Assembly: GCA_029009115.1 (NCBI GenBank)
Contig: JAQXJU010000064.1
Coordinates: 1 to 64,000 of the forward strand
Origin: Bacteroidales bacterium
GTDB lineage: Bacteria > Bacteroidota > Bacteroidia > Bacteroidales > UBA932
DNA length: 64,000 nucleotides
Direction: 5' to 3'
The notes under the pieces are model-generated. The model was not told the origin of the DNA. It ran no database searches and saw only the letters and a program-made list of their open reading frames with translations. The position numbers and the translations under genes are program-made. This document shows, piece by piece, positions 1 through 64,000 of this stretch (within the stretch, counting starts at the first letter, position 1; every line of letters begins with the position of its first letter).

Positions 1-1140
1 AATCTTGTGGATGCATTTGTCCATCTCCCAGATGCCGCCGCTGATGAACAAATCAATCTTACGCATTCCCGGTCTATATGGAATCGTCTGCACGTATTCA
101 TAGATAAAGTCTGATTCGCTATTGCCGAGCAGCGTATCGAGATGAACCCCAGAACTCAGGAGAGGGCTCTTGACATACTGGCGGAACTTCTTGGCTCTCA
201 GACTTTTCCTTCTTTCGTTCATCCATTTGCCAAGATGGTCCGTGTAGTGCTCGAGAGCTTCAGGACCGCTGACACCGAAGGCACTCTGGAGTTGAGAATC
301 GCTCACGAAAGAACTGTCGTTTCGAAAAGCATAGACTTCGGGCAAATGGCGTTTCAAGAATATTTCGAGTTCCCTCTTGCGTATGAAAGCAGTGGTGTCA
401 TTGATGATTTTCGAAACAAAACGTTCGTATTGCTGATAGCCTCTCAACTGGGCCTTTCGATATGCCGGTCCGGTGATGACGGCACGATCGAGGGCAAGGC
501 TGTCCGAGTTGATTGCAAGAGTCGGGGTCAGGCGAATCTGCCAGGCATTGTCGAGCATTCCGGCAGGAATACGAATCTGGAAAGATAGAGTCACAAGACC
601 CTGTCGCTCAGCTACATTTGAGAAGCGGGCACTAACGGAGGCGGCATCAATGACATCAGTCGCAACCATTTCGCCATCAACATCCCGGACAGCCTTCATA
701 ATAAAGATTTCATTTCCCCCATCGTCTTGAAAACTAAGAGTATCCCTCTCAACGGAAAAGTTTGACCTTACTGATGCCGGCGGATGCTTATGGGTGGCAT
801 TGAGTTCCGGCAGCAGGGCGCCGGAGCGTAGAGTTGACAGTTTCTGCTGTGACGAGCAGGAGATGATGCAAAACGCAGAGAGCAAGGTCGCAAGGAAGGC
901 TAGGTTCAGGCCGTTCGGCTGGAGAGTTCGGGTAGGTTTTACTCGGCTGGGCAGAACTCTCGGCTGGAGGGCTCGGGCTGGGTTTACCCGGAACGAACTA
1001 TTCGGAGGAAGAGTTCGGGTAGGGTTTATCCGGCTGGGCAGAACTTTCGGCTGGAAGGCTATTTGCAAAGCGGGAATCAGGGGCGCAGACAGATGGCAGT
1101 GTTTTATCTTGCAACCCTGAGTCAAGAATATTCTATTCAT
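1..1140 (-). CDS. Partial CDS (3' end beyond window): conserved hypothetical lipoprotein
   Basis: Own minus-strand translation is open from ATG at 1140 to window edge (380 codons). Contains an SPII-like segment LAFLATLLSALCIISC|SS. Not in the ORF track because it has no stop in the window. Confidence 0.75.
   Translation of the reverse strand, partial: MNRIFLTQGCKIKHCHLSAPLIPALQIAFQPKVLPSRINPTRTLPPNSSFRVNPARALQPRVLPSRVKPTRTLQPNGLNLAFLATLLSAFCIISCSSQQKLSTLRSGALLPELNATHKHPPASVRSNFSVERDTLSFQDDGGNEIFIMKAVRDVDGEMVATDVIDAASVSARFSNVAERQGLVTLSFQIRIPAGMLDNAWQIRLTPTLAINSDSLALDRAVITGPAYRKAQLRGYQQYERFVSKIINDTTAFIRKRELEIFLKRHLPEVYAFRNDSSFVSDSQLQSAFGVSGPEALEHYTDHLGKWMNERRKSLRAKKFRQYVKSPLLSSGVHLDTLLGNSESDFIYEYVQTIPYRPGMRKIDLFISGGIWEMDKCIHKI
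916..1060 (-). repeat. About 3.3 copies of a 42-45 bp imperfect tandem repeat (CGGCTGGAGAGTTCGGGTAGGTTTTACTCGGCTGGGCAGAACTCT)
   Basis: Units at 916-960, 961-1002, 1003-1047 and partial 1048-1060. Lies in the extreme 5' part of the lipoprotein ORF. Confidence 0.8.
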
Positions 1141-1260
1141 CTTATGATGTAAGATTCAGATAAACAACTAATTACCCTAATAGTATTCGAGGCGAAGCAG
1201 TAGTATGTCGGTGAAGACAAGGGGGGGGCAGTGATAGATGGGCGGCGAATAGCGTGCCCT

Positions 1261-1475
1261 CGTGAAATTCACCTTCGGGGCGCACCCCCACCAGAAGGCC
1301 TTCAGAGGCCTATGGTCTGTGGAGGTGGAATGACTTTGTGTCCACCTCGGCGCCGCACCACCACTACAGGCACCTCAGAGGCACATTGCTTTTCAAGGTG
1401 AATTTCACCGAGAAGGGTGACCCCAGCCAGAAGCACCTCAGAGGCACATTGCCCTCAGAGGTGAATTTCACCGGG
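1261..1475 (+). repeat. Dispersed palindromic repeat element, copy A (63-bp period)
   Basis: GTGAAATTCACC at 1262-1273, GGTGAATTTCACC at 1397-1409 and 1460-1472. Hairpin GAGGTGGA(N11)TCCACCTC at 1322-1348. Colinear with the reverse complement of 45961-46245. Confidence 0.9.
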
Positions 1476-1510
1476 TGGGCGACTGGAGGTTCTGGATTAG
1501 CTATGAACAA

Positions 1511-2461
1511 TCAGAGTTTGGCAATCTCTTCGACAGAGAACCCAGTACACTTGGCGATCGTCAGGACATCAACTCCTGCGGCCTTCAGTGCGGCCACTGT
1601 CGCAAGGAGTTTAGCCTTTCCCTCAGCGATCCCTGCCTCGCGGCCCTCGGCGATCCCCTCCTCCCGGCCTTGGGCTACACCTTCCAAGAGCCCCTTCTTG
1701 TAGCTTTCTTCAGCAGCGTATTCGATCGAGTTGTAGTAACTGAAGTCCATATCGATAGAGTGTTTGTACTGTTCGTATTCTTCGGGACGCAAGTTACAGA
1801 TTTTTGCAATCTCAAACAAATGGTCAAACTCCTTCTCTGTGAAGACACCGGGCTGCTCCGAAAGCTGCTGGATATTCTTGAACAGATACATCCATTTGTC
1901 GTAAGGGGTCTCAATTTCGGATTCCGACTTGTTGAAGCGAGCAATCTCGAGGAAGATTATTTGAAGTTTGTCCATCAGCAGTTCCCCGGACTTGTCCTCT
2001 CGAAGGCTGTACGAGGAATGGTACCGTTCTTCGGGCCAGTCTTTGTTGTGCTCGAGCTGGAAGTTCAGCACTCCGATGAGTTTTACAGACTTCAGGCAAT
2101 AGTTCCAGCGCTGGGCTGCGAGACCCGATTCGGGCTGCTTTGCAAGTCGGCCCTGCTCCATAATGGGATACGACAGATAGTAGAGGGCTCTGTCGCTGAA
2201 GTATCGCTCCCGCCCGAGTTGCATCTCGACGATGTATTCCTCGCCCTTGTCCGTCCTGACGAACACATCGAACGTTACTCTTTTGTCGTCCTTGGAAGGG
2301 CCGAAGTGCTCGACATTCCTGAAGGTTACATCGCAGATGTCCTTGTCTTCGAGGATGTCTTTGAGGAATTTGATGAGGATGTCCTTATTGTCTTCACTGC
2401 CGAAGATGCGCTTGAACATAAAATCGGTCGTTATCCGACCGTAAACCGAATCAGTCGCCAT
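1511..2461 (-). CDS. Rpn family / PD-(D/E)XK nuclease family transposase-like protein (PDDEXK_2)
   Basis: N-term TTDFMFKRIFGSEDNKDILIKFLKDIL; VTFDVFVRTDKGEEYIVEMQL catalytic region; C-term GREEGIAEGREAGIAEGKAK repeats typical of the family. Confidence 0.88.
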   Translation of the reverse strand: MATDSVYGRITTDFMFKRIFGSEDNKDILIKFLKDILEDKDICDVTFRNVEHFGPSKDDKRVTFDVFVRTDKGEEYIVEMQLGRERYFSDRALYYLSYPIMEQGRLAKQPESGLAAQRWNYCLKSVKLIGVLNFQLEHNKDWPEERYHSSYSLREDKSGELLMDKLQIIFLEIARFNKSESEIETPYDKWMYLFKNIQQLSEQPGVFTEKEFDHLFEIAKICNLRPEEYEQYKHSIDMDFSYYNSIEYAAEESYKKGLLEGVAQGREEGIAEGREAGIAEGKAKLLATVAALKAAGVDVLTIAKCTGFSVEEIAKL

Positions 2462-2693
2462 AAATCAAAAATGTTTATGACGACAAAAGTATAATCAAAA
2501 CTCCCGAATAACGAAGGATTGCTGTGGTCTAATGAAGATTTACTTGTTTCTTTAAAATCAGGGGCGAATGGCAGATTCTAGGGGTAAACCCTGTCCTGCT
2601 AAAAAAGATGAATCTTTGCAAGATTGATACATTTTGTCAGCGGTTATCCTTCTTCAAGTTCGGGCTTTGGGCGGGGCTAATTGCGCGGGGATG

Positions 2694-3815
2694 TCAATGC
2701 AGAGAGAGTAGCCAGGATGAGATGAAGTCTATCCTCTTCTCAAGAAGGGGGCAGGCAAGGGCGGAGGGACGGTCTTCGGGCTTGTTGGTCAGCATAGTGA
2801 TTCCGGATGTGAAAACAACACATCTGAGCCCGTGCTCAAGAAAAATCCTGTGGTCGCCGGTTCTGTTGTAAAAGAGTCTGGTAAAGTCGCGGCTCCCGTA
2901 ATAATCGTAGGTCAGATGCAGGCCGAAAGCCTTGTTGGCACTTTCGAGAGAGCGGGAATAGTAGGCTCCGCCAAGTGCAATGAGGTATTCTTTGTTGTAT
3001 TTGACAACAGGAGACAATGAACTGCCTATAATGTCAAGGTTCACAACGAGGGATATCTGCGATGCACGAACGGGGAAACCAGTCATAGGGTCGGTAAGTT
3101 TGCCACTGGAAACTGCATCCCACAGAGCCTGGGATCCGCTACAGTTGTGTCTGTGTCCGTCCAGGGCAACGAAGACCACATTCCTGGGGCGGACAGGGGC
3201 GGCGGCAAGCCGCCCGGCGATGCCCAGCATCGCCGCAACGCCCGAGGCGTTGCTGTCCGCCCCCGGATACATACTTCCATTTATGGTCCCCATCCCGTCG
3301 AGCGATGCCATCACGACAATATAGTTTCTGGAACCTGTCTTTTCCGAAGCAGGCAGGAATGCAGCGAGATTATGCCCTATTACCCCGTCAGAAAGCGGAA
3401 AAGAAAGCGCCTCGGGGGCACTCAAGCCATCAATGGCCGACATCCTCCTGCAAACATAGCCAAAAGCCTCACCATAACCCTTTGTACCAGACCTCCGGCC
3501 TTCACATATGACGCTCGCAAGAAACTCAACGTCAGAGCCGCACTGATGCTTTTCAAGACCGCTGATTTCCTTGGGCAGAGACGCCTGCACATCAGGAAAC
3601 GACACCCTGACCAGGGCCGGCGGAGACTGCAAACGGCCATCAGTGCCTTCAACCGTGGAGGCGAGAGACTTCAAACGACCATCAGTGCCTTCGACCGTGG
3701 AGGCGGCGGGAGCCTGCAAACGGCCATAAACTATGCCCGCAGAAAGCAGTGTCCCGTTAAGAATCAGACACAGCGACAAAAGAAGAAAATTGCTCAAGTA
3801 TTTCAATTCGGGCAC
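2694..3815 (-). CDS. M28 family zinc-dependent exopeptidase, secreted
   Basis: Hydrophobic N-terminal signal; SLDGMG...GADSNASGVAAMLGIAGRL resembles the M28 metal-binding core. Probable GTG start. Confidence 0.72.
   Translation of the reverse strand: MPELKYLSNFLLLSLCLILNGTLLSAGIVYGRLQAPAASTVEGTDGRLKSLASTVEGTDGRLQSPPALVRVSFPDVQASLPKEISGLEKHQCGSDVEFLASVICEGRRSGTKGYGEAFGYVCRRMSAIDGLSAPEALSFPLSDGVIGHNLAAFLPASEKTGSRNYIVVMASLDGMGTINGSMYPGADSNASGVAAMLGIAGRLAAAPVRPRNVVFVALDGHRHNCSGSQALWDAVSSGKLTDPMTGFPVRASQISLVVNLDIIGSSLSPVVKYNKEYLIALGGAYYSRSLESANKAFGLHLTYDYYGSRDFTRLFYNRTGDHRIFLEHGLRCVVFTSGITMLTNKPEDRPSALACPLLEKRIDFISSWLLSLH
3630..3730 (-). repeat. Intragenic 42-45 bp tandem repeat encoding ASTVEGTDGRL
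   Basis: CAAACGRCCATCAGTGCCTTCRACCGTGGAGGCG at 3630-3663 and 3672-3705, plus partial CAAACGGCCAT at 3717. Confidence 0.85.
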
Positions 3816-3824
3816 AATTAATGT

Positions 3825-3832
3825 TATCTTTG
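3825..3832 (+). promoter_or_regulatory. Bacteroidota -7 box (TATCTTTG)
   Basis: TAnnTTTG match 57 bp upstream of the TPR gene ATG (3889). Confidence 0.6.
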
Positions 3833-3888
3833 CAAGACGCGAAAGGCAAAATTACTACTTTTTTCAACACTTTCCCACATTCAGGGAG

Positions 3889-5937
3889 ATGAACCGGAAA
3901 CTGTTATCGATATCAGCACTGCTGTTTGCCACAGCAATCACAAGCCTTGCCCAGTGGGACAGGGATGTATTTATGATGCGTGGCCGCCAGGCTCTCTTCG
4001 ACGGCAAGTATTCCCAGGCCATCGAAAACTTCAATGTCCTTTCGAGACTCGATTCAAGCGACCACCGCACCTTCTACTTCAGAGGCATAGCCAAATATGA
4101 CCTCGGCGATATCCGCGGAGCCCAGAGGGATTTCAGCACCTCGGTTCGCCTCAACCCCCTCTTTACCGAAGGGTACAGGGTCAGGGCCCTGAGTTACATT
4201 CGCACGGGCGACTACAAGCAGGCCCTCGGCGACCTCCAGAGGGCAATCAGCCTCCGTCCAGGTATGAACAGCCTGTTCTTCACCCGGGGCCTCACATTCT
4301 ACTTTGCAAAACGCCACGACGAAGCAATTGCAGACTTCGACTACTTTCTCATGAGGGAACCCCAGGAAGCCTCGGCATATGTTTACAGGGCCGACTGCAA
4401 ACTTGCCCTGGGTGACACCCTGGCCGCCTTCTCAGACTATAACAAGGCCATAGAGACCGACCGTTTCTACCCCGAGGGCTATGTTCACAGAGGGGCCCTG
4501 TACAGCAGCACCGGCGAAAACGAGAAGGCACTCGAGGATATCAACAAGGCCATAAGTCTCGACCCGGCAAGCACCTACTATTATTTCCAGCGAGGACTCA
4601 TCAATGCCGGACTGCACAGGTTCAAGGACGCCATAAGCGACCTCGGAGAGGTTCTCGAATCGGACCCCGGCAATGCCCTTACCCTATACAACCGCAGTCT
4701 GATGTATGCCCAGGTTCAGGAATTCGACAAGGCCCTGCAGGATATGGACAGGGTAATCAACGTCAATCCCCGCAACGTTCTGGCTTATTTCAACAGGGCG
4801 GGCTTCTTCCTTGAGATGGGGCGCTGGGAAGACGCCATCGACGACTACGACTCGGCCATTGAACTGTACCCCGACTTTGCCAAGGCGTATATGAACCGCT
4901 CCTATGCCAAGAGCAGGCTGGGGCGCAAGAAAGAGTCAAAGAAAGACTACGAGACCGCCCGCCAGAAAGTCAGGGAATATGAGGAGAAGAATGCTGCGGT
5001 TGCCGGAACCTATGCCGACACCACCCGCACGTACAGTTCATTCATAGCCTTCGACGCAGACTTCGCTCGCAAGGATTTCAACAACGAACTCCTCCAGCAC
5101 AGAGACGTGGACATAAGACTCAAGCCTCTGTTCCGCTTCCAGATTTCCGGCGAGGAGCTCTCTCAGGAGAGCAACATACTCGCACAGGGCTATGACAATC
5201 CTCTGATAAACCGATTTGTGAGGGCCGTTCCACTGAGCATTACCCTCACGGACAAGGAAGCCACAGACAGCCCCAGGCTCGAAGGCAGCCTCGATTTTCT
5301 GCTCTCGGGCGACAGCAGTTCCGGAGCTGGAACGGCTTCTCCTGTCAGCCCTGCCCACGCAGCCTTCCTGCACGGAATCTACGAGGTACAGAACAAGCAG
5401 TACAGCCAGGCCCTGCAATGGTTCAACAAAGCGGTATCCCTCTCAGAGAGCAGTCCCGGGAAAGACCCCTACGAAGCGCTGTACAGGGCATTCTACCTGA
5501 TGAACAGGTCTGTTCTGCGTTCTGAGATGACCGACATCATTGCCTCTATCGAGAGCAGTGCCGGAACCCTTGTGCTCGACGAGAGCGGCACTGCAAGGAC
5601 CCAGGCCTCGCAGAACCGCACACGGGTGTTCGACCGTTCCGAGGCTATCTCCGACATGGAGCAGGCGGCTGCAATTCTACCCGATATCCCGCACATATGG
5701 TTCAACCTCGGCAACCTCTACTGCCTGTCGTCGCAGATGGTCAATGCCCTCAGGAACTACGACAAGGCCATAAGCCTGTATCCGGCAATGGCCGAAGCAT
5801 ATTTCAACAGAGGACTTGTGCTCGTGTATCTCAAAGACCAGGAGAAGGGCTGCATTGACCTTTCGAAAGCAGGTGAACTCGGAATCGAAGACGCATACAG
5901 CGTCATAGACAGATATTGCAGGAAGGACAAGCTATGA
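3889..5937 (+). CDS. Tetratricopeptide repeat protein, secreted
   Basis: Multiple TPR motifs (e.g. AYFNRAGFFLEMGRWEDAIDDYDSAIELYPDFAKAY). Signal peptide MNRKLLSISALLFATAITSLAQ supports start at 3889 rather than 3733. Confidence 0.88.
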   Translation: MNRKLLSISALLFATAITSLAQWDRDVFMMRGRQALFDGKYSQAIENFNVLSRLDSSDHRTFYFRGIAKYDLGDIRGAQRDFSTSVRLNPLFTEGYRVRALSYIRTGDYKQALGDLQRAISLRPGMNSLFFTRGLTFYFAKRHDEAIADFDYFLMREPQEASAYVYRADCKLALGDTLAAFSDYNKAIETDRFYPEGYVHRGALYSSTGENEKALEDINKAISLDPASTYYYFQRGLINAGLHRFKDAISDLGEVLESDPGNALTLYNRSLMYAQVQEFDKALQDMDRVINVNPRNVLAYFNRAGFFLEMGRWEDAIDDYDSAIELYPDFAKAYMNRSYAKSRLGRKKESKKDYETARQKVREYEEKNAAVAGTYADTTRTYSSFIAFDADFARKDFNNELLQHRDVDIRLKPLFRFQISGEELSQESNILAQGYDNPLINRFVRAVPLSITLTDKEATDSPRLEGSLDFLLSGDSSSGAGTASPVSPAHAAFLHGIYEVQNKQYSQALQWFNKAVSLSESSPGKDPYEALYRAFYLMNRSVLRSEMTDIIASIESSAGTLVLDESGTARTQASQNRTRVFDRSEAISDMEQAAAILPDIPHIWFNLGNLYCLSSQMVNALRNYDKAISLYPAMAEAYFNRGLVLVYLKDQEKGCIDLSKAGELGIEDAYSVIDRYCRKDKL

Positions 5938-6752
5938 GCATAGTTTTCAAATCGCTTTCATCGGGCAGCTGCGGAAACTGCTACTTTCTTGCAAGCACGG
6001 ATTCCCAAGGCCGCGTCCAGGCTGGAGTGGCAATCGACACGGGAGTCAGCGTCAGACGCCTCAAGGAGGAACTTCGCAGGCACGGCTATTCCCCCGACGA
6101 CATCCACGCAGTTCTTCTGACCCACGACCATATGGACCACATCAGGTCTCTGGGCTCCTGGTGCAAGCGCCTCAGCAAGCCGGTATGGACGAGCGGGGTG
6201 CTGCATTCCTGCCTTGCGGGCCGGACCATATCGGGCGAGGATTTCATAGCCTGCTCAAGGGTCCTGGGCGAGGGCGACTGGAACGAGGTGGTCCCCGGAC
6301 ACGTGAAGGTCAGATATTTCGTAGTGCCCCATGACGCCACCCAGACCGTCGGCTATGCAATAGTCATTGACTCGTACCGCTTTGTGATAATGACAGACAT
6401 AGGGTCAATGACCCCCGAGGCCCTATCCTGGGCATCGCACGCCCAGACTGTAGTGATAGAGTCGAACTACGACTACCAGATGCTCATCAACGGCAGTTAT
6501 ACCTACGAACTCAAGATGAGAATTCTCAAGGGCCACGGACACCTTCGCAACGAAGAATGTGCCGAGGCCATAAGGCACTTCTATCACGAGGGTCTGCGCA
6601 ACATTTTCCTCTGTCACCTGAGTGAGAACAACAACACCCCCGAAAAAGCCTTTGCCAGTTCAGAGCAGGTACTGCGCGATATGGGAGTCACAGGCAAGGT
6701 GGCATTGAGGACTCTCCCCCGCCAGAGCGCTTCGCCCCTCTTCATTCTGTAA
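5934..6752 (+). CDS. MBL-fold metallo-hydrolase (YycJ/WalJ-like)
   Basis: SLSSGSCGNCYFL and LLTHDHMDHIRSL metal-binding motif; ATG overlaps the preceding stop. Confidence 0.88.
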   Translation: MSIVFKSLSSGSCGNCYFLASTDSQGRVQAGVAIDTGVSVRRLKEELRRHGYSPDDIHAVLLTHDHMDHIRSLGSWCKRLSKPVWTSGVLHSCLAGRTISGEDFIACSRVLGEGDWNEVVPGHVKVRYFVVPHDATQTVGYAIVIDSYRFVIMTDIGSMTPEALSWASHAQTVVIESNYDYQMLINGSYTYELKMRILKGHGHLRNEECAEAIRHFYHEGLRNIFLCHLSENNNTPEKAFASSEQVLRDMGVTGKVALRTLPRQSASPLFIL

Positions 6753-6768
6753 TATGACAAAATTTTAG

Positions 6769-6776
6769 TATCTTTG
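6769..6776 (+). promoter_or_regulatory. Bacteroidota -7 box (TATCTTTG)
   Basis: TAnnTTTG match in the gap before the ABC transporter gene. Confidence 0.6.
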
Positions 6777-6826
6777 CAAGTTGCACGATGCCCTCTTGCA
6801 GAGGAGCATCCCGGAAACTTTTTTGA

Positions 6827-8662
6827 ATGAAACATTTCTGGAAGGTACTGAAGCGCTTTGCTTCACCTTACACCAAGTACTTGGGAGGTTCGCTTCTGCT
6901 GAACGTCCTGAGCGCGGTATTCAATATCTTCTCCTTCACGCTTATCATTCCCATACTCCAGATACTGTTCAATGTCAACGAAATGAGCTATGAGTTCATT
7001 GCCTGGGATACCGAAGGGATAAGCCTCAAGGATATTGCACTGAACAATCTCTACTGGTATGTTACTGAAGGAATGACCCAGTGGGGCCCCCAGAGGGTAC
7101 TCCTTGTTCTGTGCCTCTTCCTGTCGGTGATGACGGCCATCAAGACAGCCTGCTATTTCGGTTCCAATGCCGTTCTCGTGCCTATGAGAACTGGCATTGT
7201 CAAGGATATGAGGATGATGATATACGACAAGATTCTCGCCCTTCCCTTAGGTTTCTTCTCTCAGGAGAGAAAGGGAGACATCATTGCCAGGATGTCAGGA
7301 GATGTGGCCGAGGTCGAGTATTCCATCACCAACGTCCTTGAAATGATTATCAAGAATCCTGTTCTGATTCTCTTCTATCTGGGGACTCTGATGATGATTT
7401 CTTGGCAGCTGACTTTGTTCGTGCTGGTCTTCGCCCCCGTGATGCTCTATCTTATGGGAGTGATAGGGCGCAAGCTCAAGGCGCGCTCACTCGAGGCCCA
7501 GAGCCTTTGGAGCGACGTGATGGCCCAGGTCGAGGAGACCCTCGGTGGCCTGAGGATAATCAAGGCCTTCCTTGCTGAAGGAAAGATGTCGGCACGCTTC
7601 GGCAAGGTAACTGCCGCAATGCGTTCCAAGATAACCAGGGTATCTGTACGTCAGGCTCTGGCCCATCCCGTGAGCGAATTCCTCGGGACCGTGATGATAG
7701 CTATAGTTCTCTGGTTCGGAGGGATGCTCATTCTCGGAGACAGGGCCGGAATCGATGCTCCTACCTTCATCTTCTATCTGGTGATACTCTACAGCGTCAT
7801 CCAACCCATAAAGGAACTTGCCAAAGCAGCATACTGCATTCCCAAGGGGCTTGCATCGATGGAGAGAATAGACGTCATCCTTCAGGCACATAACGACATT
7901 GTCGAAAAGGCCGTCCCTTCAAGGCTTGAATCTTTCAACGACAAGATTGTCTTCGACCACGTCAGTTTCAGCTACGGAGACGGCAAGACTGTTCTCAAGG
8001 ACATCTCATTTGAGATACCCAAGGGCAAGACCATAGCCATCGTAGGCGCCTCAGGTTCAGGGAAATCCACGCTTGTGGACCTCATTCCCCGCTTCTACGA
8101 TGTCAGCTCCGGCTCAATCACCATTGATGGGGAGGATATCAGGAATCTGAAAATCAGCGACCTCCGCTCGATTATGGGCAATGTCAACCAAGACCCCATC
8201 CTCTTCAACGACACCATTTTCAACAACATAGCCTTCGGAGTGGAGAATGCTGACCGCGAGTCTGTAATAGAGGCTGCAAAAATTGCCAACGCCCACGACT
8301 TCATTATGGAGAAGGAAGAAGGCTACGACACCAACATCGGAGACAGGGGAATCAAGCTCTCCGGCGGACAGAGGCAGAGGATTTCTATCGCCAGGGCAAT
8401 ACTCAAGAACCCTCCCATACTCATTCTCGACGAGGCTACGGCCTCGCTCGACACCGAGTCGGAGAGGATAGTACAGGATGCCCTCGACTACCTGATGAGT
8501 AACCGGACTACAATCGCAATCGCCCACAGGCTTTCGACCATCAAGGGAGCAGACGAGATAATTGTGCTCGATGAGGGCAGAATAGTCGAGAGAGGCACCC
8601 ACGATTCCCTCATAGAGCTGGGCGGTTTCTACAAGAAGCTGTACGATATGCAGTCGTTATAA
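6827..8662 (+). CDS. ABC transporter ATP-binding/permease protein (MsbA-like exporter)
   Basis: N-terminal TM domain; Walker A GASGSGKST; signature LSGGQRQRISIARA; Walker B ILILDEATASLD. Confidence 0.93.
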   Translation: MKHFWKVLKRFASPYTKYLGGSLLLNVLSAVFNIFSFTLIIPILQILFNVNEMSYEFIAWDTEGISLKDIALNNLYWYVTEGMTQWGPQRVLLVLCLFLSVMTAIKTACYFGSNAVLVPMRTGIVKDMRMMIYDKILALPLGFFSQERKGDIIARMSGDVAEVEYSITNVLEMIIKNPVLILFYLGTLMMISWQLTLFVLVFAPVMLYLMGVIGRKLKARSLEAQSLWSDVMAQVEETLGGLRIIKAFLAEGKMSARFGKVTAAMRSKITRVSVRQALAHPVSEFLGTVMIAIVLWFGGMLILGDRAGIDAPTFIFYLVILYSVIQPIKELAKAAYCIPKGLASMERIDVILQAHNDIVEKAVPSRLESFNDKIVFDHVSFSYGDGKTVLKDISFEIPKGKTIAIVGASGSGKSTLVDLIPRFYDVSSGSITIDGEDIRNLKISDLRSIMGNVNQDPILFNDTIFNNIAFGVENADRESVIEAAKIANAHDFIMEKEEGYDTNIGDRGIKLSGGQRQRISIARAILKNPPILILDEATASLDTESERIVQDALDYLMSNRTTIAIAHRLSTIKGADEIIVLDEGRIVERGTHDSLIELGGFYKKLYDMQSL

Positions 8663-8666
8663 AGCT

Positions 8667-9071
8667 ATGGACAAGAAAAGGATAACACTGATAAGGATTT
8701 GTTTTGCAGCATACCTTGCCGCACTGGTCTATCTGTGTTTCCACAGCTTTTCCAGCCTGCCTGTTGTCAGGGCGGACTTCTTCGGCATTCCGACCGACAA
8801 ACTGGTTCACTTTGTGATGTTTCTGCCCTTCCCCCTGCTGATGTTCCTCTCGATGAGAGTTGACACATCAAGCAAGGCAAGGACCTTTCTGTTCATAGCC
8901 CTGTCATTCATCCTGGGTTGTGCCACCGGTGCCGCAACCGAATTCATCCAGGGAATTACCCCTTCGAGGACGCCCGATATCAAGGATTTTTATGCCGACA
9001 TCCTCGGATGCCTGGTCAGCGCCTCGATTAGTTGTCTGATATTCATTCGCAATGGCAAGAAAAGGAAGTAA
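8667..9071 (+). CDS. VanZ family protein
   Basis: Small membrane protein with TDKLVHFVMFLPFPLLMF...GAATEFIQGITPSRTPDIKDFYADILG. Confidence 0.88.
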   Translation: MDKKRITLIRICFAAYLAALVYLCFHSFSSLPVVRADFFGIPTDKLVHFVMFLPFPLLMFLSMRVDTSSKARTFLFIALSFILGCATGAATEFIQGITPSRTPDIKDFYADILGCLVSASISCLIFIRNGKKRK

Positions 9072-12009
9072 ATGCCTGCTGGCAGCCTTTCTCATTGCCA
9101 TCCCAGTACTGGGCACGGCACAGGTCAGGAGCGAATTCAAGGAAGCCTCCGACTCGCTGGCCGTACTCCTCAAAGACAGGACAGGTGTACGCTCTTCGTT
9201 GTCACTCAACAAGATACTCAAGCGCAAAGGCAAACTTGACCTGTACTTCAGCCGAAGCCTTGCCGACTACCCCTGGCGCCCGGGCGATATCAGATGGTTC
9301 CGCGGTCAGGTAGAATCTCTCTTCCCCGAGGAATGGAGCAAATGGCAGCTCGGTGAGATTTTCACAGAACGCACTCCCCTGAGAGATCTGCAGGTCAGCC
9401 CAATCGGCAATGACGGCGCCCCTTCGCCCTATCTCTTCCCCGGGCGGGAAAGGAAGTCGGGACGACTTGTGCAGAGGGTCGGAGTGCCTGAATGCCCCCG
9501 CGGGCTTGACGGCAGACACATAGCCCTGTGGCAGAGCCACGGAATGTACTTCGATGACAACGCTTCGCTTTGGACCTGGCAGCGCCCCAAGATGTGGAGA
9601 ACAGTGGAGGATATGTACACCCAGAGCTATGTGCTTCCATTTCTTATCCCAATGCTGGAAAGAGCCGGAGCCTGTGTGATGACTCCGCGCGAGAGGGATG
9701 TCCAAAGAGACGAGGCAGTAGCCGACAACGACGCCTCTTTCGACAACAGGAGCGAGGGATGCCGCCGCAAGGGTACTTACTCCGACCTCGGGCGCTGGGA
9801 AAGCATCCCCTCTGGCTTTGCCGACAGACAGCAGTTTTACCATCTCGGTGAGAATCCCTTCACGATGGGAACGGCCCGCAGGAGCCTCTGCACTTCGTCT
9901 TCCACCCCCGCAAGCACTGCGGTATGGAAGGCCGATTTCCCCCGAAGGGGCAGCTACGCAGTGTATGTCTCATACGTAACCCTGCCCGAGAGCAGCACTT
10001 GCGCCCGCTACAGGGTACAGCATCTCGGAGGGACAAGCGAATTCATAGTCAACCAGAAAATGGGAGGCGGAACCTGGATTTACCTCGGCACCTTCGAGTT
10101 TGAGGGTGAGGGTTCGGTAACTCTCGACAACTCAACCCCCAAAGGCAGGAGCCATTCCAAGGGAAGCGTAGTGACAGCCGATGCCGTGCGCTTCGGGGGC
10201 GGATTCGGCAAGGTTGTCCGCGGCCCCGAGGACACACCCGCCGAAGAATGGACCACATCCGGCTATCCCGCCTATGCCGAGGGGGCCCTTTATTCCGAGA
10301 TCTGGTACGGGGCCGATCCGAAGGTCTATGCAGACTGGGAGACAGAATACGTACGCGACTATGCGTCCAGGGGAGCCTGGGTCAAATGGCTCAAAGATGA
10401 CAAGGGAGTTCCCTTCGACCTCTCTCTGGCCTTCCACACCGACGCCGGAGTTACACCCGACGACAGGATCATAGGAACTCTCGGCATTTACACCCTTATG
10501 GCCTACGGCAGCAGCCGCTTCAGTGACGGAACCCACAGGATGGCCTGCAGGCTGCTTACAGACAGGGTTCAGAGCCAGATAGTCTCTGACCTTCGCCTGC
10601 TCTGGAATCCCGACTGGACCAGAAGGCCCAACTGGAACCGTTCCTATAGCGAATCCCGCACTACCGACGTACCGGCGGTCCTTCTGGAACTGCTCTCGCA
10701 CCAGAACTTCGAAGATATGAAGTACGGGCTCGACCCCAGGTTCCGCTTCGATGTGTGCCGTTCCATTTACAAAGCCATACTCAAGACAGTTGCCGACCTT
10801 TACAACAGGCCTTACACGGTGGAACCTCTTCCGGTTCGTTCCTTCTCGGCCCTTCTGAGCCCCGAGGGGAAGTGCACCCTCAGCTGGCTGCCTTCCGAAG
10901 ACCCTCTTGAGCCTACTGCAGCGCCAGAGAGCTATATCGTTTATACCCGCAAGGACTCGCTCGGATTCGACAACGGAGTACAGGTGCAGGGATGTTCCTT
11001 CAAACCTGAAATAGAAAAGGGGCATATCTACAGTTTCAGGGTCGAGGCTGTAAATGCCGGAGGCCGCAGTTTCCCTTCCGAAACCCTCGCAGTGGGCATT
11101 CCCGACACTCCCCAAGACAGCAGTGGGCCTGTTCTGGTCGTGAACAACTTCACCCGTATCTCCGGACCTACCTGGTTCGATACCCCCAGTTACGCGGGCT
11201 TCGACCCCGCTCTTGACGGAGGCGTTCCCTGCATAAGCGACATCAGCTTCATAGGCGAAGTGTATCAGGCCCGCCGTGAACTGGGCTGGGACGGTTCACT
11301 CAATCCCGGATTCGGAGCCTGCTCTGACGAATACGCAGGACTTCGGATAGCCGGGAACAGCTTCGACTTCGTATCCGAACACGGAAAGGCCCTGATGCAG
11401 CTCGGACATTCGTTCTGCTCGCAGAGCAGCGAGGCTTTCCGCGCAGATCCCGGTGTATGGAGCACCCTTGACCTCATCTGCGGCAAGCAGGTACGCACAG
11501 CGCTCGGAGGCAACTGCTACGAGGTATTCCCCGAATCACTCTGCTCCGCACTTAGGAAGGTCTCCGAGCAGGGCTGCAACCTCATCGTGTCGGGAGCGAA
11601 CATCTGTACCGATGCCTGGGACAGGATATTCCCGCTTGAAGCTGACAGCCTTCGCAGGGAGCACGGCATCGAGCTCGTTCGCGAGGTCCTTGGGATAAAG
11701 CGCGTCAACGGATTCGGAGCGAGGGACGGCAGAGTGACACTGCTGGGCAATGCGCTCGAGCTCTGGCACAGCCCCTGCGAAGATCACTACTGCGTGGAAA
11801 GGTGCGACGCCATAGCCCCGGTAAGTGCCTCAAGATGCACAATCATAGCACAATATCCGCAGGACAGGACATCTGCGGGAATATTATACAATGGCGACGG
11901 TTACAAGGCGGCGAGCTTCGGATTTCCGCTCGAGGCCCTGCGGAACCCCGACGCAATGCGGGACGCGCTTGAAGTGTCGCTGAGTTATTTTGAAAACAAC
12001 AACAATTGA
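9052..12009 (+). CDS. Golvesin C-terminal-like / N-acetylmuramoyl-L-alanine amidase-like large secreted protein (often annotated 'xanthan lyase')
   Basis: 985 aa; GRHIALWQSHGMYFDD...AFHTDAGV amidase-like segments; jelly-roll GSYAVYVSYV...TSEFIVNQKMGGGTWIYLGTFEF segment; 20-bp overlap with VanZ. Confidence 0.7.
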   Translation: MARKGSKCLLAAFLIAIPVLGTAQVRSEFKEASDSLAVLLKDRTGVRSSLSLNKILKRKGKLDLYFSRSLADYPWRPGDIRWFRGQVESLFPEEWSKWQLGEIFTERTPLRDLQVSPIGNDGAPSPYLFPGRERKSGRLVQRVGVPECPRGLDGRHIALWQSHGMYFDDNASLWTWQRPKMWRTVEDMYTQSYVLPFLIPMLERAGACVMTPRERDVQRDEAVADNDASFDNRSEGCRRKGTYSDLGRWESIPSGFADRQQFYHLGENPFTMGTARRSLCTSSSTPASTAVWKADFPRRGSYAVYVSYVTLPESSTCARYRVQHLGGTSEFIVNQKMGGGTWIYLGTFEFEGEGSVTLDNSTPKGRSHSKGSVVTADAVRFGGGFGKVVRGPEDTPAEEWTTSGYPAYAEGALYSEIWYGADPKVYADWETEYVRDYASRGAWVKWLKDDKGVPFDLSLAFHTDAGVTPDDRIIGTLGIYTLMAYGSSRFSDGTHRMACRLLTDRVQSQIVSDLRLLWNPDWTRRPNWNRSYSESRTTDVPAVLLELLSHQNFEDMKYGLDPRFRFDVCRSIYKAILKTVADLYNRPYTVEPLPVRSFSALLSPEGKCTLSWLPSEDPLEPTAAPESYIVYTRKDSLGFDNGVQVQGCSFKPEIEKGHIYSFRVEAVNAGGRSFPSETLAVGIPDTPQDSSGPVLVVNNFTRISGPTWFDTPSYAGFDPALDGGVPCISDISFIGEVYQARRELGWDGSLNPGFGACSDEYAGLRIAGNSFDFVSEHGKALMQLGHSFCSQSSEAFRADPGVWSTLDLICGKQVRTALGGNCYEVFPESLCSALRKVSEQGCNLIVSGANICTDAWDRIFPLEADSLRREHGIELVREVLGIKRVNGFGARDGRVTLLGNALELWHSPCEDHYCVERCDAIAPVSASRCTIIAQYPQDRTSAGILYNGDGYKAASFGFPLEALRNPDAMRDALEVSLSYFENNNN

Positions 12010-12015
12010 TTTGTT

Positions 12016-12444
12016 ATGGAAAAGAATCTGATGGACAATCCCTTCTACGCGAAGGCAATGGAGTTTCTCCAGGACAATGACCTCTTCGATCTCGAAGCAG
12101 GCAAACACATCATTGACGGCGACAATCTCTGGCTCAACATCGTGGACAGCAAGCTCAAGACCACGCAGGAAGCCCGTCTTGAGGTTCACGACAAGTACAT
12201 TGACATCCAGATCCCCCTCTCCTGCGAGGAGACCTTCGGCATCAAGCCCCGCTCGGAATGCACCCAGCCCGTCGGCGAGATGGACCCCGTGAAAGACATT
12301 CTCTTCTATGCCGACCCCGTCGAGGAGACAGTTACCGTGAAGGCCGGGGAAGTAATCACCTTCGAACCCGACACCGCCCACGCTCCCCTTATTGGAGAAG
12401 GCACGATTCACAAGGCCATCTTCAAGGTACGAGCCGAGTACTAA
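12016..12444 (+). CDS. YhcH/YjgK/YiaL family protein
   Basis: HDKYIDIQIPLSCEETFG...DILFYADP...TFEPDTAHAPLIGEG...HKAIFKV pattern. Confidence 0.88.
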   Translation: MEKNLMDNPFYAKAMEFLQDNDLFDLEAGKHIIDGDNLWLNIVDSKLKTTQEARLEVHDKYIDIQIPLSCEETFGIKPRSECTQPVGEMDPVKDILFYADPVEETVTVKAGEVITFEPDTAHAPLIGEGTIHKAIFKVRAEY

Positions 12445-12459
12445 CCAAGACTGCATACT

Positions 12460-14049
12460 GTGAACTCTAGCCTATACCTGAAAATGATTCGCGGAGGCGC
12501 AGCAAGGCTGGCTTCCAACAGACAAGCAATCAACGAGCTTAATGTTTTCCCTATTCCAGACGGAGATACGGGGGACAATATGTATATGACAATCGAGGAC
12601 GGTTCCCACGCTGACGGGCAGACTCTCTCTGAGATGTCCAAAAGCGTTGCCCAGGGTATGCTCCTGGGGGCACGAGGGAATTCGGGAGTCATACTGTCCC
12701 GCATATTTGCCGGGCTCGCCAAGGGATTCGAAGGAATCGAGGTTGCATCGCAAAAGCAGATAGAGGATGCCTTCGAGGCAGCTGTCAAGGAAGCCTACAA
12801 CGCTGTTCCCCAGCCTGTTGAGGGCACCATCCTTACGGTCTTGCGCGAGGGTGTCGAGGCTGCCTTAGGCTCCTCTGACATAGATGAATTCTTTGCAAGG
12901 CTCGTCAAGGGAATGGATATATCATTGCAGAACACCCCCGAACTGCTGGATGCCCTGAAGAAGGCGGGAGTAATCGACAGCGGCGGTGCAGGACTTCTGT
13001 GCATAACGGAAGGAATGAGGGATGCACTTCACTCCGATGTAATTCCTGAACTTCCCCAGGAGGGAGGTCCTGCGGCTCACAAGGTCGATTTCTCGTCCTT
13101 TACCGAAGACAGCGTTCTCGAGTTCGGCTACTGCACCGAGTTCCTTCTTCGCCTGCAGAGGTCGAAGGTGGACCTCGACAGTTTCGACGAGTCCGTCATA
13201 AAGGATTATCTGTCCGGGGCGGGCGATTCGCTCGTATTCTTCAGAGACGGGAGCATAATCAAGGTGCACGTCCATACAAAGACTCCAGGCGACATTCTCA
13301 GCCACTGCCAGAGGTGGGGTGAGTTCCTTACCATCAAGGTCGAGAATATGACCCTGCAGCATCACGAGAACAATATGGACCAGCGTTTCAAGAAGGCAGG
13401 CAAGCCCCTTGGAATAGTCAGCGTGGCCTCGGGCGAAGGTCTTGTAAGGACTCTTCGCGAGATGGGAGCCGATGAGATAATTGAGGGGGGACAGACTATG
13501 AACCCTCCCGTGGAGCGCTTCATCGAGGCCTTCGACCGAATAAATGCCGAAAGCATACTCGTCTTCCCCAACAACAGCAACATTCTTCTGACTGCCCGCC
13601 AGGCTGCCGCTCTGTATGACAAGGCCCGAATCGAGGTAATCTGCACAAGGAACCTTGCCGAAGGTTATTACGCAATGGCCAACATCGATACTTCCAAGAC
13701 CGTGGAAGAGATTGTTTCCTCCCTTGATGAATGCCTTGAAGGAACTGCCACGGGACTGGTTTCAGTGGCTGTCCGCGACAACGAGGCAGGGCTGAAGGGT
13801 GATTGGCTGGGTATCTACGACAAGGACATTGTCTGCAGCCTGCCGTCCAAAAACGAGGCCTTGCTCAAACTGGCATCCGTTATGGGATGCTCTTCCCACG
13901 ATGTTGCTGTCATCTTCCGCGGCGAAGGAGCCGGCTCGGACGAGGCAGAGGAACTGCTCGTCGCAATGAACCGGCAATATCCACGTACTGAAACCATTAT
14001 TATTGAAGGCAATCAGCCTGTTTACGATTACATTCTACTGCTATGCTAA
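12460..14049 (+). CDS. fakA: DAK2 domain fatty acid kinase subunit A-like (FakA/YloV)
   Basis: NVFPIPDGDTGDNMYMT, LLGARGNSGVILSR, SGGAGLLCI motifs; followed by a DegV/FakB gene. Confidence 0.85.
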   Translation: MNSSLYLKMIRGGAARLASNRQAINELNVFPIPDGDTGDNMYMTIEDGSHADGQTLSEMSKSVAQGMLLGARGNSGVILSRIFAGLAKGFEGIEVASQKQIEDAFEAAVKEAYNAVPQPVEGTILTVLREGVEAALGSSDIDEFFARLVKGMDISLQNTPELLDALKKAGVIDSGGAGLLCITEGMRDALHSDVIPELPQEGGPAAHKVDFSSFTEDSVLEFGYCTEFLLRLQRSKVDLDSFDESVIKDYLSGAGDSLVFFRDGSIIKVHVHTKTPGDILSHCQRWGEFLTIKVENMTLQHHENNMDQRFKKAGKPLGIVSVASGEGLVRTLREMGADEIIEGGQTMNPPVERFIEAFDRINAESILVFPNNSNILLTARQAAALYDKARIEVICTRNLAEGYYAMANIDTSKTVEEIVSSLDECLEGTATGLVSVAVRDNEAGLKGDWLGIYDKDIVCSLPSKNEALLKLASVMGCSSHDVAVIFRGEGAGSDEAEELLVAMNRQYPRTETIIIEGNQPVYDYILLLC

Positions 14050-14909
14050 AACTCTTTACCGACACCGACACCGATACCACTCCCCAGATAGCTGCGGAGT
14101 ACGGTTATTCTCTGATTTCGATGCCATACAGCATCGATGCCAGAACAGTCAACCCTTACGAGGATTTCGACAGCTTCGATTATCACAAGTTCTATGACAC
14201 CCTGAGGTCGGGAGTAATCCCTACGACCAGTGCAATCTCGAAAGAGAGATACATCTCTTATTTCGAGCCTGATTTTGCCGCGGGGAACGACATACTCTAC
14301 GTTCATTTCTCGCGCGCTATGTCCAACACTTTTGCGGCAATGGACCAGGCAGTTGCAGAACTCAGAGAGAAGTATCCCCAGGTACGCTTCGAAGAAATCG
14401 ACACCAAGGGCATCTCGATTGCCAGCCTTGTAATCGTACGCGAGGTGGGAGATATGGTCAAAGCCGGAAAATCTCTGGACGAGATTCTCAGCTGGGCCGA
14501 CAGGGAGGTTGACAAGTTCGCGACCTACTTCTTCGCCGACGACCTCAGGTTCTTCCGCCGCAGCGGGCGCGTAAGCGGACTCGCCGCAACAATGGGTTCT
14601 CTGATTGGACTCCGCCCCATCATCTATATGAGCCCCGAGGGCAAGATGGTCTCGCTCGGAACCGAGAAAGGACGCTTCAAGGCTATGTCGAGGCTGGCCG
14701 ATGAGGTCGCAAGGCTCGGAGAGGACATCTCTGCCCATCACATCTGCATTGCCCATACCGATGCCGAGGATATGGCAAGGGAATTAGGGAAGATGATAGA
14801 AGAGAAATTCGGCAAGTTGAATATTGAATATGTAGTAGTCAACCCCACAGCCGGAAGCCATTGCGGCCCCGACACCATCGGAGTGAGCTTCCACGCCAAA
14901 AACCGCTGA
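14043..14909 (+). CDS. fakB: DegV family protein (FakB-like fatty-acid-binding subunit)
   Basis: DegV fold motifs: TDTDTDTTPQIAAEYG; TTSAISKERYISYF; HFSRAMSNTFAAMDQA; NPTAGSHCGPDTIGVSF; 7-bp overlap with fakA-like gene. Confidence 0.82.
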   Translation: MLKLFTDTDTDTTPQIAAEYGYSLISMPYSIDARTVNPYEDFDSFDYHKFYDTLRSGVIPTTSAISKERYISYFEPDFAAGNDILYVHFSRAMSNTFAAMDQAVAELREKYPQVRFEEIDTKGISIASLVIVREVGDMVKAGKSLDEILSWADREVDKFATYFFADDLRFFRRSGRVSGLAATMGSLIGLRPIIYMSPEGKMVSLGTEKGRFKAMSRLADEVARLGEDISAHHICIAHTDAEDMARELGKMIEEKFGKLNIEYVVVNPTAGSHCGPDTIGVSFHAKNR

Positions 14910-14912
14910 GCT

Positions 14913-16043
14913 ATGATTACGGTAAAAGAAGTCAGGACGCGCAGGGAGCAGAAGGAATTCATCAATTTTCCGCTCGACCTCTATCGGGGCAACCCCAACT
15001 TCACCCCGCCCCTGTATATGGACGAGAAGAAGATTTTCAGCAAGGATTTCGTTTATAACGACTGCTGCGACTTCATCTGCTTTAACGCCTACAGAGACGG
15101 ACAGATGGCCGGACGCATCCAGGGCATAATCCAGAAAGCCTCGAACGAGAAGCGCGGCGAAAAAAGGGCCCGCTTTACACGCTACGATGCCATTGACGAC
15201 CCCGAGGTTTCTGCCGCACTGTTCAAGGCCTTCGAAGACTGGGCAGTATCGGCAGGAATGGACACCGCCTGCGGTCCGCTGAGTTTTTCCGACCTTGAGA
15301 GGGAGGGGCTTCTGGTAGAAGGTTTCGACTACCCCGCAACCTTCGAGGAACTCTACAACTACCCTTACTATGCCACCCATATCGAGGCCAACGGCTATGA
15401 GAAGGAGGTTGACTGGAACAGTTCGCGCCTCTACGGTCCCGCAAGCCCCGAAGACATCACAGAACTCGAAAAACTTACCGAGTTCATCTTCAAGCGCTAC
15501 AAACTGCACTACGGCGAGTCCAGAAGCGGTTCTGATTTTATCAGGCGCTACAAAGACGGCATCTTTGATCTTATTGACAAATCTTACGAAGGTCTCTACG
15601 GGACAGTTCCTTTTACCGAGAATATGAAGAAACTGATGATTGAGAACTTCCAGCTTGTCATCAGCAACAAATATGCAGCCTGCATACTCGACGAAAACGA
15701 CAGGATGGTGTGCTTCGGTCTGGCTATCCCCTCGCTCAGAAGGGCTCTGTCGCTGACTCGCGGAAAGCTGACTTCCAAGGTTCTGTTTAGGCTCCTTGGC
15801 TGCCTTCGCAAGCCTGACGTTCTGGACCTCTGCCTTGTGGGTGTAGATCCTGAATACCTCAACAGGGGCATTTCCGCAGCCCTTTCGCTCGCGGTGATGC
15901 GTATGCTTCAGGACAACCCCGACATCAAGTACGCCGAGACCAACCTGAATCTGCTTGACAACTTCCCCATCCAGAACCAGTGGAAGCGTTTCCAGAGGGA
16001 GATTCACAAGATTTACAGGTCTTACTGCAAGAAACTCGTATGA
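14913..16043 (+). CDS. GNAT-like N-acetyltransferase/acyltransferase, conserved hypothetical
   Basis: C-terminal NRGISAALSLAVMRMLQDNPDIKYAETNLNLLDNFPIQNQWKRF; 376 aa; within the fak-pls cluster. Confidence 0.6.
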   Translation: MITVKEVRTRREQKEFINFPLDLYRGNPNFTPPLYMDEKKIFSKDFVYNDCCDFICFNAYRDGQMAGRIQGIIQKASNEKRGEKRARFTRYDAIDDPEVSAALFKAFEDWAVSAGMDTACGPLSFSDLEREGLLVEGFDYPATFEELYNYPYYATHIEANGYEKEVDWNSSRLYGPASPEDITELEKLTEFIFKRYKLHYGESRSGSDFIRRYKDGIFDLIDKSYEGLYGTVPFTENMKKLMIENFQLVISNKYAACILDENDRMVCFGLAIPSLRRALSLTRGKLTSKVLFRLLGCLRKPDVLDLCLVGVDPEYLNRGISAALSLAVMRMLQDNPDIKYAETNLNLLDNFPIQNQWKRFQREIHKIYRSYCKKLV

Positions 16044-17059
16044 TAAAGATAATTGTAGATTGTTTTGGAGGAGACCACTGCCCCCAGGCCCCTGTAGAAG
16101 GGGCAGTCAAGGCTCTGGCCTCCTTTCCTGACCTTTATGTAATCCTTACCGGAGATGAAGAGATACTCCGCGGCGAACTTCAGGGCAAGAGCTATGACAG
16201 CTCACGCCTCGAGATAGTCCACGCCCCCCAGGTCATCTCCTGCAACGAAAAGCCCACTGACGTGATTCGGCTCAAGAGGAACTCCTCAATGATGAAGGCA
16301 ATTATGATGCTCAGGGACAGTGACGATATTGCAGGAATGGTTTCGGTTGGTTCCACCGGAGCCCTGGTAACTGGAGCCCTGGTGCGGATAGGGCGCATCA
16401 GGGGAGTCATTCGTCCTGCCTTCTGCCCTCTTCTTCCCACAGTGAAAGGAGGAATCGTAGGAGTATGCGACAGCGGAGCCAATGTGGATGTAACAGCCGC
16501 TCACCTGAGGCAGTTTGCCATTATGGGCAGCCTGTATATGGAAAATGTATATGGCATCGAAAAGCCCAGGGTAGCCCTTCTGAACGTCGGGGTAGAACCT
16601 GAGAAGGGAGACGAAATCAGGCGCGAGGCCTACTCTCTGCTGAAGGACACCGACTGCGTGAGTTTCGTAGGTAATATGGAAAGCCGCGACCTTCTGGCCG
16701 GCAATTATGACCTTGTAGTATGCGACGGTTTTTCGGGGAATGTGCTCGTAAAAACTACCGAAGGAACTGCAATTGAACTGCTGAAAAAAGTAAAAAAAGA
16801 TATTTTTTCACGCATTTTATATAAATTTGGGGCGCTGTTCCTGCTTAAGATGTTCAAAGAAGAAAAGGAGTTCTTTGATTATCAGAACTATGGAGGCAGT
16901 GTCCTGCTCGGGACCTCTAAGGTTGTCGTAAAGGGGCACGGTTCGTCAAAGGCCAGGGCCATTGAAAAGTGCATCGAGCAGGCTTACCGAATGGAAACCA
17001 GCGGGCTATCCTCGAAAATCGAGGAGCAGATAGCCCGTTACGAACACTTTGAGGAATAA
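16040..17059 (+). CDS. plsX: Phosphate acyltransferase PlsX
   Basis: MIKIIVDCFGGDHCPQAPVEGAVKAL; GMVSVGSTGALVTGAL; DGFSGNVLVKTTEG; NYGGSVLLGTSKVVVKGHGSSKA. Start taken at 16040 (ATGA overlap). Confidence 0.93.
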   Translation: MIKIIVDCFGGDHCPQAPVEGAVKALASFPDLYVILTGDEEILRGELQGKSYDSSRLEIVHAPQVISCNEKPTDVIRLKRNSSMMKAIMMLRDSDDIAGMVSVGSTGALVTGALVRIGRIRGVIRPAFCPLLPTVKGGIVGVCDSGANVDVTAAHLRQFAIMGSLYMENVYGIEKPRVALLNVGVEPEKGDEIRREAYSLLKDTDCVSFVGNMESRDLLAGNYDLVVCDGFSGNVLVKTTEGTAIELLKKVKKDIFSRILYKFGALFLLKMFKEEKEFFDYQNYGGSVLLGTSKVVVKGHGSSKARAIEKCIEQAYRMETSGLSSKIEEQIARYEHFEE

Positions 17060-17072
17060 AACCTAAATTGCT

Positions 17073-17297
17073 ATGTTTGACAAAGTCAAAGAGATTCTTG
17101 CGAAGCAGCTTCGCATAGACCCCGAACTCATCCGTCTGGAGTCGCATATCATCAAGGATCTGGGTGCAGATTCGCTCGACATCCTTCAGCTCCTGATGAA
17201 GATTGAGGATATGTACGGAATCGTCATTCCCGACGAGGAACTTGCCGACTTCGATACTGTCGGGGACGTGGTTAATTTCCTTGACGCTCACAAATAG
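17073..17297 (+). CDS. acpP: Acyl carrier protein
   Basis: 74 aa with GADSLDILQLLMKIED phosphopantetheine site. Confidence 0.93.
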   Translation: MFDKVKEILAKQLRIDPELIRLESHIIKDLGADSLDILQLLMKIEDMYGIVIPDEELADFDTVGDVVNFLDAHK

Positions 17298-17318
17298 CAT
17301 TTCTGACAGCGGCGCGAT

Positions 17319-17762
17319 ATGGAGTCCCTGCAACAATTAGGATTACTGGGCCTGTTCATAGGGACTTTTCTAGCAGCCACATTCATTCCTTTCAGTTCGG
17401 ATGCCCTGTTTGTGGGCATTCTTGCTGCGACGAAGGATCCTCTCGGCTGTCTTGTCGTAGGTACTCTTGGCAACTGGCTGGGAGGAATCACTTCGTATCT
17501 GCTCGGAAGGCTGGCTAAATGGGAATGGGTGGAGAAGGCCTTCAGAATCAAGCCCGAAACCCTCGAAAAGCAGAAAGAGAGAATCGACAAATACGGAATA
17601 TGGATGGCCCTGCTGAGCTGGATTCCCGGCATTGGAGACGTAATCACCATTGCCCTTGGCTTTTACAAGACCCCCTGGGTGGGGACCTTCATTCTGCTTC
17701 TGGTGGGCAAAGCGGCAAGATTTGCGGTTTGGATGTATTTGTTCAGCGGGATATTTGCGTAA
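17319..17762 (+). CDS. YqaA family (DedA/SNARE-associated-like) membrane protein
   Basis: GTFLAATFIPFSSDAL...GNWLGGITSYLLGR...LLSWIPGIGDVITIALG. Confidence 0.85.
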   Translation: MESLQQLGLLGLFIGTFLAATFIPFSSDALFVGILAATKDPLGCLVVGTLGNWLGGITSYLLGRLAKWEWVEKAFRIKPETLEKQKERIDKYGIWMALLSWIPGIGDVITIALGFYKTPWVGTFILLLVGKAARFAVWMYLFSGIFA

Positions 17763-17794
17763 TCGGCGAATTGTGACTAAATTCGTATCCCGTT

Positions 17795-19255
17795 ATGAAA
17801 AACGGGTTCGACAACGAGAAATATCTCAAGATCCAGACCGAACGGATCAGAGAGCGTATCGCTCAGTTCGGTGACAAACTCTATCTTGAATTCGGAGGGA
17901 AGCTTTTCGACGACAATCACGCCAGCCGCGTGCTTCCTGGCTTTGCCCCTGATGCAAAGCTGAAAATGCTCAGCCAGATGGCTGATTCTGCCGAGATTGT
18001 CATCGTAATCAGCGCCGTTGACATCGAGAAGAACAAGGTCCGCAGCGACCTCGGAATTACATATGATATGGACGTGCTCAGACTGCGCGAGGTTTTTACC
18101 TCACGCGGTTTTCTTGTAAATTCAGTAGTCATCACACACTACAACGGGCAGTCAAGCGCCGACAGCTACCGCAAGAAACTGCGCAGGATGGGCATCAAGG
18201 TCTATTACCATCATACCATCGAAGGTTACCCTAACAACGTTGCACTGATTGACTCCGAAGAAGGATTCGGAAAGAACGACTACGTAGAGACAAGCAGGCC
18301 GCTGGTCGTTGTAACTGCTCCCGGACCGGGAAGCGGAAAGATGGCGGTATGCCTGAGCCAGCTGTATCAGGAGCACAAGCGCGGAATCAAGGCCGGATAT
18401 GCCAAGTTCGAGACCTTCCCCATCTGGAACCTTCCGCTCAAGCACCCTCTGAATCTGGCCTACGAGGCTGCCACGGCAGACCTCAACGACATCAATATGA
18501 TTGACCCCTTCCATCTCGAAGCCTACGGCCAGACTGCTGTCAACTACAACCGCGACATCGAGATATTCCCCGTTCTGAACAGTCTGTTCGAAGGAATCTA
18601 CGGCGAGAACCCCTACAAGTCGCCCACCGATATGGGGGTCAATATGATAGGCTACTGTATGAGCGACGAACAGCTGTGCTGCAAGGCCGCCTGCGACGAA
18701 ATCATAAGACGCTATTTCGGAGCCTTGTGCAAACTGGCCTCGGGTGACTTGAACGAGGCTGAGGTCAACAAGATTTCGCTTGTGATGAAACAGGCCAGGA
18801 TAAGTGTAGAGGACAGGAAGTGCGTTGTTGCCGCAAGGCAAAGGCAGGCCCATACGGGAACTCACGCCTCAGCTATCGAACTTGAGGACGGGACCCTTAT
18901 CAGTGCCCAGACCTCTGACCTTCTAGGCCCCAGCGCAGCCCTTCTGCTGAATGCCACCAAGCACCTGGCCGGAATCCCTCATCAGGAGAAACTCATACCA
19001 CAGTGGCTCATTGAGCCCATACAGAAGACCAAGGTAGATTATCTGCACGGCCACAACCCCAGGCTTCATACCGACGAGGTGCTGGTCGCTTTGTCGGTGC
19101 TCAGCCCTACCGACGAAAACTGCCGCAAGGCACTCAACCAGTTGCCAAGGCTGAAGGGATGTCAGGTACACAGCACGGTAATGCTGAGCGAGGTAGATAC
19201 CAAGACATTCAAAAAACTGGGGATCGACCTTACTTGCGACCCCCAGTTGAAATAG
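17795..19255 (+). CDS. DUF1846 domain-containing protein
   Basis: Nearly full-length recognisable family sequence (GFDNEKYLKIQTERIRERI...YLEFGGKLFDDNHASRVLPGF...TAPGPGSGKMAVCLSQLY). Confidence 0.9.
   Translation: MKNGFDNEKYLKIQTERIRERIAQFGDKLYLEFGGKLFDDNHASRVLPGFAPDAKLKMLSQMADSAEIVIVISAVDIEKNKVRSDLGITYDMDVLRLREVFTSRGFLVNSVVITHYNGQSSADSYRKKLRRMGIKVYYHHTIEGYPNNVALIDSEEGFGKNDYVETSRPLVVVTAPGPGSGKMAVCLSQLYQEHKRGIKAGYAKFETFPIWNLPLKHPLNLAYEAATADLNDINMIDPFHLEAYGQTAVNYNRDIEIFPVLNSLFEGIYGENPYKSPTDMGVNMIGYCMSDEQLCCKAACDEIIRRYFGALCKLASGDLNEAEVNKISLVMKQARISVEDRKCVVAARQRQAHTGTHASAIELEDGTLISAQTSDLLGPSAALLLNATKHLAGIPHQEKLIPQWLIEPIQKTKVDYLHGHNPRLHTDEVLVALSVLSPTDENCRKALNQLPRLKGCQVHSTVMLSEVDTKTFKKLGIDLTCDPQLK
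19211..19248 (-). terminator. Intrinsic terminator for the minus-strand operon ending at the M20 gene
   Basis: Minus-strand AACTGGGG(N18)CCCCAGTTTTTT: perfect 8-bp stem followed by T6. Lies inside the 3' end of the convergent DUF1846 CDS. Confidence 0.65.
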
Positions 19256-19259
19256 ATTC

Positions 19260-20606
19260 TCAATAATAACGGTAGAACAGCGCTATCGCCTCCATTCCCC
19301 GGAAGAACTGACTCAGCAGGTAACTCTCGTTCGGGGAATGTATCGTATCCCTCTCGAGGCCGAAGCCCATCAGCAGGGGATCGATGCCGAGAATCTTCTG
19401 GAACTCGGCCAGAACTGCTATGCTGCCGCCTCCCCTGCTCGGGACGGGCTCTATCCCATATACTTCGCCCATTGCCATGGATGCGGCCTTATAGGCATCT
19501 GAACTAATGGGAATGAGGAAGCCGTCGCCGCCCTCGCAGGGTGTTACCTCGACCTTTACACAGTCGGGAGCGATAGACTTGAAATGTTCGGCAAAGAGTC
19601 TTGTAATCTCAGAGCTCTTCTGGTCCGGAACAAGCCTCATCGAAATCTTGGCGTGAGCCTCAGAAGGGAGAACGGTCTTGGCACCCTGGCCCGTATAACC
19701 GCCCCAGATTCCGCAGACATCCAGGCAGGGGCGAATTCCCGTCCTTTCAAGAGTAGTGTAGCCTTTCTCTCCACGCAAGTCTTTGACATCAAGGAATTCC
19801 TTATACTCCTCAAGGTCAAATGGGGCTCGGGCGAGCTGGGCACGGTCGTCGGCGGACAGTTCCACAACCTTGTCGTAAAAGCCGGGTACTGTCACCCTTC
19901 CGTCGGCATCGATGAGCGAGGCTATCATCTCGCAGAGCACATTAATGGGATTGGCTACTGCACCTCCGTAATGCCCGGAATGAAGGTCCTTGTTTGGCCC
20001 CTTAACGCAGACTTCGAGGTAGCTCAGTCCCCTCATTCCGCAGTTGATAGAAGGAACCTTGTCAGAAATCATTGTGGTATCGGAGACAAGCACCACATCG
20101 GCAGCAAGCATTTCGCGGTGCTCTCTTACCCATTCGGGAAGCGACGGGCTGCCGATTTCTTCCTCACCCTCAAAGATGAACTTAACGTTGTGCTTTAGCG
20201 CAGACGTGCGGGTCAGGAACTCAAAGGCCTTTATGTGCATAAAGAGTTGTCCCTTGTCGTCGTTGGCTCCGCGTCCCCAGATGGCTCCGTCGTGAATTTC
20301 GGGCTCGAAAGGGTCGGAATTCCACTTCTCAAGGGGTTCGGGCGGCTGCACATCGTAATGGCCATAGACCAGCACGGTCTTCAGGGAAGGGTCAATTATC
20401 TTCTCGCCATAAACTACTGGATTACCGGCAGTGGGATAAAGATCAGCCTTATCGGCCCCTGCTTCAAGGAGCAACTGGCAGAGTCGCTTGGCGCAACGGA
20501 CCATATCGTCCTTGTGCTCGGGTCTGGCACTAATGGAGGGGATGCGAAGAATCGAGAACAGTTCCTCGAAGAAACGCTCCTTGTTACTCTCGATATATGC
20601 TTTCAT
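19260..20606 (-). CDS. M20 family dipeptidase
   Basis: VLVYGHYDVQPPEP; GRGANDDKGQ; FEGEEEIGSPSL; SRGGGSIAVLAEFQ. Confidence 0.92.
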   Translation of the reverse strand: MKAYIESNKERFFEELFSILRIPSISARPEHKDDMVRCAKRLCQLLLEAGADKADLYPTAGNPVVYGEKIIDPSLKTVLVYGHYDVQPPEPLEKWNSDPFEPEIHDGAIWGRGANDDKGQLFMHIKAFEFLTRTSALKHNVKFIFEGEEEIGSPSLPEWVREHREMLAADVVLVSDTTMISDKVPSINCGMRGLSYLEVCVKGPNKDLHSGHYGGAVANPINVLCEMIASLIDADGRVTVPGFYDKVVELSADDRAQLARAPFDLEEYKEFLDVKDLRGEKGYTTLERTGIRPCLDVCGIWGGYTGQGAKTVLPSEAHAKISMRLVPDQKSSEITRLFAEHFKSIAPDCVKVEVTPCEGGDGFLIPISSDAYKAASMAMGEVYGIEPVPSRGGGSIAVLAEFQKILGIDPLLMGFGLERDTIHSPNESYLLSQFFRGMEAIALFYRYY

Positions 20607-20613
20607 AGTGTGC

Positions 20614-21804
20614 TCACTTTATCACTTCGAGTTTGCGTCCGACCTTGATGAAGGCATCTATGGCCTTGTCGAGATGCTCCCTGCGATGAGCTGCCGACAG
20701 CTGAACCCTGATTCGGGCCTGTCCCTTAGGAACTACAGGATAGTAGAAACCAGTTACGAAAATGCCTTCCGAGGCCATCTCGGCAGCAAACTTCTGCGAG
20801 AGAGGGGCATCATAGAGCATCACGGCGCAGATTGCTGACTGTGTGGGCTTGATGTCGAAACCGGCCGCAATCATTTTGTCGCGGAAATAACTGACATTCT
20901 CCATCAGACGGTCGTGAAGAGTGTTGCTTTCGGACAGGATGCGGAAGGTCTCAACTCCTGCAGCGGCTATCATAGGAGGTATGGAGTTCGAGAAGAGATA
21001 GGGTCTGGAGCGCTGGCGCAGCATAGCTATGATTTCCTTTCGCCCTGTGGTGAATCCGCCCACGGCACCACCGAAAGCTTTTCCGAGGGTTCCCGTGTGA
21101 ATGTCTATGCGTCCGTAACATCCGAACTGTTCGGCCACTCCCCTTCCTGTGGGGCCAACCACTCCGGCGGAATGGCTCTCGTCAACCATTACGAGGGCGT
21201 TATACTTCTCGGCCAGGTCGCAAATCTTGTCCATAGGAGCAACATTACCATCCATCGAGAAGACACCGTCGGTGACGATGATACGGAAGCGCTGGGCCTG
21301 GGCTTCCTTGAGACAACGCTCGAGGTCTTCCATATCGGCATTGGCATAGCGGTAGCGCACTGCCTTGCAGAGACGGACTCCGTCGATTATGGATGCGTGG
21401 TTCAGGGCATCGGAGATGATGGCATCCTCAGCTCCGAGCAGGGGTTCGAACACTCCCCCGTTTGCATCGAAACACGATGCATAGAGTATTGTATCCTCGG
21501 TATGGAAGAAATCTGCAACGGCCTTCTCCAGAGCGATGTGAAGGTCCTGCTGGCCGCAGATGAAGCGTACCGAGGACATACCGTATCCCCTGTCATCCAT
21601 TGCAGCCTTGGCTGCGGCTATGAGCGAGGGATTGTCGGCAAGACCGAGGTAGTTGTTGGCACAGAAGTTCAGCGCAACGCTGCCGTCGGCGAGGGTGATT
21701 TCCGACGACTGAGGAGAGCAGATGACCCTCTCGCGCTTGTACAGGCCCGCCTCTTCGATTTCTTTGAGCGAAGCGGCCAGATAGTCTTTGAATTCTCCGT
21801 ACAT
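20614..21804 (-). CDS. kbl: Glycine C-acetyltransferase (2-amino-3-ketobutyrate CoA ligase)
   Basis: NFCANNYLGLADNP; DESHSAGVVGPTGRGVAEQFG; TGTLGKAFGGAVGGF PLP-Lys motif. Confidence 0.92.
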   Translation of the reverse strand: MYGEFKDYLAASLKEIEEAGLYKRERVICSPQSSEITLADGSVALNFCANNYLGLADNPSLIAAAKAAMDDRGYGMSSVRFICGQQDLHIALEKAVADFFHTEDTILYASCFDANGGVFEPLLGAEDAIISDALNHASIIDGVRLCKAVRYRYANADMEDLERCLKEAQAQRFRIIVTDGVFSMDGNVAPMDKICDLAEKYNALVMVDESHSAGVVGPTGRGVAEQFGCYGRIDIHTGTLGKAFGGAVGGFTTGRKEIIAMLRQRSRPYLFSNSIPPMIAAAGVETFRILSESNTLHDRLMENVSYFRDKMIAAGFDIKPTQSAICAVMLYDAPLSQKFAAEMASEGIFVTGFYYPVVPKGQARIRVQLSAAHRREHLDKAIDAFIKVGRKLEVIK

Positions 21805-21805
21805 A

Positions 21806-22759
21806 TTACTGCAGTTTTGTTCTGAGATGTTCGAGCATGTCTCGGGTCATGGAATCGAGATCGAACGAAGGAGACCAGCCCCATTCCTTGCGGGCACAGG
21901 TGTCATCCATCCTGTCAGGCCATGAGTCGGCAATGTGCTGGCGAATCGGGTCAACCTCGTAACGCATCTTGAAATCGGGGATGTACTTGCGTATCGAGGC
22001 TGCGATTTCTTCAGGTTCGAGGCTCATCGAAGCGATGTTGAAGGCATTGCGGTGCTTCAGATAACGAGGCTTGGCCCTCATTATGTCAACTGCGGCCTTC
22101 AGAGCATCGGGCATATACATCATATCCATATAGGTTCCGGGAGCAATGGGGCAGATGAATTCCTCGCCCTTGACCGCAGCATAGTAGATTTCAACTGCGT
22201 AGTCGGTGGTTCCGCCTCCCGGCAGGGTTGTATATGAGATGAGTCCGGGGAAGCGCACTGAGCGGGTATCAACTCCGAAACGGTGGAAATAGTAATCGCT
22301 CAGCAGTTCAGTTGCGACCTTGGTAACCCCGTACATAGTTGTAGGACGCTGAATGGTGTCCTGAGGTGTGTCTTCGCGGGGCGTGCTCGGGCCGAAGGAA
22401 CCTATCGAACTGGGAGTGAACACGGCGCAGCGCTTTTCCCGTGCAATTTCGAGGATATTGATAAGACCGTTCATCTGGATGTCCCAGGCCTTCAGCGGAA
22501 GCCTTTCGGCAGTAGCTGAAAGAAGGGCAGCCAGATTGTAGATGGTGTCGATGTCATACTTATCCACTATGTCGGCTATCTGCTTGGCATTGCAGACATT
22601 GGCCTCTTCGGCTGGTCCGCTCGAGAGCAGTACTCCCTTGGGTTCTGCCCCAGGGATGTAACCGGCAACGGTGGTCCCTCCGGGCAGGTCGCGGCGGAGT
22701 TTCATAGTGAGTTCGGATCCGATCTGACCTGTGGACCCGATTACAAGAATGTTTTTCAT
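21806..22759 (-). CDS. NAD-dependent epimerase/dehydratase, L-threonine 3-dehydrogenase-like
   Basis: [16 protein letters not shown] Rossmann motif; PSSIGSFGP...[23 protein letters not shown]; adjacent to kbl. Confidence 0.85.
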
Positions 22760-23802
22760 TTCAGTCTTGCTTTTGCATATTGAAGATCGACGCGGAATAC
22801 TTTCATCCCTGAAGAAGGGGCTTCGTACATCGCATCGGTAAAGATCTGTTCGCAGATGGCCCTCAGGCCCCTGGCGCCCAGTTTGCGTTCCATTGCCGTA
22901 GATACTATCAGGTCAAGCACCCGGGGAGATATTTCGAGTTTGACTCCGTCAAGTTCGAAGAGCCTGCGGTACTGCTTGATAATGGCATTCTTAGGCTTGG
23001 TCAGTATGCGTTTGAGCGCATCTGCATCAAGCTGGTCCAGATACGTGATGACAGGCAGACGGCCGATTATCTCGGGTATGAGACCGTACGAGCGAAGATC
23101 CTGGGGTTCGACATACTGAAGGAGATTATCCTTGTCGATTCTTTGCGAAGTACCTGCGTCAAAGCCCATTACCTGGGTATTGAGACGGCGGGCAATGTGT
23201 CGCTCTATGCCCTCGAAGGCACCTCCGCAAATAAAGAGGATGTTCTGGGTATTGATATGGATGAATTCCTGGTCGGGGTGTTTGCGTCCGCCCTGTGGAG
23301 GGACATTCACAACCGTCCCCTCGAGCAGTTTGAGCATAGCCTGCTGAACACCCTCGCCAGATACGTCCCTGGTAATGGAAGGATTGTCGCTCTTGCGCGA
23401 AATCTTGTCTATCTCGTCTATGAAGACAATGCCCAGTTCCGCACGGGACGGGTCGTAGTCCGCCTCCTGAAGCAGGCGGGAAAGGATGCTCTCGACATCC
23501 TCTCCCACATATCCGGCTTCAGTAAGAACGGTTGCATCGACTATCGTGAAGGGCACATAGAGCATCTTCGCAATAGTCTTGGCAAGGAGTGTCTTCCCAG
23601 TTCCCGTGGGACCGAGCAGAAGAATGTTCGACTTTTCCAGTTCAACCTCATCCTTCCCGTCTGCATCCAGAACATTGTGCAGAATACGCTTGTAGTGGTT
23701 GTACACCGAGACGGAAAGAATCTTCTTTGCGCGGTCCTGGCCAATCACATACTGGTCGAGATAGGCCTTGATCTCCTTCGGGGTGGGAATAGTCATCTCC
23801 AT
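22756..23802 (-). CDS. clpX: ClpX AAA+ unfoldase lacking the N-terminal zinc-binding domain
   Basis: [72 protein letters not shown]. Begins directly at [18 protein letters not shown]; no Cys4 domain. Confidence 0.93.
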
Positions 23803-23805
23803 ACC

Positions 23806-24810
23806 TTACTTGAGTTCGTAGAATTTTTCGGAAGAAATCTTCTTGCCCTTGAATGTAGCTGTCTCTTTGATCTTGCTGATGACCTTCTCGTCTTCGACGG
23901 TCTCGGCAATACGGTCGATCTGACGTGAATCGTTCATCAGATGGTCAACTGCATCATTGAGTACCTCGTCGGGGACATTGGTCATACCGTACATGGCGTA
24001 CTGGTAGAGAACCTGGGAACGGGCGGCCTGCTTGATGTCGTCAATCTCGATCTTGAACTCGTATTTCTTCATCATCGAATTGCGTACGAGCTGCCACTTG
24101 AAGTCTTCAAGGAAGGCAGGGAACTCCTTCTCAACCTCTTCCTCGGTAACTTTGCCCTCATTGGAGGCAAGAAGCCATCTCTTCATAAACTCCTCGGGGA
24201 GCTCGATTCCGGCCTTCTGGATGTAGAAGCTGCGGATATCCTTGTTGAGGCGCCACTCAGACTGCTGGCGGTAGTTCTCCTTGAGACGGTCGGCGATTTC
24301 CTTGTCGATGTCCTCGTCGGTCTTGGGCTCGGCATCGGCTTCCTTGTGCTCTTCGTAGTATTTCTTGAGGTTCTCCTTCATACCCTCCTTCTCCTTGGCG
24401 GTAGCGGTGATGTCGTAGCGGAGGATGGTGTCTTCCTTTACGGTTTCGACCTCTACCTCGGGATAGTATGCCAGGTCAAATACAAAGGTGAAGGAGTTGC
24501 CTTTCTTCCATTCAATCTCGGGCTGGTTCTTGCTAGAAAGGGGCTCGCCGAGAATGTGAAGGCCGTTCTCCTTGACATATCCGTCAAGTCCCTTGCCTAT
24601 GACCTGGTTGACAGCCTCGACCAGAATCTGGTCGCCATAGACCTTCTCTATCAATGAGGCGGGAACCATTCCCTTGCGGAAACCTTTGAATTCGGCATTG
24701 CGTCTCACCTCTGCGGTCTTCTTACGCACGTTTTCGGAATAATCTTCGGGGGTGATGTCAAGCACAAGCTCGAATGTCAGCTTGTCAATCTCGTTTTTTG
24801 TTACGTTCAT
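23806..24810 (-). CDS. tig: Trigger factor, short form apparently lacking the PPIase domain
   Basis: GFRKGMVPASLIEKVYG ribosome-binding signature; C-term LPEEFMKRWLLASNEGKVTEEEVEKEFPAFLEDFKWQLVRN; 334 aa. Confidence 0.88.
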   Translation of the reverse strand: MNVTKNEIDKLTFELVLDITPEDYSENVRKKTAEVRRNAEFKGFRKGMVPASLIEKVYGDQILVEAVNQVIGKGLDGYVKENGLHILGEPLSSKNQPEIEWKKGNSFTFVFDLAYYPEVEVETVKEDTILRYDITATAKEKEGMKENLKKYYEEHKEADAEPKTDEDIDKEIADRLKENYRQQSEWRLNKDIRSFYIQKAGIELPEEFMKRWLLASNEGKVTEEEVEKEFPAFLEDFKWQLVRNSMMKKYEFKIEIDDIKQAARSQVLYQYAMYGMTNVPDEVLNDAVDHLMNDSRQIDRIAETVEDEKVISKIKETATFKGKKISSEKFYELK

Positions 24811-24828
24811 AATTGTTTTTGGATAATA

Positions 24829-26868
24829 TTATTTAGTACTTGATTTCTTGGGATAAGCTATCCTTTCGTGGAACATCTGCCCAAGATAGGACTTGAGCGA
24901 TTCCTTCATCAGCGTAATCTCCCGGAGGGTGATGGGGCTGTCGTCGAACTGTCCTTCTTCGAGTTTGGAGTCCACGATACGTTCCACCAGCGAGGACAAT
25001 GACTGTGAGGAGTAGTTCTTGAGTGTCCTCGATGCTGCCTCGATGCTGTCGGCAACCATCAGGATAACCTGCTCACGGGTGCGGGGCCTGAAGCCCTGAT
25101 AGCGGAACTGGTCTTCATCCCCAGGATCTCCTCCTTCCTTGAGATGCTTGTTGAAAAAGTAAGAGGTGATGGTTGTTCCGTGGTGGCTCGCAATAAAATC
25201 CTTGATAAATCCGGGCAGACGATAATGGTCTGCTAGTTCAAGGCCGTCGCTGACGTGGCGGGTGATGTCGTGCGAACTCTGAAGGGGGCTCAACCCGCTG
25301 TGATAGCCTTCGGGAGCATTCGCACCCAGGAGCATAGACTCGTTTTCGATGAAACACAGGGGGTTACGCATCTTGCCAATGTCGTGATACAGGGCTCCGG
25401 CCCTGACAAGCAGAGGGTTGGCACCTATGCTTCGGGCGGCTGTATCGGCCATATTCATAACCTGCAGCGAGTGTTGGAAGGTTCCCGGAGCCTTCTGCTC
25501 AAGTTCGAGCAGTATCTTGTTCGATGTGGAACAGAGTTCTTCGAGACGGGCGTCTGAGAGCAGGTTGAACAGCCTCTCGAAAAGGAAGGTCAGGGGGTAA
25601 CCCGCTACGGTGAGCATTGAAGCGATGAATATCATCAGCATACTGCGCCATATGCTCTCGCTTGTCAGATGCACCAGCCTGAAGGAGAGGAACACGGCAA
25701 TGAGTATCGAAGCGGTAATAAAAGCCAGGATGAACTGTTTCCACCTTCTTGAGAAGGTCTTGAAAAGCTGTATGGAAACTTCACCGGCAACAAAGTTCAT
25801 CACAAACAGCACAGTTCCGTTGCCCGAAACGAAGAGCAGAGGCAGCAGACCTATGGGATAGATGCAGAATGCAACCTTCTTGTGGAAATTGGCCTGAAGG
25901 AAAAGGGCTCCGAGCGTGAAGGGAATCAGGAAGAGAAAATCCTCATTCATGCGGTCGGTAACAAGGGCTCCGGCAGACATCAGAAGCAGAATCAGCAGGA
26001 GATACAGATACTCGTTCATCTTGTCGAAGATCGACGGATAACTTGCCAGCAGGGCAAGCAGAAGAAGAACGACCATCGCAAGGGAGATTCCGGCATTTCC
26101 TATCCAGCGGACGAGGGCGGACTGGTCGGTTCCGAAATTGGTTTCGAACTCGTGCCTGTAAGAATCCAGAAGCTGTTCTATCTCGGCAGTAACGATTTCA
26201 CCTTCGCTCACAATAGGTTGTCCGGCAGGAACATAGCCCAGAGTGGGAGAGATGGAAACGCTCTTGTCAGAAGCCACAAGCCTTGTCATTTCGGAGTCGA
26301 AGACCAGGTCGGGCAGCAGGGCATTGTAAAGTCCGCAAGCCCTGTAGATGGAATCGGCATTCACCCCGGGGACACGCTCCGACGCCTTTGCGAGGAGCAT
26401 TTCTCTGGCCTGAGAAGGCTTCAGCACCTCTGTAACGGGTACCATGGATGCCCTCTTTCCCCTCTGGACATAAATTATGTCAGATTCGGCACCGGGACTC
26501 TGGCGCACTCCGTCTTCTCCGACAACTCCAGTGCCATAAATGCGTGAAATTATTTCAGCAGTAACAGCCGAGAAATCTTCCGGTCCGTCGGAAGACAAGA
26601 CAGGTACGGCTGCCAGAGCATTTGCGAGCACGCTCTCGTCCTGTCTGTAATAGGGCACAACCTTTACAGAACTGTTCTGGCTTTCTTCCAGAATCTGGTC
26701 GGGGGTCTTGAGAATGGGGAAGGAGAACTGCGAAACAAGAGTCTCATACTTCCAGGCAGAACCCTGACGGTATTCATAGCCGAAGCGCTCGCTCCTCGGC
26801 ATCATCAGAAGCAGAGATGCAAAGAACAAGACCAAGGGAATGACAATGCGTACGGTTCTGGATTTCAT
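24829..26868 (-). CDS. 7TM-HD family phosphohydrolase (PgpH/YqfF-like, candidate c-di-AMP phosphodiesterase)
   Basis: N-term extracellular region, multi-TM block, then GALYHDIGKMRNPLCFIENE HD motif and FIASHHGTTITSYFF. Confidence 0.87.
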   Translation of the reverse strand: MKSRTVRIVIPLVLFFASLLLMMPRSERFGYEYRQGSAWKYETLVSQFSFPILKTPDQILEESQNSSVKVVPYYRQDESVLANALAAVPVLSSDGPEDFSAVTAEIISRIYGTGVVGEDGVRQSPGAESDIIYVQRGKRASMVPVTEVLKPSQAREMLLAKASERVPGVNADSIYRACGLYNALLPDLVFDSEMTRLVASDKSVSISPTLGYVPAGQPIVSEGEIVTAEIEQLLDSYRHEFETNFGTDQSALVRWIGNAGISLAMVVLLLLALLASYPSIFDKMNEYLYLLLILLLMSAGALVTDRMNEDFLFLIPFTLGALFLQANFHKKVAFCIYPIGLLPLLFVSGNGTVLFVMNFVAGEVSIQLFKTFSRRWKQFILAFITASILIAVFLSFRLVHLTSESIWRSMLMIFIASMLTVAGYPLTFLFERLFNLLSDARLEELCSTSNKILLELEQKAPGTFQHSLQVMNMADTAARSIGANPLLVRAGALYHDIGKMRNPLCFIENESMLLGANAPEGYHSGLSPLQSSHDITRHVSDGLELADHYRLPGFIKDFIASHHGTTITSYFFNKHLKEGGDPGDEDQFRYQGFRPRTREQVILMVADSIEAASRTLKNYSSQSLSSLVERIVDSKLEEGQFDDSPITLREITLMKESLKSYLGQMFHERIAYPKKSSTK

Positions 26869-26874
26869 AAGCTG

Positions 26875-27699
26875 CTATTTGAACGGGCTGTCGGCTTCGC
26901 GGGCTATGTAAGTGCGGGTAAGTCTGTCGGTCAGCCTCGGGAACAGGCGGTGGGCAATGACAGTGGCCTTTCCGAGGGGAGTGAGAATAACTTCGGACTT
27001 TCTGGCTGCAAGGGCTCGGGCAAGTTTGAGGGCACACTGTTCTGCAGTCATCAGCTTGTCTTCATCGAGAGGAGTCTCGCCCTGGCTGCTTCCGTCAGCG
27101 GTCAATGCGGCATTGCGGACATTGGAAGATGTGTATCCGGGGGCGAATACCAGCACATTGAGTCCGTCATTGAGATGCTCAATCCTGAGGGTATCCAGGA
27201 AGCCCCTGACGGCATACTTCGACGAGGAATAACCGCTTCGGGCAGGAAGTGCCGAGTAGCCGGCTATGGAAATGACCCCTGCCACAGTCCCCCTGCTCTC
27301 GAGCAGATACGGCAGGGCGTACTTGGTGCAATTAACCGTTCCCCAGAAATTGACATCCATGAGGGTGCGTATCACCTTGAGGTCCAAGTCTTTGAACATT
27401 GCCCTCATAGACAGGCCTGCGTTGCACACAAGTATGTCTATGCGGCCGAAACGCTCCACAGTTGCCGATATGAGATTGCGGCAGTCTTCCTCAACGCTCA
27501 CATCGCAGCCGACGCAGAGCAGCCTCTCTGCAGGGGCTACCGAAGGGGCGAGACTCTCCATAAGAGAGACCCTCCTTGCGGCCATCACCACCCGGGCACC
27601 CAGGCTCCCGAATAAACGGGCAGAAGCCAACCCGATTCCCGAGCTGGCTCCAGTAACGATTACAACCTTGTTTTCGAAGAAATTGCGGAGTTTCATCAC
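26875..27699 (-). CDS. SDR family NAD(P)-dependent oxidoreductase (candidate 3-ketosphinganine reductase)
   Basis: VTGASSGIGLASA; NAGLSMRAMF; YSSSKYAVRGF. Overlaps the serine palmitoyltransferase-like gene by 4 bp. Confidence 0.85.
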   Translation of the reverse strand: MMKLRNFFENKVVIVTGASSGIGLASARLFGSLGARVVMAARRVSLMESLAPSVAPAERLLCVGCDVSVEEDCRNLISATVERFGRIDILVCNAGLSMRAMFKDLDLKVIRTLMDVNFWGTVNCTKYALPYLLESRGTVAGVISIAGYSALPARSGYSSSKYAVRGFLDTLRIEHLNDGLNVLVFAPGYTSSNVRNAALTADGSSQGETPLDEDKLMTAEQCALKLARALAARKSEVILTPLGKATVIAHRLFPRLTDRLTRTYIAREADSPFK

Positions 27700-28958
27700 T
27701 TGACTGTCATTGCGGCAATGTCATCGCCGTCATAATAGCCTTCGTCGAGTTTGCGGCGTATCTCCCTGAAAGCGTCGAGGGTGTATTTGACATCCTCCAT
27801 AGTGTGTGCAGCCGTGCAGACGATGCGGAAGATGACCATACCCTTGGGGATGACGGGATATACGACCATTGAACAGAAAATCCTGTAGTTTTCGCGCAGA
27901 TCCTTGGCCATCTTGGTTGCCTGGGCCACTCCTCCCTTGATATGTACGGGGGTCACGCAGGCCTGGGCCTCGCCAATGTCGAAACCTTCTTCGACAAAGC
28001 CTTTCTGAATGGCATGTGTAATCTCCCAGCACCTGGCCCTGAGGGCATCTCCCTCGGGAGAATCGATAATCTCCATCCTCTTCATATTGCCTATGACCAG
28101 AGGCATAGGGAGACTCTTGGCATACATCTGCGAACGCATATTGGCACGCAGATAGTTGATGATGTAATGAGGTCCTGCGACAAAACCGCCGATAGAAGCC
28201 ATACTCTTTGCGAAAGCTCCTATGTAAAGGTCGATTTCGTCCATACAGCCGAGCTGTTCGGAGGTTCCGCGACCGTGCTCGCCGAGAAGCCCGAAGCCGT
28301 GGGCGTCGTCGATGAGGATGCGGAAAGAATACTTCTTCTTGAGGGCGGCAATCTTGTCGAGAATACCCATTGCGCCGGTCATTCCGAAAACTCCCTCGGT
28401 AATGAGGAGCACTCCCCCGCCGTTCTCGTCTGCTACCTTGCAGGCACGTGCAAGCACCTTCTCGCAGTCTTCGATGTTGTTGTGGCGGTACTTGTACTTT
28501 TCGCCGAGATGCAGACGTATTCCGTCGAGCAGGCAGGCGTGGCACTCTGCGTCATAGACTATGACGTCGTGACGCGAAGTAAGGGCATCGATGGTAGAAA
28601 CTATACCCTGATATCCGAAATTGTAGAGGAATGCATCTTCCTTCTTTTCGAAACGGGCGAAGGTCCGCTCAAGTTCCTCGTGATAGCGGGTGTGGCCCGA
28701 CATCATTCTGGCACCCATAGGATAGGCGAGTCCCCACTGGGCTGCTGCTTCGGCATCGGCCTTGCGCACCTCGGGATGGTTTGCCAGTCCGAGATAGTTG
28801 TTCAGGCTCCAGTTAAGGACCGGAACTCCGTTGAAAGTCATATGGGGGCCGAGCTCACCCTCAAGTCTGGGATACATGTAATATCCGAAACCCTGCTCAA
28901 AATACTGTCCTATCGGACCGCCGCTGTCACGGCCTATTCTGTCGAAAATGTCAAGCAT
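27696..28958 (-). CDS. spt: Alpha-oxoamine synthase, serine palmitoyltransferase-like
   Basis: YMYPRLEGELGPHMTFNGVPVLNWSLNNYLGLANHPEV; DDAHGFGLLGEHGRGTSEQ; GAFAKSMASIGGF PLP-Lys motif; differs clearly from the Kbl paralogue in the window. Confidence 0.82.
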   Translation of the reverse strand: MLDIFDRIGRDSGGPIGQYFEQGFGYYMYPRLEGELGPHMTFNGVPVLNWSLNNYLGLANHPEVRKADAEAAAQWGLAYPMGARMMSGHTRYHEELERTFARFEKKEDAFLYNFGYQGIVSTIDALTSRHDVIVYDAECHACLLDGIRLHLGEKYKYRHNNIEDCEKVLARACKVADENGGGVLLITEGVFGMTGAMGILDKIAALKKKYSFRILIDDAHGFGLLGEHGRGTSEQLGCMDEIDLYIGAFAKSMASIGGFVAGPHYIINYLRANMRSQMYAKSLPMPLVIGNMKRMEIIDSPEGDALRARCWEITHAIQKGFVEEGFDIGEAQACVTPVHIKGGVAQATKMAKDLRENYRIFCSMVVYPVIPKGMVIFRIVCTAAHTMEDVKYTLDAFREIRRKLDEGYYDGDDIAAMTVK

Positions 28959-28966
28959 ATCTCAAA

Positions 28967-32715
<3,749 letters not shown>

Positions 32716-32723
<8 letters not shown>

Positions 32724-35694
32724 TGTTCAGACGGTCCAGTTTCATTTTAACGATTGAAGGAATGTCATCATCAGCCGAAGCGGGGACATATCCTTCCTGC
32801 ACACTCAGATAGGTTGCCCTGGCCTGGGCCAGATTCCCTTTCTCGAGGAAGGCATCGCCCAGCACTATGAAGGCCTTGGCAAGCCAGTAGGGGTGGCCCG
32901 AGGCCGATGCAAAATCATAGACCTGGCTCTCGACCTGCTCGAATTCACCCTTGTCGAAGGAATCCTGGATCATCAGGAATCGGGCTTCGGCACCCTCGGG
33001 CGTGGAAGCCTGAGAAGCAAGCCTGGAGAGGAGTTCGAAGGCTTCGGCCCTGCGGCTTACCGACATCAGGGATTTTGCCTCGACGTAGAGACTCTCGCGT
33101 TTGAGAGCGTCGTCACTTGCAGGGTCTGCAGCTACGAGACCGGCGGCTTCGATTGCGGCCGTATAATTTCTTGCCCTGTAGGCGGAGCGCATCATCCCAA
33201 GCCTCGCCGCAGAACGGTTAGATTCGAAAACGGCGCTCTCGAGCAGCTGCTCGTAGGCATCATAGGCAGCCTGATAGCGCTCAAGCTCGTATGACTGCGA
33301 AGCCAGTCCAAGACGGGCCATATCGGTGAAGGGGCCGTCAGCAGAACTTGCCAGAACCTTGGCATAGGCATCGCAGGCACGTTCCTTGTCGCCGGTATTA
33401 CGGTAAGATTCAGCCAGATAGAACCAGGCCTGAAGGGTCTGGGATCCCTGGGGATAATTCTCCATATACTTCTGAATCGAGGCTATTGCCTGGGGGTACT
33501 TCTGGGCAAGGAAGAGCTGTTCGGCGGCATTGAAGTACATCAGTTCTCTCTCGGCATCAGACTTTCCGGCAGCAAGAGAGTTGCTTTCAACGTATTCCAC
33601 AAACTTCTCGGGTTCCTTGATGGTCTGATAAATCGACTCTATCGCCAGAAGGGCATCCTCGGCATACTCGCTCCCCGGCATCAGGGCCACTACAGCCTTG
33701 TAGTTGGTCAGAGCCTTGTCATATGCCGAACGGTTCCTGTTGGTCATTCCGAGCCCTATCAGGGCCTTGGCGGCGAAACTGCTGTCGGAAGCGTTCTTTC
33801 GAAGGGTCGAGAATGCAGAAATGGCGTTGCCGTAGTCCTCAAGGTCGAGATAGGCCCTTCCGAGCTCATACATCGACTCGCAGTACATAGGTTTGGAAGG
33901 AGAAGCCTTGCGCACGGGAGACAGGGCCTTGACCTTTGACTTCACATCTCCGGCAAGACCGAACGAAAGGCCCTGCTGATATACGGCATAGAGACTTCCT
34001 GATGCGGGATACTCGGAAATCACCCTGCCGTAGGCGGCTGCGGCCGACTTGTAGCTGCGGCGTGCGAAATCACAGTCGGCCCGCCTTGTCATCGCATCTT
34101 CGCGGAACACAGGATCTTTGGAAAGGATGTACTGGTCGAACCACTTGGCGGCCGTTGAATAGCTCTTGAGGCGATAGTGGCAGTATGCCACGTTGTAGAG
34201 GATAGCCAGCCCCTCAGAGCGTCCGTCAAGAGCGGAGATGTTGTAGAGGTCTTTGTAAACCGAAAGGGCTTCGGTATAAGAGTCGGAGTGGTAATATGCT
34301 TCTGCCAGCCAGTAACGCGCGAGCTGGTTGAATGGATCGTTCCTGGGGATATAGAAGGCCGCTGCCTTGAGATATGGCACTGCATCCCTCCAGGCTCCTC
34401 CCGAGATAAGCTGGGTAGCGCGAAGGTAGTTGGCCTTGGCGTAGTTCAGTTTCTGGTCTTCATCGAGTGTCTCGACCATATCATAGGCCTCGACTGCCGC
34501 GGCATAGTCTCTTTCATACAATGCAGAAATGGCTATATATCCGTAAATCTTGTCCTTCTTGCCGAAAGTGGGAAAGTCCTGAAGATAGCGCTTGAAAGGC
34601 TCTCCGTCGTGATTCAGGTCGAAGGACAGCTTGGCGTGGTTGAATGCGGCATCTTCCTTGATTCTATAGTTGAAATCGAGTTCAGAGGCAGCCTTGAAGG
34701 CATCCAGGGCGGCAATCTTGTTGCGTGTCTGTATGTAGGAGTAACCAAGCTGATAATTGGCCACCTGCCCGAGCGAATCGGTACGGTCGGGCATCTGAAG
34801 ATACTCCGAGATAGCTCCTTCGTAGTCCTTGACTGCAAAGAGCACCGAACCCGAGAAGAAGTGATCGGACCTGTTCTTTCCCTGCAGAGTAACCTTGGAA
34901 TAGAACTCTCTGGCGCGGGCGGCATCGCCCCGGACGAGGTAGGCCTCAGAAATCATCCTCGCAAGATGCGACTGCCTTGCCGAAGGAACGGAGTCGAAGA
35001 AGCGCACCCCTTCGGTCAGGACATAGTCGTAATTCTTGCGCATGAACTGGCACTCGACAAGGTAGAAGCGAGACAGAGCTTCGAAGCGCGAATCCTTGAC
35101 CGAAAGAGAGAACCACCTGAGGGCCTCATTGAAATCCCTGGAAATGTAGTTCATAAAGCCGAGAAGATACCTGGCAGGGGCGGAGTAATCGCCCGAGGGC
35201 ATCTTGTCAACGTCGAGGAAGAAGTTTCTTGCAGATGCGTAGTCGCCGTCGGTATAGCGGCAGAAGCCGAGTTTGAATGCCAGTTCGGAGCGGCTTCTGC
35301 GGTCGAGGGATTTTGAACGGACCTCGGAGAAGTCAGCCTCCGCCTCGCGGTAACGCCCCTCGTCGAAAAGTCGGCGTCCGTGTTCGAAGAGCACAGTTGA
35401 CAGCAGGGTGCTCCGCTTGTAACGGGTGGTATAGTCAGAATACAGTTTTTCAGCATCGGGCGACGAGGCCTTCATAGCGCAAAGCACGACATAGCCTTCG
35501 CAAAGGGCATCCCCTCTCCCCTCGCAGGCCTGCTCGAAGAGAGTTCTGGCAGGGTCCCAAAGCGATTTCGAATAAAGCTCGACAGCGTGGCGGCGAACTT
35601 CGGAGCGGCTTTGAGCCTCAGCCTGGGACTGCAGCGGAAGGAGCGTCAGTACGAGTCCGAGAGCCACGGGAATGTATTTGTGATTCATACGCAC
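32716..35694 (-). CDS. Large tetratricopeptide repeat protein, secreted
   Basis: 992 aa with many TPR-like units (YPQGSQTLQAWFYLAESYRNTGDKERACDAYAKVL) after a signal peptide. Confidence 0.88.
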
Positions 35695-35713
35695 AATAAG
35701 CTTGTTAAACTTA

Positions 35714-35721
35714 CAAATTTA
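35714..35721 (-). promoter_or_regulatory. Minus-strand -7 box (TAAATTTG) for the TPR/OM-barrel pair
   Basis: TAnnTTTG match; divergent from the + strand box at 35736. Confidence 0.5.
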
Positions 35722-35735
35722 CTTAAAAAATCCGC

Positions 35736-35743
35736 TATATTTG
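35736..35743 (+). promoter_or_regulatory. Bacteroidota -7 box (TATATTTG)
   Basis: TAnnTTTG match 26 bp upstream of the ftsE-like ATG. Confidence 0.6.
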
Positions 35744-35768
35744 CAGATACAAGGGTTTTTTTGTCGTT

Positions 35769-36470
35769 ATGCTGGTATCTTTTGAGAAAGCCAATATACT
35801 CGGAGGCGAAACTCCGATTCTGCACGGCGTTGACCTCTGCGTCGATAGAGGAGAAATAGTTTACATCACAGGCCCGGTAGGCTCGGGAAAAACATCAATA
35901 ATCCGCACACTCACAGGCGAGAACAAGCTCGGAGCGGGTCGTGGCGAGGTTTGCGGGTTCAGGCTCGAAAAGCTCAAGGCCAGGGATATCCCATACCTGA
36001 GGCGCAAGCTCGGAGTCATCTTCCAGGACTTCCAACTCCTTATGGACAGGACAGTCGAAGACAATCTCACTTTTGTACTCCGCTCAACCGGGTGGAAAGA
36101 CAAGGAAAAGATGGCCCGAAAGGTTGAGAATGTGCTTCTGGCTGTGGGTATGCACACGAAGGCGCACAAACTCCCCCATCAGCTGTCTGGAGGCGAACAG
36201 CAGAGGGTGGCAATCGCGAGGGCCATTCTCAACGAGCCCGAGCTGATACTTGCCGACGAACCTACAGGGAACCTCGACAGCGAGACGGCCGGGGAGATTC
36301 TCACGCTCCTTCAGGATATCAACCAGATACGCGGCACGGCTATAATAATTGTAACCCACGACAACAGGCTGATAGAGCGCCTGCCGGGAAGAGTCTTTGT
36401 CTGCAAAGACGAGCAGTGCAGAGAACTGGCCTGCGGGGATGGTTCAAGCGAGATGGGACAGAAAAACTGA
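35769..36470 (+). CDS. ftsE: Cell-division ATP-binding protein FtsE-like
   Basis: GPVGSGKTS Walker A; LSGGEQQRVAIARAI; LADEPTGNLD; IFQDFQLLMDRTVEDNL. No ftsX neighbour. Confidence 0.85.
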   Translation: MLVSFEKANILGGETPILHGVDLCVDRGEIVYITGPVGSGKTSIIRTLTGENKLGAGRGEVCGFRLEKLKARDIPYLRRKLGVIFQDFQLLMDRTVEDNLTFVLRSTGWKDKEKMARKVENVLLAVGMHTKAHKLPHQLSGGEQQRVAIARAILNEPELILADEPTGNLDSETAGEILTLLQDINQIRGTAIIIVTHDNRLIERLPGRVFVCKDEQCRELACGDGSSEMGQKN

Positions 36471-36476
36471 CGGAAT

Positions 36477-37139
36477 ATGAAGCTGTCTGAACGATACGAA
36501 GGAGTGGTATCCGTTTTTGTGGAAACTGCATCCGAAGCTCAGAGCGAACTCAATTTCAGCAATCCTTTCGAGCTGCTTGTGGCCGTAATCCTCTCTGCCC
36601 AGTGCACCGACAAAAGAGTCAACCTCACCACTCCAGCCCTTTTCAAGGCCTATCCCAGCCCGGAAAAACTTGCCAGAGCCGGGCTTGAAGACGTGTTCGA
36701 GCTCATCAGTTCGATATCCTACCCCCGAAACAAGGCAAAGCACCTTATCGGTATGGCCCAAAAGCTATGCCGGGATTTCGGCGGAGAAGTTCCGTCGGAC
36801 ATCGAAGACCTTATGAGCCTTCCGGGAGTGGGTCGCAAGACAGCCAATGTTGTGGCTTCGATAGTCTATGACAAGCCCGTGATTGCTGTCGATACCCACA
36901 TTTTCAGGGTAGCCCGCCGCATTGGTCTTTCAAAAGGGAAAACGCCCGAGGCCGTAGAAAAAGACCTCGAGCGTCATATTCCTGAGGGGCTGCGTCCCCG
37001 GGCGCATCACTGGTTCCTTCTTCACGGGCGTTATGTGTGCACCGCGCGGAATCCCAGATGCGCAGAGTGTCATTTGACAAACTGGTGCCTCAGTTCTTCA
37101 ATCTTGGCATCGGCATCGTCTCCAGCCGCTCCGAAATAG
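36477..37139 (+). CDS. nth: Endonuclease III
   Basis: LSAQCTDKRVN; LPGVGRKTANVV; VDTHIFRVARR; Fe-S motif CTARNPRCAECHLTNWC (C-x6-C-x2-C-x5-C). Confidence 0.94.
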   Translation: MKLSERYEGVVSVFVETASEAQSELNFSNPFELLVAVILSAQCTDKRVNLTTPALFKAYPSPEKLARAGLEDVFELISSISYPRNKAKHLIGMAQKLCRDFGGEVPSDIEDLMSLPGVGRKTANVVASIVYDKPVIAVDTHIFRVARRIGLSKGKTPEAVEKDLERHIPEGLRPRAHHWFLLHGRYVCTARNPRCAECHLTNWCLSSSILASASSPAAPK

Positions 37140-38731
37140 AACTTGATCTTGGGTTCGGTTCCTGAAGGGCGGATTGAAACCACATCTCCGGCCTCATTGA
37201 AGAACTGCAGGACGTTGGACGAAGGCAGCCCCGTCTTTTCGGGTTCCAGATAGTCCACCACCTTGCATACCGGCGAACCGCACATAGATGCGGGAGGTGT
37301 GGCACGCAGCGAACGCATCATCTCCTGGATTTCCTCGGCACCGGCCTTTCCCTTGCGGACAAGACTCGAGAGGGCCTCCTTGCGATAGCCGAACTCCTTG
37401 TATATCTTCTGCATAAGTCCGTAGAGGGTAAGCCCCTGGTCAGCTGCCCAGGCTGCGCATTCGGCAACCATCATACAGGCAATCTGGGCATCCTTGTCAC
37501 AGACATACTGTCCTACATTGAAGCCGTAGCTCTCCTCGCCTCCGCAAACGAACTCGCCATCAGCCTCGCGGGACCGTACTATCTCGGCAATGTACTTGAA
37601 TCCTGTCAGGACATTATAGACAGGTATCCCGAACGAAGAGCAGATATCGGTGATGAGCTCGGTGGTGACAATGGTCTTGACTACATACTTGCCTTCGCCG
37701 AGAGTTCCGAGTTCCTTGCGGCGGCTGAGAATGTAGTATGTGAGCATCGAGGCAGTCTGGTTGCCGTTGAACAGAACCATCTTGCCTTCGGGGTCACGAA
37801 CCGCTATTCCGCAACGGTCGGCATCGGGGTCGGTACCCATTACGATATCTGCTCCCGTCTCGTCGGCCTTGTCAAGAGCCATCTTCAGGGCCGAGGGCTC
37901 TTCGGGGTTCGGAGAAGAGACTGTCGGGAAATCGCCGTCGCTGACATCCTGGTCGGGAACGTGAATGACATTCTCGAAGCCCATTCGCTTCAGGCACTCG
38001 GGTACGAGACGCACTCCGCAGCCGTGGAGAGGGGTGTAAACAATCTTGAGGTCTTTGTGACGGGCACAGGCTTCGGGACTGAGGGTCAGGCTGAGAAGGT
38101 CTGCCATATACTTCTCGTCAACATCCCTGCCCATTATCTCGATTTCGCCGCAATGGGTTCCAGACTCAAACTTTACCATCGAAGGGTCGGTAATGCGGGC
38201 GACCTCGGCTACGATTTCTTTGTCAACAGGCGAAGTAATCTGGGCACCGTCGGACCAGAAGACCTTGTATCCGTTGTATTCCTTGGGATTGTGAGAGGCA
38301 GTCACCATCACCCCGGCTACAGCCCCCTTGAGACGGATTGCATAGCTGAGTTCGGGCGTAGGACGTATATTGTCGAAGATGAACACGTGCAAGCCATTGG
38401 CCGAGAGAACATCAGCCGCAATCCTGGCGAACTGCTTGGAGTTGTTGCGGCTGTCGTATGAGATGCAAACTTTAAGATCATCCCCCTCAACGTGAGAAAG
38501 GATATAATTTGCAAGGCCCTGAGTGGCCATTCCAACGGTGTATTTATTCATACGGTTCGTTCCTACTCCCATCAGACCGCGGAGCCCGCCTGTTCCGAAT
38601 TCAAGGTTGCGATAGAATGCATCCTCGAAGCCTGCCGGGTCCTCGTTGCGGAGTCTGAGAACCTGCATCTTTGTCTCCTGATCGAAATCGCCTTCAAGCC
38701 ATTTCGCAGCTGTTTCCTTGTAATCTGCCAT
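37070..38731 (-). CDS. Phospho-sugar mutase (phosphoglucomutase/phosphomannomutase family)
   Basis: VTASHNPKEYNGYKVF phosphoserine loop; GTDPDADRCGIAV; GGEESYGFN; RPSGTEPKIKFYF. Confidence 0.94.
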   Translation of the reverse strand: MADYKETAAKWLEGDFDQETKMQVLRLRNEDPAGFEDAFYRNLEFGTGGLRGLMGVGTNRMNKYTVGMATQGLANYILSHVEGDDLKVCISYDSRNNSKQFARIAADVLSANGLHVFIFDNIRPTPELSYAIRLKGAVAGVMVTASHNPKEYNGYKVFWSDGAQITSPVDKEIVAEVARITDPSMVKFESGTHCGEIEIMGRDVDEKYMADLLSLTLSPEACARHKDLKIVYTPLHGCGVRLVPECLKRMGFENVIHVPDQDVSDGDFPTVSSPNPEEPSALKMALDKADETGADIVMGTDPDADRCGIAVRDPEGKMVLFNGNQTASMLTYYILSRRKELGTLGEGKYVVKTIVTTELITDICSSFGIPVYNVLTGFKYIAEIVRSREADGEFVCGGEESYGFNVGQYVCDKDAQIACMMVAECAAWAADQGLTLYGLMQKIYKEFGYRKEALSSLVRKGKAGAEEIQEMMRSLRATPPASMCGSPVCKVVDYLEPEKTGLPSSNVLQFFNEAGDVVSIRPSGTEPKIKFYFGAAGDDADAKIEELRHQFVK

Positions 38732-38835
38732 AGCAATTGGTTATAATCTTTAGTTCTGAAAGCCCAGACTTGCCTTGCGGCATACAGGGTGCCGGGCTTA
38801 ATCACACAAATGTAAAAAAAATAACTGAAACAGCG

Positions 38836-38843
38836 TATCTTTG
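38836..38843 (+). promoter_or_regulatory. Bacteroidota -7 box (TATCTTTG) immediately upstream of an ATG
   Basis: Box ends 4 nt before the ATG at 38848. Confidence 0.6.
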
Positions 38844-38847
38844 CCAA

Positions 38848-40089
38848 ATGACAAGAAAAAGTCACAATTCCGGATTCGCAGATGTACTTGCAGACCTGAA
38901 AGACAAAACTCTCAGGAAGGTAGTCTCGAAGGTCCCGGAGTGGGAAGGAACTGCAGGCTTGCAGGTAGCGGCTTCAATCAACGCAGAGCAGTGCAGCGGA
39001 AGTGCCACAGCCCGATACAAGGCGGCCCTCGCACTGAGCCTCGCAGTTCAGCCCGGAGCACGCCCGGCAAAAGAGCCCCCGGCAAGGATAGCCGACCTTA
39101 CCGGTGGCCTTGGAGTTGACAGCTGGTTCTTCTCCAGAGAGTTCGACGAAGTACTTTACTGCGAGATTCAGGAAGCGTACTGCAAAGCCGCAGCCCACAA
39201 CTTCAAAATTCTCGGGGCAGATAATATCCTCGTCCGGCAACATTGCAGCGCCCCCGACCAGGCAACAAAGGCCCTTCTGGAAGATTTCAAGCCAGATGTC
39301 ATATTCCTCGACCCTGCGCGGAGGAACTCTTCAGGGAGCAAGGTGTTCAGGCTTGAAGACTGCGAGCCGAATCTTCTCGGGATGCTCCTCCTGCTTCGCT
39401 CCTGCAGCCGGTGGATACTGGCCAAGGTCTCCCCTATGGCCGATATTGCGTTGCTCACTCGCCAGTTGGGGCCGTGCCTGAAAGAGATTCACATAGTGCA
39501 GTCGAAATCAGAGTTGAAGGAACTTCTGCTGGTAATCTCAGGAGAGAAAGAGGAGTACGCCGAGCCACTGATTACCGTTGCCGATGCCGACAATCTCTGC
39601 GAAGGGGCAGTCTTCTCCTTCAGGAGGAGCGAGGAAGAATACGCCGCCTCGGCAAGGCGCAGGCACGCCACAGAAGGCAGCACAATACGCGAGGGCAGCA
39701 TCATCTTCGAACCTGGTCCGGCCCTGGCAAAGTCAGGTGCCTTCAATCTGATTGCATCGAGGATTGGAGCAACACAGCTGGACCGCTCGACCCACCTTTA
39801 CCTGAACCCCGGAGAAGAACCGCCCCGGCAGTTCGGTAAAATATGGCAGGTCATCGAAGTACAGCCCTTCGGAGGGAAGTCCCTGAAGGATATCAGCCGC
39901 CGCTACAGCGACGCGGAAGTTTCGGCAAGGGGAATACCGATGACTTCAGAAGAAATGCGCCGGAAGATGGGCCTCAAATCCGGAGGAGGAGTTCATATTT
40001 TCGGAGTCGGGGTATCTCCCGAAATCAATGCTGAAGGCATCGGCAACGCGAAGGGACGTATGCTCCTCCTCGTATGCCGCAGGGTTTAG
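38848..40089 (+). CDS. Class I SAM-dependent methyltransferase, THUMP-like domain family
   Basis: IADLTGGLGVDSWFFSREFDEVLYCE; DVIFLDPARRNSSGSKVFRLEDCEPNL; start moved to 38848 from promoter position and homology. Confidence 0.85.
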   Translation: MTRKSHNSGFADVLADLKDKTLRKVVSKVPEWEGTAGLQVAASINAEQCSGSATARYKAALALSLAVQPGARPAKEPPARIADLTGGLGVDSWFFSREFDEVLYCEIQEAYCKAAAHNFKILGADNILVRQHCSAPDQATKALLEDFKPDVIFLDPARRNSSGSKVFRLEDCEPNLLGMLLLLRSCSRWILAKVSPMADIALLTRQLGPCLKEIHIVQSKSELKELLLVISGEKEEYAEPLITVADADNLCEGAVFSFRRSEEEYAASARRRHATEGSTIREGSIIFEPGPALAKSGAFNLIASRIGATQLDRSTHLYLNPGEEPPRQFGKIWQVIEVQPFGGKSLKDISRRYSDAEVSARGIPMTSEEMRRKMGLKSGGGVHIFGVGVSPEINAEGIGNAKGRMLLLVCRRV

Positions 40090-40091
40090 CT

Positions 40092-42260
40092 TCAGTTCTT
40101 GAGATAACGCATCCAGAAGTCTTTGTCCGATTCCCAGGAATGCACTCCCTGGGCACCCCGGTATCCGTGCATGCCGTCGGGATATATCATCAGCTCAAAC
40201 TTTTTGCCCTGGCGCTGGAGTTCGTCCACAAGTTGCAGGGTATTCTGGAAATGCACATTGTCGTCGCCTGTGCCGTGGGTCAGCTTGAGCATCACCGAGC
40301 CGTCGTCGGGTCCAGAACAACTTACCGGATAAGATGCCACCATCCCGGTAACTCGATTGTTCTCATAGCCTTCGGGATTGGTCTGGGGAGTACGCATAAA
40401 ACGTTCGGTGTAGTGGGTGTCATACAGGGCCCAGTCATAAACTCCCCCGCCGGCAATCCCGTAATGAAAGACATCGCTGTGCTCGAAAAGCAACCTGGCT
40501 GTCATCGTTCCGCCAAAGGAGAAACCCTCGACCCCAATCTTGGCGGGATTGACATACGACAGGCTCTTCAGCCACATTCCCCACTCCACAAAGTCCGAGA
40601 CTTCGGTTTCGGAGAGGCGGCAGTAAATCTGATCAAGCCCTTCGCGGCCGTTGTGTCCCGAAGAACGGACATCGGCAACAAGATGGATGATTCCATTCTG
40701 CGACCACCACTGGCTTTCAGGGGTAGGGACACGCCATCTGTCATATACATACGCGGTATTGGGACCTCCGTAAATTTCGACGTGGACGGGGTACTTTTTC
40801 GAAGGGTCGAAATCCAGAGGATAGACTATTTTCCCGGGTACTGTAAGACCGCAGGAGAGAGTAAGGCGGACATCCTGGGGAAGTGCATAAAGAGACAGGT
40901 CACAAGTTTCTGATTTGCTGTCATATACCATAGAGCATCGACGGGCGTACCGGTCATTGTGCTTACGTGATGATGCTCGTTTCGAAGATGAGTTCCGGGC
41001 AACTCTTGCCGCCTTCCAGGAAAGATGGGCGCAGGAAGTCTCGAACACCCAGACCTGAGTCGGAGTCGTGTAGTTGCCCAGGGAGCACAGGAAATACTTT
41101 CCGTCCGGAGAGAAACTGACTCCTGATACATCGTAGAGGGGGTCGGTGAGAGTCTGGACCTGACAAGTGCCCACATCAACCCTATACAGGGCAGACCTGA
41201 CATCAGAGTCCCTGTGGGCCGTAAAGTAGAGCTGATTCGCCGTGGCATCGTAACGCAGAAGCCTTACCCTCCAGTTATTTCCTTCAGTCAGGCGCTTAAG
41301 GGTCTTTCCGTCGTAGGAGAGGAAATAAATCTGCTGCCAGCCAGTCTCGAAAGACCTTGCCATAAATAGCCCTGTGTCGGAGAATACCATTCCTTCTATC
41401 CAGTTGAGCCAGGTGGAACTGCTTTCGCTATATACCGGCTTCTTGCTGCCGTCTGAAGCATTCACAGCAAACAGGTCAAGATGATTCTGCAGACGGGGCT
41501 CCCTTGAAACAAAGAGAGTGCGGCTGTCTGCTCCCCAGAAAGGAGTTCCGAAATACTGGTCTTCGGCAGGGTCAAAATCGGCCCAGACCGTCTTCTGCGG
41601 CGAGTCAAGGTCTATAATGCCTATCCTGACCTGCGGGTTCTCTTCTCCGGCCTTGGGATAGCGGGTCTGCGAGAGTTTTCCGTCCTGGCCGAAAGGTGAA
41701 TAGATGGGAAACATCGGAACCCTGCTGTTGTCGAAGCGGTAGAATGCTATTTTCCGCGAATCCGGCGACCACCAGAAGGCCCGGTAGCGCGAGGGGCGGC
41801 CAAATATTTCCTCGTAATATACCCAGGAAGCATATCCGTTGAGAATCAGGGAACTGCCATCGTCGGTCAGGCGCAGCTCCTGCCCGTCGGTGGATCGCAG
41901 GACATACAGGTCATTCCCCTTGGTATATGCCAGGTATGAAGAATCCGGCGACCAGCTGGGATTGACTGCTCCCTCAGGGACAGAGATCCCAGAATCGGGA
42001 GATGCTGATGTAATGCGGCCCTCTTCAGGCTCGCAGGGGCATGTTGTAAACAATGGTACCGTCAGTTCGAAGGGAGACGGCGCATCCTTTGAACCAGGGA
42101 ACCTGAATATTGCCTGAGTATCTGAGGTCCAGCGGTATGAGGGAAGAGGCCTGAAGTCGGAGGCGTCTAGAGCGTCCGTTGCGGGAGCAGCGGCTGCAGG
42201 AACAAGCGCCGTGGCTGAGCACAGGCCGAGGGTCATAAATGTCATCAATAATCTTTTCAT
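40092..42260 (-). CDS. S9 family peptidase (dipeptidyl peptidase IV-like), secreted
   Basis: Beta-propeller plus GVEGFSFGGTMTARLLF nucleophile and THGTGDDNVHFQNTLQLVDEL; signal peptide supports MKRLLMTFMTLGL start at 42260. Confidence 0.9.
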   Translation of the reverse strand: MKRLLMTFMTLGLCSATALVPAAAAPATDALDASDFRPLPSYRWTSDTQAIFRFPGSKDAPSPFELTVPLFTTCPCEPEEGRITSASPDSGISVPEGAVNPSWSPDSSYLAYTKGNDLYVLRSTDGQELRLTDDGSSLILNGYASWVYYEEIFGRPSRYRAFWWSPDSRKIAFYRFDNSRVPMFPIYSPFGQDGKLSQTRYPKAGEENPQVRIGIIDLDSPQKTVWADFDPAEDQYFGTPFWGADSRTLFVSREPRLQNHLDLFAVNASDGSKKPVYSESSSTWLNWIEGMVFSDTGLFMARSFETGWQQIYFLSYDGKTLKRLTEGNNWRVRLLRYDATANQLYFTAHRDSDVRSALYRVDVGTCQVQTLTDPLYDVSGVSFSPDGKYFLCSLGNYTTPTQVWVFETSCAHLSWKAARVARNSSSKRASSRKHNDRYARRCSMVYDSKSETCDLSLYALPQDVRLTLSCGLTVPGKIVYPLDFDPSKKYPVHVEIYGGPNTAYVYDRWRVPTPESQWWSQNGIIHLVADVRSSGHNGREGLDQIYCRLSETEVSDFVEWGMWLKSLSYVNPAKIGVEGFSFGGTMTARLLFEHSDVFHYGIAGGGVYDWALYDTHYTERFMRTPQTNPEGYENNRVTGMVASYPVSCSGPDDGSVMLKLTHGTGDDNVHFQNTLQLVDELQRQGKKFELMIYPDGMHGYRGAQGVHSWESDKDFWMRYLKN

Positions 42261-43690
42261 ACGAAGAATCTGTCCGGAAAATTCACAAGATATACTTTTT
42301 CGACCGCACGGGTAAGAGCCGTGTACAGCCATTTCAGGTCGTCGAGGGTCTGTTCGCTCTGCCAGAAGGGGTTGTCTATGAACACGCATTTCCACTGCCC
42401 GCCTTGCGACTTGTGGCAGGTGATTGCCTCGGCATACTTAATCAGGAGGGCATTGTAATACTTGTCCTCACGCATAGTCTGGTAGCGCTTGCGCTTGCCG
42501 CGTATATGGGCATAATCTTCCCACACCCCGTTGTAGAGGGCATTCTGCTGCTCACGGCTCAATGAGGAGCTTTCTGACGAAAGGGCGTCGAGGCACAGCT
42601 TGGCCTTTATGATACGGTCGCCGTAGTCGGGCAGCCTCAGGGTGGCATCAGCGAAGTGCAGCGAATACCTTTCTTCAAAGCCCTTGATAGACTGGAGATA
42701 AGCCATATCTCCATTGGCGATGTACTCCAGAGGGTCGTTCTCTTCGAGAAACTGATAGCAGTTCTTGACTATCATAAGCTTGTCGCCATAGACCAGCTGT
42801 TCTTCCTTGAACTGTACCGCCGAACGGATTCCGAGATTGTAGCGGTTGGCGCGTTTGTTGGAACGGGTCAGGACTATTGTCTCTTCCTCGCCGTAGTGCG
42901 AATAAGCATCAGTGAGGGCATCGATGAGTTCACCTCCGCTAATCCGGAGCACGTCATCGAATCCGTCTGAGCGGAGCCTCAGGCCGTCGAATGTATCGTC
43001 GGGCGCTGCCTCGCATATCAAGTTTCTGACTTCAGTGGCATTGTGAAGAATGCCAGACTCCTTATGCTGGCGGACTACCGTAGTGAGGCTGGCAAAACGG
43101 ACTCCCCCGAAGGCATCCATAAAATTCTCTGACAGAGCCGGGCTGCAGTCCAACCCCACCGGGGGAAGCTGGGCGGAGTCGCCAACGAGCACGAGGCGGC
43201 AGCCGGAGCCGCTGCGGACATAGCTTACAAGGTCTTCAAGAAGATTGCCCGAACCGAAGACTGCCCCGGAGCCCTGCTGCAGCGAGTCAATCCCTATCAG
43301 GGACACCTCGTCCACGATGTAGAGTGTATCCCGAGACTTGTTGTATGCCAGAGAAAACTGCCCCAGACCATCGTCTCCCACCGCCTTCTGCCGGTAGATG
43401 TGCTTGTGAACGGTATAAGCCGGCCTTCCGGAGAATTGCGACAGCACCTTGGCGGCGCGTCCCGTGGGGGCAAGCAGGACAGTAGGAACCTTCATTTCGG
43501 TCATCGAGGCTATCAGGGCGGATATGGCGGTAGTTTTGCCCGTACCGGCATAACCGTTGATAACCATTATGTCGCCGTCGTCCGAAGTGATGAAGTCTGC
43601 AAGTTCACGAAAGAGGGAATCCTGGCAGGAGGTAGGTTCCAGGGCCATGCGGCGGCGGAAATCCTCATAAAGAAAGTCACTTCTGCCCAT
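42257..43690 (-). CDS. RecD-like ATP-dependent DNA helicase
   Basis: INGYAGTGKTTAISALIA Walker A; LLAPTGRAAKVLS; IVDEVSLIG; CHKSQGGQWKCVFID; WLYTALTRAVEKVYLV. Confidence 0.9.
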   Translation of the reverse strand: MGRSDFLYEDFRRRMALEPTSCQDSLFRELADFITSDDGDIMVINGYAGTGKTTAISALIASMTEMKVPTVLLAPTGRAAKVLSQFSGRPAYTVHKHIYRQKAVGDDGLGQFSLAYNKSRDTLYIVDEVSLIGIDSLQQGSGAVFGSGNLLEDLVSYVRSGSGCRLVLVGDSAQLPPVGLDCSPALSENFMDAFGGVRFASLTTVVRQHKESGILHNATEVRNLICEAAPDDTFDGLRLRSDGFDDVLRISGGELIDALTDAYSHYGEEETIVLTRSNKRANRYNLGIRSAVQFKEEQLVYGDKLMIVKNCYQFLEENDPLEYIANGDMAYLQSIKGFEERYSLHFADATLRLPDYGDRIIKAKLCLDALSSESSSLSREQQNALYNGVWEDYAHIRGKRKRYQTMREDKYYNALLIKYAEAITCHKSQGGQWKCVFIDNPFWQSEQTLDDLKWLYTALTRAVEKVYLVNFPDRFFV

Positions 43691-44556
43691 TATCTTCCGT
43701 TGTCCTTCTCTTTGAGAATGTTTATCCTCTGTTTGAGATTGCGGTTCTCGACAGTAAGGTCGAAGATCGAGGAGTTGAGTTCAGACAGCTGGTCATCGCC
43801 CTCAAAACTGTAGTTGTATGTCTTCCCGTGCTGAATGTACGCCTTGAGCGAAGACAGCATATGGTAGATGGGATTGACATAATAGCTGAGCATAAAGAAA
43901 ATCAGCATCAGTACCAGAAGAATGCCCACGCCCACGGCAACAGCTCCGGGGATTATGCTGCGGTAGAATCCTGAGTCGAAGTCGGCAGAGTTCTTTTTGA
44001 GGTCGCGGTAAATGGCCGAGGTCAGAGAATCGATATCGCCCCTGAGCCTGTTGAAGCGGGGCTGGAGACGATCGAAATACCAGCTGCGTGAATCTATGAA
44101 GTCGGAATGAAGGACATCCTGCAGTTCGAGGGATGTGAGCATAAAAGCGGTGTACGAATAAACCACCGAATCGGCCAGAGGGAGGATCACCTTTGAGGTA
44201 AGGGAGTTGCGCAGTGAGTCGCAGTGAGCCATAAAGCCCTGGGCATCGATATCCGGCAGGCTCGCCGAAGCTTCTTCACCTATGACAGAGAGAATATCCA
44301 GATTGTAAGCGGCGCTGACCTCCGAAAGCTTCTGGGCAACGTTGATACTGTTGATATTGTCGGCGATGAGATCTGAGACATATGTGCTCATACTCCTGTA
44401 TTCCAAGATAGAAATAATGCTGGAAGTCAGCAATATTACAACAACTGCGCTCATACTGAGCACCAGTTTGGAGCGCAATGTGAGCGAGCGTGTTTTCAAT
44501 CCTTTCAAAATATTTTTTAAAGGCATTTTGAAAATATTTTCATTAATGGGTAGCAA
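43690..44556 (-). CDS. Membrane protein with periplasmic four-helix-like sensor domain and coiled coil
   Basis: Two TM segments (LVLSMSAVVVILLTSSIISIL; GAVAVGVGILLVLMLIFFMLSYYV) flanking a helical region; C-terminal coiled coil; no kinase domain. Confidence 0.55.
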   Translation of the reverse strand: MLPINENIFKMPLKNILKGLKTRSLTLRSKLVLSMSAVVVILLTSSIISILEYRSMSTYVSDLIADNINSINVAQKLSEVSAAYNLDILSVIGEEASASLPDIDAQGFMAHCDSLRNSLTSKVILPLADSVVYSYTAFMLTSLELQDVLHSDFIDSRSWYFDRLQPRFNRLRGDIDSLTSAIYRDLKKNSADFDSGFYRSIIPGAVAVGVGILLVLMLIFFMLSYYVNPIYHMLSSLKAYIQHGKTYNYSFEGDDQLSELNSSIFDLTVENRNLKQRINILKEKDNGR

Positions 44557-44573
44557 ATATAAAGATTAAATCT

Positions 44574-44581
44574 TATTTTTG
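44574..44581 (+). promoter_or_regulatory. Bacteroidota -7 box (TATTTTTG) immediately upstream of an ATG
   Basis: Box ends 5 nt before the ROK gene ATG at 44587. Confidence 0.55.
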
Positions 44582-44586
44582 CTTCT

Positions 44587-45792
44587 ATGAAAAAGAATTT
44601 CTTAAGGGAGAAAAACGACAAGACAGCATTGTCGATGCGTTTAGCGTTGAAATTGTGCATAACCAACGGCAGCAGCAGCATTGCTGATTTCAGCCGCGAG
44701 TTGAACCTGAGTGTCCCCACTGCAACCAAAATTATCGGCGACCTGGTTGAAGAGGGATTTCTGATGGAAGAAGGCAAACTGGGAACATCAGGAGGCCGCA
44801 AGCCCAGCATTTTCGGTCTCAATCCCGATGCCGGCTATTTTCTGGGCGTAGATATAGCAAGACAGCACTTTCACATTGCAGTAACCAATTTCAAAGGTGA
44901 AGAAGTGCTTTTCATTCAGGACATTGCCTACGTTCTGGAGGCCAGTTCAGACTCATTCCACGGAATCTGCTCCCTGATAAAAGAAAAGGTTACAGGCGCC
45001 GGCATACCATGGATCAAGATTCTCGGAGCCGGGATCAGTCTTTCGGGAAGGGTCAACCCCGAAAAGGGATTCTCTTTCTCTTACTTCCTCAATGACGAGT
45101 TCCCCATCAAGGACCTCTTTCAGATGGAACTTCAGCTCCCTATCAGCATAGAGAACGATTCGCGTGCAATGACCTACGGAGAGTATCTGTTCCGCGGAGA
45201 GGATGCCGACCCCAACACCATCTTCATCAATTTGAGCTACGGGCTCGGTATGGGTATGATTCTGGACGGAAAACTCTACTACGGAACGTCGGGATTCTCT
45301 GGAGAAATAGGACATTTCCCCTTGCTGGACAATGACATACTCTGCCGCTGCGGCAAAGTCGGATGTCTCGAGACCGGAGCATCGGGACTAGCTCTGAAAC
45401 GTATTATCTGCGACCATCTCAAGGCAGGCAGGCGTTCGTCGCTGAGCAAACTCTACAAGCAGAAAGAGGGAGACCTCAAGCTTCACGAGATTCTTCAGGC
45501 AGTCGAAGAAGAGGATATGCTTGCCATCGAAGGTGTCGAGATCATCGGCGAGACCCTCGGAAAGGGCATTGCCGGTATCATCAACATCTTCAACCCCGGT
45601 CAGCTGATCATCGGCGGACGTCTGATAGTCGGGAAGGATTACCTGATGCTCCCCGTTAAGACTGCCGTCAACAAGTATTCCCTGTCCAAGGTCAGCATCG
45701 ACACCAAGATCAGTTTCTCAAAGCTCGGCCGCAAGGCTGCCGCCATCGGTGACTGCCTGCTGAGCCGTTCAAAGGTGCTGGGAATCATCTGA
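44587..45792 (+). CDS. ROK family transcriptional regulator/sugar kinase
   Basis: N-terminal wHTH (NLSVPTATKIIGDLVEEGFL); GVDIARQHFHIAVTNFKGE; CRCGKVGCLETGASG zinc motif. Confidence 0.9.
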   Translation: MKKNFLREKNDKTALSMRLALKLCITNGSSSIADFSRELNLSVPTATKIIGDLVEEGFLMEEGKLGTSGGRKPSIFGLNPDAGYFLGVDIARQHFHIAVTNFKGEEVLFIQDIAYVLEASSDSFHGICSLIKEKVTGAGIPWIKILGAGISLSGRVNPEKGFSFSYFLNDEFPIKDLFQMELQLPISIENDSRAMTYGEYLFRGEDADPNTIFINLSYGLGMGMILDGKLYYGTSGFSGEIGHFPLLDNDILCRCGKVGCLETGASGLALKRIICDHLKAGRRSSLSKLYKQKEGDLKLHEILQAVEEEDMLAIEGVEIIGETLGKGIAGIINIFNPGQLIIGGRLIVGKDYLMLPVKTAVNKYSLSKVSIDTKISFSKLGRKAAAIGDCLLSRSKVLGII

Positions 45793-45799
45793 TTTCATA

Positions 45800-45926
45800 A
45801 GTTTGAGAGAGGGCAAGATAGGCGGTGAGTTTGAGAGAGGCAAGGACGGGCGCTGGCGTTGACATTTGGAAGGACGAGAGAAGGAGAAGCGGCGAGTTTA
45901 AGAGAGGCACGAGAGGCAAGGACGGG
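45800..45926. repeat. Purine-rich imperfect direct repeats (AGTTTRAGAGAGGCAAGGACGGG-like, about 3 copies)
   Basis: Units start at about 45800, 45828 and 45895, just downstream of the ROK stop codon. Confidence 0.65.
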
Positions 45927-45960
45927 AGAGAGGCGAGCACCAGACTCGGCGAACAGTAGA

Positions 45961-46245
45961 TAACCGGTGAAATTCACCCCGAAGAACAATGTGCCCCAGA
46001 AGGCCTTCTGAAGGGGGTAAGCTCGAAAGGTGAATTTCACGAGATTGCCCAATCGGCCTCTGAGGTACTTCTGAAGGGGGTAGCCTCGACCGGTGAAATT
46101 CACCTTTGAAACCAATGTGCCTCTGAGGGCATTGTAGAGGGGGTCAGGCTCTGAGGTGGACACAAATTCGTTCCACCTCCGAAGGCAACCTGCCCCAGAA
46201 GGCATTCTGACAGGGGTTACCCCGAAAGGTGAATTTCACGGAAAG
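45961..46245 (-). repeat. Dispersed palindromic repeat element, copy B (63-bp period)
   Basis: GGTGAAATTCACC at 45966-45978 and 46092-46104, GGTGAATTTCAC at 46029-46040 and 46228-46239. Hairpin GAGGTGGA(N11)TCCACCTC at 46153-46179. Reverse complement is colinear with 1261-1475. Confidence 0.9.
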
Positions 46246-46265
46246 CGGATTAGTTACCATTTGAA

Positions 46266-46625
46266 TTGTCAATTAATAGTGAGGTTATAGCTTTGGGACG
46301 CATCGACTGGGAGAAGAGGACTGTCAGGCATATGATTGAGTTGTGGTGCCAGAAGAACCACGGCCACAAGGCTATGTTTGATATGGACCGGAATAGCCTC
46401 GGAGGCAAGGCAATGTGTGAAGAGTGTCGAAAGATGCTTGACTACTCTTTGGCGCGACTAGACCATTGCCGTTTCGGGGACCGGAAGACAAAGTGCCACA
46501 AGTGCACTGTACACTGCTATCGTCCGGATATGCGCGAGAAGATTCGGGCAGTGATGCGATTCAGTGGCCCGAGAATGATACTATTTCACCCGCTGGAAGC
46601 ATTGAGGTATCTGCTATCACCGTAA
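46266..46625 (+). CDS. Nitrous oxide-stimulated promoter family protein
   Basis: KRTVRHMIELWCQKNH...CEECRKMLDYSLARLDHCRFGDRKTKCHKCTVHCYRPDMREKIRAVMRFSGPRMI. Confidence 0.88.
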   Translation: MSINSEVIALGRIDWEKRTVRHMIELWCQKNHGHKAMFDMDRNSLGGKAMCEECRKMLDYSLARLDHCRFGDRKTKCHKCTVHCYRPDMREKIRAVMRFSGPRMILFHPLEALRYLLSP

Positions 46626-46718
46626 TTGTGTTCAATCTATTCCAAAAGACTCTCTCGCAAACTTCGGAAGCAATGCCAAAACCAGTGCCCGACAGGTCTG
46701 GCGAACCAGCACTAAAAC

Positions 46719-46749
46719 GCCCTCCCGCCTTCTTTTCCGGCAGGAGGGC
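46719..46749 (-). terminator. Hairpin terminator downstream of hsp20
   Basis: GCCCTCCTGCC/GGCGGGAGGGC near-perfect 11-bp stem (minus strand) followed by GTTTTAG; lies 25 bp past the hsp20 stop. Confidence 0.6.
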
Positions 46750-46773
46750 ATACGCGTCAAGCCTGATTACTGC

Positions 46774-47205
46774 TTACTGAATCTCAATCTGCTTTACGGC
46801 AGGCTGTCTTTCAGTGACCTTAACCTTCGGTATTTCAATGGTAAGGATACCGTTGTTTACCGTGGCCTTGATTTCGTCCCTGTTCACATCTTCAGGAAGA
46901 GCGAGGCTCTGTTCGAACTTGCGATATGAGAACTCTCTGCGAAGGTACTTCCTCTTCTTGTCCTCATCCTTGCTTTCGTTCTTCTTCTCAAGGGTCAGTA
47001 CCAGATAGTTGTCATCCGTTACATTGACCTTGAAGTCTTCCTTAGTCATTCCAGGTGCGGCGACCTCGACCTTGTAGTCTGTCTCGTCCTCAATAACATT
47101 GATGGCCGGAGCGGTTGTGCTTGTGCGGTTCATCCAATCATTGGCGAAGAAATCGTTGAAGATTTCGGGCAGCCAATTCTGTTCGTAACGTCTCATAGGT
47201 GTCAT
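46774..47205 (-). CDS. Hsp20/alpha-crystallin family small heat-shock protein
   Basis: YKVEVAAPGMTKEDFKVNVTDDNYLVLTLEKK...YRKFEQSLALPEDVNRDEIKATVNNGILTIEIPK. Confidence 0.94.
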   Translation of the reverse strand: MTPMRRYEQNWLPEIFNDFFANDWMNRTSTTAPAINVIEDETDYKVEVAAPGMTKEDFKVNVTDDNYLVLTLEKKNESKDEDKKRKYLRREFSYRKFEQSLALPEDVNRDEIKATVNNGILTIEIPKVKVTERQPAVKQIEIQ

Positions 47206-47368
47206 GATAAAAGTCTCCTATACTAAGTTGTTAAACATATTAACCTGCCCCGTTGTTCGAACGATCATTCATAACCGGATGGTCGCTCTCGCTGTCGCGG
47301 GAACAATCAGCACATTGTCAAATCCGGTGCCAGATGCCCAGATAACCCTTAGAAGTGAAACCGATACT

Positions 47369-47417
47369 GACAGAATGTGCACAAAAGTGGACAGAATGTC
47401 TAAAAAACTGCCAGACT
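47369..47417. promoter_or_regulatory. Candidate operator: phased direct repeats GACAGAATGT upstream of hsp20
   Basis: GACAGAATGT at 47369-47378 and 47390-47399 (21-bp spacing); weaker CTGCCAGACT at 47408-47417. Confidence 0.45.
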
Positions 47418-47477
47418 ACTATCTGAACACCCGCCAAAGTCTGGGGAGGGCAATCCGGGTTGAAGGTGAGCTTCAGC

Positions 47478-49133
47478 TTACTCCGGTTTGTAAGAGTCTT
47501 TCAGAGACACGGTTTTGTTGAAGACGGGGTGAGCGGGAGTGCTGTCTTTGTCTTTGATGTAGTAGCCGGTACGTTCGAACTGCACTGCTATGCCGCTCTC
47601 GTCGTCAAGAAGAGCTGGCTCGGCATAACCCTTTCCGAAGGTGAGCGACTCGGGATTCAGGAAATCCTTGTAGTCTTTATCCTCGGGTACCTGGCTCATA
47701 TCGGCAAGCGTGAACAGGCGGTCGTAGTTACGGAGTTCGAGTTCCTTGGCGTGAGCAATCGAGACCCAGTGAATGGTTCCCTTGACGGAGCGCCACTCTC
47801 CGGCTCCCGGGCGAGTCGAAGGGTCGTAACTGCACCTGAGTTCAAGCACATTGCCTTCGGCATCCTTGACAACCTCCTCACACTTGATGATATAGGTGTA
47901 TTTCAGGCGCACCTCTCCGTCGGGCTTGAGACGGAAGAACTTTTTGGGTGCATCCTCCATAAAGTCGGCACGGTCAATGTAAAGCTCGCGGCTGAAGGGC
48001 ACCTTGCGAGAGGCTCCTTCGGGCTCGGCTGGGTTCAGCGGACAGTCGAACCACTCCACCTGACCCTCGGGATAGTTGGTAATGATAATCTTGACCGGGT
48101 CCTGAACCACCATATAGCGGTTGGAGCGGGCATTCAGGTCCTGACGCACGCACCACTCCAGCAACTGGATATCCATCAGTTGGTCGCGCTTTGAAACTCC
48201 AATCTTGTCGCAGAACATCTTCAGGGCTTCGGCGGTATAGCCGCGACGTCTCACACCGCAGAGTGTCGGCATGCGAGGGTCATCCCAACCGGCAACTATC
48301 TCCTTCTGAACCAGTTCGAGGAGCTTGCGCTTGCTCATCAGGGTATAGGTGATATTCAGACGGGCAAACTCATACTGATGCGAAGGGTAGATGCCGAGTG
48401 TCTCGATGAACCAGTCGTACAGGGGCCTGTGGACATCGAACTCGAGTGTGCATATGGAGTGGGTGATGTGCTCTATGGAATCGCACTGCCCGTGTGTGAA
48501 GTCATACATCGGGTAGATGCACCATTTGTCGCCGGTACGGTGGTGATGCGCGTGCTTGATGCGGTACAACAGAGGGTCCCTGAACATCATATTCGGATGT
48601 GCCATATCAATCTTGGCACGGAGTACCTTTTCGCCGTCGGCGTACTTGCCGTCGCGCATCTCGCGGAAAAGCTTGAGGTTCTCCTCGACGCTGCGGTTGC
48701 GCCAGGGGCTTTCCTTGCCCGGAGTGTCAACTGTCCCGCGTCCCCTGGATATCTCTTCCTGAGTCTGGTCATCGACATAGGCAAGGCCCCTTTGAATCAG
48801 CTGTTCAGCCCATTCATAGAGCTGGTCGAAATAATCCGATGCATAGAGTTCCTTGTCCCACTGGAAGCCCATCCAGCTGATGTCCTCCTTGATGGAGTCA
48901 ACGTATTCGGTATCTTCCTTGGTTGGATTGGTGTCATCGTAACGGAGATTTGTCTTGCCCCCATATTTCTGGGCAAGTCCGAAATTGATGCACAGGCTCT
49001 TGGCATGTCCAAGATGAAGGTATCCGTTGGGTTCAGGGGGGAATCGGGTCAGAATGCTCTGTACTTTGCCCGATTTGAGGTCGTTTTCGATTATTTCCTC
49101 GAGGAAATTCAGCTTCTTAGGTGAGTCTTCCAT
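47478..49133 (-). CDS. glnS: Glutaminyl-tRNA synthetase
   Basis: TRFPPEPNGYLHLGHAKSLCINFGLA; YPMYDFTHGQCDSIEHITHSICTLEF; LMSKRKL. Start set at MEDSPKK. Confidence 0.94.
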   Translation of the reverse strand: MEDSPKKLNFLEEIIENDLKSGKVQSILTRFPPEPNGYLHLGHAKSLCINFGLAQKYGGKTNLRYDDTNPTKEDTEYVDSIKEDISWMGFQWDKELYASDYFDQLYEWAEQLIQRGLAYVDDQTQEEISRGRGTVDTPGKESPWRNRSVEENLKLFREMRDGKYADGEKVLRAKIDMAHPNMMFRDPLLYRIKHAHHHRTGDKWCIYPMYDFTHGQCDSIEHITHSICTLEFDVHRPLYDWFIETLGIYPSHQYEFARLNITYTLMSKRKLLELVQKEIVAGWDDPRMPTLCGVRRRGYTAEALKMFCDKIGVSKRDQLMDIQLLEWCVRQDLNARSNRYMVVQDPVKIIITNYPEGQVEWFDCPLNPAEPEGASRKVPFSRELYIDRADFMEDAPKKFFRLKPDGEVRLKYTYIIKCEEVVKDAEGNVLELRCSYDPSTRPGAGEWRSVKGTIHWVSIAHAKELELRNYDRLFTLADMSQVPEDKDYKDFLNPESLTFGKGYAEPALLDDESGIAVQFERTGYYIKDKDSTPAHPVFNKTVSLKDSYKPE

Positions 49134-49174
49134 TTCTATACAATAAATGAAATACAAATGTAGTGCAAATTTTG

Positions 49175-49182
49175 TAAATTTG
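49175..49182 (+). promoter_or_regulatory. Bacteroidota -7 box (TAAATTTG)
   Basis: TAnnTTTG match 21 bp upstream of the YicC ATG. Confidence 0.55.
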
Positions 49183-49203
49183 CGTCTAAACAGTCAATTA
49201 TAG

Positions 49204-50106
49204 ATGATCAGATCAATGACCGGCTACGGCAAGGCCGTAGCCCAGCTCGAAAACGGCAAGATTACCGTTGAAATCCGCACCCTCAACGGCAAGAATGCCG
49301 ACATCAACCTCAAGTCCCCGCTCCTGCCCAAAGACAAGGAGATAGAAATCAGACGCAAGATAGCCTCAGTACTTGTACGGGGCACCATCGACGTCTTCAT
49401 CAACTGGGAACCTGACACAAGCGACTGCTCGCATCCCATCAACAAAGACCTTGTCAGGACCTACTACGGCGAGCTCCTCGAGTTGAGGAAGACTCTTCCC
49501 GGATTCGCCCTCGGGTCCTTCAAAGAAACAGATCGGATGAACAACGAACTTCTTACCGCAGTCCTGCGGCTTCCGGATGTTATCGACAATTCCCGAAAGG
49601 AGATAATCACCCCCGAGAACTGGCCCCTGGTGGAAGGTGCCTTCGACAGGGCGCTCGAGGCTCTCTGCGAGTACCGCGCCGTCGAGGGGAAAGCCCTCTA
49701 CAGGGATGTAACTTCGCGGATTGCCAGAATTCTGGACCTTGAAGATGAGGTCGAAGGATTTGAAGCAGAAAGGATTGCCGCTGTCCGCGAGAGAATCTCC
49801 AAGGCACTTGAAGATCTTAGTCAGAAGCCCGATGCCAGCCGCTTTGAACAGGAGATGATCTTCTACCTCGAGAAACTTGACATAAACGAGGAGAAGGTAC
49901 GCCTGCGCCAGCACTGCAAGTACTTTCTCGACACCATCGACTCCGAGCCCGAACCCGGACGCAAACTGGGATTCATCATTCAGGAAATGGGACGCGAGAT
50001 CAACACCACAGGTTCCAAGGCCAATCACGCCGGAATCCAGAAGACCGTAGTCCGTATGAAAGACGAACTGGAGAAGATTCGAGAGCAAAGTATGAACATT
50101 CTGTAA
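49204..50106 (+). CDS. YicC family endoribonuclease
   Basis: MIRSMTGYGKA N-terminus; EPEPGRKLGFIIQEMGREINTTGSKANHAGIQKTVVRMKDELEKIREQ C-terminus. Confidence 0.94.
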   Translation: MIRSMTGYGKAVAQLENGKITVEIRTLNGKNADINLKSPLLPKDKEIEIRRKIASVLVRGTIDVFINWEPDTSDCSHPINKDLVRTYYGELLELRKTLPGFALGSFKETDRMNNELLTAVLRLPDVIDNSRKEIITPENWPLVEGAFDRALEALCEYRAVEGKALYRDVTSRIARILDLEDEVEGFEAERIAAVRERISKALEDLSQKPDASRFEQEMIFYLEKLDINEEKVRLRQHCKYFLDTIDSEPEPGRKLGFIIQEMGREINTTGSKANHAGIQKTVVRMKDELEKIREQSMNIL

Positions 50107-50117
50107 TCCAGCGCAAT

Positions 50118-50753
50118 ATGAAGAACAAGCAACTAACTGTCTTTCTTATGCTTACAACTGCCATTCTCAGCTCCTGCGCCGGACCTTCCCCCAGGGAAGA
50201 GAGTTCGGAAAACGCTGTCATCTCTGCCATAATGGAGAGGCGTTCCATACGCAAGTACCAGGACAAGGCCGTTCCCCGGGAACTGCTTCAGAAGGTTGCC
50301 GAATGCGGAGTACACGCTCCCAACGCTATGAATGCCCAGAAGTGGGAGGTCCGAATTGTGGACAGCCCCGAATACATAGACGGAGTGACCAAACTCTTCC
50401 AGGCAAAGTATCCGGAGGTAGCCGCCCGCAACACCTACTTCAAGAATGTCTTTCGCAATGCACCGGCCATCATCTGCGTTGCCGGGGATGGAGGACGGTT
50501 CAGCGATGTGAACTGCGGTCTCATGGGCGAGAATATGATGCTCGCCGCCCATTCACTCGGACTCGGCACCTGCTGCCTCGGCGGTCCCGTAGATTTCCTG
50601 ATGCATGAAGCCGATGCAAGGCCCTACCTCGATGCCCTGCAGTTCTCCGACGGATATACCCTCTGCTACATCCTTGCAATAGGCTACCCCGAAGAGAGCC
50701 CCGAAGCCAAGCCCCGGGACCTCAGCAAAATCCGTTTTGTGGATTTCAGATGA
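50118..50753 (+). CDS. Nitroreductase family protein with lipoprotein signal
   Basis: Lipobox-like ILSSC; IMERRSIRKYQDKAVPRELLQKV; GLGTCCLGGP. Confidence 0.87.
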   Translation: MKNKQLTVFLMLTTAILSSCAGPSPREESSENAVISAIMERRSIRKYQDKAVPRELLQKVAECGVHAPNAMNAQKWEVRIVDSPEYIDGVTKLFQAKYPEVAARNTYFKNVFRNAPAIICVAGDGGRFSDVNCGLMGENMMLAAHSLGLGTCCLGGPVDFLMHEADARPYLDALQFSDGYTLCYILAIGYPEESPEAKPRDLSKIRFVDFR

Positions 50754-51802
50754 GGCACTGGTATCAGCTGACGGCTATCACAATTCTGGCAGTTTGCGGC
50801 TGCTCAGGGAAGAATCTCCCGTCTTACTACAGGGATTATCTCAAGGAAACAGCTGCTCTGATACGGGATGTCCAGAAGAATGAAGCCGACGGGTTCTATT
50901 TCTGGACCGATGCGCATTACCCCGACAATGCCGGCAATGCTGTAAACATCTTCCGCTTCCTTCAGAAGCATTCTTCACCCAGAGTTATCTTCTTCGGAGG
51001 AGATGCTTCGGAGAATTCAGCCGAATTAGACGAATCGTTGTCTGATTTCTTGCAGGACATCCACCGCATCAAAGAATTCAGCGACATCATTCTGCTTAGG
51101 GGAAATCACGATTTCGTGAACTACACGGGAGATTTCAAGACCGAATGGGGGAAGAAAAAAGCCCTTCCGCAGGAAGAAGTGGCAAGTATCATACGGTCCG
51201 CTTCCAAGGGTTCAGTCGTAAGGGACTCTTGCGACAGACATTCCTGTTATGGCTATTTTGACAGGAATGGAATCAGATACATCCTTATTGACACCTCAGA
51301 CCATGTTGCAGACTCTACCGTTATTTATGGGATGTCCGACAATCAGATTGACTGGATTCTGTCCGAAGCTGTTCTGAAGGCTCCACAGGGGAGCGGCATA
51401 GTGCTGCTGTCTCATATTCCTCTTGCAGGCCAACTGTTCCAGGACTTCGTCCCTTCTCACGTCGAGATGAGAAGATGCCTGCTGGGTGCCGTCAGAGCTG
51501 AGGCCGTAGAGTTCGCAGGAAAAAACTATGATTTCGCCGGCAGGAAAGACCTGCACTTCCTTATGGTTCTCAGCGGTCACAGACACAGGGACTCAGGAGA
51601 CAATTCCGACGGGATATTACAGATATTGACCGGCAATGACTCACTTACCCCCAATCCTCGAATTGAAAGCCCCGCAGTTGGTGAGAGGGGAACTGTTCTG
51701 GAGCACTGCATCGATTACGTATCTGTCTCAGAAGACTTCTCTACGGTTTCTATTATCCGAATAGGCAGGGGGCAAAACAGGATATTCGATGTCAAAAAGT
51801 AG
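50750..51802 (+). CDS. Metallophosphoesterase, lipoprotein-like N-terminus
   Basis: WTDAHYPDN; FFGGDASENS; LRGNHDFVN; LLSHIPLAG; LSGHRHRDS metallophosphatase motifs; AVCGC lipobox-like. Confidence 0.85.
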   Translation: MRHWYQLTAITILAVCGCSGKNLPSYYRDYLKETAALIRDVQKNEADGFYFWTDAHYPDNAGNAVNIFRFLQKHSSPRVIFFGGDASENSAELDESLSDFLQDIHRIKEFSDIILLRGNHDFVNYTGDFKTEWGKKKALPQEEVASIIRSASKGSVVRDSCDRHSCYGYFDRNGIRYILIDTSDHVADSTVIYGMSDNQIDWILSEAVLKAPQGSGIVLLSHIPLAGQLFQDFVPSHVEMRRCLLGAVRAEAVEFAGKNYDFAGRKDLHFLMVLSGHRHRDSGDNSDGILQILTGNDSLTPNPRIESPAVGERGTVLEHCIDYVSVSEDFSTVSIIRIGRGQNRIFDVKK

Positions 51803-52622
51803 TTTCTTCGGATACTTCGGGCTGGCTGTTGTCTGCCTGTGCATATTCTCCGGATGTCAAAAGAACTGTCCGGGGCGGGAGTATGATACCCTTCGCGCAT
51901 TCCTTTCCGGTCCGACAAAAGCACATATTGACGGTGAACTTACCTTATGGGACAATGCCGACCTTGTCAGCATCTTCTACAAGTCTCCTGATAACGAGAA
52001 ATGGACAGTGTCCGAGATAAGCGGGAAAGGCGAGGCTGTTCTTGTAAGGCCACGCACCCTCAGGGTCATGTCAAGGGATTGCATTATGGCTATAGTCCCG
52101 TACGACGCCACAGCTTATTCAACTGAGAATCAATCTATCACAACTTCTATCAATACCGAGCAGATCTGGAATGAGGAAGGCAGTTCGCATTGCCTGCTGG
52201 CCGCCATCAGCCAGAGCGGGGATTTGCATTTCAGATATTGCAACTCATTCGTATCCCTACACTTGAAGGGTGACGCCACGATATCCTCAATCGAATTGAT
52301 TTCCAACGCCGAAGAGCCTCTGAGTGGCCCGCTGAGTCTATTCCTTCCCCTCGACGGCGATCCACAGGTAAGCTGCACCGGGCAAAGCAAGGTGCTTCTG
52401 AATTGCAACACATCCATTGATGAGGATGGAAAGTATTTCATTTTCAGCACAGCACCTTCGTATCTCCCAGATGGATTGACTTTCAGAATCAAACTGACCA
52501 ACGGTACGGTGCAGACAGTCAAAGTCACAACACCTGTGAATCTGCTATGCGGCCACATTCTACATTTCGAAGGAATATGCAAAACCGGTCAGTCCGACAT
52601 CACAATTCCTGACATCAACTGA
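51789..52622 (+). CDS. Fimbrillin (Mfa-like)-related lipoprotein
   Basis: Lipobox-like IFSGC; KAHIDGELTLWDNADLVSIFY is fimbrillin-like (basic-x(n)-W-x-x-x-D). Confidence 0.55.
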   Translation: MSKSSFFGYFGLAVVCLCIFSGCQKNCPGREYDTLRAFLSGPTKAHIDGELTLWDNADLVSIFYKSPDNEKWTVSEISGKGEAVLVRPRTLRVMSRDCIMAIVPYDATAYSTENQSITTSINTEQIWNEEGSSHCLLAAISQSGDLHFRYCNSFVSLHLKGDATISSIELISNAEEPLSGPLSLFLPLDGDPQVSCTGQSKVLLNCNTSIDEDGKYFIFSTAPSYLPDGLTFRIKLTNGTVQTVKVTTPVNLLCGHILHFEGICKTGQSDITIPDIN

Positions 52623-52629
52623 AATCACG

Positions 52630-54300
52630 ATGAAACCATTATATAAGCATCTGTTCGCACTACTGTGCGTAGTATTCCTCTCCATTGTCTCCTGCACTCC
52701 GGAGAAGGATATTAGCGGGGAAGACGAACAGAACCTCGCGGCCATACTGCCTGGAATTATCGTAGATGAGTATTCAGATGAAGGGGATGAGATTGACCGT
52801 ATTCCCGATTTCAGCCGGACGGGATACCATTACAGCGACGACCCCATTCCCGACTATGACAAAGTGATAGTGACCCTGTACCCTACAGGAGATAAGACCG
52901 ACCGTTCGGACGAGATAAATGCAGCTATCAACAAGGCTGACGGAAAGACCAACTCGGTAGTTCTTCTAAAGGCCGGCGACTATTATGTCAGCAAACAAAT
53001 CAATATACGGCAAAGCCATGTTTGTCTCAGGGGCGAAGGTGGTGGGAAAGACGACTGGAAAACGCGAATTATCGCCTGCGGCAATGGAGAGATGGAAAAT
53101 TGCATCAACATAGGCAACAGGGTGATCAATCCGACAATAGACCAGAGCTCGGTTACAGCAATTGCAGAGGATTATGTTCCTGTAGGACGGCTGTGGCTGG
53201 AGATTGAGAATGTCAGCGGATTCAATGTACGGGACAGGATAGTAATCTTCAGGCCAGCAACCGCAGGATGGATTCACGACATCAGAATGGACAGGATTTC
53301 TGACGGTGAAAACTGGAATCCTGACGATATGGATATGTTCCACGAAAGGATTATCACATCAATTGTAGGCAACAGGATATATCTGGATGCCCCGGTTGTG
53401 ATGGCCATCGATTCCGCGTATGGTGGAGGTTGGATTGCGAAGATTCATCTTGACAGGGTAGTTGAATCCGGAGTTGAGGATGTATTTCTGGAAAGTACAT
53501 TCAATGGCGACCCTAGCGATGAGGACCATTGTCGCAACGGAATCAAGTTTACGGCAAGCGAGCATTGCTGGGCGAGGAGAATCAGCGGAAGGCATTTCAT
53601 ATTCAGTTTGGTAGGTCAGGGAAGTTCGAGCAAGAATATCACCATTGAAGACTGTCATTCATTTGAGCCCGTCAGTCTCATTACCGGAAGTAGGCGCTAT
53701 GCCTTCAATGCAGGACAGCGCTCCGCTCTGGGCCTTGTGATCAGATGCAGCGCAGACAATGACCGTCATTCCTTCACCACTACAGGAAAGGCACCAGGGC
53801 CACTGGCCTTCGTTCATTGCAAGGCAACGAACTGCCATTCCGAGACCAGCCCTCACTGTTTCTGGGCCACCGGAATCCTGTACGACTGCCTGATTCAGGA
53901 TTCAAGGCAGCTGTCTGTTCAGGATAACGATTTCTATGGAACAGGCGCATCTCACGGATGGCAGGCCTCGTGCGTTGTGATGTGGAATTGCGAGGCTCCA
54001 CTTCTGGTCTGCCAGAGTCCATGGACAGCAGAAGGACATCATCCGACAGGCAAGAACTATTGCATTGGATGCATAGGCACTAAGAAACTGTCCACCGTCA
54101 AGGTAAACGGTCAGTATCTCAATGACAGGCCTCAGGGAGAATGGTATCCGGACCCAGGCGCAGGTGCATCGAACACCGCGCACGTGACAAGCGGAACTTA
54201 TTTCGGTGCCAAGGCAATGGGGCTGTCTTTATATGAAGCCCAACTTGCCGCCAGAAAAGCAGAGGGAATCAGGGCGATTCCCGCAAACTGGTATCTCTGA
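52630..54300 (+). CDS. Right-handed beta-helix / pectate lyase superfamily-like lipoprotein
   Basis: GDKTDRSDEINAAINKADGKTNSVVLLKAGDYYVSKQINIRQSHVCLRGEG start of beta-helix; lipobox-like SIVSC. Confidence 0.65.
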   Translation: MKPLYKHLFALLCVVFLSIVSCTPEKDISGEDEQNLAAILPGIIVDEYSDEGDEIDRIPDFSRTGYHYSDDPIPDYDKVIVTLYPTGDKTDRSDEINAAINKADGKTNSVVLLKAGDYYVSKQINIRQSHVCLRGEGGGKDDWKTRIIACGNGEMENCINIGNRVINPTIDQSSVTAIAEDYVPVGRLWLEIENVSGFNVRDRIVIFRPATAGWIHDIRMDRISDGENWNPDDMDMFHERIITSIVGNRIYLDAPVVMAIDSAYGGGWIAKIHLDRVVESGVEDVFLESTFNGDPSDEDHCRNGIKFTASEHCWARRISGRHFIFSLVGQGSSSKNITIEDCHSFEPVSLITGSRRYAFNAGQRSALGLVIRCSADNDRHSFTTTGKAPGPLAFVHCKATNCHSETSPHCFWATGILYDCLIQDSRQLSVQDNDFYGTGASHGWQASCVVMWNCEAPLLVCQSPWTAEGHHPTGKNYCIGCIGTKKLSTVKVNGQYLNDRPQGEWYPDPGAGASNTAHVTSGTYFGAKAMGLSLYEAQLAARKAEGIRAIPANWYL

Positions 54301-54322
54301 GCCAGGAATCCGAGAAGCAAGC

Positions 54323-56338
54323 TTAAAGAGAGAAAACAAAGGAATAACTGCCCTTCAATGGAGCCTGGGAACTGCTTCTCAGACGTATTGCATACAAGGA
54401 TTCTCCCCAGTGGCGGACCAATTGTTTGTCTTCAATCTTCATTGTCTCGATTTCGGGAGTCATTGTTTCGGGATACTTCATCTTCAGGACCTTTCCTCCA
54501 AGTTCAATTGCAAGCATCCCTTCCGCAACGGATTTAACCTTTCCGGGCGTGATGAAGTGTACCTCGTCGCCTGCGACTCTTCCATTGAGTTCATATTCAT
54601 CCAGCACCGTAAGTGAAGACCCCATACCTGAATCCTTGAGACTCAAGGTTCTTGTGTATGAGACGAGGGATGCCTCCTCGGGATATGCGGCGGCAAACTC
54701 ACTCTTCATAACGTAATTCTTCTTGACCACCTCGAATGACGAATATGACGCAGCATATTGTGAGCCATCCTTCTGAGCCACCCCATTCGGGGAAGGACAA
54801 TTGTGCCATTCGGATATCATAGTCCAGATTTTGTATCTGTTCTCTCCGAAAGTATCCTTTACATACGTACCGACGCCGGGGTCAACAAGGAAAGGTATCT
54901 TGTCCACATAGAGGACAAAACTGCCTACGTCATTGTGACCATGAGTCTCGCCGTTATTGCCGGCTTTTGCCCCTACGAACCATGAATCACGGGTGCGGAG
55001 AAAGGCCTGCTGGCTCACAGGATACCAGCTTGCATCAGGGACAGATGCCCTGAGCTCTTCCATAAGGACTTTAGGGTCGGCTCCTTCCTTTAGACGCTGG
55101 TTATACTTGTCTGCCTCACGACAGAATTCCTTGTAATGACGAACTATTTCCAACTGCCTGTAGCCTTCGTCGGAAAAAAGGGAAGGATAAGGGACAGACT
55201 TATAGGGCGCTTTGAACGACATATAAATTGCCATATTCTTCAACTCCCTGCTATCAAACAGATTACCCACCGTGTAAAGCATCATTGGATTCTCTCCTCC
55301 AGTTGCATTGCCGTCGGCGAAGTTTGCCCACATACTCTTTCCGGTATCGGAGTTAATACCGGCATAGACTCTGGACTTGTAAGCAGCCATTGCCTGAAAA
55401 TGCGGATTACTGCCTATCTTGAATGCTCCACGGGAAGCATCTGAAAGCAACTGGAGATATTCACAGAAACGTCCTATTGACTGTCCCCAATATGTTGCGC
55501 CCTCATCACAGGCTCCATCCTGTGGATAGGCCGCAAGATACTTGTCCACACTCTCAATCGAAGCCCTTACTGCGGCATCGAGTCTCTTTTGATCCTTTTC
55601 CATCAGAAGAATCGCGAGAAGACAGCCGTGATTGCACCAAGGATTCCAGTTGTTCAATCTGTCGCCAATAGAGCCCATCCACTTAAACTCATCGGTACCA
55701 TATCCCTGAAGTGCCGGATCGATAATGATTCGCTTCACTGCATCCTGGACGCTTTCGCTGATGCTCGGGTCGATTTTGTCAATCTCTTCGTGAAAGAAAT
55801 GCCATACGATAGGGATTGTTGCACCCAGACGGACATTACCGAGACCTATCTTCTCCATTTCGTAGCGAGGCAGCTGTCCATAGGTCTGATTTGAGTGAGA
55901 CCAGTGGTATGAGGTTCCGTAGAACCACAGGCCATCGGCGATATCCATAAGGAAACGCCCCTCGCCCTCGGCAAGTTCGCCCATCATCAGGTATATTATT
56001 GCCTCCCTGTTCTTCAGTTCTATCGTCCTCATCGCCTGCTTGTCGCCTGTGGTATTCAGGCTGACAAAGGTGGAGGCTGGAATATGCTGCCACTTGTATT
56101 TGAGATACTTCTCGGCTTTGTTGACAAATCTACGTTTCATTTCATCGTTGAGAAGACGGTCCCACGCCTGCCTGTCGGAATAAGCAGGAAAGGGGAACCA
56201 TTCTCCACCAACCTTGAAACTTTCAGCCACACCCTTGGTTTGATACAGCGCTGTCAGACTCTCAGGCGCGCCATCTTTGGCATAAAGCGCAGAGCAGGCC
56301 AGAATTGAGGCCAGAATTGTCAAAAGAATTCTTGTCAT
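54323..56338 (-). CDS. Heparinase II/III family protein (polysaccharide lyase-like)
   Basis: Alpha/alpha-toroid N-domain (GDRLNNWNPWCNHGCLLAILL) and NGETHGHNDVGSFVLYVDKIPFLVDPGVGTY. Confidence 0.82.
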   Translation of the reverse strand: MTRILLTILASILACSALYAKDGAPESLTALYQTKGVAESFKVGGEWFPFPAYSDRQAWDRLLNDEMKRRFVNKAEKYLKYKWQHIPASTFVSLNTTGDKQAMRTIELKNREAIIYLMMGELAEGEGRFLMDIADGLWFYGTSYHWSHSNQTYGQLPRYEMEKIGLGNVRLGATIPIVWHFFHEEIDKIDPSISESVQDAVKRIIIDPALQGYGTDEFKWMGSIGDRLNNWNPWCNHGCLLAILLMEKDQKRLDAAVRASIESVDKYLAAYPQDGACDEGATYWGQSIGRFCEYLQLLSDASRGAFKIGSNPHFQAMAAYKSRVYAGINSDTGKSMWANFADGNATGGENPMMLYTVGNLFDSRELKNMAIYMSFKAPYKSVPYPSLFSDEGYRQLEIVRHYKEFCREADKYNQRLKEGADPKVLMEELRASVPDASWYPVSQQAFLRTRDSWFVGAKAGNNGETHGHNDVGSFVLYVDKIPFLVDPGVGTYVKDTFGENRYKIWTMISEWHNCPSPNGVAQKDGSQYAASYSSFEVVKKNYVMKSEFAAAYPEEASLVSYTRTLSLKDSGMGSSLTVLDEYELNGRVAGDEVHFITPGKVKSVAEGMLAIELGGKVLKMKYPETMTPEIETMKIEDKQLVRHWGESLYAIRLRSSSQAPLKGSYSFVFSL

Positions 56339-57669
56339 AACTTATCGTATGTCAGGACTATTTCATACAGGGCCGCAAAATTGGTTGTAGGCAGATCCAG
56401 CCTGTATGCCACGCCCTTTTCAGTATCTGAAAGAGTAAAAGTGTAATCCTTTGAGGAAGGTACGGTATAACTCTTCCCTCCGGCAAGTTCTTTCGGCTCA
56501 CCTGTTGCAGGATTGTCTGTGATAGCATATGCGATTGCCTTTCCTCCATTCCTTACATATACGGATACCAGTCTGAAATCAGGGAATGACGGAAGGAGCA
56601 TATAATCGTGGACTGAACCTCCGAAACGGAAACCAGACCCATTGGTAGAGCGCCAACTGTCACTGCCCTTATTGGCTGCAATATAGAAATAAAAAGCGGC
56701 ATCAGGATAGTCTTCCAGATAGTAAGGGCCTGAGAGTCCCTTTCCGCAAACGGTACTTATGCCAGGACGGCTGCCGACGAAAGGCCACCCGCCATTGACA
56801 AGTGAGGCGCCATCGTGAATCAGACATCTGACTACCTTGGTGGAAGACTCGAATACAAGCGACCAGTCAGCCTCCTTTCCGATGTTCAAAATATGACTGC
56901 GAATCAACTCAACGGCCTTGTCCGTAACTTTTTGGGCAGAAAGGTCAGAATTGTCAATCAGAGTAACTCTTAACCCCTTGCTCAATCTGACCGCAGGCAC
57001 AGGGACATAGTATTCCCCGGGCAGGAAAACAGACTCTCCGTCGGGAGGTAGCAGAACAATCGTATCGGATCCTTCTACGGACTCGGTCTTTAGAGTAGCC
57101 GGATTGTAATACAAGTTCCCACAAAGGGCCTCTCCTGCATTGGAAGCCAGCTTGACCTGCACTATATTATCTGAATTTATCTCGAATTTAATGAGAGTCA
57201 GGATATTACGCATAAGGACCTCGTTTCCCTTCACTTCTCCTATCGAGATATTCGAGGCTTTGGGTATGTTCCCCTTGACACAAACATAGGAGGATGGAAG
57301 GGACAACTGTATCAGATTCTGTTCCATATCCAGACTCACCGACTCCGATGAAGGATAGACAAAATATCTGGGAGTGAAAGCACTGCCGCAAGTAAGTTCA
57401 ATCCTTGCCGAATTACCCTCTGCCAGAACAGGTGCAAGATCTTTATACAGGGAATGTCTTTTCAGTTCGTCATAGGTAGCCAGACAACATAACCTGTCAT
57501 CTTCCTCCCAAATGATGCTGGAGGCCTGAAGTGTAGTTCTGGCAACATCGCTGTGAAGTGTCAGGACAAAGGTTGAGGAATGCTCTGTAAGGTTATCACC
57601 TTTGCTGCAGGCAACAAACAGAATCGTCCAAACGAACAGACTACCAATCAAGTTTATCTTCTTCATCAT
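56335..57669 (-). CDS. Fimbrillin-like/SGBP-like PUL lipoprotein
   Basis: Lipobox-like LFVAC; ARTTLQASSIIWEEDDRLCCL fimbrillin-like; located after SusD. Confidence 0.6.
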   Translation of the reverse strand: MMKKINLIGSLFVWTILFVACSKGDNLTEHSSTFVLTLHSDVARTTLQASSIIWEEDDRLCCLATYDELKRHSLYKDLAPVLAEGNSARIELTCGSAFTPRYFVYPSSESVSLDMEQNLIQLSLPSSYVCVKGNIPKASNISIGEVKGNEVLMRNILTLIKFEINSDNIVQVKLASNAGEALCGNLYYNPATLKTESVEGSDTIVLLPPDGESVFLPGEYYVPVPAVRLSKGLRVTLIDNSDLSAQKVTDKAVELIRSHILNIGKEADWSLVFESSTKVVRCLIHDGASLVNGGWPFVGSRPGISTVCGKGLSGPYYLEDYPDAAFYFYIAANKGSDSWRSTNGSGFRFGGSVHDYMLLPSFPDFRLVSVYVRNGGKAIAYAITDNPATGEPKELAGGKSYTVPSSKDYTFTLSDTEKGVAYRLDLPTTNFAALYEIVLTYDKL

Positions 57670-59512
57670 ATTTTTCGTTGTCTATGTTTCCTCCTCCTGT
57701 AACGGAGAAGCAAGCCTTGGATGAATTGAAATAATTCTGGTCCGATGAGTTGAGTGCCTGATTATACAGTATTTCGTATTCCGGATAATCGCACAGCAGA
57801 CAATTCCTGACATTGTCAAGGGTTCGGGGAAGTTCGTAACCTCTGGCATACCAATATACATTCCTGTATGTGCTCTGCTCATTTTCGAGCAGGAACTGAT
57901 GCAAAGGCTCATATACGTTATCCAGCAGCCATCTTGCCCCTCTTCTGTGTGAGTCAAACCATTCGTGGCCCTCTCCGCCCATTTCGAAAACCCGCTCCCA
58001 GAAGATTGCGCTGACGAGTTCATCTTTTGTAGCGAACTGCCCCTTAGTCCATGCGGGCTGTGAAGAAGGCTCACTGGCAGAATTTCTGGCCCTTTGGTGG
58101 ATGCACTCTATATAATCGTAAGAATCTCCCAGAGAGCCGTTGATTCCAAGTTCGGCACAGGCCTCGGCAGCGATGAAATACATCTCTGGAAGTCGCAACA
58201 GATAGTAATCGGCATATCCGGCATCCTGATCAAACTGGGGATAGAGATACTTCTTGAAATAGGCCTGATCTGTACTGTTCTTCATAGGATAGACCTCAAC
58301 CTTGCGAGCCTCACCGTAAGGATTGCCATTATTGTCGGCAGTTGCATAGTATTCATTATAGATGTATGAAGCATCGAGCCTGGGGTCGTTGCATCCCACA
58401 AAGAACTTGTCACTGCCTGAAGTCCGGACAGGGCCTCCATAAGTCCTCCCCCACTTTTGGAAGACATATCTGCATGGTCTGACCATTCCCGGGGTGGATG
58501 CGTGGGTCAGGAGTGTTGCATTCAGAGTTCCGACCATATAGGCAGGAAGAGAATAAGTGGAGGCGACAGAGCTGATGCCGCCGTTGGGAGTAACCTGAAT
58601 AGCAAATATTCTCTCTTCTGAGAAGAAAGCATTGTCCGCAGACTGTGGATCCCAGTTGAAAAGCGTCCTGTAATCTTCCTCCAGCGAATACGGGCCCTTG
58701 TTGATTACTTCATCAGCACACAGAAGAGCATTCTTCCAAGCCTTGGAGGCACTGTCAATCCCCAACTCACTGAAATCAGGGACAATCTCGCCGGAGGCTA
58801 TTGTCCCGAATGCCTGGTCGGAGGGAGAGGACAGGATTGAGGCTATCTGAAGGTACACCTGTGCGAGGAATGCTTTTGCGGCATATTTGTCAGCCCTGCC
58901 TGAAAGACCTGTAATCTCTTTCTGCCTTTCAGCGGTACGCATATTCTCGAAGGCATATTCCAAGTCTTTGAGAATCAAGTCATATACCTTTACGAAGGAA
59001 TCACGTTTGACATAAGCATCCTTGTCCGAACTCATCGGGGAGGTAAAAACAGGGACATCCCCAAACATTCTGACGGCATAGAAATACATTATTGCCCTGA
59101 TTAACCTGGCCTCACCCTCAATCTCGTCTTTCTGCTCCTGGGGCACAGGACTGGTTCTCAGCCCTTGAATGACTGAATTGGCAGTATTGATTGTGGTGAA
59201 CATTCCTGCCAGAATACTGCGTCCTGTATTCTGGTCCGCATAGAGTGTTCCCCTGAGGCACTGTTCCAGGGCAAGGCCACTGCGGGTATCTTTCCAGTGC
59301 ACAAGAGGCGATGCACAATTGAAGTTAAAGAACCAAGCAGAAGAGGTAAACACCTTGCCCATTGTTCCGTACAGGCCAAAAATCTGCGCATCAAGAGCTT
59401 TCTGCGTATCGAATGCGGAGCCTTGCAGAAGTCTCGTCGAAGGGTCCTCATCCAGAATCCGGCAGGACACCAGCGCAAATACAGCAACTATTACAGCAAA
59501 TATCTTCTTCAT
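57641..59512 (-). CDS. susD: RagB/SusD family nutrient uptake outer membrane protein
   Basis: LVSCRILDEDPST lipobox; YFYAVRMFGDVPVFT; YYLLRLPEMYFIAAEACAELG. Confidence 0.94.
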   Translation of the reverse strand: MKKIFAVIVAVFALVSCRILDEDPSTRLLQGSAFDTQKALDAQIFGLYGTMGKVFTSSAWFFNFNCASPLVHWKDTRSGLALEQCLRGTLYADQNTGRSILAGMFTTINTANSVIQGLRTSPVPQEQKDEIEGEARLIRAIMYFYAVRMFGDVPVFTSPMSSDKDAYVKRDSFVKVYDLILKDLEYAFENMRTAERQKEITGLSGRADKYAAKAFLAQVYLQIASILSSPSDQAFGTIASGEIVPDFSELGIDSASKAWKNALLCADEVINKGPYSLEEDYRTLFNWDPQSADNAFFSEERIFAIQVTPNGGISSVASTYSLPAYMVGTLNATLLTHASTPGMVRPCRYVFQKWGRTYGGPVRTSGSDKFFVGCNDPRLDASYIYNEYYATADNNGNPYGEARKVEVYPMKNSTDQAYFKKYLYPQFDQDAGYADYYLLRLPEMYFIAAEACAELGINGSLGDSYDYIECIHQRARNSASEPSSQPAWTKGQFATKDELVSAIFWERVFEMGGEGHEWFDSHRRGARWLLDNVYEPLHQFLLENEQSTYRNVYWYARGYELPRTLDNVRNCLLCDYPEYEILYNQALNSSDQNYFNSSKACFSVTGGGNIDNEKYDEEDKLDW

Positions 59513-59524
59513 TCTAGCGTTGCA

Positions 59525-62500
59525 TCAAAAAGAAAACTTCAAGTCCATACAGAATATCCGTGAACTGGGATAAGAACCGTTGTCAATGCCTATGCGTCTC
59601 ATATTGTCACCAAAACTGCTGACCTCGGGGTCCCAGCCCGAATACCTTGTCCATACATAAGGATTGCTGACCGACAAGCCTACGTTGAAGCTCCTCAGAT
59701 AGCGTTTCTTCAAGGGTTGCTTGTATGTAACTGACAGTTTTGAGATACGCAGATAACTTCCGTCCTCGACATTGAGCGAGGAGAACCATTGCGAATCAAG
59801 ATTAGAGACATACATTCCGAGTGCGGGATATACGGTCTGAGTGTTTTCCGGAGTCCAGGCCTTGACTACGGCATCCCTGAGGACATTATTCAGGTTGTTA
59901 TACTGGGTGTCAAGAAGTTGGTTGAGATTGGAATTGCAGATATCGTTCCCGTAGGAGCCATTGAAAGACATACTGAAACTGAAGCGTCCCCAACTCATAT
60001 CAAGTCCAAAACCGTAGGTAAAATCGGGATTGGGATCACCTATTATGGTGCGGTCCTCGTCATCTATGTATCCGTTGCCGTTAAGGTCGCAATACCTGAT
60101 GCTTCCGGGGCCTTTTTCTGTCCCCGCAGAGAAACCCGGACCGCTCTCCCCCTCCTGGACAATTCCATCAGTCTTCAGTCCGTAGAAAAGTCCTATCGGC
60201 TGCCCTTCGGCAAAGATATTCACTGCCTTGGCAAAGTAGCGGCCGTTTCCTATCTGGTCTCCGAGATAGTAATTGCATTTTACCTTCTCTTCTCCATTCA
60301 GGAAGATGTAGTCACCCTCGCTGTCAGTTCCGATATTGATAATACTGTTGCGGTTGAATGAGATGTTTGCATTCAGCATCAGTTCAAAATTACGGGTCTT
60401 GATGGGTACGGCATTGAGAGACAATTCCAGACCTTTGTTCGAAATTATTCCCTGATTCACCCACGTTGTTGAGAATCCGGAAGTTATAGCTATGTTCTTC
60501 CTATTCAGAAGGTCATAGGTGTACTTGTCATAGAGGTCTGCCGTCACAGCGAACCTGCCGTTCCATAATCCCAGATCCAAGCCCATATTCCACTGGCTCG
60601 TAGTCTCCCATTTCAGATTCGGGTTCGCAATATTGGAGGGGATGATTCCAACTGAGAAAGACGAATCGCTCGAGGGGTCATGAGAGGGATATTTGTTGGC
60701 CGAATAAGTAACATAAGTCTGATAAGGGCTGACACCGGCATTTCCAACCATTCCCCAGCCGAGTCTCAGCTTTGCGGATGACACTGTCTCGGAGTTGAAC
60801 CATGGTTCTTGACTGATTCTCCAGGCTGCAGCGAAGGACGGAAAGAATGAGTATCTGTTCTCTTTTCTGAAACGGCTGCTTCCGTCTGCTCGCAGGGTCC
60901 CGGTCAGTACATATCGGTCTTTGTAATTGTATATCAGCCTGAGGAACGCGGACATTGTACTTGACTTGCTTTCGCTGTAGGCTGTCATAGTATTGGGAGC
61001 CGAATTGATATTGTCCGACTGCAATTCGTATTGCCTGATGTTATACCCAAGCACAGACTGGGTAGAATTGAAGGAATCGGTATATGTCGCTCCGAGAGTC
61101 CCGGACACATTGTGAACCCTGGCAAAGACCTTGTTGAAATTCAGAAGAGCATCGACATTCCACCTCAATGCCACATCATCGTTTACAGAAGCGGTAGCAC
61201 CTCCGGAGGTGCGGTTGATTGAGGCACCCTTCCATTTGGTCCTTCTCGCAACATTGTAATCGGCACCGGCTGTGAGTTTGAAGTTTAGGCTCCTGCCGAG
61301 TTTCAGACTTGCATATGCGCTGGGGGTTATCCTGTACTGGAATCTTCTGTTGTAAGCGTCTTTTATCCACCTGTTAGGCGTTGACTTGCTGTCTTCCTCT
61401 ATCGTATCCCAGTCTTCGTCTGCATCGTCATAGTCAGACAGATTGCCGGAATAATACGGTTTAGAAACAAGAATGCTTCTCATCATAGAACCTGAAGCAA
61501 ACTGACGCCCCCCGTTCGACCCTTGCTGAAGACTCGAATTGACATTGGAAAGATTGAACTTGGTTCCGAGAGTAATTCTGTCCGCAATGGTCTTTTCAAG
61601 ATTCATCCTTACCGTCAGCTGGTTGCTTCCTGTTGTCCGTACGATACCATCATTTTTGTTGAAGCCAAGCGAGAAAGTATATGACATATCCTTGGGCCGT
61701 CCGGAAATTGAATAGTAATACCTCTGTCTGAAAGCATTTCTCAAAGAGTAATCCTGCCAATCTACAGGTGTGACCTTCAATTCGCCCCGGCTGGACGGAC
61801 TCACATAGTTGTCGAACATCCGGTTCAGGATATTGATACGCCCCTCGTTCAGGGTGTTGTCCTCTACATAACTGACATAATCATCGAAGGTCAGGACATC
61901 CAGCCTCTTGTATTTCGCAACATAGTCAAGCCCCGCAGAAAAGAAGACATCCTGCTTGTCCGTTTTAGCCATCCGGGTCGTTATCAGAACAACTCCGTTC
62001 GCTCCTTCGGACCCGTAAATTGCGGTAGCCGATGCATCTTTGAGAATCTCTATTGAAGCTATATCCCTGGGATTCAGTCCCATCAAGGAGTTTGTAGCCT
62101 CATAGGAGTCAGTATTATCGCTCCCGTATGAGAGCATTGATGATGAGTTGGCATCAGTCAGTATGATTCCATCGACAACAAATAAGGGCTGAGAAGAGCC
62201 CGTAAGCGATGACATTCCCCTGATACGGATATTTACGCCGGCATCGGGAGATGCGCTGTTTGATACAATCTGAACCCCCGAGGCCTTACCTTGCAGCAAT
62301 TGGTCTAGAGACGTGCTCTGGGCAGCCTTGCTGTCATCAACCGTAACGGAGGCAACACTACCGGTGAGGTCGGATTTGCGCATTGAGCCATAGCCTACCA
62401 CGACTATCTCCTCGAGTTGGGTTGCATCTTCGCGCAGGATGACATCAATGACATCCGACTTGTTCACCTTTACCCTCTGCTCCACGTAACTCAGGCAGGA

Positions 62501-62716
62501 GAATATAAGGACTTGGTTTTCTGCGGCGGGAAGATTAATCGAATAAGCTCCCTTCTCGTCACTTACCGTACCTATGTGAGATGAGCCTTCAAGCAAAACG
62601 GCCACACCCGGAACAGCCTTGCCCAAACCATCCTTGACGGTGCCTCGCACAAGAATACCCTGAGCCTGAAGCCCTATACTCAGAAAGACAGACAGAATAA
62701 TCAATATTTTCTTCAT
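59525..62716 (-). CDS. susC: SusC/RagA family TonB-linked outer membrane protein
   Basis: Carboxypeptidase-like N-domain; EEIVVVGYGSMRKSDLTGSV; VVDGI; ASIEILKDASATAIYGSEGANGVVLITT. Confidence 0.96.
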   Translation of the reverse strand: MKKILIILSVFLSIGLQAQGILVRGTVKDGLGKAVPGVAVLLEGSSHIGTVSDEKGAYSINLPAAENQVLIFSCLSYVEQRVKVNKSDVIDVILREDATQLEEIVVVGYGSMRKSDLTGSVASVTVDDSKAAQSTSLDQLLQGKASGVQIVSNSASPDAGVNIRIRGMSSLTGSSQPLFVVDGIILTDANSSSMLSYGSDNTDSYEATNSLMGLNPRDIASIEILKDASATAIYGSEGANGVVLITTRMAKTDKQDVFFSAGLDYVAKYKRLDVLTFDDYVSYVEDNTLNEGRINILNRMFDNYVSPSSRGELKVTPVDWQDYSLRNAFRQRYYYSISGRPKDMSYTFSLGFNKNDGIVRTTGSNQLTVRMNLEKTIADRITLGTKFNLSNVNSSLQQGSNGGRQFASGSMMRSILVSKPYYSGNLSDYDDADEDWDTIEEDSKSTPNRWIKDAYNRRFQYRITPSAYASLKLGRSLNFKLTAGADYNVARRTKWKGASINRTSGGATASVNDDVALRWNVDALLNFNKVFARVHNVSGTLGATYTDSFNSTQSVLGYNIRQYELQSDNINSAPNTMTAYSESKSSTMSAFLRLIYNYKDRYVLTGTLRADGSSRFRKENRYSFFPSFAAAWRISQEPWFNSETVSSAKLRLGWGMVGNAGVSPYQTYVTYSANKYPSHDPSSDSSFSVGIIPSNIANPNLKWETTSQWNMGLDLGLWNGRFAVTADLYDKYTYDLLNRKNIAITSGFSTTWVNQGIISNKGLELSLNAVPIKTRNFELMLNANISFNRNSIINIGTDSEGDYIFLNGEEKVKCNYYLGDQIGNGRYFAKAVNIFAEGQPIGLFYGLKTDGIVQEGESGPGFSAGTEKGPGSIRYCDLNGNGYIDDEDRTIIGDPNPDFTYGFGLDMSWGRFSFSMSFNGSYGNDICNSNLNQLLDTQYNNLNNVLRDAVVKAWTPENTQTVYPALGMYVSNLDSQWFSSLNVEDGSYLRISKLSVTYKQPLKKRYLRSFNVGLSVSNPYVWTRYSGWDPEVSSFGDNMRRIGIDNGSYPSSRIFCMDLKFSF

Positions 62717-62730
62717 TTCAATACAGGCTG

Positions 62731-64000
62731 TTAGAATGACAAAGTGATTCCTGCCATCATTAGTTTGGCAACAGGAACGCTGCCGTAGTCCAAACCTCTG
62801 GTGTATGGCGAGGAGAAGGAGTTTACATCTGGGCAGTAGCCCTCATACCCTGTCATAATCAAAGGATTGGTAAAGCTCAAGGTACAAGATGCGCCCCGTA
62901 TGAATGAGCGTTTCCCTACCGGAAGGTCGTAGCACAAGGATACCCTGCCAAGTCTCAGGAAAGAGGCATCACAGACATAGCGGTCGCTTACATAAGCACT
63001 CCCTTCAGAGAGCATCTTATTCATATCCAGAACTTTATGGCCCAGGGCACAATCAGCGTCAGCAAACAGGGAGATACGCTTCCATGCCAGTCTGACTGAA
63101 AGACCACCCAGAAACAACGGCGCTGTCCTACCAAGGACCACCCTATCCTCTGTTCGGGCAAGGCCGTCTCCGGTTTGGTCCTTGAAGTTGCCAGACGCAT
63201 CAGTTTCATATCCCAAGATGGATGAGACAGGCCAGCCAGTGGCATTGACACTCGTCTCGACTGATGCCCCTACTGACGGCCCATAGGAAGATGCATCCGA
63301 GACAGAGCAGATCTGGCTGGACTGGAATGCTCCGTTTGCAGAGACTCTCAATTTCAAATCTGACAGTTCAAGCAATTCTGCAGAAAGATTGAATTCAATC
63401 CCCTTGTTACGGATAGATGCTCTGTCTTCGGCAACTAGCTTTCCGGAAGAGAAGAACCACCTGTTGTGAATGCCTCTGGGCTCGCCGAAACAGAATACCG
63501 AGAATGTGTCATCGGACAATTTGTCATAATATGAGATTCCGCCGCTCAGACGTCCTTTAAGGAATGAGAAATCCACACCTGCATTCCACTCTCTGCTCCG
63601 GACCTTGTTGAATCCTTCATACAAGATCTCTGTTCCCTCTTCGGCTGTCACGAATGAGGCACCCGGCACGAATGAGCCTATAAGTTCATACGGAGAGAAC
63701 GACTCGCGACCAGCCTGCCCCCAACCGCCTTTCAGCCTGAGTTGTCCGTCTGAATGCGACAGTCTGGCGATGTCAAACCATGCAGAAATAGCCGGATACA
63801 ACGACAATGAAGACTCATATCTGGGGTTCTTGTCGGCTCTGACTGCAGCCGTAAGGCCGAATAAAGAAGCATATTTGAGATTAAGCGAAGTCAATGCTCC
63901 GACATTCGACATTGCCCTGTTGAATAGGTGGATATCCTGTTTTCCGGAGCTGAGGCTGATACTTCTTGCGCGCAGTTCGTGAGTGAAGAAATCCTTGCCA
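62731..64000 (-). CDS. susC: SusC/RagA family TonB-linked outer membrane protein, partial (5' end beyond window)
   Basis: ORF in track starts at 63912, but the frame stays open to the window edge (GKDFFTHELRARSISLSSGKQDIHLFNRAMSNVG). Barrel C-terminus like SusC, ends VAKLMMAGITLSF. Confidence 0.85.
   Translation of the reverse strand, partial: GKDFFTHELRARSISLSSGKQDIHLFNRAMSNVGALTSLNLKYASLFGLTAAVRADKNPRYESSLSLYPAISAWFDIARLSHSDGQLRLKGGWGQAGRESFSPYELIGSFVPGASFVTAEEGTEILYEGFNKVRSREWNAGVDFSFLKGRLSGGISYYDKLSDDTFSVFCFGEPRGIHNRWFFSSGKLVAEDRASIRNKGIEFNLSAELLELSDLKLRVSANGAFQSSQICSVSDASSYGPSVGASVETSVNATGWPVSSILGYETDASGNFKDQTGDGLARTEDRVVLGRTAPLFLGGLSVRLAWKRISLFADADCALGHKVLDMNKMLSEGSAYVSDRYVCDASFLRLGRVSLCYDLPVGKRSFIRGASCTLSFTNPLIMTGYEGYCPDVNSFSSPYTRGLDYGSVPVAKLMMAGITLSF

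Follow-up and report, generated by a model that had tools for sequence, protein, structure and literature searches.

Intergenic palindrome arrays with a conserved site and exact spacing in a Bacteroidales genome: a putative protein-binding ladder

Results

Two palindrome arrays in the window

The window, the whole 64,000-nt stretch analyzed here, comes from contig 64 of a 2.04-Mb draft genome (G000; 116 contigs, 95% complete) and carries two arrays, A and B, of a short palindrome P and a longer palindrome H (Table 1). Gene content, genome size and G+C suggest, tentatively, that this gut-type Bacteroidales genome belongs to a Cryptobacteroides-like genus. In array A the core-to-core steps are 136 bp and then 63 bp. 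A perfect hairpin lies inside the 136-bp step, with its center 68 bp from the center of each neighboring core. Array B (45966-46240) is on the opposite strand and has the same plan, P-63-P-63-P-68-H-68-P. Thus, the features read from the window in the original prediction, i.e., cores on a 63-bp ladder, a longer step holding a hairpin and a second copy near 46 kb with the same architecture, are all borne out. P matches with up to two mismatches number 8 in the window against 1.49 expected, and 0 of 100 shuffles reach 8.

The transposase gene that faces array A is no constant neighbor of other arrays. An imperfect 45-bp tandem repeat (914-1055) lies directly upstream of array A, GAGAGAGGCAAGGACGGG repeats (45809-45940) are found in the interval from the ROK gene to array B, and a further tandem repeat with a 42-bp unit in 2.5 copies is present at 3619-3727.

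Table 1. Features of the two arrays and their neighbors in the window, and arm sequences of core-bearing units in related genomes
Feature	Sequence	Position	Strand	Basis or remark
Array A, node P+	CGTGAAATTCACC	1261-1273	+	core match (1 mismatch), lattice position
Array A, 50-nt spacer, P-to-H type		1274-1323	+	spacer typing
Array A, long palindrome H	GAGGTGGA-N11-TCCACCTC	1322-1348 (23-bp node 1324-1346)	+	perfect hairpin
Array A, 50-nt spacer, H-to-P type		1347-1396	+	spacer typing
Array A, node P-	GGTGAATTTCACC	1397-1409	+	exact core
Array A, 50-nt spacer		1410-1459	+	lattice measurement
Array A, terminal node P-	GGTGAATTTCACC	1460-1472	+	exact core
PD-(D/E)XK nuclease family transposase gene, neighbor only		1511-2461	-	3' end faces array A
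ROK-family gene, neighbor only		44587-45792	+	upstream of array B
Array B, node P		45966-45978	-	core match
Array B, node P		46029-46041	-	core match
Array B, node P		46092-46104	-	core match
Array B, long palindrome H		46153-46179	-	hairpin match
Array B, node P		46228-46240	-	core match
YgbA_NO family gene, neighbor only		46266-46625	+	downstream of array B
Arm, G082	CTTCATGAAATTCACCGCGCGAG
Arm, G135	TGTCAATCACCTGC
Arm, G036 and G005	TTAAAGCACA
Arm, G243 and G006	TGAAGCAC
Arm, G033 and G019	CGCGTTGACA
Cloverleaf-like unit, G203, G244, G207	begins CCGAAACTTAAA

A genome-wide family on an exact lattice

The family consists of about 48 intergenic arrays with about 300 palindromes, which together take up about 20 kb or 1% of the genome. 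There are 300 P sites in the genome with at most one mismatch from GGTGAAWTTCACC, as against 0 for the reversed control pattern, and BLAST of array A against its own genome gives 174 matches. The element is therefore not limited to two copies genome-wide, and it is the dispersed repeat that had been proposed, in the form of intergenic arrays. Detailed measurement of 41 sequences, namely the window plus 40 further loci, covers 46 arrays, which contain 284 P and 56 H nodes and span 19.7 kb in total; two further array places are found on contig 56. Many arrays are close to a contig end, at a distance of a few hundred bases or less, as on contigs 5, 13, 17, 27, 71, 79, 109 and others. Since the arrays seem to break the assembly, their true number is probably higher.

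P (GTGAAWTTCAC) forms a 13-bp node with a 63-bp period, and its central W changes orientation from node to node. Successive steps run P+ 63 P- 63 P+ 68 H 68 P- 63 P+, and the pattern continues in this way. H (GGTGGA-N11-TCCACC) is occasional, is flanked by 68-bp steps and sits almost always between P+ and P- (53/54 left steps), while the array ends are ragged. Measured edge to edge, 287 of the 294 spacers are 50 nt long, the rest being 51 (five), 49 (one) and 71 nt (one). There are four spacer types, P+ to P-, P- to P+, P to H and H to P, each with its own consensus and all with the common motif ACCCC..CAGAA..GAGGC..TTG. A CRISPR array, in which identical repeats separate unrelated spacers, does not fit, because the spacers are homologous to one another, with about 77% identity within a type.

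Genomic place and strand pairing

No array lies within a coding-like gene and there are three marginal ORF overlaps, which bears on the question, raised with the original prediction, of whether the copies are always intergenic. No neighboring gene family or mobilizer was found to be constant across the arrays. Arrays are over-represented between convergent genes (10/21 as against 5/44, Fisher p 0.003), an enrichment that is tentative because the gene calls came from a rough, home-made codon-usage method. Array direction has no strand bias against local GC skew (24/41) and no link to the replication strand.

In the region corresponding to window positions 44587-48193, the ROK gene of several relatives directly adjoins the next gene, the one that starts here at about 47478. 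Array B is accompanied by two extra genes, and it, the YgbA_NO gene and an HSP20 gene intervene only in this genome among those compared. No such element is present at 29 loci of relatives around the ROK or HSP20 gene. In relatives, the two genes that flank the contig-7 array were matched at separate places. An IS or MITE would have defined ends, a target duplication and a linked transposase; the arrays have ragged ends, and no clean empty site was seen, as flanking genes are non-adjacent in the relatives looked at.

A role at the RNA level has been proposed for REPs, and the arrays could likewise be transcribed at gene 3' ends into ladders of hairpins that terminate transcription or shield mRNA. 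The tentative excess between convergent genes is in keeping with this, and so is folding. P and H can each form a small hairpin, P can pair with the next P, and the hairpin energies of P, H and the spacer core are below those of shuffles (DNA parameters). Single-strand roles are thus possible, though the data within this genome do not require them. However, arrays also occur between divergent genes, and they adjoin the 3' end of at least one gene no more often than other intergenic gaps do (16/21 and 34/44). Within the genome there is no Watson-Crick covariation, mutual information being mainly between neighboring bases. RNAalifold gives no pair and no consensus structure for the spacer, and Rfam searches over array loci return only tRNAs and sub-threshold matches. 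We consider an RNA-level role quite unlikely.

Coding potential

A 21-aa repeat peptide had also been proposed for the array, and this reading is largely refuted by the sequence. The 136-bp step across the hairpin breaks the reading frame at every H, and the proposed peptide frame contains 17 stops in 78 units and 12 in 99 units. ORFs inside the arrays do not have coding-like codon usage, and no open frame with a coding signature runs through an array, as would be expected of a protein-coding tandem repeat. In one forward frame of one spacer type there are 17 stops against 31 in column shuffles, and third positions are slightly more variable. However, most of this deficit traces to one codon, at which two linked sequence states occur, and the synonymous fraction in that frame is not raised. 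The arrays are non-coding, and a peptide has next to no probability.

A common core with changing arms in relatives

Exact P copies number 87 here and 0 to 2 in each of 36 other genomes of the genus, and P enrichment is confined to this species. Over GTDB genomes, the exact pattern gives three isolated single pairs, in other phyla only, which we take to be chance. The spacer has a wider distribution, as 33 genomes besides this one, of 250 searched with a sequence-only spacer model, have matches. Among the best core matches in other genomes, 11/29 are flanked by perfect inverted repeats 8 bp or longer, as against 1.6% of random positions. Many of the matches in relatives are arm-core-arm units whose arms differ by lineage (Table 1), and in G243 the arms differ between loci within one genome. 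Most of these units fold better than shuffles as single-stranded DNA. Some weak core matches look like coincidences inside protein genes.

Same-genus relatives share the spacer core found here with different arms, e.g., TTAAAGCAC every 75 bp. A second species, G036, has true arrays in which TTAAAGCAC and GTGCTTTAA alternate at 47 and 28 bp, giving a 75-bp period. We suggest that the 63-bp unit of this genome is itself an arm-core-arm unit in which the linker between units is down to one base, so that the closing arm of one unit plus the opening arm of the next would make the palindrome P.

Conservation of P and of spacing

Between nearest-neighbor arrays, differences fall at 11/1507 sites (0.73%) in the inner 11 bp of P, at 29/735 (4.0%) in H and at 1061/6944 (15.3%) in the spacers. 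These figures come from a single draft genome of 116 contigs with many arrays at contig ends. P is thus about 20-fold more strongly conserved than the spacers. Of the 284 P cores, 265 are intact, and badly damaged nodes have not been overlooked, because no internal step is doubled: no array has lost an internal node, and every internal spacer is 49, 50, 51 or 71 nt long. The identity of same-type spacers is about 77% between arrays and, for the two P-to-P types, 80% inside one array. This small difference speaks against local homogenization of arrays. Since the P core differs far less than the spacers, P is held by selection. The comparison shows that P is under purifying selection, acting after the arrays had spread, and this is the chief new fact of the present study. 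One P in all arrays, while the spacers drift, points to a trans-acting factor and not to local homogenization.

Spacer length also appears to be held. Indels generally arise at about one per ten to twenty substitutions, and at that rate they would be expected to alter a large share of the spacers; the share seen is 2.4%.

Alternatively, the arrays could be neutral selfish repeats without function, their arms being kept perfect by template-switch correction of quasi-palindromes. This would account for arms that are matched within a locus and differ between species and between loci of G243. However, local correction would let P diverge between arrays, and all of them share one P while their spacers differ by 15-23%. 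It would also leave the exact spacer length unexplained. We regard this explanation as very unlikely.

Mobilizer search and known repeat systems

RAYT-like Y1 transposase genes are present in 11/15 genomes of the genus tested. In G000, Pfam Y1_Tnp is not detected, and a genus-specific alignment finds no RAYT in this genome or in G082, G135, G073, G213 and G129. Because G000 is 95% complete, a RAYT gene could have been missed. In the relatives, the RAYT loci examined are not flanked by the arms described here. A RAYT as the driver in this genome was rejected on the Pfam and genus-specific searches. The Y1 (RAYT-like) proteins form a family of about 310 aa, with 34-51% mutual identity in five that were aligned. 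They reach up to 7 per genome in part of the genus, are undetected in other members, and were seen at L191-L198 and L204-L218 (G243, G244, G203, G207, G036, G019, G148, G176). Some of these genes appear to carry flanking inverted repeats of their own.

These genes bear on a possible origin as a REP/REPIN-like hairpin transposon. Its paired arms would fold when the DNA is single-stranded and be mobilized by a Y1 (RAYT-type) transposase, which would now be lost from this genome or act in trans from elsewhere. The inverted arms around a common core in relatives, their folding and the frequency of RAYT-like genes in the genus all argue for such an origin. Against it are the failure to detect Y1_Tnp or RAYT in the genomes named above, the lack of these arms at the RAYT loci examined, the absence of a GTAG or CGTC tag beside P (each within 8 nt of at most 1/283 nodes) and the lack of strand bias. 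Furthermore, P is intact after dispersal, unlike a spent transposon copy. We judge this origin unlikely.

BOX and ERIC are modular or 126-bp-scale intergenic repeats containing palindromes. They resemble the arrays as intergenic repeats with palindromes; they are set apart in that neither is known to form long ladders of one exactly spaced palindrome. As predicted, no named element was recognized: Rfam, phage, plasmid and IMG/VR (viral contig) searches give no match. The architecture is of the BIME kind. BIMEs are made of REP units and are found in Escherichia coli and others (PMC2817692, PMC3733652). Like them, the arrays are clusters of short, intergenic palindromes that exceed 100 per genome, have regular spacing (63-bp steps) and alternating orientation (the central W), and vary between related species. 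The arrays differ from BIMEs in two hallmarks of REP families, as P is 13 bp and not a 20-40 bp stem-loop tagged GTAG or CGTC, and no cognate RAYT gene flanked by the repeat is detected in G000. P is also shorter and perfect, spacers are exactly 50 nt, P is far better conserved than the spacers, a second palindrome H occupies fixed places, and a genus-common core is combined with lineage-specific arms. REPINs, the inverted REP doublets that occur with RAYTs, share inverted arms around a spacer and several arm families per genome (as in G243), but the RAYT loci examined in this genus are without these arms. Bacteroidetes, the same phylum, have TnpA-REP subclasses 2.4 and 2.6, and the secondary structures of subclass 2.6 are atypical (PMC6006769). 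Y1 transposases are present in the genus; however, they are not detected in this genome and are not linked to the arrays.

Discussion

The arrays are a new repeat family of the BIME kind that is real, large and well ordered. What is new is the unusual conservation of both site and spacing, together with an evolution in which the core stays constant and the arms change. We tentatively favor, with a probability of about 0.45, the reading that these non-coding intergenic arrays are a putative protein-binding ladder with a role in chromosome organization or insulation. The active part would be duplex DNA, and P would be bound by a sequence-specific protein, probably a dimer. With P every six helical turns, the bound copies would lie on one face of the DNA and could build up a regular nucleoprotein stretch where genes border one another, often at convergent pairs. 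Such a stretch might serve chromosome organization or topological insulation. H would be another palindrome of this lattice, wider than P. The arrays may have spread as ready-made multi-unit blocks, and grown or shrunk by 126-bp units.

The lattice supports the ladder reading, as it is exact (287/294 spacers at 50 nt) despite a spacer identity of only about 77%. So do the arrays of G036, which follow the same logic with other arms. Speaking against it, the clear hairpin (inverted-arm) elements around the core in relatives fit a single-strand role equally well. B-DNA has 10.5 bp per turn. The 63-bp step is thus 6.0 turns. The 73-bp step that spans the 23-bp H node comes to 6.95 turns and the one 84-bp step to 8.0 turns, and none of the three deviates from an integral number of turns by more than half a base pair. 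This fits the predicted array of phased protein sites on one DNA face, where the binding itself is what we infer and same-face geometry may be the property that is selected. In G036, however, the 75-bp period is 7.14 turns. One-face phasing is therefore no rule of the whole family, and strict helical phasing as such a rule is weakened.

A broader reading is a genus-wide system of a conserved core with diversifying palindromic arms, each read by a lineage-specific DNA-binding protein, which in this genome takes the form of phased ladders. We think this unlikely. If it were true, shortening of the linker to one base would have made helically phased protein ladders out of hairpin elements at dozens of sites between genes, and the arrays would be a bacterial satellite-like, chromosome-organizing DNA.

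Bacterial interspersed palindromes are usually taken for transposon remains or transcription signals. Here, the roughly 20-fold conservation in about 48 arrays with no detectable REP transposase makes the question of service to the host directly testable. The genus supplies natural variants in which the core is kept and arms and periods are different.

Other core-bearing and adjoining sequences

A conserved leader, GTAAGCGTCTCCGCGATTACGTGTTGATATTG, adjoins two arrays here (L055 near 6241, L066 near 6168) and one element of another species (L087, G082); a gene in this leader was not borne out. In G025 (L110), a perfect 32-bp palindrome, AATCGGCCTCTGAAGTACTTCAGAGGCCGATT, is built of the spacer core and lies just before a terminator-like hairpin. 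In G270, contig C94 has two core-bearing repeat groups with a 247-bp period (1-600 and 6890-7300), about 6.4 kb apart and oppositely oriented, like the ends of a larger unit.

Follow-up and report, generated by a model that had tools for sequence, protein, structure and literature searches.

Between a ROK gene (44587-45792) and a YgbA_NO gene (46266-46625), both on the plus strand of the window, by which we mean the whole stretch of 64,000 nucleotides analysed here, lies an array of short palindromic cores with a hairpin among them. What is this array, and does it act on the genes beside it? The first-pass annotation had noted the same architecture at a second locus, in the same orientation relative to the flanking genes, and had suggested a transcript-level role as an untranslated region (UTR) RNA element, or else a directional insertion. 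The association found here is with a family of single-strand-DNA transposases, not with transcripts. RAYTs, the family in question, are REP-associated Y1 HUH transposases, which act on single-strand DNA.

The four cores of this array (copy B), their steps and the hairpin were confirmed at the places given before (Table 1). Matches to GTGAAWTTCAC begin at 45967, 46030, 46093 and 46229, in steps of 63, 63 and 136 bp, and GGTGAAWTTCAC begins at 45966, 46029, 46092 and 46228. Within the window, 7 core matches with one mismatch at most were counted against 0.91 expected, a number which was reached in no shuffle. The layout of the unit at 46092..46240 is that of the doublets adjoining RAYT genes in other species. 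Copy A, which as annotated has one core fewer (three against four), shows the steps 136 and then 63 bp and is inverted relative to copy B, judged by the orientation of its hairpin. Its neighbours are co-directional ORFs on the minus strand. One of them, directly adjoining the array, is a PDDEXK_2 gene (1511-2461, minus strand), that is, a transposase of the PD-(D/E)XK nuclease family. Beside copy B, imperfect purine-rich repeats (GAGAGAGGCAAGGACGGG and similar) lie within positions 45795-45960 between ROK and the array; these are distinct from the hairpin family.

Table 1. Features of the two arrays in the window.
Feature	Position	Strand	Basis or remark
Copy B array	45966..46240	+	A core-63-T core-63-A core-136-T core; strand from hairpin loop GGTGGACACAAANTCGTTCCACC
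Core 1, GGTGAAATTCACC, A centre	45966..45978	.	core search
Middle module 1	45987..46020	+	model R1 match
Core 2, GGTGAATTTCAC, T centre	46029..46040	.	core search
Middle module 2	46049..46083	+	model R1 match
Complete double-hairpin unit, 136-bp step	46092..46240	+	tail/arm GTGAAATTCACC, middle, loop hairpin, middle, arm/tail AAGGTGAATTTCAC
Middle module 3	46112..46146	+	model R1 match
Inner arms and loop, hairpin GAGGTGGACACAAATTCGTTCCACCTC	46153..46179	.	
Middle module 4	46185..46219	+	model R1 match
Core 4, GGTGAATTTCAC, T centre	46228..46239	.	CGG next, instead of usual GAG
Copy A, same family	1261..1472	-	three cores 1262, 1398, 1461; inner hairpin ~1322-1348; loop on minus strand

The two copies belong to a large family. 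Copy B matched 111 times in G000, the assembly to which the window belongs (116 contigs, 2.04 Mb), and these matches group into 41 places including one 44-bp fragment; copy A, located via its cores, is an additional array. Eleven further places came from a search with a middle-module model. In total, G000 holds 52 arrays with 301 cores, together 20.0 kb or 1% of the assembly, and most of these are intergenic, lying between called genes. The number of units varies up to a maximum of 13 cores in one array, so that the earlier description from the two copies, of a dispersed element built to one plan with a variable number of units, is borne out. Many contigs start or stop within or close to an array, so that 52 is probably an undercount; the arrays also account for some of the breaks in the assembly, many contigs ending inside them.

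The architecture is regular. Of 249 steps between neighbouring cores, 192 measure 63 bp and 48 measure 136 bp, hence 240 (96%) are exactly one or the other, and cores with an A and a T centre alternate in 246 of the 249 pairs. Once the hairpin loop is used to give the arrays a common direction, every 136-bp step (46 of 46) starts at an A core and finishes at a T core. Two arrays (L065 and L067, on contigs C17 and C4) consist of 63-bp units only and lack the inner hairpin loop, which makes their orientation unreadable. Conserved are the cores, whose invariance is somewhat overstated because they were picked at one mismatch at most, and a middle module some 33 nt long (CAATGTGCCTCTGAAGGCCTTCTGAAGGGGGT or a variant of it), while the linkers vary widely at constant length. 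The 136-bp unit can be written as a double hairpin, GTGAAATT-CACCTC-middle-GAGGTGG-ACACAAAGTCGTT-CCACCTC-middle-AAGGTG-AATTTCAC, and the 63-bp unit as a single hairpin, for which the palindromic cores act as arms on both sides. As in REPINs, an inverted doublet thus folds into one hairpin whose ends are invariant and whose interior varies in sequence, not in length. In a mutual-information scan, the two linkers of a unit showed no compensatory changes.

Such regularity could also be read as a series of duplex-DNA sites for a nucleoid or other chromosome-organising protein, in which the two step lengths place the palindromic cores on the same side of the helix. The exact spacing and the nearly invariant cores between variable linkers agree with this, and 63 and 136 bp correspond to 6 and about 13 helical turns at 10.5 bp, which is an arithmetic remark and not a test. 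It leaves unexplained, however, why other species have the same double hairpin, built with different arms, next to RAYT genes. We regard it as very improbable. A secondary use by the host could still apply, as has been described for the REPs of E. coli with gyrase and IHF.

The tabulation of orientation against flanking genes had been named beforehand as the check on a transcript-level role. Both copies in the window do lie between co-directional genes, but the orientation they share is lost at the scale of the genome: over 41 arrays, 25 flanking genes have the sense of the array and 27 the opposite one (p=0.89), counts which are approximate because the simple codon-usage caller missed the small YgbA_NO gene beside copy B. 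Orientation is thus random, as the orientation half of the refuting condition set in the first-pass annotation had required, and a fixed orientation to genes was rejected. With neighbours that are unrelated and no match for the element in Rfam, neither the proposed UTR role nor directional insertion found support. A structured UTR RNA acting on the flanking genes, whether as terminator, stabiliser or riboregulator, could draw on the strong folding of both strands (about -65 to -68 kcal/mol for the complete unit) and on the position of 7 arrays between convergent genes, among 15 with both neighbours called within 800 bp (6 others are tandem and 2 divergent). Against it stand the random orientation, the missing Rfam match, the unrelated neighbours and the relatives' hairpins adjoining RAYT genes, which leave it very improbable.

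The annotated peptide-reading strand fared no better. Only 13 of the 52 arrays, most of them short, can be read through without a stop in any frame, a 136-bp step does not keep the reading frame, and no clear codon periodicity was seen in the variation, so that a coding repeat was rejected. In Pfam, nothing matched the antisense ORF of copy B (45795-46205), which was scanned together with 33 array neighbours. No family recurred among these 34 proteins, which include products of TonB-dependent receptor, FecR and DUF5686 genes, genes that point to Bacteroidota as the phylum. Within this set, the arrays showed no association with any particular type of adjacent gene or with any other transposase. 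This bears on the idea that a different transposase mobilises the repeat and that the RAYT link is coincidental. The PDDEXK_2 gene adjoining copy A would be a candidate, as would a DDE transposase (DDE_Tnp_1_4), which adjoins one other array, but neither recurs among the proteins scanned, while the double hairpin is met repeatedly at the flanks of RAYT genes, in many species. We therefore consider this idea extremely improbable.

Cores spaced by 63 bp were absent from viral contigs, and a phage or viral origin was rejected accordingly. In the genome collection exact 63-bp-spaced cores were likewise absent, except for three isolated places in unrelated genomes. The relatives came into view through weak matches in a sample of 400 species of the genus. 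These congeners carry the same middle module between different, mutually complementary arms: GCTTCATGAAATTCACCGCGCGAG in G082, TGAAGCCAG in G399, TGAAGCAC in G243 and TAAACGACAC in G203. Among 44 matches that had been found by the middle module alone, 22 are flanked by arms with at least 8 perfectly complementary bases, compared with 38 of 880 random places (p=1e-16). Across these species the stems change in sequence while the pairing of their arms is kept, so that a folded nucleic acid does matter. In the 11 relatives inspected YgbA_NO was not found beside ROK, and neither a comparable nor an empty site nor an excision event was seen there. One place (L226, contig C94 of G270, 243-521 and 6982-7262) has two oppositely oriented pairs of middle-module repeats, which enclose about 6.5 kb and resemble the ends of a larger mobile unit.

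Several congeners with the element encode proteins of about 300 amino acids with the Pfam domain Y1_Tnp, and a profile built from these has exactly one match in G000, on contig C12 at 1579-2532. The protein, P0001, has 318 amino acids and possesses the catalytic residues H79 and H81 (HuH) and Y138, which are invariant in A3. Against the NCBIfam family REP_Tyr_transpos it reaches E=1.4e-8, although its score lies below the curated cut-off there, as it does below that of Pfam. For its predicted structure (mean pLDDT 86), the RAYT-REP complex 4ER8 is the only PDB match at E<=0.001. P0001 has the HuH and catalytic Tyr motifs and, in its predicted structure, the Y1 fold of a RAYT. RAYT-like genes were found in 294 of the 400 genomes of the genus, members of the P0001 clade at 250 bits or more in about 43, and the closest relative of P0001, at 64% identity, is the RAYT of G381.

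How are these genes connected to the repeat? Double hairpins of the form X-mid-X'-loop-X-mid-X' were counted 28 times in 59 RAYT loci (221 kb), where 0.6 were expected from shuffles; the loci had been chosen for their RAYTs, and the control was shuffled sequence and not other genomic regions. In the P0001 clade the double hairpins adjoin the gene; L250, L256, L260, L266 and L269 have them on either side of it. The outer tails GTGAAATTC/GAATTTCAC are common to these hairpins and to the element of the window, and the GTGAAATTC tail occurs 27 times in 20 kb of RAYT flanks as against 11 times in 62 kb from other parts of these loci (p=2e-9). For instance, CGTGAAATTCACCTGCC...GGCAGGTGATTTTCACGA adjoins the RAYT of G239 (L258), and G381 has an element with GTGACATTCACC...GGTGAATGTCAC (L230) and CTCGTGAAAATCACC just past its RAYT (L242). 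Repeats adjoin a RAYT also in G224 (L177), G023 (L228), G399 (L227) and G325. The gene of P0001 itself is without a standard GTGAAATTCACC array at its flanks and has only a diverged double-arm element on its 3' side. Over the 400 genomes, co-occurrence of middle-module matches with the P0001 clade is weak by eye (about 9 genomes versus about 6 expected). With at most 3 mismatches, a 21-nt sequence of the RAYT 3' flank is shared by G000 and G381 and lies 73 bp from the nearest core of the arrays L046 and L056. This sequence, CGTAATCGCGGAGACGCTTAC, is found beside RAYT genes, some arrays and hairpins in three species (L046, L056 and L240 in G000, L084 in G082, L242 in G381), and L240 contains two related copies of it 70 bp apart.

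We conclude that the element is very probably a REP/BIME/REPIN-type non-autonomous hairpin DNA of a clade of RAYTs (TnpA-REP, Y1 HUH) in this genus. As no GT[AG]G tetranucleotide was identified at the foot of the hairpins, where GTGAAATTC is the conserved flank, we speak of a REP-like and not of a canonical REP element. The arrays would then have been mobilised by the RAYT of G000. This enzyme would bind the folded single strand of the element. By analogy with other systems (PMC2817692, PMC3116915, PMC8266576), it could cut beside the conserved GTGAAATTC/GAATTTCAC tails and join copies in elsewhere, and whole units may then duplicate locally, giving arrays with fixed steps of 63 and 136 bp. 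The 63-bp unit would be a shortened element, one palindromic core serving as arm for the hairpins on either side. More tentatively, a lineage of long-form RAYTs in this very species-rich genus might recognise its targets in another way than known REP systems do, reading the conserved GTGAAATTC tail and the conserved imperfect middle module and leaving the stem free, so that each species rapidly acquires its own repeat family, and the phased arrays described here might organise the chromosome; we hold this to be possible, if rather doubtful.

The REP and BIME elements of E. coli and other Proteobacteria are alike in being numerous, intergenic, alternating palindromes of fixed spacing with a link to a Y1 HUH transposase (PMC2817692, PMC8266576), the gene of which has these hairpins at its flanks. 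Unlike these, the element described here is a longer and more complex double hairpin of about 149 nt, has the GTGAAATTC tail where no GT[AG]G was found, and is unrelated in sequence. With the REPINs of Pseudomonas fluorescens SBW25 (PMC3116915) it shares inverted doublets, invariant ends, an interior fixed in length and pairing but not in sequence, and tandem clusters; however, each half is here a long hairpin, and arrays of several units are the rule and not the exception. IS200/IS605 elements have the HUH/Y1 enzyme fold and single-strand hairpin ends in common with our system, whereas the repeats in question encode no transposase and G000 has just one RAYT gene. A further comparison is with subclass 2.6 of the TnpA-REP proteins from Bacteroidetes, described with 'atypical secondary structures' and without GT[AG]G (PMC6006769). 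It is likely from the same phylum and also has hairpin copies elsewhere in the host genome, but P0001, at 318 amino acids, reads THVH where the subclass has NH[LIV]H and YVVKNP where it has YIH[QN]NP; we note a likeness and do not assign the subclass. Because this published subclass is already atypical and without GT[AG]G, the present system does not represent a new kind. New, to the extent that the open literature was searched, are the double-hairpin anatomy, the conserved tail with freely changing stems across the genus and the degree of amplification in one species.

The biochemistry of REP recognition has been worked out for few RAYT pairs only, all of them from Proteobacteria (PMC8266576). 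A genus with RAYT-like genes in 294 of 400 species, a constant layout and different stems in sister species makes both the recognition rule and the turnover of repeat families testable. The results also correct the view that arrays of this kind are RNA elements specific to particular genes. At three further places in the genus (L166, contig C40 of G203; L167, contig C3 of G023; L160, contig C4 of G016), other RAYT genes precede tandem arrays built from short palindromes of quite another sequence, such as GCGGGAGATGTGACGG...TGTCACACCACCTGCA, so that several REP-like families coexist in this genus.
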